Below, piece after piece: positions 1 through 55,773 of a stretch of DNA of 55,773 bases. A program made the position numbers and the translations under genes. The stretch spans positions 1 through 55,773 of the forward strand of contig JAAYUG010000154.1 in the NCBI GenBank assembly GCA_012517825.1. Direction: 5' to 3'. Position 1 is the first letter of the stretch, and every line of letters begins with the position of its first letter. The stretch comes from Bacteroidales bacterium. Lineage in GTDB: Bacteria; Bacteroidota; Bacteroidia; Bacteroidales; JAAYUG01. The notes under the pieces are model-generated. The model was not told the DNA's origin and ran no database searches. It was given only the letters and a program-made list of their open reading frames with translations.

Positions 1-507
1 AATGAAAAATTTCCTGCCGATGCGGGCTGCAGGGTGGATGTCGATGCCGGTACGTGAATGGGCATATTCCGTCATCATACGCGGCATAACCGGAACACCA
101 AGTTCATGCAAGGCATGGGCCAGACGGTAAACAGTTACCGCAAAAAAACCCGGATAACACATGATTACTTCTTCCACCGAATCGGCAGCAGGATCGTTCT
201 TCATGTAACCTTCGGCTTCCTCAAGCAAAATATCATAGATCTCCGGCAATTTCAAAAAAAAGCTCTCGGCAAGTTCCGTTGTAGGAGCGGGCAATCGGTT
301 ACCGAAAACACCAATAAGCTGAATGCATTGTTGTTTTAAGAGGGTCAGCCGTTCGAAGATAGCCTGAGCTGAAAGAAGCCTGTTCTGCCTGATAGGGAAA
401 AGAAGATTGACAAGGTCACGGGTAAAATCACGCGTCGCCTCCAGAGGGGGAACGTCAAAACAATAATCGCGATTGACCTGTTCAAGTTTTTTGGCAAATG
501 ATTCCAT
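1..507 (-). CDS. cysE: Serine O-acetyltransferase, N-terminal part (gene runs off the left edge)
   Basis: This gene reads leftward and leaves the window, so only the first 169 codons are present and there is no stop. It starts at ATG 507 (MESFAKKLEQVNRDY). The visible part is the long helical N-terminal domain. It is followed by the start of the acetyltransferase region, with YPGFFAVTVYRLAHALHELG and then SRTGIDIHPAARIGRKFFI, which is the entry to the left-handed beta-helix in CysE/EpsC-type enzymes. The family transfers acetyl from acetyl-CoA to serine, giving O-acetylserine, the precursor of cysteine, in the cytoplasm. The catalytic histidine and the C-terminal feedback region lie outside the window. 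No cysK or cysM is visible beside it. Confidence 0.88.
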   Translation of the reverse strand, partial: MESFAKKLEQVNRDYCFDVPPLEATRDFTRDLVNLLFPIRQNRLLSAQAIFERLTLLKQQCIQLIGVFGNRLPAPTTELAESFFLKLPEIYDILLEEAEGYMKNDPAADSVEEVIMCYPGFFAVTVYRLAHALHELGVPVMPRMMTEYAHSRTGIDIHPAARIGRKFFI

Positions 508-624
508 CGGAATTTAATTCAGACACAAATATCTGAAATTTACATGTTATAAAACACATATTTTGGAAAATTGTTTAGTGCCTGAATCCGGTCGGGCAAA
601 CCGGTTAATTTACCGAAGACGGAA

Positions 625-1260
625 TCAATACCAAATAGTATCCCTTTTCATTTCGCGCTGAGGAACAGGTAGGTTAAAATGGTAAAAGAAACTGTCCGGT
701 TCGGAATAGAAGAAATGTTTAGAAAAAGGTACGGGTTTTCTTCTGAAAAAATCATCAAAAGGTTTGCGGAAAAACTCATCTTTCTGGTCAAACTTTCCCG
801 GCCACATGCGGTTCATGATGCTGTCCATCCATTGCATATGCCGGTACATTTCACGTTCCATTTCCTCTATATCCTGATGTCCGGAAAAAGGGCCGAAACC
901 GTGAAACCATTCAGAAGTGTCGGCAAAAGGGTCGCCAAAGTCAAAAAAGGAACCGGAACGCCCCGATTGGTGTCCGAAGCGAAATTTCGACGACCGGAAA
1001 ATGCTGTCACCAGATTGTGACTCATAGGTATATAATGAATCGTATTCAATCAGATTCCCTTTGTCGTCGTATTTCTTATTTACCTTAATATCAACCTTTG
1101 GCATTGAACTGCCAAGTGTATCGTTCCTGGCCAGGGAAACAGGAGATAATGAAGCCAGCTGTGGCCGGACAAGAGTGAGAGCTCCAAAGATGAAGATGGT
1201 GAACAATCCGGCCAATATTCCTATGAGCACTCTTTTGTTTTTCAGAAAAGATGTTTTCAT
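625..1260 (-). CDS. Unknown membrane-anchored periplasmic protein downstream of hsp20
   Basis: I do not recognise a family for this 211-residue protein. It has one N-terminal membrane segment (about residues 10-31, VLIGILAGLFTIFIFGALTL) after a positive N-terminus, so it is probably anchored and faces the periplasm. The rest is hydrophilic, rich in Phe, Asp, Ser, His and Met, with low-complexity stretches. A striking helix-like stretch around residues 131-155 carries six methionines in about 20 residues plus histidines, in the order MEREMYRHMQWMDSIMNRMW. A strong ribosome site (AAGGAGGT, about 1272-1279) precedes ATG 1260. It lies about 150 bp downstream of hsp20 on the same strand, but a hairpin terminator sits between them, so co-transcription is uncertain. 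A metal-binding or stress-related role would be a guess. Confidence 0.75.
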   Translation of the reverse strand: MKTSFLKNKRVLIGILAGLFTIFIFGALTLVRPQLASLSPVSLARNDTLGSSMPKVDIKVNKKYDDKGNLIEYDSLYTYESQSGDSIFRSSKFRFGHQSGRSGSFFDFGDPFADTSEWFHGFGPFSGHQDIEEMEREMYRHMQWMDSIMNRMWPGKFDQKDEFFRKPFDDFFRRKPVPFSKHFFYSEPDSFFYHFNLPVPQREMKRDTIWY

Positions 1261-1357
1261 ACAACAACCACCTCCTTTCAGAAAATATCAGTGTAAAATT
1301 ATATAGTAATCTGAACGGCAGATAGTTAAATTATGTTAAACTATGAATAACAGAAAA

Positions 1358-1394
1358 AGCAGGACGGTACAGAATGAATCCGAACCGTCCTGCT
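1358..1394 (-). terminator. Rho-independent terminator after hsp20
   Basis: Perfect 11-bp inverted repeat (AGCAGGACGGT / ACCGTCCTGCT) with a 15-nt loop. Read leftward, the stem is followed by a T run (forward strand AAAAA at about 1353-1358). It sits just after the hsp20 stop. Confidence 0.85.
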
Positions 1395-1412
1395 CTTTTC
1401 CGGGCGACCGGA

Positions 1413-1838
1413 TTATTGAATTTCAATAGTCCGGCCGGCTTTCTTTTTAGCTTCTTCCTTCTTCGGGATGGTGATGGTTAAGATACCGTCCTTATGGTTG
1501 GCTTTGATCTTGTCGGCATCCACGATATCGGGCAAGGTGAATGATCTGCGGAAAGAAGTGTAGGAGAATTCTTTCCTCAGATAATTCGACTCTTTGCTTT
1601 CCTTGGATACTTCTTTTTCAGAAGATATGGTAAGCAGCTTGTCGTCAACATCAATCTTAAAATCTTTCTTTTCAAGGCCTGGAGCTGCCACCTCAATCCG
1701 GAAAGCATCCTTGTCTTCGATAACGTTTACTGCCGGCATGCTCATCGATTCGCCAAGGTCCATTTCGGACAGCAAATCTCTGTTAAAGAATTCATCCATC
1801 CACGAAGGAAGTAATGAACGTCTTAACATCAGTGACAT
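1413..1838 (-). CDS. hsp20: Small heat-shock protein, Hsp20/alpha-crystallin family
   Basis: ATP-independent holdase chaperone of the cytoplasm. The 141-residue protein has a short N-terminal arm (MSLMLRRSLLPSWMDEFF). The alpha-crystallin domain spans about residues 35-130, from AVNVIEDKDAFRIEVAAPGL to DGILTITIPKKE. The C-terminal I-x-I motif (IEI, residues 138-140) docks between subunits in this family. A ribosome site (AAAGGAGGG, about 1846-1854) precedes ATG 1838. Upstream lies a consensus sigma-54 promoter with two distal dyads, so it is probably controlled by an enhancer-binding activator rather than only by a housekeeping promoter. Length and motifs are ordinary; the regulation is the unusual part. 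Confidence 0.96.
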   Translation of the reverse strand: MSLMLRRSLLPSWMDEFFNRDLLSEMDLGESMSMPAVNVIEDKDAFRIEVAAPGLEKKDFKIDVDDKLLTISSEKEVSKESKESNYLRKEFSYTSFRRSFTLPDIVDADKIKANHKDGILTITIPKKEEAKKKAGRTIEIQ

Positions 1839-1890
1839 AGCTCAACCCTCCTTTCTTTTTTTATTTTTTTTTCATTTTCACCCCCTTTAT

Positions 1891-1906
1891 AGCAAGTGTT
1901 GTGCCA
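1891..1906 (-). promoter_or_regulatory. Sigma-54 (-24/-12) promoter of hsp20
   Basis: On the minus strand the sequence reads TGGCACAACACTTGCT. It matches the sigma-54 consensus TGGCAC-R-N4-TTGC-W at every fixed position, with the GG and GC elements correctly spaced. Predicted transcription starts near 1880, about 41 nt before ATG 1838, leaving room for the ribosome site. Between this promoter and the distal dyads is an A/T-rich stretch (about 1921-1965) of the kind that is easily bent. Confidence 0.82.
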
Positions 1907-1974
1907 TGCAAGGTAAATGGTAATTAAAAAATTGATATACAATTATTTAATTATAAAGGCCCTTTTGTGCAAAA

Positions 1975-1987
1975 TGTCAATATGGCA
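1975..1987. promoter_or_regulatory. Putative upstream activator site 1 (TGTCA-N3-TGGCA dyad)
   Basis: TGTCA-ATA-TGGCA, preceded by AAAA. It is centred at 1981, about 100 bp upstream of the predicted hsp20 start, where NtrC-family activators usually bind. It is an imperfect dyad in itself and is matched by a second copy 32 bp further on. Confidence 0.6.
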
Positions 1988-2006
1988 CTTTATTGTCGAT
2001 CAAGTA

Positions 2007-2019
2007 TGCCAAACTGACA
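2007..2019. promoter_or_regulatory. Putative upstream activator site 2 (TGCCA-N3-TGACA dyad)
   Basis: TGCCA-AAC-TGACA followed by TTTT. Read on the other strand it matches site 1 at 14 of 17 positions including the A/T flank. Its centre (2013) is 32 bp, about three helical turns, from site 1, so both would face the same side of the DNA. It also lies just upstream of the divergent metallopeptidase promoter and could serve that gene instead. Confidence 0.6.
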
Positions 2020-2028
2020 TTTTAAAAC

Positions 2029-2055
2029 TTTGGAACCCCTTTTGTGTTATATTTG
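2029..2055 (+). promoter_or_regulatory. Bacteroidota-type promoter of the zinc metallopeptidase gene
   Basis: TTTG at 2029-2032 and TATATTTG at 2048-2055, which matches the TAnnTTTG -7 box. The 15-nt spacer is shorter than usual. Transcription would begin near 2062, downstream of the possible GTG start at 2044, which supports ATG 2080 as the true start. Confidence 0.55.
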
Positions 2056-2079
2056 CAGAACTTTAAAAAGGAACAGAAA

Positions 2080-2760
2080 ATGATTGGATTTTATGTATTT
2101 TTTGGTGTATTAATGCTGATCAGTCTGTTGGTCAGCGAAATGTTAAAGTCGCGTTTCCGCAGATATTCGCAGATACCCTTGCCTTCAGGCCTTACGGGGA
2201 AGGAAGTTGCAGAGAAAATGCTGCGGGATAATGGCATTTATGATGTGGAGGTTATTTCCACAGAAGGTGAACTCACTGACCATTACAATCCTTTAAAAAA
2301 GACGGTCAATCTCAGCCGTAGTGTTTATAACAGCAACAGCGTGGCTGCGGCGGCTGTGGCGGCACATGAGTGCGGACATGCGGTTCAGCATGCGCGTGCT
2401 TATGCCTGGCTGCAGATGCGTTCAGCCCTCGTGCCGGTTGTCAGTTTTGCCTCCAATTGGGTGCAATGGATTCTGCTGGCAGGAATTCTGCTGATCGGAG
2501 TTTTTCCCCAGCTTCTTCTGGCGGGTATTGTATTATTTGCTCTGACCACCATTTTCAGCATTATTACCCTCCCCGTGGAAGTTGATGCCAGCCGCAGGGC
2601 TCTTGCATGGCTCAGCAATGCCGGCATTACCAACTATGAAACCCACGATAAAGCCACCGATGCATTGCGCTGGGCTGCTTATACCTACTTTATTGCTGCC
2701 ATTACTTCCCTGGCAACTCTGCTTTACTATATTCTCATTTATCTGGGAAGAAGGGATTAG
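2080..2760 (+). CDS. YugP-like neutral zinc metallopeptidase, integral membrane
   Basis: The 226-residue protein begins with a membrane segment (MIGFYVFFGVLMLISLLVSEML). It carries the zinc-binding HECGH motif in AAAVAAHECGHAVQHA at about residue 98. This is followed by two central hydrophobic segments, the family's LPVEVDASRRAL stretch, and a last membrane segment near the C-terminus. This is the layout of the Zn_peptidase_2 (YugP) family, presumed membrane proteases of unknown substrate. A longer reading from GTG 2044 is open, but the promoter box sits across that codon and AAGGA precedes ATG 2080. It is divergent from hsp20 and followed by a palindromic intergenic element. Confidence 0.88.
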   Translation: MIGFYVFFGVLMLISLLVSEMLKSRFRRYSQIPLPSGLTGKEVAEKMLRDNGIYDVEVISTEGELTDHYNPLKKTVNLSRSVYNSNSVAAAAVAAHECGHAVQHARAYAWLQMRSALVPVVSFASNWVQWILLAGILLIGVFPQLLLAGIVLFALTTIFSIITLPVEVDASRRALAWLSNAGITNYETHDKATDALRWAAYTYFIAAITSLATLLYYILIYLGRRD

Positions 2761-2762
2761 TC

Positions 2763-2792
2763 CACATTGCGCAGTTTTTAATGCGCAATGTG
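2763..2792. repeat. Palindromic intergenic repeat, copy 1
   Basis: Perfect 11-bp inverted repeat CACATTGCGCA / TGCGCAATGTG around an 8-nt loop (GTTTTTAA), starting two bases after the metallopeptidase stop. A near-identical hairpin occurs at 13349-13376. No T run follows either arm, so it does not look like a simple terminator. Confidence 0.7.
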
Positions 2793-2860
2793 CCGCAAGG
2801 GCCGCTTTCACTTCGTTTCAGCGGGATTTGCCCGGATGCCTGTGCGCAAGGACAACCCAC

Positions 2861-2892
2861 TGCGCATCAGGAGCGAAGCGAACTGATGCGCA
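2861..2892. repeat. Second palindrome of the same intergenic gap
   Basis: Perfect 10-bp inverted repeat TGCGCATCAG / CTGATGCGCA with a 12-nt loop. It shares the TGCGCA core with copy 1. The bases between the two (2793-2860) also contain short self-complementary pieces such as CCGCT / AGCGG. Together 2763-2892 looks like one composite folded element. Confidence 0.6.
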
Positions 2893-2928
2893 TTCCGGGA
2901 TAAATGAAAGTTTTTTAAGGAAAATATA

Positions 2929-2956
2929 ACAGGAGGTTACACGGGTAACCTCCTGT
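2929..2956. terminator. Strong hairpin between convergent genes
   Basis: Perfect 12-bp stem ACAGGAGGTTAC / GTAACCTCCTGT with loop ACGG. It lies between the end of the metallopeptidase gene and the end of the convergent STAS gene. The T run is weak on both sides, so terminator function is probable but not certain. Confidence 0.6.
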
Positions 2957-3051
2957 TGTTGATATACACTAAATTGATAAATCCTTAATATCCTGTGTGT
3001 ATCTGAGGGGTATTGTTCTCTTAAAGGCTGATTCTATGGCAGGTGATTGCC

Positions 3052-3414
3052 TCAGCTGAGAGGATAGGGATTTGCCAGTGGAACTTCGTGTGCTGTACCC
3101 TGTGTTGGTTCGATATGAAATGTTCCTGTAAGCTGCATTAAGTCAATCAGATCCAGTATTTCATCCGAAACATTCAGCAGGAAAAGCCGTATGCCTCTTT
3201 CTTCAAGAACATGATGCAGTTTTACCAGAATGTCAAAACTTCTTGCATCGATGAAATGAATACCTTCCATGTCAAGGTTAAGGCAGCGGCAGGGACTTTC
3301 AATATACCCGGCAATGTCTTCATTCAGCCTGGAAGCCTTTTCGGCAGTGAGTCGGGTAAGATTTCTGAACCGGACTTTCAGGTCATCATGACTGGTTCGT
3401 TCAATCAGCAGCAT
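3052..3414 (-). CDS. Stand-alone STAS-domain protein
   Basis: 120 residues forming a single STAS fold, as in anti-sigma-factor antagonists. The central strand-turn-helix is LNLDMEGIHFIDARSFDILV (about residues 45-64). In SpoIIAA-type proteins this loop reads D-S-S-G, with the second serine phosphorylated by a partner kinase. Here it reads D56-A-R-S59, so the usual site is occupied by Arg and a serine sits one place later. Switching may therefore differ or be absent. No anti-sigma kinase, phosphatase or sigma factor is next to it. A -7 box lies upstream at 3472-3479. Partner and function are unknown. Confidence 0.82.
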   Translation of the reverse strand: MLLIERTSHDDLKVRFRNLTRLTAEKASRLNEDIAGYIESPCRCLNLDMEGIHFIDARSFDILVKLHHVLEERGIRLFLLNVSDEILDLIDLMQLTGTFHIEPTQGTAHEVPLANPYPLS

Positions 3415-3471
3415 ATCATCCTCTCTCTTCTTTGTAATTCAGATTCCCGAAAATAAGTAAGTAATTGGCAA

Positions 3472-3479
3472 CAAATGTA
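3472..3479 (-). promoter_or_regulatory. -7 promoter box of the STAS gene
   Basis: CAAATGTA on the plus strand, i.e. TACATTTG leftward, matching TAnnTTTG. A TTG for the -33 element lies 19 nt upstream (plus-strand CAA at 3499-3501). Confidence 0.45.
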
Positions 3480-3656
3480 ATTTTTGGAACATAATTTTCA
3501 ACACAAAAGGAAATATTTTTCACAACATGTTTTTTCAATGCATATACTATCCTTGAAATCAATTATTTCGGGATGCAAAACACACACGGCATCTTCCCTG
3601 AGGAAAAGATTTCCTTCGCGTGATTTTTAAAAGAGGTTGGAGCAGAATAATGCCTC

Positions 3657-4307
3657 TCAGAATGCGTATCCGAAATTCAGACCAAATGCGAGTGAGGGTT
3701 TGTATTTTTTGCCCAGAACATCATTCAGGTTGTCGATATTGAGAAAGTTGCCGTTCTCTGACAGTTTGTAATCGCGGTTTTTCAGTCCCAACCCGGTGAA
3801 AATATCGAGAGCAAATCCTCCTTTTGAAATGATCTGGTATCCCAGCACCGCATTCAGGTTAAGCTTGGATGCCTGAAGGTAGTCATTTTCGTTGATGGTA
3901 CTCTTGATTTTAGCCGTAGCCCATGATATATGGGGCGCAATGTAGAAACCTTCCGGCGCTTTTTCTCCGGTTATAAAAAACTTATACATAAACTGTACCC
4001 GGTAACCGCCGAAGTTTAGTCCTGTATCGCCTTTTGTCCATGTGTCGGGGTTGATAATCAAGGGAGCTCCCAGATAACTGGCTCCTATTTGAACGGATTG
4101 TTTCTGTAAGGTTCTGCTTTCGAACAAAAGGCGGTATTCTCCTGTAATAGGGATTACAACAACCCACAAAGGGCCTGCGGCAGCGGCAAGTGGATTGGTT
4201 TTAATGGTAAAACGGAAATCTTTTTCCTGCTCCTGAGCTGAAACCGCAGGAGAAAAAACCGGCCCCAGCAGGCTGATTCCCAGCAATAAAATAATGAGCT
4301 TTTTCAT
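3657..4307 (-). CDS. Small outer-membrane beta-barrel protein
   Basis: 216 residues with a clear signal peptide (MKKLIILLLGISLLGPVFSPAVSA, cut before QEQEK). The mature part has alternating hydrophobic/polar strands with many Gly, Tyr and Phe (YRVQFMYKFFI, GFYIAPHISWATAKI, SLAFGLNFGYAF). It ends in Phe, the usual last residue of outer-membrane barrels. It resembles DUF3575-type porin-like proteins common in Bacteroidota; substrate and partner are unknown. It stands alone between the STAS gene and aspS. About 240 bp beyond its end hold only A/T-rich sequence and short hairpins. Confidence 0.75.
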   Translation of the reverse strand: MKKLIILLLGISLLGPVFSPAVSAQEQEKDFRFTIKTNPLAAAAGPLWVVVIPITGEYRLLFESRTLQKQSVQIGASYLGAPLIINPDTWTKGDTGLNFGGYRVQFMYKFFITGEKAPEGFYIAPHISWATAKIKSTINENDYLQASKLNLNAVLGYQIISKGGFALDIFTGLGLKNRDYKLSENGNFLNIDNLNDVLGKKYKPSLAFGLNFGYAF

Positions 4308-4368
4308 GGTGGTAGGAATAAGGTTCTTAATTTGGGTAAATTTAATACTTATTTATAAAATTGCCAAA

Positions 4369-6135
4369 TTAAAGGTCCTTAGACTGATTGGTAACAACCC
4401 TGATATGAAGTTCGTCAAGTTGCTGTGGCATTAATTCCGAAGGTGTATCGAGCATCACATCCCTGCCGGAGTTGTTTTTAGGAAAAGCTATGATATCGCG
4501 GATGGAGTCAAGTCCGGCAAAGAGGGCACACCAGCGATCGAATCCGAAAGCAATTCCTCCGTGGGGTGGTGCTCCGTATTTGAAAGCGTTCATGAGAAAA
4601 CCGAATTTTTTTTCTGCTTCTTCAGGTGTAAACCCTAAGCATTTAAACATAAGTTGCTGAATATCGGCACGGTGAATACGGATGGACCCTCCGCCGATTT
4701 CCACACCGTTGATTACAAAATCGTATGCTTTGGCACGCACCATGCCCGGATTGGTTTCGAGCAGGGGTATATCTTCTTCAAGCGGCGAAGTAAAAGGATG
4801 GTGCATGGCAAAGTACCGTTTTTCTTCTTCGTCCCATTCGAGTAAGGGGAAGTCAATCACCCAGAGAGGTTTAAATGTGTTTTTATCGCGCAGTCCCAGG
4901 CGGTTACCCATTTCAAGCCGAAGTTCGCCGAGTGCTTTAAGCGTTTTTTCTTTCGCTCCGGCCATGACAAGAATCAGGTCGCCGGCATGGGCTTTTGCTG
5001 CCTTCATCCATTCCTGCAGGTCAGCAGAGGAGAAAAATTTGTCGACAGAAGATTTAATTTGTCCTTCTGCTTCTGATTTAATATAAATTAATCCTTTTGC
5101 ACCGACCTGGGGCCGTTTAACCCACTCGGTCAGGGCGTCGAGTTCTTTTCGTGAGTAGTTCCCGCAGCCGGGCACGCAAATCCCGCCAACAAATTCGGCT
5201 GTATCAAACACCTGAAAGCCTTTTCCTCTGGAAAGAGCAGTAAAATCGTTAATTTCCATTCCAAACCGCAGATCAGGCTTATCGCTGCCGTATTTATCCA
5301 TGGCTTCCCGGTAGGTCATGCGGAGAAAAGGCTCTTCGAACCGGAGGCCTTTCACCGTAAGGAAAAGGTGGTGGGCAAGACCTTCAAATGTGGCAATAAT
5401 ATCAGGTACGTCCACAAAGGACATTTCACAGTCAATCTGGGTAAATTCCGGCTGTCGGTCAGCCCGCAGGTCTTCGTCGCGAAAACATTTAACGATCTGG
5501 AAATACCGGTCATAACCGGCTACCATCAGCAATTGTTTGAGCGTCTGGGGTGATTGTGGAAGGGCGTAAAACTGCCCGGGATTCATACGTGAGGGGACAA
5601 CAAAGTCGCGGGCACCTTCAGGAGTTGAATTCATCAGAACGGGGGTTTCGATTTCAATAAAATCCTGCTGGTCAAGATATTTGCGTACTTCCTGAGCCAT
5701 GCGGTGGCGCAGTTCCAGATTTCTTTTCAGCGGAGGCCGGCGGAGGTCGAGATAACGGTATTTCATGCGCAGGTCATCACCTCCGTCTGAGACTTCTTCT
5801 ATGGTAAAGGGAGGAACTTCCGATGGATTCAGCACGATAAGTTCTTCGGCTTCAATTTCTATATCACCCGTAGGAAGTTTCGGGTTTTTACTGTCCCGTT
5901 CCTTCACCCTGCCGGTAACAGAAATGACATATTCCCTGCCCAGTTTGCGGGCCTGAACGCATAAATCAGGTCGGGTATCCATGTTAAAAACGAGCTGGGT
6001 AATGCCATACCGGTCGCGCAGGTCAATAAAAGTCATACCGCCAAGATCCCGGCTTCGCTGTACCCATCCCGCCAGGGTTACTTTTTTGCCGGTGTCGCTT
6101 ATTCTCAGTTCTCCGCAGGTGTGAGTTCTGTACAT
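4369..6135 (-). CDS. aspS: Aspartyl-tRNA synthetase, bacterial type
   Basis: Class II synthetase that charges tRNA-Asp with aspartate. The 588-residue length fits the bacterial form with the GAD insertion. The N-terminal OB-fold anticodon-binding domain covers about residues 1-110 ([20 protein letters not shown]). Motif 2 is [18 protein letters not shown] at about 218-235. The GAD insertion lies about 280-420. Motif 3 near the C-terminus reads [19 protein letters not shown] 6135 gives the standard start [11 protein letters not shown]. It is divergent from tadA with a 68-bp gap. Nothing is odd in the sequence. Confidence 0.98.
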
Positions 6136-6154
6136 ACTTAATGATTTACAACGG

Positions 6155-6185
6155 TTGCGAAAATAGGAAAAAAAGCGAACTTTGA
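6155..6185 (+). promoter_or_regulatory. Possible promoter of tadA
   Basis: TTG at 6155-6157, a 20-nt spacer and GAACTTTG at 6178-6185, one base away from TAnnTTTG. The start codon follows 18 nt later. Confidence 0.35.
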
Positions 6186-6203
6186 CGGAAATATCCTTCT
6201 TTC

Positions 6204-6656
6204 ATGAACTGGCCTTTATTTTCGGATGAGTATTTTATGAACGAAGCCCTGAAGGAAGCCCGTAAAGCCATGGAAAAGGATGAGGTTCCGGTAGGTGCAG
6301 TCATTGTGGCTGAAAACCGCATTCTTGCCCGTGCCCACAATCTGACGGAAACCCTGAATGATGTTACTGCCCATGCAGAAATGATGGCACTCACTGCCGC
6401 TGCCAATGCCATGGGAGGGAAGTACCTTCCCGACTGTACTCTGTTTGTAACGGTGGAACCTTGCGTTATGTGCGCGGGTGCCTTGTTCTGGGCACAGATC
6501 GGACGAATCGTTTACGGTGCGGCTGACCCCAAAAGAGGCTATAGCCTTCTCAAAGGCGAAATACTGCATCCGGGAACCCTTGTTAAACCGGGTGTGCTGG
6601 AAAATGAATGTGCCCAACTGATGCGGGATTTCTTCCGGAAAAAACGAACCGGATAA
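6204..6656 (+). CDS. tadA: tRNA-specific adenosine deaminase
   Basis: Converts adenosine 34 to inosine in the anticodon of tRNA-Arg(ACG). The 150-residue cytidine-deaminase fold has the zinc and proton-shuttle motif H57-A-E59 (TAHAEMMAL) and the second zinc motif P86-C87-V-M-C90 (EPCVMCAGAL). Length and motif spacing match TadA. The start MNWPLFSDEYFMNEALKEA is the family's usual beginning; a later ATG at residue 12 would cut the first helix. Single-gene unit, divergent from aspS and followed by the ferredoxin gene. Confidence 0.96.
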   Translation: MNWPLFSDEYFMNEALKEARKAMEKDEVPVGAVIVAENRILARAHNLTETLNDVTAHAEMMALTAAANAMGGKYLPDCTLFVTVEPCVMCAGALFWAQIGRIVYGAADPKRGYSLLKGEILHPGTLVKPGVLENECAQLMRDFFRKKRTG

Positions 6657-6693
6657 ATGAATAGAAAAAGATAATTATATCCTGAATATATTG

Positions 6694-6701
6694 TACCTTT
6701 G
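6694..6701 (+). promoter_or_regulatory. -7 promoter box of the ferredoxin-nadA unit
   Basis: TACCTTTG, an exact TAnnTTTG match. Transcription would start near 6708, giving a leader of about 95 nt before ATG 6802. I see no strong structure in that leader. Confidence 0.5.
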
Positions 6702-6801
6702 CAATGGTATTCAGGAATCAGTTGTATCTCGGAAAAAGCTTGTTCAGCAATACATTATAAAAATTTAAATACTGATTATAAACAATTAAAGTTTTTCAGA
6801 A

Positions 6802-6993
6802 ATGGCAATCAAGAAAGTTTGGATCGAAGAGGGCTGCACTGCCTGCGGACTATGCCAGGATACGTGCCCTGAAGTTTTTATCGTTGAAGACCAGGCCAGG
6901 GTGATTGAAGGTGTCACTTACAGTAATTTTGAGGCGCAGATTAAAGAGGCAGCCGAAAGTTGTCCGGTTGAAGTGATCAAGTATGAGGAGTAA
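6802..6993 (+). CDS. Single-cluster 4Fe-4S ferredoxin
   Basis: 63-residue electron carrier. Cluster ligands are C12, C15 and C18 (GCTACGLCQDTCP) plus C54 in ESCPVEVI, the pattern of one-cluster bacterial ferredoxins such as those of Thermotoga. C22 is an extra cysteine; in some relatives it forms a disulfide, but no second free cysteine is available here. It lies 14 bp upstream of nadA on the same strand. NadA contains an oxygen-sensitive 4Fe-4S cluster, so the pairing may be functional, but ferredoxin use by NadA is only an inference. Confidence 0.92.
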   Translation: MAIKKVWIEEGCTACGLCQDTCPEVFIVEDQARVIEGVTYSNFEAQIKEAAESCPVEVIKYEE

Positions 6994-7007
6994 ACTCAAA
7001 GTGCGTC

Positions 7008-7943
7008 ATGGAAAATGATTCCGCCTTAATTGATAAAATTCATCAGCTCAGGAAGGAGAAAAATGCGGTTATTCTTGCGCATTTTTATCAGATTCCTGAA
7101 ATTCAGGATATTGCTGATTTTGTTGGTGACAGCCTTGATTTATCCCGGAAATCGGCAGCAACAGATGCTGATATTATTGTTTTTGCCGGCGTTCACTTTA
7201 TGGCCGAAACCGCCAAGATTTTATCCCCCCAAAAAAAAGTGCTGATTCCTGACCCCAATGCAGGGTGTTCTCTGGCCGATTCCTGTCCTGCCGATGCTTT
7301 CAGGGCGTTCAGGGCAAAATATCCCGACCACCTGGTTGTTTCTTATGTAAATACATCGGCTGAGATCAAAGCAATGACCGATATTACCTGTACTTCTTCC
7401 AATGCCTTGCAGATCATAGAAAGCATTCCGAAAGACCGGAAGATTATATTCGCCCCTGATAAGAATCTGGGCAATTTTCTGAACAGCATCACAGGACGGA
7501 ATATGGTGTTATGGGATGGTGCCTGCCATGTACATGAGAAGTTTTCGCTGGAGAAAATACTGGCTCTCAAACAGCAATATCCGGGAGCCAAACTGATTGC
7601 CCATCCGGAGTGTCAAAGGCCGGTTTTGCTGGCGGCCGATTACGTGGGCTCAACCTCTGCATTATTGCGCTTTGCGGAAACCGATTCAGGAAATGAATAT
7701 ATAGTAGCCACTGAGTCGGGTATTTTGCACCAGATGAGGAAACGCAATCCGCACAAGACCTTTATTCCTGCGCCTCCTCTTGATTCAACCTGCGGGTGCA
7801 GTGAATGCATCTTCATGAAAATGCACACTCTGCAGAAAATTTACGACAGCCTTAAGGAAGAGAAATATGAAATACTGCTCGATCCTGAACTTATTGAGCG
7901 GGCAAGAAGACCAATTGAAAAAATGCTGGAATTGTCTTCCTGA
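7008..7943 (+). CDS. nadA: Quinolinate synthase A
   Basis: Condenses iminoaspartate with dihydroxyacetone phosphate to quinolinate in de novo NAD synthesis. The 311-residue protein shows the three family repeats. The cysteines that should hold the 4Fe-4S cluster are C87 (PNAGCSLADSC), C173 (WDGACHVHE) and C267 (CGCSECIFMKMH). Substrate-binding motifs include HFYQIPEIQDIADFVGDSL and AHPECQRPVL. ATG 7008 is 14 bp after the ferredoxin gene, so they are probably one transcript. nadB and nadC, often neighbours, are not in this window. Confidence 0.97.
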   Translation: MENDSALIDKIHQLRKEKNAVILAHFYQIPEIQDIADFVGDSLDLSRKSAATDADIIVFAGVHFMAETAKILSPQKKVLIPDPNAGCSLADSCPADAFRAFRAKYPDHLVVSYVNTSAEIKAMTDITCTSSNALQIIESIPKDRKIIFAPDKNLGNFLNSITGRNMVLWDGACHVHEKFSLEKILALKQQYPGAKLIAHPECQRPVLLAADYVGSTSALLRFAETDSGNEYIVATESGILHQMRKRNPHKTFIPAPPLDSTCGCSECIFMKMHTLQKIYDSLKEEKYEILLDPELIERARRPIEKMLELSS

Positions 7944-8027
7944 GCTGTTTTCTTACCGTTTTATCGGTGTTGCGGGCAACGGGAATTATGGGGAATTAGC
8001 CTGTTAGCTGAATGTTGGGTCGAATTT

Positions 8028-9269
8028 TCAGAATGATGTTTCGGTTTTAAACCCTGCCTTTTCAAGATCTTTCCAGAAACCCGGATACGATTTGCTTACT
8101 ACTCCGGGGTCTTCAATATCAACAGGCTGGCCCGAGAGGCAAACCGGGGCAAAGGACATAGCCATACGATGGTCATCATAGGTTGAGAAACGTAAAGGGC
8201 CGGGCCGGGGTTTTTCCTTGCGGCCGTTCCATTCAAGAACTCCGTTTTCAGGTTCGGTGATGGCTATTCCCAGTTTTTTCATTTCGTTTACAAGAGCTGC
8301 TATACGGTCGGTTTCCTTTATTCGGAGGCTTTGGGCACCGGAAATCCGGAAAGGAATACCCAGCAGGCCAAGGCATACCACAAAGGTTTGTACCATGTCG
8401 GGCGTGTCTTCGAAATTTTCCTCGAACACGGAACAGCTTACCGGTATGCGGGAAAGCACAGCTCCCTCCGGCGTGAATTCGGTCTTAACTCCAAGGGTAG
8501 CAAAATGCCGTGCAATGACTGCATCGCCCTGCAGGCTGGCTTCAGGAAGATCGCAGATCGTAATAAGGCATTCCCCTGAAAGGGCTGCTATGGAATACCA
8601 GTAGGAAGCTGAACTCCAGTCGGGTTCTGCAGTGATTTCCGTTTCCCGATACAGCTGAGGATCAATGCGAATCAGGTTTCCGGAATACACGCTTTCTATT
8701 CCCGCCATTTTCAGGAGCTTCAGGGTGAGGTTTATATAGGGGTGGGAAATTATTTTTCCGGTCAGCTTCAGGGTAAGTCCATGAGGAAGAACCGGAGCGA
8801 TCATCAGCAGGGCACTGATAAACTGGCTGCTGGTGCTCCCGTCGATCTCGGCTTCCTGTTTATGAAGTGTTTTTCCCCTGATTTTCAGCGGCGGGAAACC
8901 TTCGTTCTGAAGATATTCAATATCGGCACCCAGCTGACGGAGGGCATCCACCAGCTTTCCAACAGGACGCTGGCACATTCTTTCCGAGCCGGTTAGTACA
9001 TACTCCCCTTCTGTTACTGCCAGGTAGGCTGTGAGGAAGCGCATAGCCGTGCCGGCATTTCCCGCATTGATTTCCTTTTTGCCCGGCTGAAGGGCCTCCA
9101 GGAGAACCGTTGTGTCGTTGCTGGAAGAGAGATTCCTGATGCGGATTTTGTTTCCGCTCAGTGCATTCATGATCAGCAGCCGGTTGCTGATGCTCTTGGA
9201 AGAAGGAAGAGTGATGCGGGCGGTAATTCTTCCTTCGGGAGCTGTAACTCTGATGATTTCTGGTTTCAA
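8028..9269 (-). CDS. aroA: 3-phosphoshikimate 1-carboxyvinyltransferase (EPSP synthase)
   Basis: Joins phosphoenolpyruvate to shikimate-3-phosphate in the shikimate pathway for aromatic amino acids. The 413-residue protein shows the N-terminal S-K-S-x-S-N-R motif (LPSSKSISNRLLIMNALSG), the PEP-loop NAGTAMRFLTAY at about residue 70, KETDRIAALVNEM at about residue 323 and the C-terminal DDHRMAMSFAP. Length and motifs are normal for the family. ATG 9269 lies behind a -7 box at 9303-9310. It converges with nadA across an 84-bp gap and is divergent from the next small membrane-protein gene. Confidence 0.97.
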   Translation of the reverse strand: MKPEIIRVTAPEGRITARITLPSSKSISNRLLIMNALSGNKIRIRNLSSSNDTTVLLEALQPGKKEINAGNAGTAMRFLTAYLAVTEGEYVLTGSERMCQRPVGKLVDALRQLGADIEYLQNEGFPPLKIRGKTLHKQEAEIDGSTSSQFISALLMIAPVLPHGLTLKLTGKIISHPYINLTLKLLKMAGIESVYSGNLIRIDPQLYRETEITAEPDWSSASYWYSIAALSGECLITICDLPEASLQGDAVIARHFATLGVKTEFTPEGAVLSRIPVSCSVFEENFEDTPDMVQTFVVCLGLLGIPFRISGAQSLRIKETDRIAALVNEMKKLGIAITEPENGVLEWNGRKEKPRPGPLRFSTYDDHRMAMSFAPVCLSGQPVDIEDPGVVSKSYPGFWKDLEKAGFKTETSF

Positions 9270-9302
9270 GGTCGCAGGTAGTTAATTTTATCGGGGGTGC
9301 TG

Positions 9303-9310
9303 CAAAGATA
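9303..9310 (-). promoter_or_regulatory. -7 promoter box of aroA
   Basis: Plus-strand CAAAGATA, i.e. TATCTTTG leftward, an exact TAnnTTTG match. The aroA start lies 33 nt downstream. Confidence 0.5.
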
Positions 9311-9369
9311 ATGTTTCCTGTTTCGGGTAATGATAAAAAAGACTATTTTTAGAGTCGTAATTTATCAGT

Positions 9370-9849
9370 ATGACCATCGACCTTCAGCGTACTGCCATCA
9401 AAATTCGTCTCCGTGGCCTTTTTATGGCTGTTTTGTTCGTCAGCCTTATTTGTGTGATATTGTTTCTGGAGGTTTTCAGAGATCCGGTTCTTGGCCTTAC
9501 CCGGGCTCATTATATTCTTATTATTTCAGTTTTGTATGTACTTTATTCTCTTTATACCTTTCTTCTGGATCTGAATTATATTTATTTCAATGACGACGGC
9601 CAGAAGATTATTTTCCGTTATTACTCCATGCGACCACTCAGCCAGGTAAAAAGTTCGGTGGAGATACCCAAGGAATCATTTGCCGGTTTTGAGATCAGGA
9701 AAGGTTTTCTGGGGCTGGTACCTAAAATAGTCTTGTACCAGAAAGATAAGGCAGGTTTGTTCCGGTATCCTCCCGTTAGTATTTCTTCCCTTTCAGAGAA
9801 GGAGAAGAATTTGCTGCTGAGATCGTTGCAGAAATATGGAGGAAGATAG
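9370..9849 (+). CDS. Two-TM membrane protein with a possible PH-like domain
   Basis: 159 residues. Two hydrophobic segments (about residues 15-36 and 45-66: LFMAVLFVSLICVILFLEVF and ILIISVLYVLYSLYTFLLDL) are followed by a beta-rich cytoplasmic part. That part contains DDGQKIIFRYYS and FAGFEIRKGFLGLVPKIVLY and resembles bacterial PH/YdbT-type domains, but I cannot name the family firmly. Its last 14 bases overlap the start of dprA, so the two are almost certainly translated together. The link to DNA uptake suggested by that neighbour is not otherwise supported. Confidence 0.7.
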   Translation: MTIDLQRTAIKIRLRGLFMAVLFVSLICVILFLEVFRDPVLGLTRAHYILIISVLYVLYSLYTFLLDLNYIYFNDDGQKIIFRYYSMRPLSQVKSSVEIPKESFAGFEIRKGFLGLVPKIVLYQKDKAGLFRYPPVSISSLSEKEKNLLLRSLQKYGGR

Positions 9850-10942
9850 CTTATTACACGACATTGCCCTGAGCCTTATTCCGGGGGTTGGAAGCATTAC
9901 CGCGCGCCAGCTGATTTCCTATGCGGGCAGCAGCCAGGCAGTTTTGTCCATGCGGCGCAAGGATCTTCTGCAGATACCTGGAATAGGAGAAACCATGGCC
10001 GATCGTATTCTTCAGGCCAATACCCTTTCCCGCGCCGAAGAGGAGCTTCGTTTTATTGAAAGGTACAAGATAAAGGCCTTGACATTCCGCGACAGCGCTT
10101 ACCCCGAACGTCTGCGGCAATGTCCTGATGCTCCTCTGGTTTTATATGTAAAAGGAGAGGCTGACCTGAATGCGGAGCACATGATTGCTGTAGTCGGTAC
10201 CCGGTCGGCTACCAGTTACGGCAAAAAAATGTGTTACGAACTGATTGACCGCCTGACGGCAAAAGGGTATCGTTTTACCGTTGTAAGCGGACTGGCCTAT
10301 GGTATCGATGTGGCGGCCCACAGAGCTTCGCTGAAGGCGAAACAGCCAACCATTGCTGTGCTGGGGCATGGGCTCAGTAGTATCTACCCCCCTCTGCACG
10401 CTCAGGTAGCCAGAGAAATTTGCAGGGAAGGTGCCCTGGTTACTGATTTTGTAAGCGATGTGAAGGCAGAGCGAAAAAATTTCCTGCGCCGCAACAGAAT
10501 CATTGCCGGTCTTTCGGAAGCCACCATCGTGGTTGAATCAGCTGAAAAAGGAGGAGCGCTTGTTACTGCCGATATTGCCGTATCGTACAACCGGGATGTG
10601 CTTGCTTTTCCGGGCAAGGCCACCGATATCTATTCGGCCGGGTGCAACCGCCTGATACGGTTGAACAAGGCCGCACTGATTGTATCGGCTTCTGACCTGG
10701 AATACGCACTTGGATGGATTCCCGAGAAAAAAGACAATGCCCGCCAGCAGGCCTTGTTTACTGAACCACAGGGCATCGAAAAGGACATTCTTGACATGTT
10801 GCGCACCCGGGGGCCTATGCTGGTAGATGAGCTGGCACTGGCGGCTGATATTCCGGTCAACAAACTGGCCGGAATCCTCCTGAACCTCGAGTTGTCGGGC
10901 AGAGTGGAATGCCTGCCGGGAAAGGTCTATCAATTGGGCTGA
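9836..10942 (+). CDS. dprA: DNA-processing protein A
   Basis: Cytoplasmic single-strand DNA-binding protein that loads RecA on incoming DNA during natural transformation. The 368-residue protein has an N-terminal helix-hairpin-helix region (LLQIPGIGETMADRIL, about residues 44-59). Next comes the Rossmann-like DprA domain (VVGTRSATSYGKK; VVSGLAYGIDVAAHRASL; FLRRNRIIAGLSEATIVVES; GGALVTADIA; AFPG). The C-terminal winged-helix domain is EKDILDMLRTRGPMLVDELA. Start ATG 9836 lies inside the end of the preceding membrane-protein gene. DprA is also kept in species not known to be competent. Confidence 0.96.
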   Translation: MEEDSLLHDIALSLIPGVGSITARQLISYAGSSQAVLSMRRKDLLQIPGIGETMADRILQANTLSRAEEELRFIERYKIKALTFRDSAYPERLRQCPDAPLVLYVKGEADLNAEHMIAVVGTRSATSYGKKMCYELIDRLTAKGYRFTVVSGLAYGIDVAAHRASLKAKQPTIAVLGHGLSSIYPPLHAQVAREICREGALVTDFVSDVKAERKNFLRRNRIIAGLSEATIVVESAEKGGALVTADIAVSYNRDVLAFPGKATDIYSAGCNRLIRLNKAALIVSASDLEYALGWIPEKKDNARQQALFTEPQGIEKDILDMLRTRGPMLVDELALAADIPVNKLAGILLNLELSGRVECLPGKVYQLG

Positions 10943-11057
10943 ACTATATGTATTGAAAAAAAAGCCATTTCTTGAAAAGTATAGACCCCTGCTTTTAAGG
11001 CAGACCTTTATAAAAATGCACATTCTCAAAAAATATGTTGTTAAATATATCCATTGA

Positions 11058-12452
<1,395 letters not shown>

Positions 12453-12527
12453 CCTGGCAAATGCTCAGGAAAATCAGAAAATTCATTTTTTGCTGTAAAA
12501 CACCATTCCGGCCATACTTTAAAAATG

Positions 12528-12535
12528 TAACTTTG
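12528..12535 (+). promoter_or_regulatory. -7 promoter box of the tatD gene
   Basis: TAACTTTG, an exact TAnnTTTG match. The start codon follows at 12552, so the leader would be only about 10 nt. Confidence 0.45.
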
Positions 12536-12551
12536 GCCGGAATTTCTTTTT

Positions 12552-13322
12552 ATGGTTCTGATTGATACCCATAGCCATATTTATCTATCTGAGTTTGCCG
12601 ATGAGGTTGACCAGGTTATTGAGTGCTCCGGAAAGGCCGGGGTGGAAAAGATTTTTCTGCCCAATATTGACAGCACCTCTGTTCAGCCTATGCTTAGCCT
12701 TGAAGCCCGGTATCCCGGAACCTGCTTCGCTATGATGGGAGTTCATCCTACATCAGTAAAGGAAAACTACCGGGAGGAGCTGACGCAGGCCGAAAGCTGG
12801 TTGCAGAAGCGTTCCTTTGCCGGAATCGGAGAAACGGGCATTGATCTATACTGGGATACCACTTTTCAAAAAGAACAGACGGAAGCATTTGAGCAGCATA
12901 TTTTGTGGGCCCGGCAATACCGGCTTCCCCTGGTCATTCATTCGCGTAACAGCATACTCCTTCTTCTGGATATCATCAGGCCATATGTTTCGGAAGACCT
13001 GAAGGGTGTTTTTCATTGTTTTACAGGAAGTTATGAACAGGCAAAACAGGCAGTGGATATGGGATTCATGCTGGGTATTGGAGGTATAGTCACATACAAA
13101 AATGCCGGTATGGATGTACTTGTCAGAAAGATCGGAATCAGCAGGTTGGTGCTGGAAACCGATGCTCCTTATCTGCCTCCCGTCCCATACAGAGGAAAGC
13201 GCAATGAACCTTCCTATCTTCCTTTCATTGCAGCAAAGGTTGCTGAACTATTAAACCTGTCTGTTGAAGAAGTAGCCATGATAACTACCGAAAATGCGCA
13301 GAAACTTTTTAACTTTGAATAA
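12552..13322 (+). CDS. tatD: TatD-family metal-dependent DNase
   Basis: 256-residue TIM-barrel hydrolase with metal-binding D5-T-H7-S-H9 at the N-terminus (LIDTHSHIYL). Further conserved segments are GETGIDLYWD (about residue 96), PLVIHSRN, FHCFTGS and LETDAPYLPP, the last carrying the final metal-binding Asp. The family acts as 3'-5' exonuclease on DNA. The name TatD does not imply a role in Tat secretion. ATG 12552 follows its promoter box closely. It is followed by copy 2 of the palindromic intergenic repeat and then ansA. Confidence 0.94.
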   Translation: MVLIDTHSHIYLSEFADEVDQVIECSGKAGVEKIFLPNIDSTSVQPMLSLEARYPGTCFAMMGVHPTSVKENYREELTQAESWLQKRSFAGIGETGIDLYWDTTFQKEQTEAFEQHILWARQYRLPLVIHSRNSILLLLDIIRPYVSEDLKGVFHCFTGSYEQAKQAVDMGFMLGIGGIVTYKNAGMDVLVRKIGISRLVLETDAPYLPPVPYRGKRNEPSYLPFIAAKVAELLNLSVEEVAMITTENAQKLFNFE

Positions 13323-13348
13323 GGCAGAGCCCAAAATTTCACCGGGGT

Positions 13349-13376
13349 ACATTGCGCACTTTTTGATGCGCAATAT
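13349..13376. repeat. Palindromic intergenic repeat, copy 2
   Basis: ACATTGCGCA, loop CTTTTTGA, then TGCGCAATAT: nine of ten positions pair, the tenth as G-U type. Arm, loop length and central TTTTT match copy 1 at 2763-2792. It lies between tatD and ansA. Confidence 0.65.
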
Positions 13377-13416
13377 GGGCTGAACCACAAAATGCCATGC
13401 AAGAAAGATTTTGCTT

Positions 13417-14445
13417 ATGAGTGACACGTCGGTTTTAATAATTTATACAGGTGGTACAATAGGGATGGTGCACGATCCTGAAACAGGAGCTTTGCTTCCC
13501 ATGGATTTTGGTGCCATTGCCAGTCAGGTTCCTGAACTGAAAAGGCTTGGTTTTCGTTTGCATACCATTGCATTTGATCCTCCGGTCGATTCCTCCAATA
13601 TTACTCCGGAGGACTGGGTGCGGATTGCCGGAATCATTGAGGAAAACTATGATCAGTTTGATGGTTTTGTTGTTCTGCATGGTACCGATACCATGGCCTA
13701 TTCGGCCTCTGCCTTAAGCTTTATGCTGGAGAATCTTGGAAAACCTGTCGTCTTTACCGGTTCTCAGCTACCCATCGGCACCCTGCGTACCGACGGAAAG
13801 GAAAATCTGATTACCGCTATTGAAATTGCTGCGGCAAAAGAAGATGGAAACCCTTTGGTGCCTGAGGTATGTATTTATTTTGAAAGCATGCTTTTTCGGG
13901 GGAACCGGACGCATAAAAACAGTGCCGAGCAGTTTCGTGCCTTTGTTTCAGCAAACTACCCCCCTCTGGCAGAATCGGGCGTGTATATTAAATACAACCG
14001 GTCAGCCATTCTGCCGGTTCGGCCCTCTCTCGGGCTGACCGTGCATAAGAAGCTGGACACCCGTCTGGCTATTTTGAAAATTTTCCCCGGAATACCTGAT
14101 GCTGTTGTCGAAGGGATTCTGGGAATTCCCGGTCTGAGGGGAGTAATTATGGAAACCTTCGGCAGCGGAAATGCACCCAGCAACAATCATTTCATTGAGA
14201 TGATACGGAATGCGGTTGACAGGGGAGTTATTATAGTAAATGTCACGCAATGTGAGACAGGGAAGGTGGAAATGGATCTGTATGAAACGGGAGCAGAATT
14301 GCAGAAAGCCGGAGTGATAAGCGGTTATGACAGTACTACTGAAGCGGCCATCACCAAGCTCATGGTGCTTTGCGGAAAGTACGATGACAGCCGGATCATA
14401 AAAAAGCTGATGCGAACATCATTACGGGGTGAAATTACACCATAA
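13417..14445 (+). CDS. ansA: Type I (cytoplasmic) L-asparaginase
   Basis: Hydrolyses asparagine to aspartate and ammonia. The 342-residue protein (from ATG 13417, MSDTSVLIIYTGGTIGMV) has the first catalytic threonine in TGGTIG and the second in the conserved VLHGTDTMAYSASAL stretch. The interface motif LRTDGKENL also follows the family. No signal peptide is present, so it is the cytoplasmic form. A longer frame begins with TTG 13411 but adds only two residues. It ends 64 bp before tRNA-Ser; I see no strong terminator between them. Confidence 0.95.
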   Translation: MSDTSVLIIYTGGTIGMVHDPETGALLPMDFGAIASQVPELKRLGFRLHTIAFDPPVDSSNITPEDWVRIAGIIEENYDQFDGFVVLHGTDTMAYSASALSFMLENLGKPVVFTGSQLPIGTLRTDGKENLITAIEIAAAKEDGNPLVPEVCIYFESMLFRGNRTHKNSAEQFRAFVSANYPPLAESGVYIKYNRSAILPVRPSLGLTVHKKLDTRLAILKIFPGIPDAVVEGILGIPGLRGVIMETFGSGNAPSNNHFIEMIRNAVDRGVIIVNVTQCETGKVEMDLYETGAELQKAGVISGYDSTTEAAITKLMVLCGKYDDSRIIKKLMRTSLRGEITP

Positions 14446-14509
14446 CATACTTTTATTTGTTTTTTTTTTATAATTTGGCGCCCTGAAATAATGTGATTTG
14501 GGAAGGAGA

Positions 14510-14600
14510 GGAGAGATGGCCGAGTGGTCTAAGGCGCACGCCTGGAGAGCGTGTAATCGCCAAAAGCGGTTCGAGGGTTCGAATCCCTCTCTCTCCGCCA
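14510..14600 (+). tRNA. tRNA-Ser (anticodon GGA)
   Basis: The acceptor stem GGAGAGA pairs with TCTCTCC, and discriminator G and CCA are encoded (14597-14600). Anticodon GGA is at 14544-14546 in loop CTGGAGA. A long variable arm, typical of serine tRNA, precedes the T-loop GGTTCGAATCC. Reads UCC and UCU codons. Confidence 0.97.
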
Positions 14601-14696
14601 CCGGTTTTACAGAAAAAGATTTTCTAACGGGAAAAGGAAATTTTAAAAACAAATATTTATAGTAAACTAACGTTATACAATTAAAAACCGAAACAC

Positions 14697-15485
14697 ATGA
14701 AAAAAATCTTAGCGTTTGCAGCAGTGCTTGGATTTATGGTAATGGCCTCTGCCAGTTATGTTTATGGACAGACTGATACTACGGCGACAGTAACTGACAC
14801 CACCGCCGTTGCAACTCAGGCTCCTGCCACTCCGGCAGCATCGGATGAAGGGAAAACCCTGCATCAGATGTTGAAAGAAAAATTCATCGAGGGAGGTGCT
14901 CCCTGGATGGCTCCTATTTTGCTCTGCCTTATTCTGGGGCTTGCTATTGTTATTGAACGTACCATCTATTTGAACCTGGCCACTACCAATACCGATAAGT
15001 TGCTGAAGAGGATTGAAGAAGCTCTGAACAGCGGAGGTGTGGAAGCTGCCAAGGAAGTATGCCGCAATACCCGCGGCCCGGTAGCCAGCATTTTCTACCA
15101 GGGTCTTGACCGTGTAAACGAAGGTGTTGATGTGGTTGAAAAATCAGTAGTTTCCTATGGTTCTGTGCAGATGGGGCTTCTGGAAAAAGGCCTTAGCTGG
15201 GTAACCCTGTTCATCGCCATCGCCCCGATGCTCGGCTTCCTCGGAACAGTCGTTGGTATGGTTATGGCATTCGACGATATTGCCAAAGCAGGCGACGTTT
15301 CTCCTACAATTGTTGCCGGTGGTATGAAGGTTGCTCTTATTACTACGGTCGGAGGTCTTATCGTGGCTATTATTCTTCAGGTGTTTTACAACTATCTGCT
15401 TGCCAAAGTAGAAAGTATTGTAAATACCATGGAAGATGCATCCATCTCGCTGGTTGACCTTATTGTGAAATATACCAAAAAATAA
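14697..15485 (+). CDS. exbB: ExbB/TolQ/MotA-family proton channel protein
   Basis: Subunit of an inner-membrane proton-driven motor that energises TonB- or Tol-type systems. The 262-residue protein has an N-terminal signal-like segment (MKKILAFAAVLGFMVMASASYVYG) and a Thr/Ala-rich linker. The three-TM core starts with WMAPILLCLILGLAIVIERTIYL at about residue 70. The conserved TM2-TM3 region includes LSWVTLFIAIAPMLGFLGTVVGMVMAFDDIA and IVAGGMKVALITTVGGLIVAI. The N-terminal extension is common in Bacteroidota. First gene of a four-gene operon ending at a terminator at 17043. No tonB gene is present. Confidence 0.93.
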   Translation: MKKILAFAAVLGFMVMASASYVYGQTDTTATVTDTTAVATQAPATPAASDEGKTLHQMLKEKFIEGGAPWMAPILLCLILGLAIVIERTIYLNLATTNTDKLLKRIEEALNSGGVEAAKEVCRNTRGPVASIFYQGLDRVNEGVDVVEKSVVSYGSVQMGLLEKGLSWVTLFIAIAPMLGFLGTVVGMVMAFDDIAKAGDVSPTIVAGGMKVALITTVGGLIVAIILQVFYNYLLAKVESIVNTMEDASISLVDLIVKYTKK

Positions 15486-15489
15486 TACC

Positions 15490-15930
15490 ATGATTCGTCT
15501 GGCTAAGTTTCTGTATTATATACTTATTGCAGCGGCTGTTGTCATCGGACTACTTTTTTACTTAGGCCCTGCTAAGTATACTCCAAGTGGAAATATTGAT
15601 CCGCAAATTACTTCCCTTGCACTCAGGTATACATTCTTTGTAATTTTACTTGCCGTTGCTTTGGCAATCATTTTTCCTATCATTAATGTGATTTCCAATC
15701 CGAAGAATCTGGTGAGAAATCTGATTGTTGTGGTAGGTCTGGCTATAGTTACGGGGATATGTTACTATTTTGCCAAGGGAGATGTATTGCCTTTGCTCAA
15801 CTATTCAGGGAGTGACAATGTTCCCTGGGTGCTTAAACTCGTCGATACCGGCCTGTTCCTTATGTATATTGCTTTTGCCGGAGCACTGCTGGCTATCGTC
15901 TATTCTGAAATCAGAAGATATTTGATCTAA
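15490..15930 (+). CDS. Four-TM membrane protein between exbB and exbD
   Basis: 146 residues with about four hydrophobic helices: FLYYILIAAAVVIGLLFYLG, YTFFVILLAVALAIIFPIINV, LIVVVGLAIVTGICYYFA and TGLFLMYIAFAGALLAIVYS. No catalytic motif and no family that I can name with a function. It starts 4 bp after exbB and ends 11 bp before exbD, so it is made together with the motor subunits. It may be an accessory part of the complex, but that is inferred from position only. Confidence 0.8.
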   Translation: MIRLAKFLYYILIAAAVVIGLLFYLGPAKYTPSGNIDPQITSLALRYTFFVILLAVALAIIFPIINVISNPKNLVRNLIVVVGLAIVTGICYYFAKGDVLPLLNYSGSDNVPWVLKLVDTGLFLMYIAFAGALLAIVYSEIRRYLI

Positions 15931-15941
15931 AAAAAGGTACT

Positions 15942-16532
15942 ATGAGAAAAGCTCCTGAAATGCCGGAACTCAATACAGGGTCCTCTGCTGATATTGCTTT
16001 TCTGCTTCTTATTTTCTTCCTGGTAACAACAACCTTTGATACCGATAAAGGGATCATTCGTATGTTGCCTCCTATTGTTGAAAAACAGGAAAAATCAGAA
16101 AGCAAGGTAAAGGAGAGGAATGTATTTGTGGTTCTGGTGAATGCCAAAGATCAGCTTCTGGTGGAGGGCGAGCTGATGGATATCCGGCAATTGCGGGAAA
16201 AAACCAAAGAGTTCCTCCTGAATCCGGAAGATTTGCCTAGTCTGCCCGAAAAGGAAGAAAAAGATATTCCATACTTCGGAAAGGTCCGTGTAGGCAAGGG
16301 TGTAATTTCCCTGCAGAATGACAGGGGTACATCGTACGGTAAGTACCTCGAGGTGCAGAATGAACTCACAGCGGCTGGTAATGAAATTAAAGATCAGATT
16401 GCCATGCAAAAATTCAACAAACACTTCGACGATCTGTCCGAAGATCAGCAGAATGCTATTAAGCAATATGTTCCTGTTATGATCTCGGAAGCAGAACCGA
16501 AGAATATTGGTGCAGATAAAGGTCGAAAATAA
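15942..16532 (+). CDS. exbD: ExbD/TolR-family protein, first copy
   Basis: 196 residues: a short cytoplasmic N-terminus, one membrane helix with the proton-carrying aspartate D17 (SSADIAFLLLIFFLVTTTFD), and a long periplasmic domain. That domain has the usual VLVNAKDQLLVEGELMDIRQL strand-helix pattern, followed by an unusual acidic/charged insert at about residues 88-105 (LPSLPEKEEKDIPYFGK). It is longer than a typical ExbD of about 140 residues. Works with ExbB; two different ExbD proteins in one operon suggest a heterodimeric plug. Confidence 0.92.
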   Translation: MRKAPEMPELNTGSSADIAFLLLIFFLVTTTFDTDKGIIRMLPPIVEKQEKSESKVKERNVFVVLVNAKDQLLVEGELMDIRQLREKTKEFLLNPEDLPSLPEKEEKDIPYFGKVRVGKGVISLQNDRGTSYGKYLEVQNELTAAGNEIKDQIAMQKFNKHFDDLSEDQQNAIKQYVPVMISEAEPKNIGADKGRK

Positions 16533-16552
16533 CTAATTAGGAGGAATCAACC

Positions 16553-17020
16553 ATGGCTGTTTTTCGTAAGAAAGGAAGCCGCAAAGCAAGAATGAATCTG
16601 TCTTCCATGTCAGACATTGTCTTCATGCTTCTGTTCTTTTTCATGGTAACTACCACTTTCCGAAGTGCTTCGCTGAAAGTTAGAATACGCGTTCCCGGGG
16701 CTACTGAAGTAAAGAAAATTGAAAATAAGTCACTTGTCAGTTACATCTATATTGGCCGTCCATTCAATGAAAAGATGTATGGTACCGAACCTCGTATTCA
16801 GTTGAACGATACCTTTAAGGAAGTGGATGATATCCGTGACTTTATTGCTTCGGAACGGGCACAAAAAAGTGAAGCCGATCAGTCCAAAATGACTGTTTCT
16901 CTGAAAATTGATAGAGATGTGAAAATGGGAATCGTTACCGATGTGAAGCAGGCTCTGCGTCGTGCCAGTGCCCTTAAGATTAACTATTCCGGCCGTAAGG
17001 ACGATAGTTACCTGAAGTAA
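16553..17020 (+). CDS. exbD: ExbD/TolR-family protein, second copy
   Basis: 155 residues with a basic N-terminus (MAVFRKKGSRKARMNLSSM), one membrane helix carrying aspartate D21 (SDIVFMLLFFFMVTTTF) and a periplasmic domain ending in VKQALRRASALKINYSGRK. GGAGG precedes ATG 16553. It is clearly different in sequence from the first ExbD of the operon. Last gene before the terminator. Confidence 0.92.
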   Translation: MAVFRKKGSRKARMNLSSMSDIVFMLLFFFMVTTTFRSASLKVRIRVPGATEVKKIENKSLVSYIYIGRPFNEKMYGTEPRIQLNDTFKEVDDIRDFIASERAQKSEADQSKMTVSLKIDRDVKMGIVTDVKQALRRASALKINYSGRKDDSYLK

Positions 17021-17042
17021 AGCTGCAAACTTTAATATAGAA

Positions 17043-17072
17043 AAAGACGGATGCGATTTTGTATCCGTCTTT
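17043..17072 (+). terminator. Terminator of the exb operon
   Basis: Ten-bp stem AAAGACGGAT / ATCCGTCTTT with a 10-nt loop followed by TTTT, 22 bp after the second exbD stop. Confidence 0.93.
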
Positions 17073-17212
17073 TTTATTCAGTCATTTTCTGATTTATTCT
17101 GCGCTCGACCTGGTTTGCTTTCACATCATTTCAAAGCAACTAGCCCAGGCTGGCTCTAAATTTTAACCGGCCATGCATTAGTTTATTTTCATGCCTGAGG
17201 CGAAATCCGGGT

Positions 17213-18157
17213 TTATTCTTCCTGTTTTCCTGTCGTTATCTTTTTGATCCTGTATGGGAGTTTATCAGATGAACGGAAATAAATCCGCATAAGAAACTCG
17301 GCGAAAATACCGATGGTAATCAGCTGGATGCCTCCGATAACAAGGAGAATTGCGAGAAACAGGAGCGGTTTCCCCCAGATATCGTTTCCCAGAATTTTCA
17401 TTCCTAACAGATAAAGATTAATAAGGACCCCTGCCAGAAGGACAATGACACCTGTAGTGCCAAAGAGATGCATAGGCCGAAGAAAGTATTTTTTCAAAAA
17501 AAGGATGAGCAACAGATCGCTCATAACCCGGAAAGTCCTTCCGATCCCATATTTCGAACGGCCTGAATGCCGGGGATGATGGTTCACCGGCATCTGCGTG
17601 ATGCGTGCTCCTTCGAATGCTGCCAGCACGGGAATAAACCGGTGAAGTTCTCCGTACAGCTCTATCTTCTTTGCCAGGTCGGCCCGGAAAACCTTCAGGG
17701 TGCATCCGTAGTCCCTGAAGTGAACACCTGTAAGCATACGGATGATAAAGTTGGCAATCTGGCTGGGCAATATTCTTGAAAAAAAAGGGTCTTTTCGCTT
17801 CTGGCGATATCCGGTAACCATGTCCCATCCTTCATCTTTCAGTTTTTTCAACATCTCAGGTATGTCGGCCGGATCATTCTGAAGATCGCCGTCCATGGTG
17901 ACAATAAATTCTCCCTTTGCATAATCAATACCGGCCGCCATGGCCAGACTCTGTCCAAAGTTCTTCGTGAATTCAATCAGGGTAATGTTTTTCTTTTTCA
18001 GAGATTGTATTTTCTCCGCTGTGCGGTCAACCGAACCATCGTCAACAAAAATGATCTCGAAATCATAACCCTGAAGCACCTTATGCAGTTCCTCAGTCAG
18101 AGGAACAATATTCTCCTCTTCGTTGTAAACCGGTATAATTATGGAAATCTTTTCCAT
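17213..18157 (-). CDS. GT2 polyprenyl-phosphate sugar transferase (GtrB/ArnC/DPM-like)
   Basis: 314 residues. The N-terminal GT-A domain has the family start ISIIIPVYNEEENI, FVDDGSVDRT and the metal/nucleotide-binding MDGDLQNDP (about residues 96-104). The acceptor region HRFIPVLAAFEGARI and HHPRHSGRSKYGIGRTFRV is typical of dolichyl- or undecaprenyl-phosphate sugar synthases. Two C-terminal membrane helices (LFGTTGVIVLLAGVLINLYL and PLLFLAILLVIGGIQLITIG) end the protein. Such enzymes load one sugar onto undecaprenyl phosphate for a GT-C transferase. That partner is probably the gene 5 bp upstream. The sugar is unknown. Confidence 0.9.
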   Translation of the reverse strand: MEKISIIIPVYNEEENIVPLTEELHKVLQGYDFEIIFVDDGSVDRTAEKIQSLKKKNITLIEFTKNFGQSLAMAAGIDYAKGEFIVTMDGDLQNDPADIPEMLKKLKDEGWDMVTGYRQKRKDPFFSRILPSQIANFIIRMLTGVHFRDYGCTLKVFRADLAKKIELYGELHRFIPVLAAFEGARITQMPVNHHPRHSGRSKYGIGRTFRVMSDLLLILFLKKYFLRPMHLFGTTGVIVLLAGVLINLYLLGMKILGNDIWGKPLLFLAILLVIGGIQLITIGIFAEFLMRIYFRSSDKLPYRIKKITTGKQEE

Positions 18158-18162
18158 ACCTG

Positions 18163-19842
18163 TTATTCTCTTTCAGGATAACCTTGAGGAAGTATGTTTT
18201 TACCCGGAAAAACCATCAGAAGTCGATATTTTCTGAAGCCTGAACTATCACCGTGAAGATAATGATAATAACTCAGCAGAAAGGGGAAAAAGGCCGCCTC
18301 GGAGTTTTTTTTATACACAATTCCTTTCCAGAGGGTCGATCCCTGAGCCACTGCCATGGTATCCTTTTCCTCGGCAAGAAGGAAGTAAGGAACCTGGACG
18401 GAAATTTTTTGCAGGGCACCGGAACTGATGGCAGCTGTTTTCTGTCGGCTATAATATGGAAGATTATGAAGAAAACGGTTCTCAAGATAAACATAACTGT
18501 TTTTTCCATCCGACCGGGACCGGATGGCTGCTCCAATTTCTTTATATGGCCTCACTTTTTCCAAGGAAGGTAGTACGGAGGCAGTGAACAACAGAAATAA
18601 TGCTACCAGGGCGGTTAGAGGAAAAGTGCCAAGAATCCAGCGTTTGTCGCTATTTCTGTAAGACAAAATGAGGCTTGAAGCAGGCAGAAGGAGAAGTAAC
18701 AAATAATAATGGCCGGTATTTAACAGAGACATGGCGGCCAGAAAGACCATTATAAAGACCATGCCGGGCAGGAAAATGCCCAAACGCTTTATCCACCGTT
18801 CAAATCCAAACGAAAACCGTGATTGGCCAAGGTACCAGCCTGTGACAACCGCCATGGCAGGATGGGCCTGAATAAAATAGGTCGGCAGTTTGAACCGTGC
18901 TATGGTAAAAACCATAAGTATAATAGCTCCCCAGACAAATGGAAAGAGCAGTTCCCTCCGGTAGTCAGCTCTGGCTGCGGAGGCAATTGCAACCGGGATA
19001 AAGACCAGGGAATACGGCAAAAATCCCCAGAGCATGACCAAAGGGAAAAAGAAAAGATCACGGAACCAGTCTGCCTGGTAACGAAATGCACGGTAGGTAG
19101 TTTCCGTGTCCAGCACATGGAGAAAATCGTTTCCGAATTTTATCCATGAATAAAAAGGCCAGCTCATGCCAATTAGCAGTGAAATTACAATTCCGGTCAA
19201 AATTCTGTACTGTTTCAGTTCATGAACGAAGTTCCTGAAATTCCTGCCCGTGCTGAAGAATGCATAGGATGCCATGATGGCCGTAATAATAATCAGGTAC
19301 GGATATCCTTTAACAAGCATTGTAACTCCGAGCGATATCCAGGCCGACCACAGAGCAAATGGCTTGCGGTATACAATAAACCTGACAAAAAAGTACATGG
19401 TAAGCGTAAAGAAGAAGGTGAGGGGGATTTCCGGGGCAGCATAGCGGGTATTGATGAGAAACTGAAAGCTTACTGCCATAACCAGGCCACTCCACAGGGC
19501 GGTTTTTTTCCCGAAAAGCATGCCGCTTATACTGCCGGTGAAAAAACAGGTTCCTAGTGCCAGAAGAACAATCGGTAGCCTGATGGAAAACTCGCTCAGT
19601 CCGAAAAGCCGGCAACTCAGAGCAATTACCCAATAGGTCACGGGCGGTTTGTTGAACCGGTATTCATTATTGAAAAAAAAATCGAGCAGGTTGTTGTTTT
19701 GAAGAAGATGACGGACGGCGTCGGCGTAAAATCCTTCATTCGGATTCCATATGTCGTTATATCCCAGATTAATAAAATAGGCTGTTCCCGTAATAACCGC
19801 CAGGATAAAAAGGTAGGTGCCGGCCGGTAGTCTTTTTCTCAT
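18163..19842 (-). CDS. GT-C glycosyltransferase, GT39/ArnT-like (PMT family)
   Basis: 559 residues with about 11-12 membrane helices. The first periplasmic loop carries the acidic catalytic-type motif INLGYNDIWNPNEGFYADAVRHLL, as in PMT/ArnT enzymes that move a sugar from polyprenyl phosphate. Next come helix pairs such as PVTYWVIALSCRLFGLSEFSIRL and, near the end, a soluble domain. ATG 19842 is chosen over a TTG at 19863, which falls in a promoter-like GAACTTTG. It is followed after 5 bp by the GT2 gene, so they form a donor-maker and transferase pair. Acceptor (lipid A, protein or glycan) cannot be told. Confidence 0.87.
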   Translation of the reverse strand: MRKRLPAGTYLFILAVITGTAYFINLGYNDIWNPNEGFYADAVRHLLQNNNLLDFFFNNEYRFNKPPVTYWVIALSCRLFGLSEFSIRLPIVLLALGTCFFTGSISGMLFGKKTALWSGLVMAVSFQFLINTRYAAPEIPLTFFFTLTMYFFVRFIVYRKPFALWSAWISLGVTMLVKGYPYLIIITAIMASYAFFSTGRNFRNFVHELKQYRILTGIVISLLIGMSWPFYSWIKFGNDFLHVLDTETTYRAFRYQADWFRDLFFFPLVMLWGFLPYSLVFIPVAIASAARADYRRELLFPFVWGAIILMVFTIARFKLPTYFIQAHPAMAVVTGWYLGQSRFSFGFERWIKRLGIFLPGMVFIMVFLAAMSLLNTGHYYLLLLLLPASSLILSYRNSDKRWILGTFPLTALVALFLLFTASVLPSLEKVRPYKEIGAAIRSRSDGKNSYVYLENRFLHNLPYYSRQKTAAISSGALQKISVQVPYFLLAEEKDTMAVAQGSTLWKGIVYKKNSEAAFFPFLLSYYHYLHGDSSGFRKYRLLMVFPGKNILPQGYPERE

Positions 19843-20068
19843 GCACACAAAAATATAAAGCAAAGTTCAGATTCTGAAGGGAAAGCAATTTAATGGATAA
19901 TAAAAAGACATTTATCTATCATTTTCAGTTATTTATGGAAAAGTTAAACTTTTTGTCTCCCGATACGTTAAAGATGTTAAAGGTTGTTAAATAAGAGATA
20001 TATACCGCAATATTTTTCCCTTTTTTGCGTCTAATAATAAAAGGTTAAAAAAACAGGTTAAATGGTTA

Positions 20069-20091
20069 GTTAGGTTAGTAGTTAGGTTAGT
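20069..20091. repeat. Short tandem GTTAGGTTAGT repeat in a GGTTA-rich gap
   Basis: Two 11-base copies (20069-20079 and 20081-20091) with a 12-bp period. They sit within a stretch of repeated GGTTA/GGTTG words from 20043 to about 20113. The wider gap 19870-20116 otherwise shows only A/T-rich sequence and no convincing gene. Confidence 0.5.
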
Positions 20092-20121
20092 TTTGGTTGG
20101 TAACAGGTTGGTTACATGAAA

Positions 20122-20151
20122 AAGAGGGAGTTTCAGATGAGACTCCCTCTT
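20122..20151 (-). terminator. Terminator of tRNA-Arg
   Basis: Ten-bp stem AAGAGGGAGT / ACTCCCTCTT. Read leftward it ends in a T run (plus-strand AAAAA at about 20119-20123), 10 bp past the tRNA 3' end. Confidence 0.88.
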
Positions 20152-20160
20152 GTGTTTTCG

Positions 20161-20234
20161 TGATCCCGGAGGGACTCGAACCCCCAACCCTCAGAACCGG
20201 AATCTGATATTCTATCCAATTGAACTACGGGACC
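20161..20234 (-). tRNA. tRNA-Arg (anticodon CCG)
   Basis: Read leftward: the acceptor arm GGTCCCG pairs with CGGGATC. The anticodon loop TTCCGGT gives anticodon CCG (plus-strand CGG at 20198-20200), and the T-loop is GGTTCGAGTCC. Discriminator A at 20161; the CCA end is not encoded, unlike in the tRNA-Ser of this window. Reads CGG codons. Confidence 0.95.
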
Positions 20235-20346
20235 AATAGCGATGCAAAATTAATAAAAAGAAAAGTAAGGTACAAAATGGACGGAAAATAGTTGGATGCA
20301 GCGGTAAGACAAAGGAAGAGTTCCATAAGATTCAGGGGAGCAGGTA

Positions 20347-20378
20347 TTTTGTCAGCTTGAACGCATATATTATCTTTG
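20347..20378 (+). promoter_or_regulatory. Promoter of the second GT2 gene
   Basis: TTTTG ending at 20351, a 19-nt spacer and TATCTTTG at 20371-20378, the best full -33/-7 match in the window. Transcription would begin near 20385, after the TTG that opens the longer frame. Confidence 0.65.
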
Positions 20379-20397
20379 TTTGCTTATTTCCGTAAAG

Positions 20398-21321
20398 ATG
20401 CCAAAACTTTCGCTGGTAATACCGGTTTATAATGAGGAAATACTGATTGATCAGTTATTTGAAAGGACTACCAGGGCGTTGAATAACCTCACCTCCGATT
20501 ATGAAATTATATGTGTTGATGACGGAAGCGTGGATTCAACCCTTGAGAAACTTAAGCACTACCATGCTCAGGAGAAGCGGTTCAAAGTTCTTTCTCTGTC
20601 AAGGAATTTTGGTCATCAGGCGGCAATTTTTGCCGGACTCACTTACACCAGGGGAGAGTTTGTAGCCGTAATGGACGGTGATCTGCAGGATCCGCCGGAG
20701 CTGCTGGGCGATTTTCTCGCCAGGGCCGAAGAAGGATACGATGTAGTGTATGCCGTAAGAAAAAAGAGAAAGGAGTCCTTTCCGAAAAGAATGGTGTACT
20801 GGGCCTATTACAGGATATTTAAACGGATGTCGAATATCTATATTCCCCTTGACAGCGGGGATTTTGCCCTAATGAGAAATACGGTGGTCAGGCATCTGAT
20901 TACAATGCGGGAGCAAAGCCTGTATATCCGGGGGATTCGTTCATGGCTGGGATTCAGGCAGATCGGACTTGAATACGACAGGGACCGCCGGCAGGGGGGA
21001 GAACCAAAATATACGCTGAGAAAACTGTTGCGCCTGGCTTTTAATGGAATTTTCAGTTTCAGTGAATATCCGGTTCGTCTGATCAGCCGGCTGGGGCTGG
21101 CAGTGGTCGTTATATCCATTGTTTATATTATAATTACTTTGGTGAAAAAATACGTTTACGGCGACGTACCACAAGGTTTTACCACGCTCATTATCTTCAT
21201 ATCGCTGTTCAGCGGAGTTCAGTTGGTTGCGCTGGGCCTTATCGGTGAATATATGGTGCGCATCTATGATGAAACACGCCGGCGGCCACTGTTTATTGTT
21301 CGGGAAGAATATATCGACTGA
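20398..21321 (+). CDS. GT2 polyprenyl-phosphate sugar transferase, second copy
   Basis: 307 residues from ATG 20398 (MPKLSLVIPVYNEEILID). The GT-A domain has CVDDGSVDST and MDGDLQDPPE. It is followed by the acceptor loop SGDFALMRNTVV and the RGIRSWLGFRQIGLEYDRDRR stretch found in DPM/GtrB-type enzymes. Two C-terminal membrane helices (LGLAVVVISIVYIIITLV and LIIFISLFSGVQLVALGLIG) complete it. It is clearly diverged from the GT2 at 17213-18157, so it probably uses another sugar. The next gene starts 6 bp later and encodes a large polytopic membrane protein. Confidence 0.9.
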   Translation: MPKLSLVIPVYNEEILIDQLFERTTRALNNLTSDYEIICVDDGSVDSTLEKLKHYHAQEKRFKVLSLSRNFGHQAAIFAGLTYTRGEFVAVMDGDLQDPPELLGDFLARAEEGYDVVYAVRKKRKESFPKRMVYWAYYRIFKRMSNIYIPLDSGDFALMRNTVVRHLITMREQSLYIRGIRSWLGFRQIGLEYDRDRRQGGEPKYTLRKLLRLAFNGIFSFSEYPVRLISRLGLAVVVISIVYIIITLVKKYVYGDVPQGFTTLIIFISLFSGVQLVALGLIGEYMVRIYDETRRRPLFIVREEYID

Positions 21322-21327
21322 GGCACT

Positions 21328-22884
21328 ATGAAGTGGTCGGCAAGGATTATTTCCTTTATCAATAAGGTGCATCCTGCGGTTTGGGTGGTATTCGTCCTGA
21401 GTATCTATTTTCTTGGTTTTGTGCTGGACGGAAATGAAGAGCAATACCTTGGCTATGCCCGTAAATTCTACGATCCTTCATGGATGGCCGGTACGGACGT
21501 ATTTGAAGATTTTCCCGGCTCCCGGATCCTTTTTCAATGGATTACCGGATTCTTTCTTCAGCATTTCTCATTTGAACAGGTTGCTTTCTGGGGAAGGCTG
21601 ATAAGTTATATTCTGGTGGCTTTTCCCCTGGCAGGAATCCTGCGTATGACAGGTATCTCAAATATTGCTTTTCTTATCTGGTTTCCGGTTTTTTATCTTC
21701 CACAGCAATCCCTGTTTGCCGGTGAATGGATTTTTGGCCCGCTGGAATCCAAGACCATCAGTTATGCTTTTGTACTGGCTTCTCTTTATTTTCTGCTCAG
21801 AGAAAAATACTTACCCTCTGTCATCTTTGCCATAATCGCGGTTTACTGGCACCTTCTTGCCGGTGGCTGGTGGGCATTCTACCTTTTTGTTTACCTTCTG
21901 CTGAGGAAAACCAGTGTGAAAAAAGTTATCATGCTGGCAGGCATCTTTCTTCTGCTGTTTTTGCCGCTTCTTTTTTATCTCTATTCGGGACTGATAAAAA
22001 ACAATTCACCCATTGTAAACGGCATCAATACCAATTATATATATGTTTTTTTCAGAAACCCTCATCATATTGGTTTATTTGCCTCCAGTTCCTATTTTTT
22101 TCATCGTCACTTTCTGAGGGTGATTTTTGCCGCAGGTGTTTTCGTGGCGGCTTTGCTTATTGGCAGATCCTGGAAAACAGGGATCTTATCACGGCTGAAT
22201 TTGCTTCTGATTATCATTTTGTCCCAGGTATTTGTTAGTCTTGGTATAGCATTGTTTGACAAGCAGGGCTATTTCCTCAAGTATTATCCCTTCCGCGGCA
22301 ATGGACTTGCCATGTTCCTCTTCCAGTTGGAAGGGATTATCCTTCTTTCGGAGTTTGTCAGAAAGAAAGCAAAGGTTCCGGGAGATTTCATTGGCAGGAT
22401 AACCGGAAACAGCCTTGTTGTATTACTGGTACTGATCGTTTCGTACGGTTTTCTTATCAGCGGAAGGATCGGGAAAAGAAAAACCGATCAAAGGCATGCT
22501 CAGATTGCCCGCACAATTGCTGAAGATATTAAACGGGAAATCAACCGGGAGGATGAATTTTTGTTGCTATGCGAAGATCCGGATAATATTCTTTCAATAC
22601 CCAGAATATCGGAACGAAAACCGTTTGTTGTTTACCGGTTTGTGCCGACACGGGCCGACCAAATATATGAATGGTACCGGAAAGTGCTTTTGAACCGGAA
22701 GGTTCAGGATAACCCAGGCCTTCTTTTATCGGATTCTTCCTTGAAAAATATCAGAGCTGTGGTTTCCTGCCGTCCTCTCGAAGGGGACTTTCTCAGGCTT
22801 ATTTCCGTGGAGGATTACCTGTATTTATATAAGGTAGTGCGCGGTAAGGAATCTGCCGCGACAGAAAGGGAACAGGCAGAATAA
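21328..22884 (+). CDS. Polytopic membrane protein, GT-C-like
   Basis: 518 residues with about ten membrane helices and a soluble C-terminal tail of about 120 residues. The first external loop contains acidic residues in GFVLDGNEEQYLGYARKFYDPSW, which resembles the catalytic loop of GT-C transferases. I cannot assign it to a named GT family, and DUF6798-like proteins look similar. Being 6 bp behind a polyprenyl-phosphate sugar synthase, it is most likely the transferase or flippase for that product. The C-terminal part (ADQIYEWYRKVLLNR) has no motif I know. Confidence 0.72.
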   Translation: MKWSARIISFINKVHPAVWVVFVLSIYFLGFVLDGNEEQYLGYARKFYDPSWMAGTDVFEDFPGSRILFQWITGFFLQHFSFEQVAFWGRLISYILVAFPLAGILRMTGISNIAFLIWFPVFYLPQQSLFAGEWIFGPLESKTISYAFVLASLYFLLREKYLPSVIFAIIAVYWHLLAGGWWAFYLFVYLLLRKTSVKKVIMLAGIFLLLFLPLLFYLYSGLIKNNSPIVNGINTNYIYVFFRNPHHIGLFASSSYFFHRHFLRVIFAAGVFVAALLIGRSWKTGILSRLNLLLIIILSQVFVSLGIALFDKQGYFLKYYPFRGNGLAMFLFQLEGIILLSEFVRKKAKVPGDFIGRITGNSLVVLLVLIVSYGFLISGRIGKRKTDQRHAQIARTIAEDIKREINREDEFLLLCEDPDNILSIPRISERKPFVVYRFVPTRADQIYEWYRKVLLNRKVQDNPGLLLSDSSLKNIRAVVSCRPLEGDFLRLISVEDYLYLYKVVRGKESAATEREQAE

Positions 22885-23045
22885 GCAAAAAGTTCTTTCT
22901 TCTTAGTTTTAATTAATTATTTATCAATCAGTTGGTGTATGTTGCCAGCCGGCCGACCGGTAAGGGCTGGCTGGAAATAATGAAAGACGGAGTCTGTAGA
23001 CATCTTCTCGTTTTCTTAGTTTTTACACACTGAATTGATTTTTTT

Positions 23046-23053
23046 TACTTTTG
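23046..23053 (+). promoter_or_regulatory. -7 promoter box of leuS
   Basis: TACTTTTG, an exact TAnnTTTG match, 28 nt before ATG 23082. The 160-bp gap upstream contains only a short CCAGCC / GGCTGG inverted repeat. Confidence 0.45.
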
Positions 23054-23081
23054 TCGGTTCATTGTCAAGAAACAGAATTCT

Positions 23082-25841
23082 ATGGATTATAATTTCAGGG
23101 AAATAGAAAAGAAGTGGCAGTCATTCTGGAACAAGAGTCATGTATACCAGGTGGAAGTTGATCCGGCAAAGCCCAAATATTATGTGCTTGACATGTTTCC
23201 TTATCCTTCGGGTGCCGGTTTGCATGTAGGTCATCCATTGGGGTACATTGCTTCGGATATTTATGCGCGCTACAAACGCCATTGCGGATTCAATGTGCTG
23301 CATCCCATGGGATATGATGCGTTTGGTCTGCCGGCTGAGCAATATGCCATTCAAACCGGGCAGCATCCGGCTGTTACCACCGAAAGGAATATTGCACGTT
23401 ACCGTGAGCAGCTTGACAAGATTGGTTTTTCATACGACTGGAACAGGGAAGTTCGCACATGCGATCCTTCCTATTACAAGTGGACCCAATGGGCTTTTCT
23501 GCAAATGTTTCACCATTGGTATAACAAGGAGACCGATCGGGCGGAGCCGATTACCAGGCTGGTGGAAGAATTCAGCAGGCACGGCAGTTCACGGGTTCAG
23601 GCCGCCTGTAATGAGCATCCACCGTTTACGGCTGAAGAATGGAATTCGATGGATGATAAGTCGCAGCAGGAAATGCTGATGAATTACCGTATTGCCTACC
23701 TTTCGGAAGCCATGGTCAACTGGTGTCCGGCTCTGGGTACGGTTCTGGCCAATGATGAAGTAAAGGACGGATTTTCTGTTCGTGGCGGCCATCCGGTGGA
23801 GCAAAGGAAGATGAAGCAGTGGCTGCTGAGAGTTTCTGCTTATGCCCAGCGCCTTCTGGACGGACTTGATACCATTGACTGGACCGATTCGCTAAAGGAA
23901 ATGCAGCGCAACTGGATTGGAAGAAGCGAAGGTGCTGAAATTTATTTCCCCGTTAAGGGAGTCGGCGAACCTCTTGTTGTGTTTACGACACGTCCGGATA
24001 CCCTCTGGGGGGTTACGTTCATGGTACTGGCTCCTGAGAGTGAGTGGGTGCGGAAGGTTACTGCCCCTGAACACAAACAGAAAGTAGAGGCCTACCTCGA
24101 GGAGGTTAAGCGCAGAAACGAAAGGGAAAGGATGGCCGATACCCGGAAAACCGGAGTCTTTACAGGAGGTTATGTCATACATCCTTTTACCGGTGAAGAA
24201 ATTCCCATCTGGGTAAGTGATTATGTACTGGCCGGTTACGGTACAGGGGCTATTATGGCTGTTCCTGCACACGACCAGCGCGACTGGGAATTTGCCAGAA
24301 CATTTCACCTGCCCATTGTTCAGGTAATTGAAGGGGGCAATGTGGAAAAAGAGGCTTTCGACAGCTGGGAGGCCAGGGTGATGAACAGTGATTTTATAAC
24401 AGGTCTTCCGGTTCCTGAAGCAATTAAACGGGTTACTGCAGAACTGGAGAAAAGAAACCTGGGTGTGAAAAAGGTAAATTACCGGATCAGGGATGCTATC
24501 TTCAGTCGCCAGCGATACTGGGGTGAACCCTTCCCGATTTATTACAAAGACGGTATTCCTTACCCGCTGGACGAAAAGGACCTTCCTCTTGTATTACCTG
24601 AAATTGAGAGTTATCTTCCTACGGAAAAGGGAGAGCCTCCCCTGGCCAGGGCAAAAAACTGGCATACTCCGGAAGGATATCCGTATGAAGTAAGTACCAT
24701 GCCTGGTTTTGCGGGTTCTTCGGCCTATTACCTCCGCTACATGGATCCGCATAACAAGGAGGCTCTTGTTTCGCGCGAAGCCAATCTTTACTGGCAGGAT
24801 GTTGACCTGTACATCGGAGGCACAGAACATGCAACCGGCCATCTTATTTATTCCAGGTTCTGGAACAAGTTTCTTTATGACCTCGGGTATGTATGCAAAG
24901 ATGAACCGTTCCGTAAGCTGATTAATCAGGGAATGATCCAGGGGCGTTCCAATTTTGTTTACAGGATCAAAGGAACCAACACCTATGTTTCATACGGTTT
25001 GAAAGATCAGTACGATGTGATGGCCATCCATGTCGATATTCATCTGGTTGAAAACGATATACTTGACATTGATGCCTTTAAAAAATGGAGCCCTGAATAT
25101 GCTTCGGCAGAATTCATCCTCGAAGACGGAAAATATGTTTGCGGCTGGGCAATAGAGAAAATGTCCAAATCGATGTACAATGTGATCAATCCGGATGAAA
25201 TCATTGAAAAATACGGTGCCGATACCTTGCGCATGTACGAAATGTTTCTCGGCCCTCTGGAACAGTCTAAGCCCTGGGATACCAATGGAATTGACGGGGT
25301 ACACCGATTTCTGAGGAAGTTCTGGAGGCTCTTTCATAACGGAGAAAACGAATTTGAGGTTACCGAGGAGGCCCCTCTGAAGCAGGAACTTGCCATTTTG
25401 CACCGGACCATAAAAAAAGTCAGGGACGACATTGAGCGTTTTTCATTCAACACGGCAGTAAGTTCCTTTATGATATGTGTGAATGAGTTATCTGACCTGA
25501 AATGCCGCAAAAGAGCCATTCTGGAACCTCTGGTCGTTCTCCTTGCACCTTTTGCCCCGCATATTGCTGAGGAACTCTGGCATTTGCTGGGCCAAAGCGG
25601 CACAGTTTGTGATGCTGCTTTTCCTGCTTACGATGAAACCTATATTGTGCAGGATAGTTTTGAATACCCCGTTTCATTCAACGGGAAACTGAGGTTCAAA
25701 ATGAACCTTCCGCTGGATATGCCTGCTCCGGAAATTGAAAAAGCAGTGCTGGCCGACCCTGCCGCAGAAAAATGGCTTTCAGGGAAGCAACCGAAAAAAA
25801 TCATCATTGTGCCGGGTAAGATCATTAATGTGGTGGTTTAA
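23082..25841 (+). CDS. leuS: Leucyl-tRNA synthetase
   Basis: Class I synthetase charging tRNA-Leu. The 919-residue protein has the HIGH signature as H48-V-G-H51 ([12 protein letters not shown]) and KMSKS at about residue 693 ([14 protein letters not shown]). Its CP1 editing domain lies in the middle and includes [14 protein letters not shown] and [16 protein letters not shown]. It is longer than the E. coli enzyme. An extra segment at about residues 155-215 (with [20 protein letters not shown]) and another near 630-670 are typical of Bacteroidota. Its stop overlaps the yitT start by one base, so the two are coupled. Confidence 0.98.
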
Positions 25842-26704
25842 TGGGGATAGTAAATACCATACGAAAAGAAGTAAAAGCCTATCTGATCATTACCCTGGGT
25901 CTGCTGGTAAATGCCCTGGGATGGGTTCTCTTTCTTATTCCGGCTGATATTACAGGAGGTGGGGTCAGCGGTATAGCTGCTATTATTTATTTTGCCACAG
26001 GGTTTCCAATGGGTGTAAGCTACCTGGCAATCAATGTAATCCTCATTCTGATTGCCATGCGGCTTCTGGGAGCTTCTTTCGGAGTGAAAACCATTTATTC
26101 GGTTATTGTTCTGTCAATTCTTTTTTCCTTTCTTCAGGGAATACTGAAAAATCCGATTGTGCATGACGATTTTATGGCAACGGTAATCGGCGGGTTTATG
26201 GCCGGCGCGGGAGTAGGGATTGTCTTCACCCAGGGGGGTAGTACCGGAGGAACCGATATTATTGCCATGATTGTAAACAGGTACCGGAATATGAGTCCGG
26301 GTCGTGTAATTCTTTTATGCGATATCGTCATTATTTCCAGTTCCTTTCTGGTTTTCCGATCCATCGAAAAGGTGGTTTTTGGCTTTGTCGTTATGGCCGT
26401 TACAGCTTATACCATTGACATTGTCATTTCCGGAGCCAGGCAGTCGTACCAGCTTTTCATTTTTTCGAAACGCTATGAACAAATCGCTGAGCGCATTGCC
26501 ACTGAGGTTCACAGAGGGGTAACCATTGTCAATGGCCAGGGATGGTATACAAAGGAAGACCAGAAAGTTTTGCTGGTATTGGTTCGTAAGCATGAAGTGA
26601 ATGACGTATTTAAAATCATACGTCAGGTTGACCCCAAAGCGTTTATGTCACTTGCTGAGGTGATGGGAGTATATGGGGAGGGATTTGACCGCATAAGAGG
26701 CTGA
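25841..26704 (+). CDS. yitT: YitT-family membrane protein (DUF161 + DUF2179)
   Basis: 287 residues. The N-terminal part has five to six membrane helices with family signatures ALGWVLFLIPADITGGGVSG and GVGIVFTQGGSTGGTDIIAMI. The C-terminal soluble DUF2179 domain begins at about residue 205 (QLFIFSKRYEQIAERIATEVHRGVT) and ends with DVFKIIRQVDPKAFMSLAEV. Function in the family is not settled. The ATG overlaps the leuS stop (TAATG), so it is translated from the same message. Confidence 0.93.
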   Translation: MGIVNTIRKEVKAYLIITLGLLVNALGWVLFLIPADITGGGVSGIAAIIYFATGFPMGVSYLAINVILILIAMRLLGASFGVKTIYSVIVLSILFSFLQGILKNPIVHDDFMATVIGGFMAGAGVGIVFTQGGSTGGTDIIAMIVNRYRNMSPGRVILLCDIVIISSSFLVFRSIEKVVFGFVVMAVTAYTIDIVISGARQSYQLFIFSKRYEQIAERIATEVHRGVTIVNGQGWYTKEDQKVLLVLVRKHEVNDVFKIIRQVDPKAFMSLAEVMGVYGEGFDRIRG

Positions 26705-26721
26705 AATTCAACCCGGAAATC

Positions 26722-27300
26722 TCATGATGAGCTCTTGTTACTAAGCAGTTTTTCAATCACTTCAGGATAGTGCCTGTATTCAAGCTGGTGAACCCTTTCT
26801 GCCAGTGTTTCCGGTGTATCGTCAGGAAAGACCGGACAGCGGGCCTGAAAAATAATTTCTCCCCTGTCGTATTCACTGTTCACATAATGGATAGTTATGC
26901 CCGACTCAGTTTCATGATTGGCAATGACCGCTTCATGAACTTTCTCTCCGTACATGCCTTTTCCACCGTATGCAGGCAGAAGGGCCGGATGAATGTTGAT
27001 AATTTTGTTGGGATATTGTCGGAGGATCTTTTCCGGAACAAGCCACAGAAAGCCTGCAAGTACGATAAAACTGATCTGTTCATTCTGAAGGGTTTGCAGA
27101 ACAATGTCGGTGTGATAAAGCTCTTCCTTATTGAATACCAGCGTTCTGACGTTGAATTTTCTTGCCCGGTCAAGTACTTTGGCATCCTTTTTATTTGACA
27201 GGACAAGTTTCACCTTAATGAACGGGTGATTTTGGAAGGTGCGCATGATGTTCTCGGCGTTTGTTCCTGATCCTGAGGCGAATATGGCTATATTATTCAT
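26722..27300 (-). CDS. purN: Phosphoribosylglycinamide formyltransferase
   Basis: Formyl transfer from 10-formyl-THF to GAR in purine synthesis. The 192-residue protein starts at ATG 27300 (MNNIAIFASGSGTNAENI), with the phosphate loop GSGTN directly at the N-terminus. Catalytic residues are N102 and H104 (NIHPALLPAYGGKGMYG) and D145 (YDRGEII). A longer open frame to 27423 adds 41 residues that are Lys-rich and non-homologous and would lie upstream of the fold, so it is rejected. It is divergent from acpP. Confidence 0.95.
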   Translation of the reverse strand: MNNIAIFASGSGTNAENIMRTFQNHPFIKVKLVLSNKKDAKVLDRARKFNVRTLVFNKEELYHTDIVLQTLQNEQISFIVLAGFLWLVPEKILRQYPNKIINIHPALLPAYGGKGMYGEKVHEAVIANHETESGITIHYVNSEYDRGEIIFQARCPVFPDDTPETLAERVHQLEYRHYPEVIEKLLSNKSSS

Positions 27301-27473
27301 AATTAGAGTTTTAGCACAATTTTTTTGCGTTTCATGATTGAGTTCAGCGGTCAAAATACAAAGAAAATACAGTAATTTTGAAGGGCCAAAGGGATTTTTT
27401 TTGTTTTTTTTCAGGAATTGCATTTCTTTGCAGCGGTAAAAACAAACGAAGTATTAACTAAAAACTTACAATT

Positions 27474-27713
27474 ATGTCTGACATCGCTTCAAGAGTAAAG
27501 TCAATCATTGTTGACAAACTGGGTGTTGACGAAAGTGAAGTTACGCCCGAAGCCAGCTTCACCAATGATCTGGGAGCTGATTCTCTTGACACGGTAGAGC
27601 TGATCATGGAATTCGAAAAGGAATTCAATCTGAGCATTCCTGACGATGCAGCCGAAGGGATCAGCACGGTAGGAGAAGCTATTAAGTACATTGAAGAAAA
27701 CGTTAAGAAATAA
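27474..27713 (+). CDS. acpP: Acyl carrier protein
   Basis: 79-residue acidic four-helix protein that carries growing fatty acyl chains on a phosphopantetheine arm. The attachment serine is S37 in the D-S-L motif ([15 protein letters not shown]). ATG 27474 gives [20 protein letters not shown]. It is the first gene of the acpP-fabF-rnc unit, 18 bp before fabF. Confidence 0.98.
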
Positions 27714-27731
27714 ATTCCAAAACCTGGATTT

Positions 27732-28982
27732 ATGGAGTTGAAACGGGCGGTAGTTACTGGCCTGGGGGCGGTTACACCTGTTGGAAATAATGTTCCCGAG
27801 TTTTGGAAAAACATTATTGACGGGGTAAGTGGTTGTGAGCTTATTACCCGTTTCGATACGTCCAAATATAAAACCAGGTTTGCCTGCCAGGTAAAAAATT
27901 TTGATCCCACTCAGGTCATCGACAAGAAGGAAGTCAGGAAGCTGGATTTGTTTTCCCAGTTTTCCCTTGTTTGTGCCCATGAGGCGGTTCTTGATTCCGG
28001 TCTGGATCTGGAGCATATTGACCATGACCGTGCCGGTGTTATTTGGGGATCAGGCATTGGCGGGATAGAAACATTTTTGCAGGAAGTGCGCGGGTATTTG
28101 GGCGGTGATGGGACCCCCAGGTACAGTCCGTTCTTTATACCCCGCATGATTGCTGACATAGCTGGCGGTCATATTTCGATAAAGTACAATTTCAGGGGGC
28201 CGAACTATACAACGGTATCGGCCTGTGCATCTTCCAATAACGCCATAGCGGAAGCATTAATGCTGATCCGGCTGGGGAAAGCCGATATCATCATTGCAGG
28301 CGGTTCCGAAGCAGCCATTAACGAACCTGGTCTCGGAGGGTTTAATGCCATGCACGCTTTGAGCACCCGCAATGAGGAATATAAAACAGCTTCCCGTCCT
28401 TTTGACGGTACGCGCGATGGTTTTGTTATGGGCGAAGGAGGAGGTGCATTGATTATTGAGGAATATGAACATGCCAGAAAACGGGGTGCCCGTATTTACT
28501 GTGAATTGATGGGTGCCGGGCTGACAGCCGATGCATACCATCTGACAGCTCCGCATCCTGAAGGGTTGGGTGCAAAAAAGGTTATGGAACTGGCCATCCA
28601 GGATGCCGGACTGAAACCTGAGCAGATTGATTACATCAATATGCATGGTACTTCCACTCCTTTGAACGATGTGGCCGAAGCAACAGCCGTTAAAGCTGTG
28701 TTCGGGGACCATGCCTATAAGATGCATCTCAGTTCCACGAAATCTATGACGGGGCATTTGCTCGGGGCTGCCGGTGTGGTGGAAGCTATTGCCACCATAC
28801 TTGCCATACGCGATAGCGTGGTGCCACCCACCATGCACTTTACCACCGAAGACCCGAACATCGACTACAAACTGAATTTTACCTTCAATAAAGCTCAGCA
28901 ACGTGACATCCGCTATGCACTCAGCAATACCTTCGGGTTTGGAGGGCATAACGTTAGTGTAGTCTTTGGAAAACTATCCTGA
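27732..28982 (+). CDS. fabF: Beta-ketoacyl-ACP synthase II
   Basis: Elongating condensing enzyme of type II fatty acid synthesis, partner of the adjacent ACP. The 416-residue thiolase-fold protein has the Cys-His-His triad: C165 (TVSACASSNNA), H305 (NMHGTSTPLND) and H342 (SMTGHLLGAAG). The C-terminal NTFGFGGHNVSVVF motif is intact. Length and residues are standard. rnc follows after 8 bp. Confidence 0.98.
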   Translation: MELKRAVVTGLGAVTPVGNNVPEFWKNIIDGVSGCELITRFDTSKYKTRFACQVKNFDPTQVIDKKEVRKLDLFSQFSLVCAHEAVLDSGLDLEHIDHDRAGVIWGSGIGGIETFLQEVRGYLGGDGTPRYSPFFIPRMIADIAGGHISIKYNFRGPNYTTVSACASSNNAIAEALMLIRLGKADIIIAGGSEAAINEPGLGGFNAMHALSTRNEEYKTASRPFDGTRDGFVMGEGGGALIIEEYEHARKRGARIYCELMGAGLTADAYHLTAPHPEGLGAKKVMELAIQDAGLKPEQIDYINMHGTSTPLNDVAEATAVKAVFGDHAYKMHLSSTKSMTGHLLGAAGVVEAIATILAIRDSVVPPTMHFTTEDPNIDYKLNFTFNKAQQRDIRYALSNTFGFGGHNVSVVFGKLS

Positions 28983-28990
28983 ATTCTCGT

Positions 28991-29725
28991 GTGATTAAGC
29001 CTATTTTTACCCGTTTTCGAAGAAAAACGGACCTACAACGCAGACTATTTTATCAGTTGCCACCTATTACAGGTTTCCGACCGGGAAACCTGTCGCTGTA
29101 CGAACTGGCATTTATCCACCGTTCTGCTTCCATACGCATGCCTGACGGGGAGGTCATGAACAACGAACGGCTCGAATACCTGGGTGATGCTGTGCTCGAT
29201 GCTATTATCAGCGATTTTCTCTTTAGCAGTTTCCCGGATAAGGATGAAGGGTTCCTTTCAAAATTAAGGAGCCGTATTGTCAAGAGAACCCAGCTTAATC
29301 AGATTGCGGAAAAAATGGGCATACATAAATTACTGGTTTCCAATACTGAACATGGGAACGGAGTAAAAAATGTTTATGGCGATGCTCTGGAGGCTCTGGT
29401 AGGTGCCGTTTATCTTGACAGAGGATTTCAGCGGGCCAGAAAATTCGTTCTTGAACGTGTACTTTACAAATATGTTGATCTGGAAGCCCTGATCTCGCAG
29501 GAGGCTGACTTTAAGAGCCGCGTAATTGAATGGGCGCAGAAAGAAAAAAAAGATGTTTGTATTGAAACACAGGAAATCTATCAGGAAGAAACCAAAGTCC
29601 CCACCTTTTTCAGCCGTGTACGACTTGGCGATCAAATACTTGGCGAAGGAACCGGTTCCTCAAAAAAGGAAGCAGAACAAAATGCGGCAGAAATAGCATA
29701 TTACCAGTATCTGGTTTTTCATTAA
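28991..29725 (+). CDS. rnc: Ribonuclease III
   Basis: Double-strand-specific endonuclease for rRNA and mRNA processing. 244 residues. The catalytic domain carries the signature NNERLEYLGDAVLDAIISDF (about residues 55-74) and the later acidic cluster YGDALEALVGAVYLD. The C-terminal double-strand RNA-binding domain begins at about residue 172 and ends GTGSSKKEAEQNAAEIAYYQYL. The start is GTG 28991, 8 bp after fabF; the next in-frame ATG is inside the domain. The first 30 residues are basic and typical of the Bacteroidota form. Confidence 0.96.
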   Translation: MIKPIFTRFRRKTDLQRRLFYQLPPITGFRPGNLSLYELAFIHRSASIRMPDGEVMNNERLEYLGDAVLDAIISDFLFSSFPDKDEGFLSKLRSRIVKRTQLNQIAEKMGIHKLLVSNTEHGNGVKNVYGDALEALVGAVYLDRGFQRARKFVLERVLYKYVDLEALISQEADFKSRVIEWAQKEKKDVCIETQEIYQEETKVPTFFSRVRLGDQILGEGTGSSKKEAEQNAAEIAYYQYLVFH

Positions 29726-29735
29726 CAGGCCTTTT

Positions 29736-30167
29736 ATGCCTCGTACGTCACATGTGCTTAAAGATAATACACCGGAACAGCTTCATTTGATTGCTGTTTC
29801 CTCCCATGAGCCTGATTACCGTGTTTCCTGGCTGGTGAATTCATCGCTGAAAATTCAGTTGCGCAAAACATCCGATCATATTGTTCCTGTTTCGGCCGGT
29901 ACGGAAAATGAAACCGGGTTTTCCTGCTATGGTTATTCCGATCAGGATGCATTATTGGAATATTTTCTGGTGAGCAATCATTCAGAAAATGGGTATCTTT
30001 TGCCTAAATACAAGAACATCGATTATTTCCTGTATATTGCCGGAGAGGTTCCTGCTGATTTTCTGAAAAATATCATTGCCCGGCTGAAAACTACTCCGGG
30101 AATCATTACGGCTTTTGAACTTGTTCTGACAGAACCGCGGTTTGTCCGGTTATTTCAGTTCAGGTGA
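29736..30167 (+). CDS. IPExxxVDY-family protein
   Basis: 143-residue cytoplasmic protein. It carries LLPKYKNIDYFLYIAG at about residues 88-103, which matches the I-P-E-x-x-x-V-D-Y motif that names a Bacteroidota-specific family. Its place directly after rnc (10 bp gap) is the usual one for that family. No enzymatic motif is seen and the function is unknown. In relatives pyk often comes next; here a SPOR protein follows instead. Confidence 0.8.
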   Translation: MPRTSHVLKDNTPEQLHLIAVSSHEPDYRVSWLVNSSLKIQLRKTSDHIVPVSAGTENETGFSCYGYSDQDALLEYFLVSNHSENGYLLPKYKNIDYFLYIAGEVPADFLKNIIARLKTTPGIITAFELVLTEPRFVRLFQFR

Positions 30168-30235
30168 CTTATGGTAAGGAGAAGGGAAATGACAGGAGGG
30201 AAGGAAAGAGAAGATAAGATAAGAGGGATTTGTAT

Positions 30236-30243
30236 TACCTTTG
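30236..30243 (+). promoter_or_regulatory. -7 promoter box of the SPOR gene
   Basis: TACCTTTG, an exact TAnnTTTG match. It lies inside the longest open frame (TTG 30230), so translation must begin downstream, at GTG 30263. A purine-rich tract (about 30175-30228) precedes it. Confidence 0.5.
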
Positions 30244-30262
30244 TGATTCCAAAAAAGAAAGT

Positions 30263-30727
30263 GTGCGCAGTTTTGTTCTTATAATCCTTTGTATGGCAGG
30301 TTCATTTTCCTGTCTGGCTCAGGGAAGCACCGGGAACGATTTCTATTCAGCTTTTCTCAGTGATCTGCGCAACAACAATTTGTCAAAAGGCAAAATAGAG
30401 ATTATAACCCCGGCTCAGCTTGATACCCTGGTAAATTATGTATGCTACCAGACTTCGTTGCAGCAAAAGCAAGGGTTTCCGGGTTATCGTATCCGAATTT
30501 TTTCCGACGGATCCCAGTCGGCCCGCCAGAAAATGTTTGCTGAAAAGGCCCGTTTTCTGAAGCACTTTGAGCAATATGATGTGTATATTTCCTATGTAGC
30601 GCCTTACTGGAAAATTTATGTGGGTGATTTTCTTACTCGAAGTGAAGCATTGAAAGCATATGAAGCGATAAAGAAAGTCTACCCGTATGCATTCATTGTG
30701 AATGATTTTGTGAAAATTTCTGATTAA
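30263..30727 (+). CDS. Secreted SPOR-domain protein
   Basis: 154 residues starting at GTG 30263, giving a clean signal peptide (MRSFVLIILCMAGSFSCLA before QGSTGN). The C-terminal SPOR fold covers about residues 70-150 (GYRIRIFSDGSQSARQKM; YDVYISYVAPYWKIYVGDFLTRSEALKAY). SPOR domains bind glycan strands stripped of stem peptides, often at division sites, so a periplasmic peptidoglycan role is likely. The longer reading from TTG 30230 would start upstream of the promoter box. Next gene starts 24 bp later. Confidence 0.87.
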   Translation: MRSFVLIILCMAGSFSCLAQGSTGNDFYSAFLSDLRNNNLSKGKIEIITPAQLDTLVNYVCYQTSLQQKQGFPGYRIRIFSDGSQSARQKMFAEKARFLKHFEQYDVYISYVAPYWKIYVGDFLTRSEALKAYEAIKKVYPYAFIVNDFVKISD

Positions 30728-30751
30728 CATATTGCCGCAACAGGCAGAGGT

Positions 30752-32653
30752 ATGAGCGAACTGATCAAACACGAATGCGGAATAGCCCTGATACGGCTAC
30801 TTAAGCCTCTTGAGTACTATCAGCGAAAATATGGTTCCTGGCTGTACGGTTTGCATAAGTTGTACCTGCTGATGGAAAAACAGCACAACCGGGGACAGGA
30901 CGGAGCAGGGGTTGCGGCCGTGAAGTTTGATATGGACCCGGGCATGCCTTATATTTTCAGGCACCGGTCGATTGAACCAAATGCCATCGATGATGTCTTC
31001 AGAAAGATATCCAAAACTTACCGCAAGCTGGAAAAGAAGGACCAGGATCTGATGTCGGATGTTACGTATGTAAAAAGCCATATACCTTTTGCGGCCGAAT
31101 TGTATCTTGGGCACCTTCGCTACGGAACTTTCGGGGGAAATACGCTCGATTACGTGCATCCGGTTATGCGGCAGAATAACTGGCGCTCACGGAATCTGGT
31201 TATGGCCGGAAACTTCAACCTGACCAATGTGGATGAAATTTTCAGCATTCTGGTTGATCTGGGCCAGCATCCTAAGGATTTCTCAGATACCGTTACCATT
31301 CTTGAAAACGTAGGGCACTTTCTCGATACGGAGGTTCAGAGAAAATTCAATCAGTTCAAGGCAGAGGGATACAACAACCGGGAAATATCATTTCTGATCG
31401 AAGAAAACCTTGATGTTTCCTATATTCTCAGAGAATCGAGCAAAAAGTGGGACGGGGGTTATGCCATTATCGGAATGATAGGTCATGGCGATGCATTTGT
31501 TATGCGCGATCCATGGGGTATCAGACCAGCTTATTATTATAAGGATGATGAAGTAGCTGTTGTTGCTTCAGAACGTCCCGTAATCCAAACTGTCTTTAAC
31601 GTGCCTTATGAACAGGTTTATGAAATTCCCGCAGGTAATGCATTGATAATTAAAAAGAAAGGGGACGTTTTCCTTTCTGAGGTCCGTGAACCCAAACCAA
31701 AGAAATCCTGTTCCTTCGAACGAATCTATTTTTCGCGGGGCAGTGACCGTGATATTTACCGGGAGAGGAAAACTCTGGGAGAACTGCTTGTACCCTCCAT
31801 ACTGAAGGCGATTGACTATGACCTGGATCATACGGTGTTTTCCTATATACCCAATACAGCTGAAACAGCCTTCTATGGAATGATCAAAGGGATCGAGCGC
31901 TACATGCTGGAAGAGACGTTCGGAAACATTAACGGACGCAACCAGATGCCTGGCAAGGAGGAACTGGCGGCTATTTTGTACCGTAAGCCAAGGGTGGAAA
32001 AGGTTGCCATAAAGGATATCAGATTAAGGACATTTATCAGCCAGGACAAAGGACGTGACGATCTGGTAGAACATGTGTATGATATCACATACGGTACACT
32101 GGAACCGGGCGTGGACAACCTGGTGATCATTGACGACAGCATAGTGCGGGGAACTACCTTAAAAAAGAGCATTCTGCGGATACTTGACCGGCTGGGCCCA
32201 AAGAAGATTGTTGTGGTTTCATCTTCGCCCCAGATCCGGTATCCTGATTGCTATGGAATTGATATGGCCAAGCTGGGTGATTTCATCGCATTCCGCGCTG
32301 CTGTCAGATTACTGCAGGATACAGGACAGCATAAGATTTTGAATGAGGTGTACCGTAAATGCAAAGAACAGCAGCACAAGCCGAAAGAAGAGATCGTGAA
32401 TTATGTAAAGGAGATCTATGCCCCTTTCAGCGAGGAAGAAATTTCGGCAAAAATTGCCGAACTGCTGAAAACAGAGGACATTAAAGCCGATGTGTGCATT
32501 GTATATCAGACAGTAGAAAACCTGCACAAAGCCTGCCCGAATCATACAGGCGACTGGTACTTTACCGGCGATTATCCTACCCCCGGCGGAAACAAAGTAG
32601 TAAATAAGTCCTTCATTAATTTCATGGAAGGCCGCAATCAAAGGGCTTACTGA
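30752..32653 (+). CDS. PurF-like amidotransferase/phosphoribosyltransferase, long form
   Basis: 633 residues, well above the roughly 450-505 of ordinary PurF. The N-terminal class II glutaminase domain has the nucleophile C9 (KHECGIAL), so eight residues would have to be removed. RGQDGAGV, HLRYGTFGG and RDPWGIRPAYYY are present. PurF has A-H-N-G-N-L-T-N where this protein reads AGNFNLTN, so the oxyanion Asn is kept and the Gly after it is Phe. The phosphoribosyltransferase half has a good PRPP loop VIIDDSIVRGTTLKK at about residue 455. It is probably a paralogue of true PurF with a related or changed role. It is convergent with the GlsB-like gene, overlapping by 7 bp. Confidence 0.82.
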   Translation: MSELIKHECGIALIRLLKPLEYYQRKYGSWLYGLHKLYLLMEKQHNRGQDGAGVAAVKFDMDPGMPYIFRHRSIEPNAIDDVFRKISKTYRKLEKKDQDLMSDVTYVKSHIPFAAELYLGHLRYGTFGGNTLDYVHPVMRQNNWRSRNLVMAGNFNLTNVDEIFSILVDLGQHPKDFSDTVTILENVGHFLDTEVQRKFNQFKAEGYNNREISFLIEENLDVSYILRESSKKWDGGYAIIGMIGHGDAFVMRDPWGIRPAYYYKDDEVAVVASERPVIQTVFNVPYEQVYEIPAGNALIIKKKGDVFLSEVREPKPKKSCSFERIYFSRGSDRDIYRERKTLGELLVPSILKAIDYDLDHTVFSYIPNTAETAFYGMIKGIERYMLEETFGNINGRNQMPGKEELAAILYRKPRVEKVAIKDIRLRTFISQDKGRDDLVEHVYDITYGTLEPGVDNLVIIDDSIVRGTTLKKSILRILDRLGPKKIVVVSSSPQIRYPDCYGIDMAKLGDFIAFRAAVRLLQDTGQHKILNEVYRKCKEQQHKPKEEIVNYVKEIYAPFSEEEISAKIAELLKTEDIKADVCIVYQTVENLHKACPNHTGDWYFTGDYPTPGGNKVVNKSFINFMEGRNQRAY

Positions 32654-33621
32654 GGGAAGAACTTGTCACGACTCAGGTAGTATCTCCAGCGTTTATAGGA
32701 GGATACATGCCGTTCAACTTTTTCAATATACAGGTCTTTTATGGTAATCATAATGCCGGTTTCCTCCACATTTCCGAAGTCTTCGGTGATTACCGTGCCA
32801 AACACTTTAAGTGTGGGGGAAAGGCTCATATAGGCGCTGATGAGCGGAGGAATATTTTCATGATGCGCCCTTACTTTCTTCACAAGAATCCGGTAGTTTT
32901 CCTGCACGGTGGGTGCTGAAAATACCTGTTCCATTTCTTCAACATTGCAATCCATCGGCAGAGGCTTGATGGGTTTTACCAGTCCTTCCCTGTCGCCATA
33001 AAACTTATTGAGAAAACACAGAATAAGGTTACGGGCCTCTTTATTAAACGAGGGATACATGGTGACCTTCCCGAAGAAATATTTCATGTGCGGATGATCC
33101 ACAATCAATGTACCTAAACCATCCCAGAGGTTGTCGAGCGCATAAATGCCCTTCCGTGCCCGCTGGGGATTGGTTGACTGGTAGGCAGGCTGCACAAATG
33201 ACCTCCCCAGTTCGATGGTATATGGCAGGTATTCCTGCTTGAATTTATCGGAGAAACGGAACCAATGGGAAGTCACCAGCTTTGATGCAATGGAATCACC
33301 GCTTTCTCCTTCATGCGGGATATAAAACCTATACCCTCCCAGAATTTCCTTGAATTTGGGATCCCAGACAATCAGCTGATGATAGGGATCAGGCGCTGTG
33401 TCGTATTCATCAATATCACATTCTTTCCCGGTTCCACCGCCTGCCCTGCGAAAGCTGAGTTCCCTGAGCCGGCCTACCTCACGCATCAGATGCGGGGAAT
33501 CATGGGCTGTGAAAATATAGATCTCGTTGTGCCCATAGTTGGTTTCACACTTGAGTTTATCCGGGGTAAGTTCCTGCAGAAGTAGTTCTTTTTCGACCGG
33601 AGGAATAATTTCTTTCATCAT
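32647..33621 (-). CDS. glsB: GNAT-type N-acyltransferase, GlsB-like (glycine lipid synthesis)
   Basis: About 324 residues with a GNAT/hemolysin-type fold (LRELSFRRAGGGTGKECDID; ILGGYRFYIPHEG; YTIELGRSFVQPAYQS). This is the family of GlsB, which in Bacteroides N-acylates glycine as the first step to glycine and serine-glycine lipids. The assignment relies on fold, length and the adjacent PlsC-type acyltransferase, the usual GlsA partner. The start is ATG 33621 or 33618. The open frame extends to GTG 33657, but those residues are not conserved-looking. A -7 box is upstream at 33741-33748. An ornithine-lipid OlsB-type role is an alternative. Confidence 0.75.
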   Translation of the reverse strand: MMKEIIPPVEKELLLQELTPDKLKCETNYGHNEIYIFTAHDSPHLMREVGRLRELSFRRAGGGTGKECDIDEYDTAPDPYHQLIVWDPKFKEILGGYRFYIPHEGESGDSIASKLVTSHWFRFSDKFKQEYLPYTIELGRSFVQPAYQSTNPQRARKGIYALDNLWDGLGTLIVDHPHMKYFFGKVTMYPSFNKEARNLILCFLNKFYGDREGLVKPIKPLPMDCNVEEMEQVFSAPTVQENYRILVKKVRAHHENIPPLISAYMSLSPTLKVFGTVITEDFGNVEETGIMITIKDLYIEKVERHVSSYKRWRYYLSRDKFFPQ

Positions 33622-33740
33622 AATAAAATTGATTTTCAATGGTATGATGGAACCCACATGTTCGTCATTTTATTATCGATGTGTTTGTGTTTGTAAAACA
33701 TCCGGGTTTCATGATACTATCTGACAAATTGATTTAGCTT

Positions 33741-33748
33741 CAAAAGTA
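33741..33748 (-). promoter_or_regulatory. -7 promoter box before the GlsB-like gene
   Basis: Plus-strand CAAAAGTA, i.e. TACTTTTG leftward, an exact TAnnTTTG match. It lies in the gap after the GlsA-like stop and suggests that the second gene has its own promoter. Confidence 0.4.
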
Positions 33749-33754
33749 ATGCAT

Positions 33755-34600
33755 TTATATCCTTTCTTTTTCCGGCAGGGAATAGACAATATTCCTGACC
33801 CAGGTAGCCCACTCCTGCGGTGATTTTGTGTGGTCAAACATTCTCCATGGTATGGGCTTTCCAAAAATCAGGGTGAGTTTTTTGTTTCTGTGCCGGTATG
33901 TTTCGTCAGGAAGCAGAAACATTTCGAGATTTGATTTGATGCCGAGAAACTTCCTCAGGTTGGCCAGAAAATAAAAATGGGAGGTATTCCGCCCGCTGAA
34001 ATGGAAAGGAATTACATCGCGCTGATATTGAACTGCTTTCTGAATAAAGTTCTTCTTCCAGGGTAAGTCTTCAATTTTTCCTTTTATACGCCTGGAAACC
34101 AGCCCGGATGGGAAAGTGAGAATCTGGGCTTCGGAACGCATGGCTTCATCCATCTTTCGTGCTGCATCCCTTCCATGCGGGCCATGCTTGTTGATGGGCA
34201 CAAACAACGGTTCCAGATTCCTGATGTTCATAAGAATATCGTTCACCAGAAACTTCACCTCCGGATATTTCTTCCCAAGAAAATGCATCAGGACCATTCC
34301 GTCGAACCCCCCAAGGGGATGATTTCCTGCAAATATGAACCTTCCCTGCGGAGGAAGATTTTCTTCACCAATAATTTCAGTAGTTACATTGAAATCGGCA
34401 ATTATGGCTTCTATGAATTCCAGCCCTTGCTTATGCCCGTGTTTACGTAAAAATTCATTGATGTAATCTTCGTGAACAATATTTTTTATAAACCGGTAAA
34501 CAAAACCGGGAATCAAAGGCGCCAGCCTTGGATTTTTCTGATGAAAAACCTTTTGTACATCAACAAACTGTATACCTGGTTCTAATCCGTCAGAGTTCAT
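33755..34600 (-). CDS. glsA: PlsC-type O-acyltransferase, GlsA-like
   Basis: 281 residues with an acyltransferase domain. The catalytic histidine is H94 in GNHPLGGFDGMVL, followed by D100 (spacing H-x5-D rather than the usual H-x4-D, as in other Bacteroidota members). The second block is TFPSGLVSRRIKGKIED. GlsA adds the second acyl chain to N-acylglycine made by GlsB; the adjacent GlsB-like gene supports this over a plain lysophosphatidate acyltransferase. A -7 box lies just upstream (34623-34630). The protein has no clear membrane helix beyond an amphipathic N-terminal region. Confidence 0.75.
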   Translation of the reverse strand: MNSDGLEPGIQFVDVQKVFHQKNPRLAPLIPGFVYRFIKNIVHEDYINEFLRKHGHKQGLEFIEAIIADFNVTTEIIGEENLPPQGRFIFAGNHPLGGFDGMVLMHFLGKKYPEVKFLVNDILMNIRNLEPLFVPINKHGPHGRDAARKMDEAMRSEAQILTFPSGLVSRRIKGKIEDLPWKKNFIQKAVQYQRDVIPFHFSGRNTSHFYFLANLRKFLGIKSNLEMFLLPDETYRHRNKKLTLIFGKPIPWRMFDHTKSPQEWATWVRNIVYSLPEKERI

Positions 34601-34622
34601 AGGAGCATAAAAATGCAGAAAG

Positions 34623-34630
34623 CAAATTTA
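34623..34630 (-). promoter_or_regulatory. -7 promoter box of the GlsA-like gene
   Basis: Plus-strand CAAATTTA, i.e. TAAATTTG leftward, an exact TAnnTTTG match, 22 nt before ATG 34600. The rest of the 34601-34950 gap shows no gene or strong structure. Confidence 0.45.
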
Positions 34631-34958
34631 ACAAAAACTGATACGGGTGGGAAAGTTCAGACGGGAAAATGTTTCTTCTGAAAAAATGCGCGCCGTATTC
34701 TGCAAAACCATACTATATGACCAATATCACACGTGCCGGGTTGGTGTTCTTCAGGAAGGCTTATCATTTTTAATTATTTATATATCAATTAATTGACATT
34801 AGTTACTGACCAATCGGTACATTCAATTCCTGCCGGCGATTTCTGAAGGTGAGGTTTTGAGACATTCCTGATTACAGAACCAAGCTCAGGTACAAATGAT
34901 TGATAAACAGCCTGATTGATGAAGTGAAATACTCCCGGATGAAAAGTTATTAACAAAG

Positions 34959-35001
34959 TGGTAAAAAATGGCAAAAAGTGGTAAAAAGTGGAGAAAAATG
35001 T
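34959..35001 (+). promoter_or_regulatory. MraZ-type operator: TGG repeats at 10-bp period
   Basis: TGG occurs at 34959, 34969, 34979 and 34989, exactly 10 bp apart, each followed by A-rich sequence. A fifth unit at 34999 has decayed to TGT. MraZ in E. coli and Mycoplasma binds TGGG-like words at the same 10-bp period upstream of its own gene. The array ends 29 bp before mraZ, so autorepression of the dcw cluster is likely. Confidence 0.75.
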
Positions 35002-35029
35002 TATAATTTTACACTCCAGACTGTAGATC

Positions 35030-35494
35030 ATGAATTCCTTTATCGGAGAATATCATTGCAAGGTTGACGCAAAGGGCAGGATCATGCTTCCTGCTGCTTT
35101 CAAGAAGCAGTTGTCGCCGGCTTCCAATGATTCTTTTGTAGTTAAAAAAGATATTTATGAAGCCTGTCTTGTGATGTATCCTCTGGAGGAATGGGAACGT
35201 CAGAATACCATTATCCGCAGCCGCATTAATCCATACAATCCGGAGCATAACCGTTTTGTGAGGGAGTTTTACAAAGGGGCTGCCGAGATAATGCTTGACG
35301 GAAATAATCGTTTGCTCATACCCCGCCGGTTACTGGATGAAGTGGGTATTGAAGGGGAGGTAATACTGGCAGGGCAGTTGGGCAAGATTGAAATATGGGC
35401 TGCCGGCAGGTACGGGAAGATGGCACCGGATGATTTTGCCCGCCTGGCAGAAAAAATTATGGGAGGAGATCAGAGTAACAATAATATCCCATAG
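35030..35494 (+). CDS. mraZ: Transcriptional regulator MraZ
   Basis: 154 residues with two AbrB-like double-psi domains. The first is FIGEYHCKVDAKGRIMLPAAFKKQL at the N-terminus. The second, at about residue 77, is FYKGAAEIMLDGNNRLLIPRRLLDEVGI, each ending in the D-x-x-x-R DNA-binding motif. It forms a ring that binds repeats upstream of its own operon. First gene of the dcw cluster; its stop directly abuts the rsmH ATG. Confidence 0.97.
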   Translation: MNSFIGEYHCKVDAKGRIMLPAAFKKQLSPASNDSFVVKKDIYEACLVMYPLEEWERQNTIIRSRINPYNPEHNRFVREFYKGAAEIMLDGNNRLLIPRRLLDEVGIEGEVILAGQLGKIEIWAAGRYGKMAPDDFARLAEKIMGGDQSNNNIP

Positions 35495-36391
35495 ATGAGC
35501 TACCATCAACCTGTCATGCTTTCAGAAAGTATGCAGGCACTTGACATAAAGCCTGATGGGGTTTATGTCGATTTAACTTACGGTGGTGGGGGTCATGCAA
35601 GGGAGATAATGAAGGCTCTGAAGAAGGGGAAACTGATTGCTTTTGATCAGGATCCTGATGTGCGACCTGACATATCGGATGAAGACAGGTTTTATTTCTT
35701 CCGGGCCAATTACAGATTTCTTTCCCATTTTCTCTGCTATCTCGAAATTGAAGCAGTTGATGGGATCTTTGCCGATCTGGGTGTTTCGTGGCATCAGTTT
35801 GATGAACCGGGACGTGGTTTTACCTTTCGCAGTGACGGGCCTCTTGATATGCGCATGAGCCTGCATGGCGACCGGAGTGCCGCTCATCTGGTAAATACGC
35901 TTAGTGAAGAACAACTGCGAACAATTTTTCGGGAATACGGGGAATTGCGCGAAGCAGGATCCATAGCCCGGGCAATTGTAAAGGCCCGCGGCGTCAGGCC
36001 TATCCAGACGACAGCAGAGCTGAATAAGTGCCTGGAAGGTCTGATTCCCGCCCATCTTGCCAATCGTTTCCTGGCAAGAGTCTATCAGGCTCTGCGAATG
36101 GAAGTCAATCAGGAGCAGAAATGCCTGGCGGAAATGCTGGAACAAACACCGCGATGGATAAAACCCGGAGGAAGGCTGGTCATCATCTCCTACCACAGCC
36201 TTGAGGATAGGATGGTGAAGCATTTTATCAGGGCAGGCAATGTGAGGGGTGAAGTGGTAAAAGATTTATACGGAAATCCTGTTGCGCCTTTCCGGCCAAT
36301 AGGTTCTCATGCAGTCAAGCCAACTGAGGAGGAAATAGCTGCCAATCCCCGTGCACGCAGTGCTAAGCTCAGAACCGGAGAAAGAATATAA
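35495..36391 (+). CDS. rsmH: 16S rRNA m4C1402 methyltransferase
   Basis: 298-residue SAM-dependent methyltransferase that N4-methylates C1402 in the ribosomal P site. The SAM loop is YVDLTYGGGGHAREIM at about residue 24. FADLGVSWHQFDEPGRGFTF, the family's MDMR-type motif in PLDMRMS, and the late IISYHSLEDRMVKHF are all present. It is a standard dcw member, also called mraW. ATG 35495 follows the mraZ stop with no gap. Confidence 0.97.
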   Translation: MSYHQPVMLSESMQALDIKPDGVYVDLTYGGGGHAREIMKALKKGKLIAFDQDPDVRPDISDEDRFYFFRANYRFLSHFLCYLEIEAVDGIFADLGVSWHQFDEPGRGFTFRSDGPLDMRMSLHGDRSAAHLVNTLSEEQLRTIFREYGELREAGSIARAIVKARGVRPIQTTAELNKCLEGLIPAHLANRFLARVYQALRMEVNQEQKCLAEMLEQTPRWIKPGGRLVIISYHSLEDRMVKHFIRAGNVRGEVVKDLYGNPVAPFRPIGSHAVKPTEEEIAANPRARSAKLRTGERI

Positions 36392-36393
36392 AA

Positions 36394-36771
36394 ATGAATA
36401 CAACAGACCAGAAAAAAGACAGGGAAACAAAGGAGAAATCCTCCGTTGTTGATGAGGAACTGAAAAGTTTCAGTTTCAAACAAATTATTGACGGGACTCT
36501 CCTTACCCGACAGGCAGTTGTCAGGCAACTTCCGTTCATTCTCTTTCTGGCTATACTGGGGGTGCTTTACATTGCCAACCGGTACAACGCAATGCGAATA
36601 ACCCGCCAGGTGAATGAACTGCAGGCTGAAATCAGGGAACTCAGGGCGCATTCCATAACCATTGCGGCCGAACTGATGAATATGTCGCGGCAGTCGCAGG
36701 TTGCCAGAATGGTTCAGGAAAAGGGCCTTGACCTGAAAGAATCAGTAACGCCCCCCAGGGTACTGAAATAG
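36394..36771 (+). CDS. ftsL: FtsL-like division protein
   Basis: 125-residue bitopic protein. A charged cytoplasmic N-terminus (about 50 residues) is followed by one membrane helix LPFILFLAILGVLYIANRY (about residues 50-68). Then comes a periplasmic coiled coil (VNELQAEIRELRAHSITIAAELMNM). Sequence similarity to FtsL is weak, as usual; the call rests on architecture and on its position between rsmH and ftsI. It would bridge FtsB and FtsW/FtsI in the divisome. Confidence 0.85.
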   Translation: MNTTDQKKDRETKEKSSVVDEELKSFSFKQIIDGTLLTRQAVVRQLPFILFLAILGVLYIANRYNAMRITRQVNELQAEIRELRAHSITIAAELMNMSRQSQVARMVQEKGLDLKESVTPPRVLK

Positions 36772-36783
36772 ATAAAAGTAAGT

Positions 36784-38901
36784 ATGGCTGCGGAGATTAA
36801 AAAGGACATTTTGTGGAGAGTGGGAGTAATCTATTTCGGATTCCTCCTGGGAGGGATTGCTATTATTGGCAGGATTGTATATCTCCAGCTGGCTGAAGGC
36901 AATATCTGGCGCGAAAAAGCTGAAAAACTGGCATGGAAAAACATGATCATTACGCCTCAGCGGGGAGACATTCTTTCTGAAGACGGACGGATTATTTCTA
37001 CCTCCCTGCCGTATTATGAGATCAGGGTGGATATGGCTTCATCGGCCATCAATGATGTTATGTTTCATAAGAGCATTGATTCGCTCAGTTATTGTCTTTC
37101 GCGTCTTTTCCGCGACCGAAGCAAGGAATCGTACAAGGCCGAGCTGGTTTCAGCACGCCGGAATAAAGAAAGATTTCATTTGCTGAAACGCAGAGTGAAT
37201 TATGATGAATTGCACCAGCTGAAAACGTTTCCTTTGTTTCGTCTGGGTCAATACAAAGGCGGGCTGATTGTTCTTCAGGATAACATCCGCTTCATGCCGC
37301 ATGGTGATCTGGCAGCCCGGACCGTAGGATACATAACCAAAAGTGATGAGGGGAACATTGTGGGAATTGAAGGAGCTTACGACGAATACCTCCGGGGGAA
37401 GGAAGGTGTAAGGCTCATGCAGCGGATTCCGGGAGGGCTCTGGATGCCTATCAGCGGCGGAGATCAGGTGGAACCCGAAGATGGGGTGGACGTGGTTACC
37501 ACCATCGACATCAATCTTCAGGACCTTGCAGAAGCCGCTCTCAGGCGACAGCTGGAACTGCACAAGGCGCATCATGGCACTGTGGTGGTAATGGAAGTGA
37601 GTACCGGAGAAATCAGGGCCATGGTCAATCTGGGATTGGATGAACTTGGCCGTTACAGAGAAGTTTACAATTATGCCATCGGTGAAAGCTCTGAACCCGG
37701 TTCCACCTTTAAACTGCCTGCGCTGATGGCGGCTTTTGAGGATCATCTGGTTGAATTAACCGATACGGTGAATACCGGCAGGGGAAAATTCAGGATATAC
37801 GACAAAGAGATCAGGGATGCCCATGATGAAGGGTACGGACTCATTACCGTTAAACAGGTGTTTGAATATTCCTCCAATGTGGGAATGGCAAAGCTCATTA
37901 CAAGGCTTTACAAAAACAGGGAAAAGGATTTTGTTGATCGCCTCTATCATTTTCATTTAAATGAACCGTTGGGAATTGAGCTCAAAGGAGAGGGGAGGCC
38001 GGAAATCCGTTATCCGGGAACAAAGTACTGGTCGGGCATTTCTCTGGCCATGATGGCGCACGGATACGAAGTTCGGCTCACTCCCCTGCAGATTCTGACA
38101 TTTTATAATGCAGTTGCCAACGGCGGTCGTATGATGCGGCCCATGTTTGTCAAAGAGCTTCGTCAGAGAGGGAAAACCATAAAGCGCTTCAGCCCGCAGG
38201 TGATTGATCCGTCCATTTGTTCGAGGTCAACGCTGAAGAAGGCCCGTGCCATGCTCGAAGGAGTCGTGGACAGCGGAACAGCGATGAATCTGAGAAATGC
38301 CTCATGCAAAATTGCCGGAAAAACCGGAACCGCGCAGATTGCTAATCAGAAATTTGGTTACGGGAAACAATACCTGGCGTCGTTTGTGGGATATTTTCCT
38401 GCCGAGGACCCAAAGTATAGCTGTATTGTCTGGGTCAGTTCCCCGTCGAACAGCGTGTATTATGGAAATGTAGTTGCCGGTCCGGTGTTCAGGGAGATTG
38501 CCCAGAAAATTTATGCCACACGAATTGCGGTCGATAATGAAGTAGAGAAAATCGGATGGTTCGATAAGGTTGAACCCCCTTATACCAAAGGCGGTTACTG
38601 GCCGGAACTGGAAAAAGTACTCGATGAGCTTGATATTCCGGTAGAAAAAGGAAATGATGCTTCTTCGCATTGGGTCATCACCCAGAAACAGGATGATAAA
38701 GTGCTCTGTTTCGGGAAACTATATAACCGGAACCTGATGCCTGATGTCAAAGGTCTGGGATTGAAGGATGCATTGTATATTCTTGAAAACTACGGTCTGG
38801 AAGTAACTGTAACAGGAAAAGGAACAGTAGTAAATCAATGGCCTCAGCCGGGGGTAAGAATTCAGAAAGGTGAAACAGTTCAGCTTGAAATGAGTCAATA
38901 G
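36784..38901 (+). CDS. ftsI: Division-specific transpeptidase (PBP3) with PASTA domain
   Basis: 705-residue monofunctional penicillin-binding protein that cross-links septal peptidoglycan. One N-terminal membrane helix (about residues 13-35) precedes the dimerisation domain. The transpeptidase domain has the S307-T-F-K310 nucleophile box (EPGSTFKLPAL), S363-S-N365 (EYSSNVGMAK) and K513-T-G515 (AGKTGTAQ). A C-terminal PASTA domain occupies about residues 640-705 (LMPDVKGLGLKDALYILENYGL). PASTA is common in this position in Bacteroidota but absent from the E. coli protein. The murE start follows 1 bp after the stop. Confidence 0.96.
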   Translation: MAAEIKKDILWRVGVIYFGFLLGGIAIIGRIVYLQLAEGNIWREKAEKLAWKNMIITPQRGDILSEDGRIISTSLPYYEIRVDMASSAINDVMFHKSIDSLSYCLSRLFRDRSKESYKAELVSARRNKERFHLLKRRVNYDELHQLKTFPLFRLGQYKGGLIVLQDNIRFMPHGDLAARTVGYITKSDEGNIVGIEGAYDEYLRGKEGVRLMQRIPGGLWMPISGGDQVEPEDGVDVVTTIDINLQDLAEAALRRQLELHKAHHGTVVVMEVSTGEIRAMVNLGLDELGRYREVYNYAIGESSEPGSTFKLPALMAAFEDHLVELTDTVNTGRGKFRIYDKEIRDAHDEGYGLITVKQVFEYSSNVGMAKLITRLYKNREKDFVDRLYHFHLNEPLGIELKGEGRPEIRYPGTKYWSGISLAMMAHGYEVRLTPLQILTFYNAVANGGRMMRPMFVKELRQRGKTIKRFSPQVIDPSICSRSTLKKARAMLEGVVDSGTAMNLRNASCKIAGKTGTAQIANQKFGYGKQYLASFVGYFPAEDPKYSCIVWVSSPSNSVYYGNVVAGPVFREIAQKIYATRIAVDNEVEKIGWFDKVEPPYTKGGYWPELEKVLDELDIPVEKGNDASSHWVITQKQDDKVLCFGKLYNRNLMPDVKGLGLKDALYILENYGLEVTVTGKGTVVNQWPQPGVRIQKGETVQLEMSQ

Positions 38902-38902
38902 G

Positions 38903-40366
38903 ATGAGAATATTACGCGACATAATTGGCAGACTTCGTATTGAGACGGTATCCGGAAACCTTGACATTCCTGTTAGCCGGATTGTTACGGATTCGAGAAA
39001 TGCCGGGCCGGGAGATCTTTTTGTTGCCGTAAGGGGCACAAAGTATGACGGGCATACGTTTATTTCTCAGGTGATACGGCAGGGGGTTACAGCTGTGGTG
39101 TGCGAAAGATTACCCGAAGATGCTTCCGGGGAAATTACCTGGATAAAGGTTCCTGATACTTCGATGGCTCCGGGACTGCTGGCTTCTGATTTTTACGGAA
39201 ATCCTTCCCATCATCTCAGGATAGTAGGTGTAACCGGAACCAACGGCAAAACGACCACAGCTACTTTGCTGTACCGTTTGTTCAATGCACTGGGCTACAA
39301 AGCCGGTTTAATGTCGACCATCTGCAATTATGTCGGAGAGAAAGTGCTTCCTGCAACGCATACTACACCTGATCCTGTTCAGTTGCAGGGCCTTTTGCAC
39401 CAGATGGTGCAGGAAAACTGCACCCACTGTTTTATGGAGGTCAGCTCGCATGCCGCCCATCAGAACAGGATTGCAGGCATTGATTTTTCAGGGGCGGTAT
39501 TCACCAATCTGACCCATGATCATCTCGACTATCACCAGACATTTGACAATTACTTGCAGGCCAAGAAAAAATTTTTCGATGAACTTCCTTCATCGGCCTT
39601 TGCTCTGGTAAACAAGGATGACCGCAATGGGTTGGTGATGGTTCAGAATACGAAAGCCAACAGGAAAACCTATTCTTTGAAAAGTCCGTCGGATTTTCAT
39701 GCGCGGATTCTGGAAAGCCATATGGAGGGTATGCTTCTGAAAATCGGTCAGCAGGAAGTCTGGACACGTCTGGTCGGAGAATTCAATGCATACAATTTCC
39801 TGGCTGTTTATGCTTCAGCTGTTCTGCTGGGTGAAGAACCCGGGGTTGTTCTGGAAAAAATGAGCCAGATGGAAGGAGTGAGGGGCAGGATTGAACGCCT
39901 CCGTGCTCCCGATGGCAGGATGGTTGTTGTGGATTATGCACATACGCCGGATGCTCTCAAAAATGTTCTGGAAACCTTGTTGCAGATAAGAGGCTCCAAA
40001 CCCTATGCGATAATTGGTGTTATCGGGGCAGGAGGAGACAGGGACAGAACAAAGCGTCCAAAAATGGGCCGTATTGCGGCATCACTCTGCGACCGGCTCA
40101 TTGTTACTTCCGATAATCCGCGGAGCGAAGACCCTGAAATGATTATCGAAGAAATTATAAGTGGAATCGATCCTTCTGACAGGAACAAAGTAATCAGCAT
40201 TGTGAACAGGGCAGAGGCCATCCGGGCAGCATGTCTTATGGCACATCCGGGAGATGTGGTGCTTATAGCCGGTAAAGGACATGAAACATATCAGGAAATA
40301 AAGGGAGTTAAATACCCATTTGATGACATGGAGGAGGTGAAAAAAGCTTTCGGAATCATTGAGTAA
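38903..40366 (+). CDS. murE: UDP-MurNAc-tripeptide synthetase, meso-DAP adding
   Basis: 487-residue Mur ligase that adds the third stem-peptide residue. The ATP loop is VTGTNGKTTTATLLY at about residue 112. The catalytic region has FTNLTHDHLDYHQTF with the carbamylated-lysine zone after it. The amino-acid selecting motif is D-N-P-R (TSDNPRSEDPEM, about residue 403), the hallmark of meso-diaminopimelate enzymes, so the wall should be DAP-type. murF, which usually follows murE, is missing here and mraY comes next. Confidence 0.97.
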   Translation: MRILRDIIGRLRIETVSGNLDIPVSRIVTDSRNAGPGDLFVAVRGTKYDGHTFISQVIRQGVTAVVCERLPEDASGEITWIKVPDTSMAPGLLASDFYGNPSHHLRIVGVTGTNGKTTTATLLYRLFNALGYKAGLMSTICNYVGEKVLPATHTTPDPVQLQGLLHQMVQENCTHCFMEVSSHAAHQNRIAGIDFSGAVFTNLTHDHLDYHQTFDNYLQAKKKFFDELPSSAFALVNKDDRNGLVMVQNTKANRKTYSLKSPSDFHARILESHMEGMLLKIGQQEVWTRLVGEFNAYNFLAVYASAVLLGEEPGVVLEKMSQMEGVRGRIERLRAPDGRMVVVDYAHTPDALKNVLETLLQIRGSKPYAIIGVIGAGGDRDRTKRPKMGRIAASLCDRLIVTSDNPRSEDPEMIIEEIISGIDPSDRNKVISIVNRAEAIRAACLMAHPGDVVLIAGKGHETYQEIKGVKYPFDDMEEVKKAFGIIE

Positions 40367-40378
40367 TGAAAGAAAATT

Positions 40379-41629
40379 ATGTTGTACCATTTGTTTGAAC
40401 ACTTACAAAATGTTGATATTCCAGGGGGGCGCTTATGGGGCTATTTGTCTTTCCGGTCTGCTCTGGCTATTATCACATCCCTGTTGATTTCGTTATTTAT
40501 CGGCAAGCGTATCATTCGCTTGCTTCAGAAGAAACAGATCGGGGAGGTGGTACGCGACCTGGGGCTGGAAGGCCAGCTTCAGAAGAAAGGTACTCCCACC
40601 ATGGGAGGAATTATCATTATTATATCCATTCTGGTTCCTGTTCTGCTTTTTGCCAATCTGACCAATGTGTACATCCTTCTGATGATCATAACAACAGTAT
40701 GGCTTGGTATGATCGGATTTGCCGATGATTATATAAAGGTTTTCCAGCATAACAAAGAAGGGCTTGCAGGTCGCGTTAAGATTCTGGGCCAGGTCATTCT
40801 GGGAATTATCGTCGGAGTGGTTCTGTATACCAGTCCGCAGGCAGTTGTGCGGGAAAAAGTGCGGGGCAGCGATGGTCTTCCCGTGTACAGGGAGATCAGA
40901 AGCCCGGGAAGTGAAACAGTTACAAGAATTTATTTTACAAAACCTGTAAAGACAACAAAAACAACCATTCCTTTTGTAAAGAACCATGAGTTTGATTATG
41001 CATCGCTGGTGAAATTTGCCGGTAAAAATGCAGAAATAGCGGGCTGGATTGTTTTTATCCTTGCCGTAATTTTTATTATAACGGCTGTTTCCAACGGCGC
41101 CAATATGACGGATGGCCTTGATGGCCTTGCAACAGGTACATCAGCCATTATTGGTTTTACCCTTGGCATTTTTGCGTATCTGTCGGGTAATATTATTTAT
41201 GCCGGATACCTTAATATAATGTACATACCCAATGCCGGCGAGCTGGTGGTATTCATGGGGGCATTTATCGGTGCCCTCATTGGCTTTCTCTGGTACAATA
41301 CTTACCCCGCTCAGGTATTCATGGGCGATACCGGAAGTCTGACCCTGGGGGGTATTATTGCCGTATTTGCCATTATTGTCCGCAAAGAACTGCTGATTCC
41401 TATACTCTGCGGAATTTTCTTCGTCGAAAGCCTTTCTGTAATGATGCAGGTGGGATATTTCAAATATACACGGAAAAAATACGGAGAGGGGCGGCGCATT
41501 TTCAAAATGGCACCGCTGCATCATCACTATCAGATGCTGGGATACCCTGAAGCCAAAATTGTTGCGCGCTTCTGGATTGTGCAGATACTCCTGGCAGTTC
41601 TAACAATTGTAACATTAAAAATCAGATAA
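40379..41629 (+). CDS. mraY: Phospho-MurNAc-pentapeptide transferase
   Basis: 416-residue, ten-helix membrane enzyme that forms lipid I. Family motifs are [32 protein letters not shown] (Asp pair), [26 protein letters not shown] and [11 protein letters not shown]. It is about 55 residues longer than the E. coli enzyme because of a periplasmic insertion at about residues 151-196 ([17 protein letters not shown] onward), between helices 4 and 5. This insertion is usual in Bacteroidota. A 33-codon ORF and then murD follow. Confidence 0.97.
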
Positions 41630-41632
41630 GAA

Positions 41633-41734
41633 ATGAACCGGGAAAAAGTCAGATATATCGAAAATGAGGGAAACAACAGTTTCCCTGTAAATCAAAGGAA
41701 ACAGGTATCCAACAAAATATTTCCCAGACTATGA
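41633..41734 (+). CDS. Possible 33-residue protein between mraY and murD
   Basis: Open frame ATG 41633 to TGA 41732-41734, giving a basic, Asn-rich peptide that begins MNREKVRYIENEG and ends NKIFPRL. The ATG comes 3 bp after the mraY stop. The TGA overlaps the murD ATG as ATGA, so the frame fills the whole gap exactly and would couple mraY and murD translation. No membrane helix and no known motif. An 8-bp perfect hairpin lies inside it (41667-41686). It may encode a peptide or merely be a coupling leader; conservation would decide. Confidence 0.45.
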   Translation: MNREKVRYIENEGNNSFPVNQRKQVSNKIFPRL

Positions 41735-43071
41735 ATAAGCGAATTGTAATTCTTGGTGCAGGCGAAAGCGGGACAGGAGCCGCCATACTGGCCCGTAAAA
41801 TGGGCTTTGACGTGTTTGTTTCCGACAACGCCTCCATCCAACCCAGGTACAAGGAAATGCTGGTAAGCTACAACATATCCTTTGAAGAGGGGAAGCATAC
41901 TGAACGGCTAATTCTGAATGCCGATGAGGTAATCAAAAGCCCTGGCATTACTGAAAAAGCCCCCATTGTTATTAAACTGCGCAACAAAGGAATCCGGATC
42001 ATTTCGGAGATTGAATTTGCAGCCCGTTTTACTTCGGCAAAAAAAATCTGCATTACCGGAAGCAACGGAAAAACTACCACCACCACCCTGATTCATCATA
42101 TGTTGCGGAAGGCCGGACTGAATGCAGGCCTGGCCGGTAACGTAGGAAAAAGTTTCGCCTTGCAGGTGGCCACAGAAAATTACGATTATTATGTCATTGA
42201 GCTAAGCAGTTTTCAGCTCGACGGAATGTATGATTTCAAGGCTGATATTGCCATCCTGCTCAACATAACAGCGGATCATCTCGACCGGTACGAGTACAGT
42301 CTGGAAAAGTATGCCGAATCGAAGTTCCGGATCACCCAGAATCTTGAGGAAGACAACTTCTTTATTTTCTGCCGGGATGATGAGATTACCATACGGCATC
42401 TGGAAAAGATAGTGATGAAAGCACGTCAGCTGGGGTTCACCAGAAAGAATGAACCTGCTGACGGAGCCTGGGTAGACGAAAATGATACCATGCGCATCCG
42501 TTTTGATGATGTTGATTTTTCCATGTCGCTGGCTGAACTGGCTTTAAAAGGCAAACACAATACTTACAATTCTATGGCTGCCGGAATAACCGGGAACGTG
42601 CTGAAAATTAAAAAAGAAATTATCCGCGAAAGTCTGATGGATTTCCGTGGTGTGGAACACCGTCTTGAACCGGTACTGAAAGTTCACGGGATACAGTTTA
42701 TCAATGATTCCAAAGCTACCAATGTGAATTCAGCCTGGTATGCACTGGAGAGCATGCATACACCGGTGATATGGATTGCCGGAGGTGTGGATAAAGGCAA
42801 TGATTATTCCGAACTCCTTGACCTTGTTAAGGAAAAAGTGCGTGCTATCGTTTGCCTTGGCGTTGATAACAAAAAACTGCACGAAGCATTCGAAGGGGTT
42901 GTGGAAACCATGGTCGACTGCACTTCCATGAAAGATGCTGTTCGTTCAGCATATTATCTGGCCAAGGATGGTGACACGGTGCTCTTGTCTCCTGCCTGTG
43001 CCAGTTTTGATCTGTTTAAAAATTATGAAGACAGAGGTAAACAGTTTAAAGAATGTGTAAGAGAATTATAG
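41731..43071 (+). CDS. murD: UDP-MurNAc-L-alanine:D-glutamate ligase
   Basis: 446-residue Mur ligase adding D-glutamate, the second stem-peptide residue. The N-terminal nucleotide-binding part starts IVILGAGESGTGAAILA. The ATP loop is CITGSNGKTTTTTLIHHML at about residue 109. Later motifs are NITADHLDRY and the MEVLGVEHR-like LMDFRGVEHRLEPV with NDSKATNVNSA. The ATG overlaps the end of the upstream 33-codon frame. ftsW follows 1 bp after the stop. Confidence 0.97.
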   Translation: MNKRIVILGAGESGTGAAILARKMGFDVFVSDNASIQPRYKEMLVSYNISFEEGKHTERLILNADEVIKSPGITEKAPIVIKLRNKGIRIISEIEFAARFTSAKKICITGSNGKTTTTTLIHHMLRKAGLNAGLAGNVGKSFALQVATENYDYYVIELSSFQLDGMYDFKADIAILLNITADHLDRYEYSLEKYAESKFRITQNLEEDNFFIFCRDDEITIRHLEKIVMKARQLGFTRKNEPADGAWVDENDTMRIRFDDVDFSMSLAELALKGKHNTYNSMAAGITGNVLKIKKEIIRESLMDFRGVEHRLEPVLKVHGIQFINDSKATNVNSAWYALESMHTPVIWIAGGVDKGNDYSELLDLVKEKVRAIVCLGVDNKKLHEAFEGVVETMVDCTSMKDAVRSAYYLAKDGDTVLLSPACASFDLFKNYEDRGKQFKECVREL

Positions 43072-43072
43072 C

Positions 43073-44248
43073 ATGACAGGTACACTAAGAAAATATCTGA
43101 AAGGGGATCCGGTAATCTGGATGGTGATTTTCATTCTTTCCATTATCTCCATCCTGGTAGTGTATAGTTCTACCGGAACACTTGCCTACCGTTTTCAGGG
43201 AGGCAATACGGCTTACTACATTCTCAAGCATACGATAATTCTTTTTGTTGGATGGGTGTTCATATATACTATGCATCTGGTACCATATAAGTTTTATGCT
43301 CTGCTGGCCCAGATATTTCTCATTCTCTCAGTGCCGCTTCTTCTTTTCACCCTGTTTCTTGGTACCAGGTTAAATGAAGCTTCGCGCTGGCTTACTTTGC
43401 CGGTAATAGGGCTTACTATTCAGACATCTGATCTTGCCAAACTGGCGTTGATTATGTTTGTGGCGAGAAATCTTGCCATTAAGCAGGAGTCAATTGGTGA
43501 TTTCAGGAATACTTTCTTACCTACCATAATACCGGTTCTGATTATCTGTGCCCTAATTGCTCCGGCAAATCTGTCGACGGCAGTTATGTTGTTTGCTACC
43601 TGTGTGATTCTGATGTTTATCGGCCGTATGCCTGTTTCATACATACTTCTGCTGGGCGTTACTGCTGTGGCAATACTTTCCCTGTTTGTGGCTATTTCTC
43701 TCTGGACCCATTCGGAAGGCAGGGTAAAAACCTGGATTCATCGTATTGAAAGCTTCAGAGGTTCTGACGATGAAGACAGCTACCAGGTAGAGCAGGCGAA
43801 AATAGCCATTGTAACAGGGGGTATTATAGGAAAAGGCCCGGGCAATAGTACACAGAGGAATTTCCTTCCACATCCCTATTCTGATTTCATTTATGCCATT
43901 ATTGTTGAAGAATATGGAATAATTGGAGGGATAGTAGTCGTTCTTCTTTACCTGGTGCTATTTTTCAGGGCAGGTATTCTGGTGAGAAGGAGCAACCGGA
44001 CTTTTCCCGCTTTTCTCTCGGCAGGCTTGGCACTTTTGCTTGTTTTTCAAGCTTTTATCAATATGGGGGTGGCGGTAAATCTGTTGCCTGTAACGGGGCA
44101 GCCATTGCCTCTGGTGAGCATGGGAGGATCGTCACTGTTTTTTACCTGTGCTTCTCTTGGTATTATTTTGAGCGTAAGCCATGGGCTTGATGAAGAAAAG
44201 AAAAAGGAAACAACCATAAATGAAGGAGTACAAACCGATGTCTCTTAG
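43073..44248 (+). CDS. ftsW: Septal SEDS glycosyltransferase
   Basis: 391-residue polytopic protein with about ten helices; polymerises septal glycan together with the FtsI made upstream. SEDS signatures include EASRWLTLPVIGLTIQTSDLAKLALI, APANLSTAVMLFATC, the long loop with GGIIGKGPGNSTQRNFLPHPYSDFIYAIIVEEYGI and NLLPVTGQPLPLVSMGGSS near the end. The essential-type Asp sits in PHPYSDFIYA. The C-terminus overlaps the murG gene by 11 bp, or by 29 bp if the upstream start is used. Confidence 0.96.
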   Translation: MTGTLRKYLKGDPVIWMVIFILSIISILVVYSSTGTLAYRFQGGNTAYYILKHTIILFVGWVFIYTMHLVPYKFYALLAQIFLILSVPLLLFTLFLGTRLNEASRWLTLPVIGLTIQTSDLAKLALIMFVARNLAIKQESIGDFRNTFLPTIIPVLIICALIAPANLSTAVMLFATCVILMFIGRMPVSYILLLGVTAVAILSLFVAISLWTHSEGRVKTWIHRIESFRGSDDEDSYQVEQAKIAIVTGGIIGKGPGNSTQRNFLPHPYSDFIYAIIVEEYGIIGGIVVVLLYLVLFFRAGILVRRSNRTFPAFLSAGLALLLVFQAFINMGVAVNLLPVTGQPLPLVSMGGSSLFFTCASLGIILSVSHGLDEEKKKETTINEGVQTDVS

Positions 44249-45356
44249 AATCATCATAAGCGGAGGAGGTACAGGGGGACATGTTTTTCCGGCACTGGCC
44301 ATTGCCCATGCGATCAGAAAAATGCGTCCCGGGACAGATATTTTGTTCATAGGGGCATTGGGAAAACTTGAAATGGAGAAAATTCCGGCGGCAGGGTATC
44401 CCATCGTGGGTCTGCCTGTGATCGGAATGCCCCGAAAGCTCAGTTTCCGGTTTGTTCCTTTTTTGATGAAATGGATGCTGAGCCTGATGAAAGCAAGAAA
44501 GATCCTTAAAAAATTCAAGCCGCACGCTGTCATCGGTGTGGGAGGATATGCCAGTGCACCGGTTCTCCAGATGGCAGTCAGGATGAATATCGTAACCGTT
44601 ATTCAGGAACAAAACAGTTATGCCGGTTTGGTGAATCGTTCCCTGGCCACCAAAGTCAATCGTATTTGCGTGGCCTATCAGGGGATGGAAAAATACTTCC
44701 CGCCTGAAAAAATCGTATTTACGGGAAATCCGGTGAGAACAAGTATTCTTCAATGCAGTGCGCTCAGAAAGGAGGCACTGGAACATTTTGACCTTACTGA
44801 AGAAAGGCCGGTAATTCTTGTTCTTGGAGGAAGTCTGGGTGCAGGTACTATCAACCGGAGTGTAGCAAAAAACATCAAATTGCTCCAATCTCATAATGTG
44901 CAGGTTATATGGCAATGTGGAGAAGCATACAGTAAGGAAGCCGGAAGCCAGATTGCTGAAAATACTGAGGAAAACAAAATCCGCCTTGTGCCTTTTATTG
45001 AGCGGATGGAACTGGCGTATGCAGCAGCCGACATCATTATTTCCCGTGCCGGTGCAGGTACCATTTCAGAATTATGTGTTGTTGGGAAACCGTCTATCCT
45101 GATACCTTCGCCGAATGTTGCCGAAGACCATCAGACAAAAAATGCAATGATGCTTGCTTCGGTCGGCGCTGCTATGGTAATTCCCGATGCAGAAGCCGTG
45201 GAAAAACTGATTCCGTCTGCACTGGCCCTCTTGAATGATCCTGGCCGCTGCAGGGCGATGGCGGAAAAAATAAAGGAACTTGCGGTTACCGATGCTGATG
45301 AGCGAATAGCAAAGGTAGTGTTTTCTCTGACTGATACTTTGCAACATGAATCCTGA
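44238..45356 (+). CDS. murG: Lipid II-forming GlcNAc transferase
   Basis: GT28 enzyme that adds GlcNAc to lipid I at the inner membrane face. From ATG 44238 it is 372 residues (MSLRIIISGGGTGGHVFPAL), with the donor/lipid loop GGGTGGH at the N-terminus. VIGVGGYASAPVLQMA, LVLGGSLGA and SRAGAGTISELCVVGKPSILIP follow. An in-frame ATG at 44220 would add six residues; AAGGAG (44222-44227) lies within that extension at good distance from ATG 44238, so the latter is preferred. It overlaps both ftsW and murC. Confidence 0.95.
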   Translation: MSLRIIISGGGTGGHVFPALAIAHAIRKMRPGTDILFIGALGKLEMEKIPAAGYPIVGLPVIGMPRKLSFRFVPFLMKWMLSLMKARKILKKFKPHAVIGVGGYASAPVLQMAVRMNIVTVIQEQNSYAGLVNRSLATKVNRICVAYQGMEKYFPPEKIVFTGNPVRTSILQCSALRKEALEHFDLTEERPVILVLGGSLGAGTINRSVAKNIKLLQSHNVQVIWQCGEAYSKEAGSQIAENTEENKIRLVPFIERMELAYAAADIIISRAGAGTISELCVVGKPSILIPSPNVAEDHQTKNAMMLASVGAAMVIPDAEAVEKLIPSALALLNDPGRCRAMAEKIKELAVTDADERIAKVVFSLTDTLQHES

Positions 45357-46734
45357 CAGGTATACATATTTCTATTTTATTGGAATCGGCGGCATAGGCA
45401 TGAGCGCCCTGGCCCGCTATTTCAAGACGCTTGGTAAGGAAGTGGCGGGATATGACCGTACCTGCACCCTGCTGACGAAAAAGCTTGAATCAGAAGGAAT
45501 TCCTGTTACATACCACGAAGATATTCAGGAGGTTCCTCCTGCCTTTCTCACTGATCCGTCAAAGACCCTGGTGATCTTTACTCCCGCTGTACCTGGAAAT
45601 CATAAAGCATTGCAATGGTTCCGTGAACACAGCTTTCAGGTTATCAAACGCTCGGATTTGCTGGGAGCTGTTTTTAATCAATCCATGGGAGTAGCCATTG
45701 CCGGCACACACGGGAAAACTACTGTCAGTACCCTGACAGCCTGGCTTTTGCATAATGAAGGAAAACGGATCTCGGCTTTTATGGGGGGAATCTCCAGGAA
45801 TTTCCAGTCCAATCTGGTACTTACACCTGAAAGTGAATTTGTAGTTGCTGAAGCTGACGAGTTTGACCGTTCTTTTCTGAAATTATTTCCTTCGGTTGCA
45901 GTCATTACTTCCATGGATCCTGACCACCTTGATATTTATGAAACGCAAGAGGCAGTGAGGAATGCATTTTTTGAATTTGCTGAAAATATCAAACCGGGAG
46001 GCATACTTGTTCTCAGGGAAGGTTTACCGATGAGAGAAACTGTGGCAAAGGAAAGAAAGGTTTACCGGTATGGTTTTGATCCCGGATCAGATTTCGCTGC
46101 CCTCTCCTGCCGGAAAACAGAATCCGGCCATATGTTTGATCTGAAAACGCCGGAAGGAATTATTGAAGGTTTTGAAATCAGACTACCCGGGAAAGCCAAT
46201 CTTGAAAACGCTGTAGCTGCTCTTGCAGCATGTTTTGCCTGCGGCACCAGTGTGGACAAGTTGCACCGGGCTTTGGCCAAATTTGAAGGTGTACAGCGGC
46301 GTTTTGACATTCGCATCGATACGCCAGGCCTTGCTTATGTTGACGATTACGGGCATCACCCGGAAGAAATCAAAGCTTTTATCTCGGCCATGCGCGACCG
46401 TTTTCCGGGTCGTCATCTTACCGGAATTTTCCAGCCGCATTTGTATACGCGTACCCGCGATTTTGCCGATGGTTTTGCCGAAAGCCTTTCCGGGCTTGAC
46501 CGGCTTATCCTGCTGGACATTTATCCGGCCAGGGAATTGCCCATACCGGGAGTGGATTCCGGAATGATTTTCAAAAAAGTAATGCTGAACGATAAATATC
46601 TGAGCACCAAGGAAGAGTTACCGGCTTTGCTCGAAACCTTAAACCTTGATGTGGTCGCCACCATGGGGGCAGGGGATATTGATACCCTGGTGGAGCCACT
46701 TACTGATATGTTAACCAAAAGAATTGCGCCGTGA
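45346..46734 (+). CDS. murC: UDP-MurNAc-L-alanine ligase
   Basis: 462-residue Mur ligase that adds the first stem-peptide residue. The N-terminus YFIGIGGIGMSALARYF binds the UDP part. The ATP loop is VAIAGTHGKTTVSTLTAWLL at about residue 121. TSMDPDHLDIY, DDYGHHPEEIKA and FQPHLYTRTRDF are family motifs. The start overlaps murG by 11 bp and the end overlaps ftsQ by 4 bp (GTGA). murB and ddl, often next in other phyla, are absent. Confidence 0.97.
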   Translation: MNPDRYTYFYFIGIGGIGMSALARYFKTLGKEVAGYDRTCTLLTKKLESEGIPVTYHEDIQEVPPAFLTDPSKTLVIFTPAVPGNHKALQWFREHSFQVIKRSDLLGAVFNQSMGVAIAGTHGKTTVSTLTAWLLHNEGKRISAFMGGISRNFQSNLVLTPESEFVVAEADEFDRSFLKLFPSVAVITSMDPDHLDIYETQEAVRNAFFEFAENIKPGGILVLREGLPMRETVAKERKVYRYGFDPGSDFAALSCRKTESGHMFDLKTPEGIIEGFEIRLPGKANLENAVAALAACFACGTSVDKLHRALAKFEGVQRRFDIRIDTPGLAYVDDYGHHPEEIKAFISAMRDRFPGRHLTGIFQPHLYTRTRDFADGFAESLSGLDRLILLDIYPARELPIPGVDSGMIFKKVMLNDKYLSTKEELPALLETLNLDVVATMGAGDIDTLVEPLTDMLTKRIAP

Positions 46735-47507
46735 ACAAAGTGTGGAACATATTATTCCTGATCCTGATGATGGCCTATCTCATAGTTACTTTCAGTTTTA
46801 CAGGCCGTAAAATGGATTCGGTCATATGCTCCGGCGTACAGGTAAAGGTTATAGACAGTACGCTGAACCGTTTTGTAAATTCCGGTGATGTAATGCGGAT
46901 GCTCGAGAGAAACCATATCAAAACAACCGGTTTGCCGATTTCAACGATCAATACTCTGGAAATTGAGGAAGCTATCGGGAACAATTCCATTGTGAAGGAT
47001 GTCAAGGTATTTACTACTTCCGCAGGAATCCTGCATATAGAGGTATCGCAGCGCATTCCGGTAGTACGTATTATTAATGCTTACCAGCAAAGTTATTATA
47101 TAGATGAGGAAGGTGCTTTGATGCCATGGACAGGGAGGTACTCGGCGTTTGTTCCGGTGGCAAACGGCAATATACAGTATGTTCTTCGGGGAAAGAAAAC
47201 CATCAATGTGCGCGACAGCATTGTCCCCGTCCTTTCCGATCTTTATTTCTTTGCCATGCTGCTGAAAAAAGACAGGTTCTGGGGCTCACAGATTGAGCAG
47301 ATTTATGTAAATAATAAACAGGAGTATGAACTGGTACCTCGCGTGGGAGCTCATTTGATTCTCCTTGGCTCAATGGAAAATGTAAGCGAGAAATTAGAAA
47401 ACCTGAAAAAACTGTACGACCGCGGATTCGGCGAGGCAGGCTGGAACGGGTATTCGGTTATCAACCTGAAGTTCAAAAACCAGATTGTATGTACGCGAAG
47501 GCAATGA
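46731..47507 (+). CDS. ftsQ: Cell division protein FtsQ
   Basis: 258-residue bitopic protein: a very short cytoplasmic N-terminus, one membrane helix (WNILFLILMMAYLIVTFSF, about residues 4-22) and a POTRA domain (VKVIDSTLNRFVNSGDVMRML to SAGILHIEVSQRIPVVRI). A beta domain ends in YSVINLKFKNQIVCTRR. It links FtsA/FtsZ-ring proteins to the septal synthases. The start is GTG 46731, overlapping the murC stop as GTGA. Confidence 0.92.
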   Translation: MNKVWNILFLILMMAYLIVTFSFTGRKMDSVICSGVQVKVIDSTLNRFVNSGDVMRMLERNHIKTTGLPISTINTLEIEEAIGNNSIVKDVKVFTTSAGILHIEVSQRIPVVRIINAYQQSYYIDEEGALMPWTGRYSAFVPVANGNIQYVLRGKKTINVRDSIVPVLSDLYFFAMLLKKDRFWGSQIEQIYVNNKQEYELVPRVGAHLILLGSMENVSEKLENLKKLYDRGFGEAGWNGYSVINLKFKNQIVCTRRQ

Positions 47508-48874
47508 ATATGAACAATATAACTTTTACAGGAATGAAGTCAAAAAAGGACATTGTTGCCGCAGTTGATATCGGCACCACAAAAATTGTAACTGCCGTTG
47601 CCCGACGCAACGAGAATAACCGTATAGAAATTCTGGCCATAAGCCGGGCTGATTCCAAAGGTGTGCGAAGAGGCGTTGTACGAAATATAGAAGAAACGGT
47701 TGCTTCCATACAGAGTACGGTCGATCTTGTCAAAAAACAGTCGGGAATTGATTTCTCTGAGGTATACGTTGGGGTAGCGGGCGAATACATCCGGAGCATC
47801 CGGAACCGAAGCTACCTGAACCGTGATTCTTGGGAGGAAGAAATAACCGAGGAAGAAATCCGCCGGCTCCTGGATGATTCGTTCCGGGTTCCGGTGGATG
47901 CCATGGAGAAGGTCATTCATGTTCTTCCACAGGATTTCGTTGTGGATAACGAACCGGGCATCATCAATCCGGTGGGTATGACGGGAAAACGGCTGGAAGG
48001 GAATTTCCACATTGTTATCGGGAAGATTGATTCCCTGAAAACGGTCGAGCGTTGCCTCAGTCATTTGAATCTCAAGGTAAAATCATTTATCCTTGAACCC
48101 ATCGCTTCAGCCGAAGCTGTGCTGACGGAAGATGAAAAAGAAGCAGGGGTGGCGTTGATCGATATCGGAGGCGGAACAAGTGATCTTGCCATTTATTATG
48201 ACGGCATTATTCGTCATACTGCCGTTATTCCTTTTGGTGGTAATGTTATCACCACAGATATAAAGGAAGGTTGCGGCATTCTTCTCAGGCAGGCCGAAAT
48301 GCTGAAAATTAAATATGGTTCGGCTCTGGGCGATCTGGAAGATGAGAATAAGGTTGCCACCATTCCCGGAATCAGCGGAAGAGAGCCCAGGGAGGTTTCC
48401 TTCCGCACACTTGCTTATATTATACAGGCCCGTATGGAAGAGATCATTGACCGTATTCTGTTTCAGATTGAAACGTCAGGGTACGCTGACAAGCTGGCTG
48501 CCGGTATTGTAATAACGGGCGGAGGCGCTTTACTCCGGAATCTTCCTCATTTGATAAAATTCCGCACAGGAATGGATGTGAGGCTTGGATATCCTTCCGA
48601 GCACCTGGCCGGCAATCTTACCCAGGAAGCCAATCATCCGATGTACTCAACATGCCTGGGCCTTGTTATGCTTGGCTGTGAAGATCAGGCAAAGAAGAAA
48701 CCCGACGCAGAGGAACCCGTGGCAGAGAAGATTCCGGTGGCAGAAGAGGCTGTATCGCAATCGGTCAATGAACCTGAACCAACGAAAGCGCCGGCACAGC
48801 AGGGCAAAACTCTTTTCAAAAACCTCCAGGAATTGTTGTCCAATTTGTTTACCGTCAATGACAGCAACATGTAA
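47504..48874 (+). CDS. ftsA: Cell division protein FtsA
   Basis: Actin-like ATPase that tethers FtsZ to the membrane. From ATG 47504 it is 456 residues. Phosphate-1 motif AAVDIGTTKIVTAVA, the SHS2/1C domain (about residues 85-165), phosphate-2 VALIDIGGGTSDLAIYY and adenosine motif VITGGGALLRNLPHL are present. A Pro/Glu-rich linker leads to the C-terminal amphipathic targeting helix GKTLFKNLQELLSNLF. The longer frame from ATG 47489 is possible. ATG 47504 overlaps the ftsQ TGA as ATGA with AAGG just upstream, so it is preferred. Confidence 0.95.
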   Translation: MNMNNITFTGMKSKKDIVAAVDIGTTKIVTAVARRNENNRIEILAISRADSKGVRRGVVRNIEETVASIQSTVDLVKKQSGIDFSEVYVGVAGEYIRSIRNRSYLNRDSWEEEITEEEIRRLLDDSFRVPVDAMEKVIHVLPQDFVVDNEPGIINPVGMTGKRLEGNFHIVIGKIDSLKTVERCLSHLNLKVKSFILEPIASAEAVLTEDEKEAGVALIDIGGGTSDLAIYYDGIIRHTAVIPFGGNVITTDIKEGCGILLRQAEMLKIKYGSALGDLEDENKVATIPGISGREPREVSFRTLAYIIQARMEEIIDRILFQIETSGYADKLAAGIVITGGGALLRNLPHLIKFRTGMDVRLGYPSEHLAGNLTQEANHPMYSTCLGLVMLGCEDQAKKKPDAEEPVAEKIPVAEEAVSQSVNEPEPTKAPAQQGKTLFKNLQELLSNLFTVNDSNM

Positions 48875-48905
48875 TCTTTTAGCCAAATATTAATCTGAAC
48901 AGCAT

Positions 48906-50375
48906 ATGAACGATGAAATCATCAATTTCGAGCTTCCGGTAGAGCGTTCCTCCATTATTAAGGTGATCGGGGTTGGCGGAGGAGGAGGCAATGCCGTGAA
49001 TTATATGCACCGCCTGGGGATCAAGGATGTGAACTTTGTTGTTTGCAATACCGACCTGCAGGCGTTGAGAAATAGTCCTGTAGGTGTAAAAATTCAGCTT
49101 GGCACTACCCTGACGGAAGGAAGGGGTGCTGGCAACAACCCCGAAACAGGAAGGAAGGCCGCCCTGGAAAGTATGGAAGAGATTCAATCCATACTGGCCT
49201 CCAATACAAAAATGATTTTTATTACCGCAGGCATGGGTGGAGGTACCGGAACAGGTGCTTCGCCTGTCATTGCCAAGGCGGCAAAGGAAATGGATATTCT
49301 GACGGTGGCCATTGTAACCATCCCGTTTCCTTTTGAAGGCCCTGTGAGGCTGGAACAGGCAATCAAGGGGATTAATGAACTCCGTCAGTATGTCGATTCC
49401 CTGCTGGTGATCAACAATGGCAGGTTGAGGGAGATCTATGGCGATTTGCGGATTTCCGATGCTTTTGCCCGTGCAGACGATGTTCTGGCTACGGCGGCCA
49501 AAGGGATAGCTGAGATTATTACTGTTCCGGGTTATGTCAATGTTGATTTTGCCGATGTGCACACGGTTATGGCCAACAGCGGAGCCGCCATTATGGGATC
49601 GGCTCAGGCCAGTGGCCCTGAAAGGGCAATTACTGCCATCCGCCAGGCGCTGAATTCACCTCTCCTTAACAATAATGACATAAAGGGAGCTAAGAATGTA
49701 TTGCTGAATATTACTTCGGGAACCGACGAGGTAACTATGGATGAGGTTGGCATTATTACGGATTTCGTGACAAGCAGTGTTACCAGAAAAACCAATATTA
49801 TCTGGGGAACATGCAACGATCCCTCACTTGGCGACCGTATTAGCGTCACAATTATTGCTACGGGGTTTGAAGCCAGTTCAGCTATTCCCGAGCTGTACAG
49901 CAAATCTGGCCGTCCGACGACAAGGGTGCCGGTACCCGATATAAAACCCAATGCAAAACCCGTTGGCCCTGCTTTTGAAGTAACCCGCCCTACGGGGGAT
50001 GAAACCATGGATGATTTGCTCAATATTACCGAACATACCGTTGAGCCGGGCGAGCGGCAATATGACCTCTTCGGGTCTCTGAACAATGATCCTCCTTCCG
50101 ACCAGGCGAAGCAACGCAAAAAGACATCCGATACCACCTCCGGTGTACCGGAAAAATCTTCCGTATCCCGTCAGGAAGGAGTTGCAAGGCCTGATCAGCC
50201 GGAAGATATTGATGCGCTGGAAAATGAACCTGCTTTTGTGCGGAAAAAATTACCCATTTCCCCCAGGAAATATTCCCGCGATAGCCAGATAAGCCGGTTT
50301 ACCATTGCTGATGAAGGGAGTGACGGAATTGTTCTCCGGCCTGACAATCCTTATCTGCACGACAATGTGGATTAG
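48906..50375 (+). CDS. ftsZ: Cell division GTPase FtsZ
   Basis: Tubulin-like GTPase forming the division ring. 489 residues. Nucleotide loops include VIGVGGGGGNAVNYM and the tubulin signature G111-G-G-T-G-T-G117 (AGMGGGTGTGASP). The catalytic T7 loop is VNVDFADVHTVM. The GTPase core ends near residue 330. A long variable linker of about 130 residues, rich in Pro, Asp and Lys, leads to the Bacteroidota-style tail GIVLRPDNPYLHDNVD, the likely FtsA-binding end. It starts 31 bp after ftsA. Confidence 0.98.
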   Translation: MNDEIINFELPVERSSIIKVIGVGGGGGNAVNYMHRLGIKDVNFVVCNTDLQALRNSPVGVKIQLGTTLTEGRGAGNNPETGRKAALESMEEIQSILASNTKMIFITAGMGGGTGTGASPVIAKAAKEMDILTVAIVTIPFPFEGPVRLEQAIKGINELRQYVDSLLVINNGRLREIYGDLRISDAFARADDVLATAAKGIAEIITVPGYVNVDFADVHTVMANSGAAIMGSAQASGPERAITAIRQALNSPLLNNNDIKGAKNVLLNITSGTDEVTMDEVGIITDFVTSSVTRKTNIIWGTCNDPSLGDRISVTIIATGFEASSAIPELYSKSGRPTTRVPVPDIKPNAKPVGPAFEVTRPTGDETMDDLLNITEHTVEPGERQYDLFGSLNNDPPSDQAKQRKKTSDTTSGVPEKSSVSRQEGVARPDQPEDIDALENEPAFVRKKLPISPRKYSRDSQISRFTIADEGSDGIVLRPDNPYLHDNVD

Positions 50376-50442
50376 TGGTATTTGAAAATTGTTTCTTACC
50401 TTAGCTTAAAGTACTGATATTCATAGTTAAAAGATTATTGCC

Positions 50443-50892
50443 ATGAAAATCTTTGAACGCATCGACGCTGACATCAAGGCTGCCATGCTGGCCCGCGAAA
50501 AGGAAAAACTGGAAGCACTGCGGGCGGTGAAAACCGCTCTACTCCTTGCAAGGAGCGAAAAAGGCGTTTCCGAACCTCTTACCGACGAGGCCGAGCTGAA
50601 GGTTATCCGTAAGCTTATCAGCCAGCGGGAAGAGGCTGCTGAAATCTATAAGAAGGAAGGGAGAGACGACCTTTACCAGAAAGAAATAAATGAGGCAAAG
50701 TTTATTTCAGCCTACCTTCCGCCTATGATGAGTGCTGAGGAAATTGAGAAAGAGCTGAAAGCTTTAATAGCTGAAATGGGAGCCTCAGGGCCTTCTGACT
50801 TTGGGAAAGTTATGGGGGCAGCAACAAAACGGTTTGCCGGAAAAGCAGACAATAAAACAGTAGCGGCCAAATTGAAAGAAATGCTGGGCTGA
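50443..50892 (+). CDS. yqeY: GatB/YqeY-domain protein
   Basis: 149-residue helical protein matching YqeY: DIKAAMLAREKEKLEALRAVKTALL, KLISQREEAAEIYKKEGRDDL, EAKFISAYLPPMMS and GKVMGAATKRFAGKADNKTVAAKLKEML. It resembles the tail domain of GatB, which binds tRNA, but there is no amidotransferase core, so it is not GatB. Function of the stand-alone form is not settled. It closes the dcw run and is followed by a strong terminator. Confidence 0.93.
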   Translation: MKIFERIDADIKAAMLAREKEKLEALRAVKTALLLARSEKGVSEPLTDEAELKVIRKLISQREEAAEIYKKEGRDDLYQKEINEAKFISAYLPPMMSAEEIEKELKALIAEMGASGPSDFGKVMGAATKRFAGKADNKTVAAKLKEMLG

Positions 50893-50963
50893 TAAAAGAA
50901 ATGACATAAGGCAATACCGGCTTTGCCATGCTGTAGGAAATCCCTGGTGAACGAACAGAAATA

Positions 50964-50990
50964 AAAAAGCCCCGAAAAAAGGGGCTTTTT
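50964..50990. terminator. Bidirectional terminator between yqeY and the foldase gene
   Basis: Perfect ten-bp stem AAAAAGCCCC / GGGGCTTTTT with loop GAAAAAA. A and T runs on both sides let it stop both convergent genes. Confidence 0.95.
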
Positions 50991-51018
50991 GATTCTATGC
51001 GTGCAGTTGGTAGCCGAA

Positions 51019-53139
51019 TCAATAAAACCTGGCACGGTTGTCTTCAATTTTGGAAAGCTTTTTCAATGCTTCGAACGATTCATAGGCAGCCCGCATCTGA
51101 TACATGCCTTCCATTCTGCTTTTCTGCATTGTAATAGCCAATTGATCAGGTTCTGATGGTTCCTGCACAGAGGTAATTTCAAAAACATACACTCCGTTGT
51201 TTCCGATGACGGGTTTACTGAGCTTATTGGCCGGCCATGCCGCTATGGTACCGGTAAGAGCTGGTTCAAAACCCGCGCCTGCAATGGTAGTAGCAGCGAA
51301 ACTTACATTATTGGCTTCATTCACGGGAAGATTTTCAGCCAGAGCAAGCTGGTCGAGTGACGGATGATCAGCCATTTTCTTTTGCAACTGCTCTGCAAGA
51401 TATTCTCCCTTTTTGATTCTGGTGACGGCCATTTCAATCTGCGGTTTAACCTGCTCAAAAGGAGCAATTCCGGCCTTGCGTACAGCGGTAACCCGCGCCA
51501 CAATAAAGCGGTTTCCTGCCTGCATTACAGAAGAAACATCATTCACCTTTCCTTCCATGGCCCAGCGGATGATTTCCCGGGGGGATTCCAGACCGCTGAT
51601 GCGGGTGTCGGTAGGCTTAATGCTCATGGCATAACGGGGAACGAGGTTTTGTTCTTTTACAGCTTTTTCAAATTTCTCCCCGGTATTGTTGGTAAAGGCA
51701 AAGCGGTTTGCCTGCTCGTAAATGCGTTCATAGGTTTCTTTGCTGGCTTCAACTTTCCTCACAAGCTGTGCTATTTTAGCTTTCTTTACTTTGGGGCCTA
51801 TATCCGTTACCTGGAGTACATGGTAGCCGTACTGGGTTTCCACCACCTTAACTTCATTTTTCTGCATGGAGAAGGCGGCATCGGAAAAGGGTTTGATCAT
51901 GCGGCCTTCGGTGAACCAGCCCAGATCGCCTCCTTTTGTTTTGCTTCCTTCATCGGCCGAAAAACGCATGGCAAGTGAGGTAAAGTCGGCTCCTTTACGG
52001 ATAACCTGTTCAATACTGTCAGCCAGCTTTTTAGCCTTTTCCACCGCTTCTGTCGTTTGGGCAGTAGGTTGAATAAGAATATGCCGTGCCTTCACTGAGT
52101 CGGGCACCAAGCCCGTTTCAATTAAGCGAACCAAACGGAAACTGTTGTCAGTAAAAAATGGCCCGAAAGTAGTTCCCGGTTTGGCAGCAAATGCAAAGCT
52201 GTCGACAGGAGGGGTAAGCTCTTCCTTCTTAAAATATCTGTCAACGTACGATTCATCGGAATTGGCATTGACAAAACCGGCAGGATCGTCAGCTGCAGCA
52301 AAGTCATTTCTGATATCGTTGATCCATTTCTGGGCGGCTGCAAAATCAGCGTCCGAGGGTACTATATCGAATGAAACATATTCCAGGTCGAACGATGCAT
52401 CCTGCTGAAAACTTGCTTTGTGATCATTGTAATATGCCCGCAGATCCTTGTCGGAAATTTTTATCAGGCTGTCTGAAACCTCAGTGTACCGTTTGCCGAT
52501 AAACCGGACATTAGCCAGACGGCTCATTTCCTTGTACCCTTCCTGTGTCTGAAGTTTGGTAACGTACATGCCTTTGGCCACCAATGTATTGAATTTTTCT
52601 GCCAGCTTCTCACGGTATAACTCGTTTTCGTAGAACTTCCACTGGGCAGCCTGTTCTTCAGAAAGTTCACCGGCATTAAAGGCCTTCAGAAACTGAATGG
52701 CAAAAGAGGGGTCGAACTGGCGGGTTTGAGGATTGACAAAAATTTGCCGCACAAAAGGATGCGGATTCGGGCCGGCTACCATATTGTAAAGTTCTTCCGA
52801 ACTTACTGCAATCCCAAGCTTTTTGAATTCAGGCCCGAGAACATTTTCCTGTAAAAGCTGCTGCCAGACCTGCTCCCTGATGTTTTCCATCATCGTTTCG
52901 TCAAGGGCCTGGGAGTTCGTGTTGGCTTTGTATATATTGCTCATTTCTTCAACAAGAGCATTATATTCCTCATAACGGATAGAATTGCCGTTAATTACAC
53001 CGACATTCATCTGCGACTGCCTGAATATCGACTGACCTGAGGTCAAAAGGTCGCCCAGAATAAACGCAAGTAACGAAAACCCGATTAAAACGGCAGCCAA
53101 AACGCCGATCCTGTTTCTTATTTTCTCCAGTGTTGCCAT
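51019..53139 (-). CDS. PpiD/SurA-like periplasmic peptidyl-prolyl isomerase
   Basis: 706 residues. One N-terminal membrane helix (about residues 13-32, VLAAVLIGFSLLAFILGDLL) anchors a periplasmic chaperone. The SurA_N-type helical domain follows (INGNSIRYEEYNALVEEMSNIYK). A parvulin domain lies at about residues 345-445 (VKARHILIQPTAQTTEAVEKAKK; GGDLGWFTEGRMIKPFSDAAF; TQYGYHVLQVTD). A further rotamase-like region lies toward the C-terminus. The layout is that of PpiD. It would help fold exported and outer-membrane proteins. Minus strand, upstream neighbour of the envelope genes to its right. Confidence 0.93.
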   Translation of the reverse strand: MATLEKIRNRIGVLAAVLIGFSLLAFILGDLLTSGQSIFRQSQMNVGVINGNSIRYEEYNALVEEMSNIYKANTNSQALDETMMENIREQVWQQLLQENVLGPEFKKLGIAVSSEELYNMVAGPNPHPFVRQIFVNPQTRQFDPSFAIQFLKAFNAGELSEEQAAQWKFYENELYREKLAEKFNTLVAKGMYVTKLQTQEGYKEMSRLANVRFIGKRYTEVSDSLIKISDKDLRAYYNDHKASFQQDASFDLEYVSFDIVPSDADFAAAQKWINDIRNDFAAADDPAGFVNANSDESYVDRYFKKEELTPPVDSFAFAAKPGTTFGPFFTDNSFRLVRLIETGLVPDSVKARHILIQPTAQTTEAVEKAKKLADSIEQVIRKGADFTSLAMRFSADEGSKTKGGDLGWFTEGRMIKPFSDAAFSMQKNEVKVVETQYGYHVLQVTDIGPKVKKAKIAQLVRKVEASKETYERIYEQANRFAFTNNTGEKFEKAVKEQNLVPRYAMSIKPTDTRISGLESPREIIRWAMEGKVNDVSSVMQAGNRFIVARVTAVRKAGIAPFEQVKPQIEMAVTRIKKGEYLAEQLQKKMADHPSLDQLALAENLPVNEANNVSFAATTIAGAGFEPALTGTIAAWPANKLSKPVIGNNGVYVFEITSVQEPSEPDQLAITMQKSRMEGMYQMRAAYESFEALKKLSKIEDNRARFY

Positions 53140-53267
53140 ATATCGTAATAAATAGTGTAAAAATTTGAGGCTACGAATATAACAATTAAGAGTGATTCAG
53201 CAATAAAATTTGGAAATACGAAAAGGCGATCCAAAGAGAGAATCTTTCCGGTATGGGGAAAAGTATG

Positions 53268-54533
53268 CTATTCTGCTGGTTCGGTTTTGACGAGGTGAAC
53301 AAGATCAATCCGGGTGTTATTCATTTTGAGTACCTGAATTCTGAAAGGATCGATCTGGACAATTTCGTTCGGTTTGGGGAGATTCTGGAAATGGTAAAGG
53401 ATAAATCCGGCCAGCGTTTCATATTCCTCTGATTCGGGAATGCCGAGTTCATATTTTTCATTCAGGTATTCAACTTCCAGTCGGCCTGAAAAAATATACT
53501 CATTTGCGCCGGTTTGTTTTTCGATCATGTCGGGAGTGTCATGCTCATCTTCAATTTCGCCGAAGATTTCCTCAAGGATGTCCTCGATGGTAATCAATCC
53601 TGCCGTGCCTCCGAATTCGTCGACCACCACGGCAATACTTTTATGCTGCTGCAGGAGGTTTTTGAGAAGTTTATTGGCGGGCATGGTTTCCGGGACAAAA
53701 AGTGGACTTGCGATTATGGATTTCAGGTCGGGAGGGTTTTTAAACAGGTCTTTTGAACTGATATATCCGACAATACGGTCAATGTTGGTTTCGTAAACCA
53801 GAATTTTTGAATACCCTGATTCTATGAAGCGTGCTGAAGCTTCTTCCAGCGATGCTTCCTTATCAATGGCCACAATTTCGGTGCGGGGAATCATGCAGTC
53901 GCGCAGTCTGACTCCCGAAAAATCCAACGCATTCTGAAAAAGCCTGATTTCATTTTCTGAATCAAGATCCTCATCCGGTTCAACCGAGCTGACCAGATGA
54001 TCCAGATCTACCCTTCCGAAATTCCGCAGCCGTTCAGAAGTAATATGCTGACGCGGGAAAAGAATTCTCAGAATGCCATGTGATAGAAGAACCGAAAAGC
54101 GAATAACAGGATAGAAAAGAATGTATAGCAGTAAAACCGGCACTGACAATAAGTTGATAAACAGGTTGGGATTGTTTCTGAAAAGCGATTTGGGCAGGTA
54201 TTCGGCAAGAAAAAGAATAATCAGTGTCGACAGGAGAGTTTGTATGGTGAGATTCCAGAATTCCGAAGAAATATAGCGGCTCAGAAACGGATTCAACAGA
54301 GCGGCCATCAGTATACCATAAATAACCAGGGCGATGTTGTTTCCTATGAGCATGGTCACGATGAATTCTCCCGGTTTTTTCAGAAAATATGAGAGAATGC
54401 GGGCCGAAAGCTTTCCCTGTTTTTTGTCAAGTTCAATGCGGAGTTTGTTGGACGAAAGAAAAGCGATTTCAAGGCCCGAGAAAAAGGCTGAAAAAAGAAG
54501 GGTGATAAAAATATAAATCACGGAAGGTTTCAT
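53268..54533 (-). CDS. CNNM/CorC-family membrane protein, GldE-like
   Basis: 421 residues. The N-terminal DUF21/CNNM part has about four membrane helices (VIYIFITLLFSAFFSGLEIAFLS; FIVTMLIGNNIALVIYG). A CBS pair at about residues 200-320 includes MIPRTEIVAIDKEASLEEA and IAVVVDEFGGTAGLITIEDILEEIFGEIEDEHD. The C-terminal CorC/HlyC domain covers about residues 335-415. Relatives include magnesium-efflux proteins and gliding protein GldE; no gldD or other gliding gene is visible, so the exact role is open. The start overlaps the preceding small gene as ATGA. Confidence 0.9.
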   Translation of the reverse strand: MKPSVIYIFITLLFSAFFSGLEIAFLSSNKLRIELDKKQGKLSARILSYFLKKPGEFIVTMLIGNNIALVIYGILMAALLNPFLSRYISSEFWNLTIQTLLSTLIILFLAEYLPKSLFRNNPNLFINLLSVPVLLLYILFYPVIRFSVLLSHGILRILFPRQHITSERLRNFGRVDLDHLVSSVEPDEDLDSENEIRLFQNALDFSGVRLRDCMIPRTEIVAIDKEASLEEASARFIESGYSKILVYETNIDRIVGYISSKDLFKNPPDLKSIIASPLFVPETMPANKLLKNLLQQHKSIAVVVDEFGGTAGLITIEDILEEIFGEIEDEHDTPDMIEKQTGANEYIFSGRLEVEYLNEKYELGIPESEEYETLAGFILYHFQNLPKPNEIVQIDPFRIQVLKMNNTRIDLVHLVKTEPAE

Positions 54534-54730
54534 TCTGCCTGAGATTTTTTCCTGTTATTACGGCGTAAAAGGTATATCATTGCGCAGAAAAAAGTTACCA
54601 GGAAAAGGGGAATACTGCTCCTGAATCCGTGTGTTATCAGGCTGTGTGCTGAGGCAAAAAGTCCCAGGAGAGAGGCAATCAGCCAGCCCCATTCAAGTAT
54701 GCGTGCCGGATTATTCTTCATCTTTAACAT
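54530..54730 (-). CDS. Small two-TM membrane protein
   Basis: 66 residues if ATG 54730 is used (MLKMKNNPARILEWGW), or 63 from ATG 54721. Two hydrophobic helices, WGWLIASLLGLFASAHSLI and IPLFLVTFFCAMIYLL, end in a basic tail RRNNRKKSQAE. The start lies inside lptC and the stop overlaps the next gene as ATGA, so the three are one translationally coupled unit. A longer frame to 54787 would overlap lptC by 77 bp and is less likely. Function unknown. Confidence 0.75.
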   Translation of the reverse strand: MLKMKNNPARILEWGWLIASLLGLFASAHSLITHGFRSSIPLFLVTFFCAMIYLLRRNNRKKSQAE

Positions 54731-55289
54731 TGACAGAGCCGCGTGTTTTTTTAAGTTTCCAGCGGGTAAACTCCTGGTCAGCCTCAAATCCTCCTTCCCC
54801 GTAAAAAATTCCGTCCGATGTCATTATACGGGTAAATTTCAGTGAGTAAATAATTTTTTTGTTTTCATCCCAGAAAATTTCCTCTGTATTAAGCTGTTCA
54901 TTTTTTCTGATATTGCGGGCCACAACATCATTTCGTGCTGTCCAGATCCTTTCTTTCTCGTCATACCGGGCATATTTTGCTGTTATGGTTGATTCTATCT
55001 GCGCACTGTCGTTATAAAAATTGACATGAATACCTTTAGGGAATTCGATATAGGGTTTGTCGGTATTGGTATAGCGCTCAAGGCGCGGAGCATACACAAC
55101 GATCTTCAGTCTGGCCGAGTCGGAATAGCGTATTTCGGTATCATTGCGCGACAAGGTGGGGAAAGAAGGGTTTTTGGTGAGGGTATTGATGGTTTCAATC
55201 GAATTCTCACAGCCTGGCATGCCGGTGAGGGCACATGCCGCCAGAATGATCAAAAAAACAGTTTCCCTGTAGACAGATGTCTTTATCAT
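54711..55289 (-). CDS. lptC: LPS export protein LptC
   Basis: 192 residues from ATG 55289. An N-terminal export segment (VFLIILAACALTGMPGC) may be a lipoprotein signal with cysteine in the MPGC position. The LptC/OstA-like jellyroll follows (IVVYAPRLERYTNTDKPYIEFPKGIHVNF; ITAKYARYDEKERIWTARNDVVARN; LNTEEIFWDENKKIIYS). It passes lipopolysaccharide from the LptBFG transporter to LptA. A TTG reading from 55310 begins inside the -7 box, so the ATG is preferred. Confidence 0.92.
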   Translation of the reverse strand: MIKTSVYRETVFLIILAACALTGMPGCENSIETINTLTKNPSFPTLSRNDTEIRYSDSARLKIVVYAPRLERYTNTDKPYIEFPKGIHVNFYNDSAQIESTITAKYARYDEKERIWTARNDVVARNIRKNEQLNTEEIFWDENKKIIYSLKFTRIMTSDGIFYGEGGFEADQEFTRWKLKKTRGSVNVKDEE

Positions 55290-55307
55290 GCTTCGATGAA
55301 TCTTCTG

Positions 55308-55315
55308 CAAAGATA
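55308..55315 (-). promoter_or_regulatory. -7 promoter box of the lptC operon
   Basis: Plus-strand CAAAGATA, i.e. TATCTTTG leftward, an exact TAnnTTTG match, 18 nt before ATG 55289. The stretch from here to 55519 shows no convincing gene. Confidence 0.5.
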
Positions 55316-55527
55316 GGAATTAGCTTTCCAAAAGCACAGGGTCAGGAAAAGATTGATGCAGAGAAATATCCGGCTGTGATCCATTCCGCGGGTTAATACC
55401 ATTGAAATGAAGACAGAACATTCCCTTGAGCAGGCAGATTGCGTTTTTTTCAATGCGTAAAATGGGTTTATGCACCTTATGTTGGTTGACCTGTACAGCA
55501 AAAAGAGAGGATTGGTCAGAAAAAAAA

Positions 55528-55552
55528 GATGCCGGAGGATAACCCCGGCATC
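55528..55552 (-). terminator. Terminator of the right-edge gene
   Basis: Eight-bp stem GATGCCGG / CCGGCATC. Read leftward it is followed by eight T (plus-strand A run at 55520-55527), 20 bp after the stop of the partial gene. Confidence 0.9.
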
Positions 55553-55572
55553 GATTATGTTATAGGATCGGA

Positions 55573-55773
55573 TTACTTGCGTGTTCTGACAATGGTGTTT
55601 TGCCCGATCCAGCAGCCTACAGTGTAAGTCTGTCCGTCGGTATATCCATTGAAGAAAGCTTCTTCGGTATTGGGGAATCTTGCTGAATACTGGCCCAGGA
55701 GATCATTGATTTTATCAGCAGCCGATGGATCGGCATTTTTTGCTTTAATCAGTTCGTCGACGGCAACCCAGAA
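55573..55773 (-). CDS. C-terminal end of a probable TPR protein (runs off the right edge)
   Basis: The last 66 codons are in the window, without a start. The visible part is helical (VAVDELIKAKNADPSAADKI) followed by FFNGYTDGQTYTVGCWIG and the end NTIVRTRK. This tail, next to lptC, resembles the C-terminus of large tetratricopeptide proteins that precede lptC in many Bacteroidota, but no full TPR unit is visible here. It is followed by its own terminator, so lptC has a separate promoter. Confidence 0.65.
   Translation of the reverse strand, partial: FWVAVDELIKAKNADPSAADKINDLLGQYSARFPNTEEAFFNGYTDGQTYTVGCWIGQNTIVRTRK

Follow-up and report, generated by a model that had tools for sequence, protein, structure and literature searches.

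The DNA stretch analyzed here (the window, 55,773 nucleotides of a contig from a Bacteroidales bacterium) carries two divergent genes separated by an intergenic region of 241 bp (1839-2079). On the minus strand, the open reading frame at 1413-1838 encodes a small heat-shock protein of 141 amino acids (hsp20; PF00011, E = 8.6e-29). On the plus strand, the gene at 2080-2760 encodes a membrane zinc metallopeptidase (Zn_peptidase_2, PF04298, E = 4e-87). An earlier note on this DNA had proposed that hsp20 is transcribed from a sigma-54 promoter by an NtrC-type activator bound at two upstream dyads, and the sites it described are all in place. The -24/-12 box of hsp20, TGGCACAACACTTGCT, lies on the minus strand at 1891-1906 and matches the sigma-54 consensus exactly; the transcription start site (TSS) is predicted to be near 1880. 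The two enhancer-like dyads, which are assigned to no strand, are found at 1975-1987 (TGTCAATATGGCA, the one nearer the hsp20 box) and at 2007-2019 (TGCCAAACTGACA, with the inverse TGTCAGTTTGGCA). Their starts differ by 32 bp, as had been given, and their centers lie approximately 101 and 133 bp 5′ of the predicted TSS, in keeping with the reported distances of about 100 and 132 bp. The reported match at 14 of 17 positions is correct for 17-mers starting three bases outside the dyad.

A second feature of the region had been missed. A divergent sigma-54-like box of the peptidase gene, TGGAACCCCTTTTGT, is present on the plus strand at 2031-2045, with TTGT rather than TTGC as its -12 part. Measured start to start, 24 bp separate it from the dyad at 2007-2019 and 56 bp from the dyad at 1975-1987. 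Just 3′ of this box, TATATTTG at 2048-2055 of the plus strand matches the -7 element of Bacteroidota promoters; a TTTG at 2029-2032 lies only 15 bp 5′ of it, and the two therefore do not form a standard -33/-7 pair.

Taken alone, the box was rejected as evidence for sigma-54 control, as its frequency in this genome is at chance level: the exact sequence TGGCACAACACTTGCT occurs at eight places in 3.3 Mb, compared to seven for the reversed control. Dyads are found upstream at only one of these eight places, which is the hsp20 box of the window. A relaxed dyad-pair pattern occurs at two places in the 3.3-Mb genome, 5′ of both of its hsp20 genes, and at none in the reversed control. In a second genome of the same genus (G001), dyad pairs are likewise restricted to the regions upstream of hsp20, again with no match in the reversed control. 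Thus, the dyad pair is not a product of chance. At the second hsp20 gene of the genome (C131; L306, 4621-4664), the dyad pair is accompanied by no more than a variant box, CGGAAT-N5-TTGA, retained as CGGAAC-N5-TTGA in G001.

Comparison with G001 showed that the dyads and both boxes are retained in DNA that has otherwise diverged. Of the 26 dyad bases, 25 are unchanged: all 13 in the dyad at 1975-1987 and 12 of 13 in the dyad at 2007-2019, where the single change falls at a degenerate position. The hsp20 box keeps 13 of 15 bases, with the changes confined to the spacer, and the peptidase box at 2031-2045 is identical. Between the dyads, only 4 of 19 bases are retained, and in the interval separating the dyads from the hsp20 box 34 of 68. 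Lack of conservation in close relatives and absence of rpoN from the genome had been named in the earlier note as refuting its proposal; neither is observed.

The same layout recurs across the order. Among 73 Bacteroidales hsp20 upstream regions, 63 have dyads, 62 have the box, and 53 have both with the dyad upstream of the box, whereas shuffled sequences gave means of 1.6, 1.2, and 0.01, respectively (maximum for both, 1). Dyad and box were found together at none of approximately 295 further genes encoded in these loci, a count that leaves out 13 listed cases that are hsp20 genes missed by the filter. In most of the hsp20 loci that were scored negative for dyads, degenerate versions can still be recognized. 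Outside the order, 10 of 29 hsp20 genes have dyads, in each case followed downstream by a box. A Bacteroidota housekeeping promoter (-33 TTTG and -7 TANNTTTG at the usual spacing) was found in 0 of the 73 hsp20 upstream regions (shuffle mean, 1.75). The HrcA/CIRCE repeat GCACTC-N9-GAGTGC was not seen on reading 1839-2079, nor by pattern search upstream of five groES genes.

The spacing of these elements provided a further line of evidence. In hsp20 upstream regions across the order, the distances between dyads form groups at 31-33, 41-43, and 52-53 bp, and those from dyad to box at 24-25, 35-36, 46-47, 56-57, 66-68, 77-78, and 87-89 bp. Both sets follow a comb that repeats approximately every 10.5 bp, for which the Rayleigh values are only indicative, as the distance points are not fully independent. 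Periodicity of this kind is the signature of proteins that have to occupy the same side of the helix, and base composition cannot yield it. The layout and helical spacing are as in NtrC-type enhancers, and to this extent the mechanism first proposed stands; the part that may not hold is the kind of activator, since the likeliest candidate lacks a receiver and would not be an NtrC-type response regulator.

A reading in which an ordinary repressor or a sigma-70-type activator uses the dyads as its operators, and the box is a chance match, is very improbable. The chance-level frequency of the exact box in this genome speaks for it. Against it, the dyad lies upstream of the box, helically phased, in 53 of 73 loci, and no housekeeping promoter is enriched.

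In the window itself, the geometry points to the peptidase gene as well. The distances of 24 and 56 bp from the peptidase box both fall on the comb, while those from the hsp20 box (81 and 113 bp) miss it by about 3 bp. The dyads are probably a shared, bidirectional enhancer for hsp20 and the peptidase gene. Peptidase loci elsewhere fit with such a role. Among 77 of them, including loci from Bacteroides, Parabacteroides, Chitinophaga, and Flavobacterium, 27 have dyads, 27 have boxes, and 7 have both, against shuffle values of 2.1, 1.1, and 0.03, respectively. Peptidase relatives across Bacteroidota show the same dyads with a TGGCAA-N5-TTG box, and in one genome (G002) a relaxed dyad pair lies 5′ of the peptidase gene, apart from the hsp20 gene of that genome. 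It is unlikely, however, that the dyads serve mainly the peptidase gene and drive the hsp20 promoter only weakly. Besides the better phasing, such a division of labor could draw on the better conservation in G001 of the DNA on the peptidase side (59 of 64 bases). Against this, the hsp20 box is the better match to the consensus and is itself conserved, hsp20 genes across the order show the layout without a peptidase neighbor, and activators bound at 80-130 bp may act by looping, in which case phase becomes less important. The circuit drawn for hsp20 in the earlier note is supported but incomplete, as the dyads probably serve the divergent peptidase gene too and clpB has the same sites.

Collectively, these observations lead us to propose that sigma-54 control is exerted from the intergenic DNA at 1839-2079. 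There, a sigma-54 activator, or bacterial enhancer-binding protein (bEBP), would bind both helically phased TGNCA-N3-TGNCA dyads, presumably become activated by protein damage, and use ATP to bring RNA polymerase-sigma-54 into its open state at the box of hsp20 (1891-1906, minus strand) and probably also at that of the peptidase gene (2031-2045, plus strand). Leaving aside which activator is involved, we hold a sigma-54 and enhancer mechanism at this locus to be highly likely, because the genome contains rpoN (PF04552, E = 1.7e-53) and four bEBPs, the sites are conserved, dyad and box co-occur across the order, their distances follow the helical comb, and no housekeeping promoter is found. Three observations count against it: at the second hsp20 gene the box exists only as the CGG variant, the peptidase gene has an imperfect box (TTGT), and the hsp20 distances in the window are off the comb.

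All four bEBP genes lie outside the contig of the window, on which there is no match to PF00158; the absence of an activator gene from the window had been stated correctly. First, L003 (G000:C27) has a receiver and a GAFTSA loop but is without a helix-turn-helix (HTH). Second, L004 combines PF00158 with HTH_8, has a GSFTGA loop, and gives no Response_reg match. Third, L005 is a response regulator with an HTH. Fourth, L006 (967-2409, G000:C121) is RtcR-like, scoring 275 bits against NCBIfam RtcR, below the cut-off of 650. The L003 type (also L174-L185) is a very common Bacteroidales response regulator, with a receiver and a sigma-54 AAA+ domain, a GAFTSA or GSFTSA loop, and no DNA-binding domain; it might form a split activator with a receiver-less, HTH-bearing bEBP.

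The gene for the L004-type protein (L290, 6546-7892, G000:C137) lies just 5′ of lptE, a TPR gene, secG, groES, and groEL, and a bEBP gene of this type is also near groEL in several other genomes. Its recognition helix, SERTLYRK, is nearly invariant among the sampled genomes. In two genomes that are each 99% complete, G004 and G021, the lptE-linked bEBP is the only one, and the dyad and box are present at hsp20 in the former and at clpB in the latter. With fair rather than strong confidence, we regard this receiver-less AAA+/Fis-HTH protein encoded beside lptE-secG-groESL as the likeliest activator. No dyad pair was found within the lptE-bEBP loci.

A different bEBP, of the L005 type or the RtcR-like L006, or several together, could bind the dyads instead, which we consider possible rather than probable. 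G057 (98% complete) has an L005-type protein, appears to be without the lptE-linked bEBP, and yet keeps degenerate dyads; G055 (92% complete) likewise appears to be without the lptE-linked bEBP, yet has dyads. These two genomes were chosen for having few bEBPs, and gaps in their assemblies may account for an apparent absence. The idea of using G057 as a natural experiment of activator loss was dropped, as its degenerate dyads remain. A different activator is hard to reconcile with G004 and G021, which have the lptE-linked type only; in addition, the surroundings of the L005 gene showed no TGNCA dyad pair, and the L003 type is without an HTH.

The regulon would extend beyond the two genes of the window. 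In 198 genomes, strict dyad pairs were found mostly upstream of hsp20 genes, and in addition twice upstream of clpB and once upstream of grpE. In a dedicated set of clpB upstream regions, 22 of 30 have dyads (shuffle mean 0.7, maximum 3) and 11 of 30 have boxes, and the dyads show the same spacings and comb as at hsp20. The assignment of grpE as a target is tentative and comes from one genome. In the present genome, no ClpB was found above the cut-off and grpE was not located. We propose an order-wide regulon whose members would include, as a minimum, hsp20, clpB, and the gene for the membrane zinc metallopeptidase.

Other matches to the patterns were considered individually. The groESL operon was not supported as a target: the dyad there is part of the stem of a terminator that follows secG, and G001 does not retain the box. 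Tandem TGCCAAT repeats (mainly in G106, also in G161 and G032) match the pair pattern and were set aside, as they look like unrelated dispersed repeats. Intergenic dispersed repeats of the form TGCCAATATGCCAAT occur at L226 and other places in G106, at L212 (G161), and at L208 (G021); they account for 24 pair matches in G106 alone and look unrelated to the enhancer. A dyad pair is also present 5′ of a gene that seems to encode an oligopeptidase-type lipoprotein (L213, G179:C34; L214, G076:C31), which at L213 is divergent from an hsp20 gene. This gene is possibly another target.

Several known systems resemble the proposed one in part. PspF, which turns on stress genes via sigma-54 in the phage-shock response, is a bEBP without a receiver, as is the candidate L004. 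The two differ in that L004 scores 280 bits, far below the TIGR02974 cut-off of 443.55 for PspF, carries additional sequence separating its AAA+ lid from the HTH, and is encoded with lptE-secG-groESL. QseF/GlrR of E. coli, which acts at the upstream activating sequence (UAS) TGTN12ACA at glmY and rpoE in an envelope-stress circuit, likewise uses several palindromic UASs with TGT/ACA ends 5′ of sigma-54 promoters (PMC6075780). However, QseF is a response regulator while the favored activator here has no receiver, the half sites here are TGNCA with a 3-bp center, and the predicted targets comprise cytoplasmic chaperones together with a membrane protease. The E. coli ibpB gene is also a small heat-shock gene assigned to sigma-54, but its promoter gave only background ChIP signal and is considered misannotated by the authors of that study (PMC4591121); it is therefore a poor precedent. 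In Chlamydia, the hrcA-grpE-dnaK chaperone operon has a sigma-54 promoter; there, it is arranged in tandem with a second promoter, which uses sigma-66 and is controlled by HrcA, and rpoN decreases upon heat shock (PMC8762339).

An in silico study from 2025 reports sigma-54 promoters enriched at Bacteroidota chaperone COGs, including COG0071 (IbpA/Hsp20), GrpE, GroES, and COG0542 (PMC12316311). Sigma-54 control of Bacteroidota chaperones, Hsp20 among them, had thus already been predicted there; the main text of that study is without enhancer sites, a helical comb, an activator, or the peptidase target. The enhancer code, the peptidase target, and the activator were not found in the literature searched, with most subscription papers outside the reach of that search.

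The mechanism is of a known kind, and it is its order-wide use for the protein-damage response that is of interest. To our knowledge, Bacteroidota have no sigma-32 homologue, and their chaperone induction is poorly defined. Judged from the genomes compared, our results suggest that part of the Bacteroidales protein-damage response is switched on by sigma-54 and not by the usual heat-shock sigma factor. More tentatively, and with slightly less than even confidence, we propose that a single receiver-less bEBP, whose gene accompanies groESL, may act as master activator for a set of proteostasis genes under sigma-54 (hsp20, clpB, the membrane zinc metallopeptidase gene, and perhaps grpE) in Bacteroidales and probably in Bacteroidota more broadly, in the role that sigma-32 has in Proteobacteria. 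Because sigma-54 promoters depend on activation driven by ATP and show hardly any activity otherwise, their use for chaperones would imply a tight on/off switch with a damage sensor. With Bacteroides and Flavobacterium offering tractable strains, the enhancer code, the list of targets, and the candidate activator together make chaperone induction in Bacteroidota directly testable.
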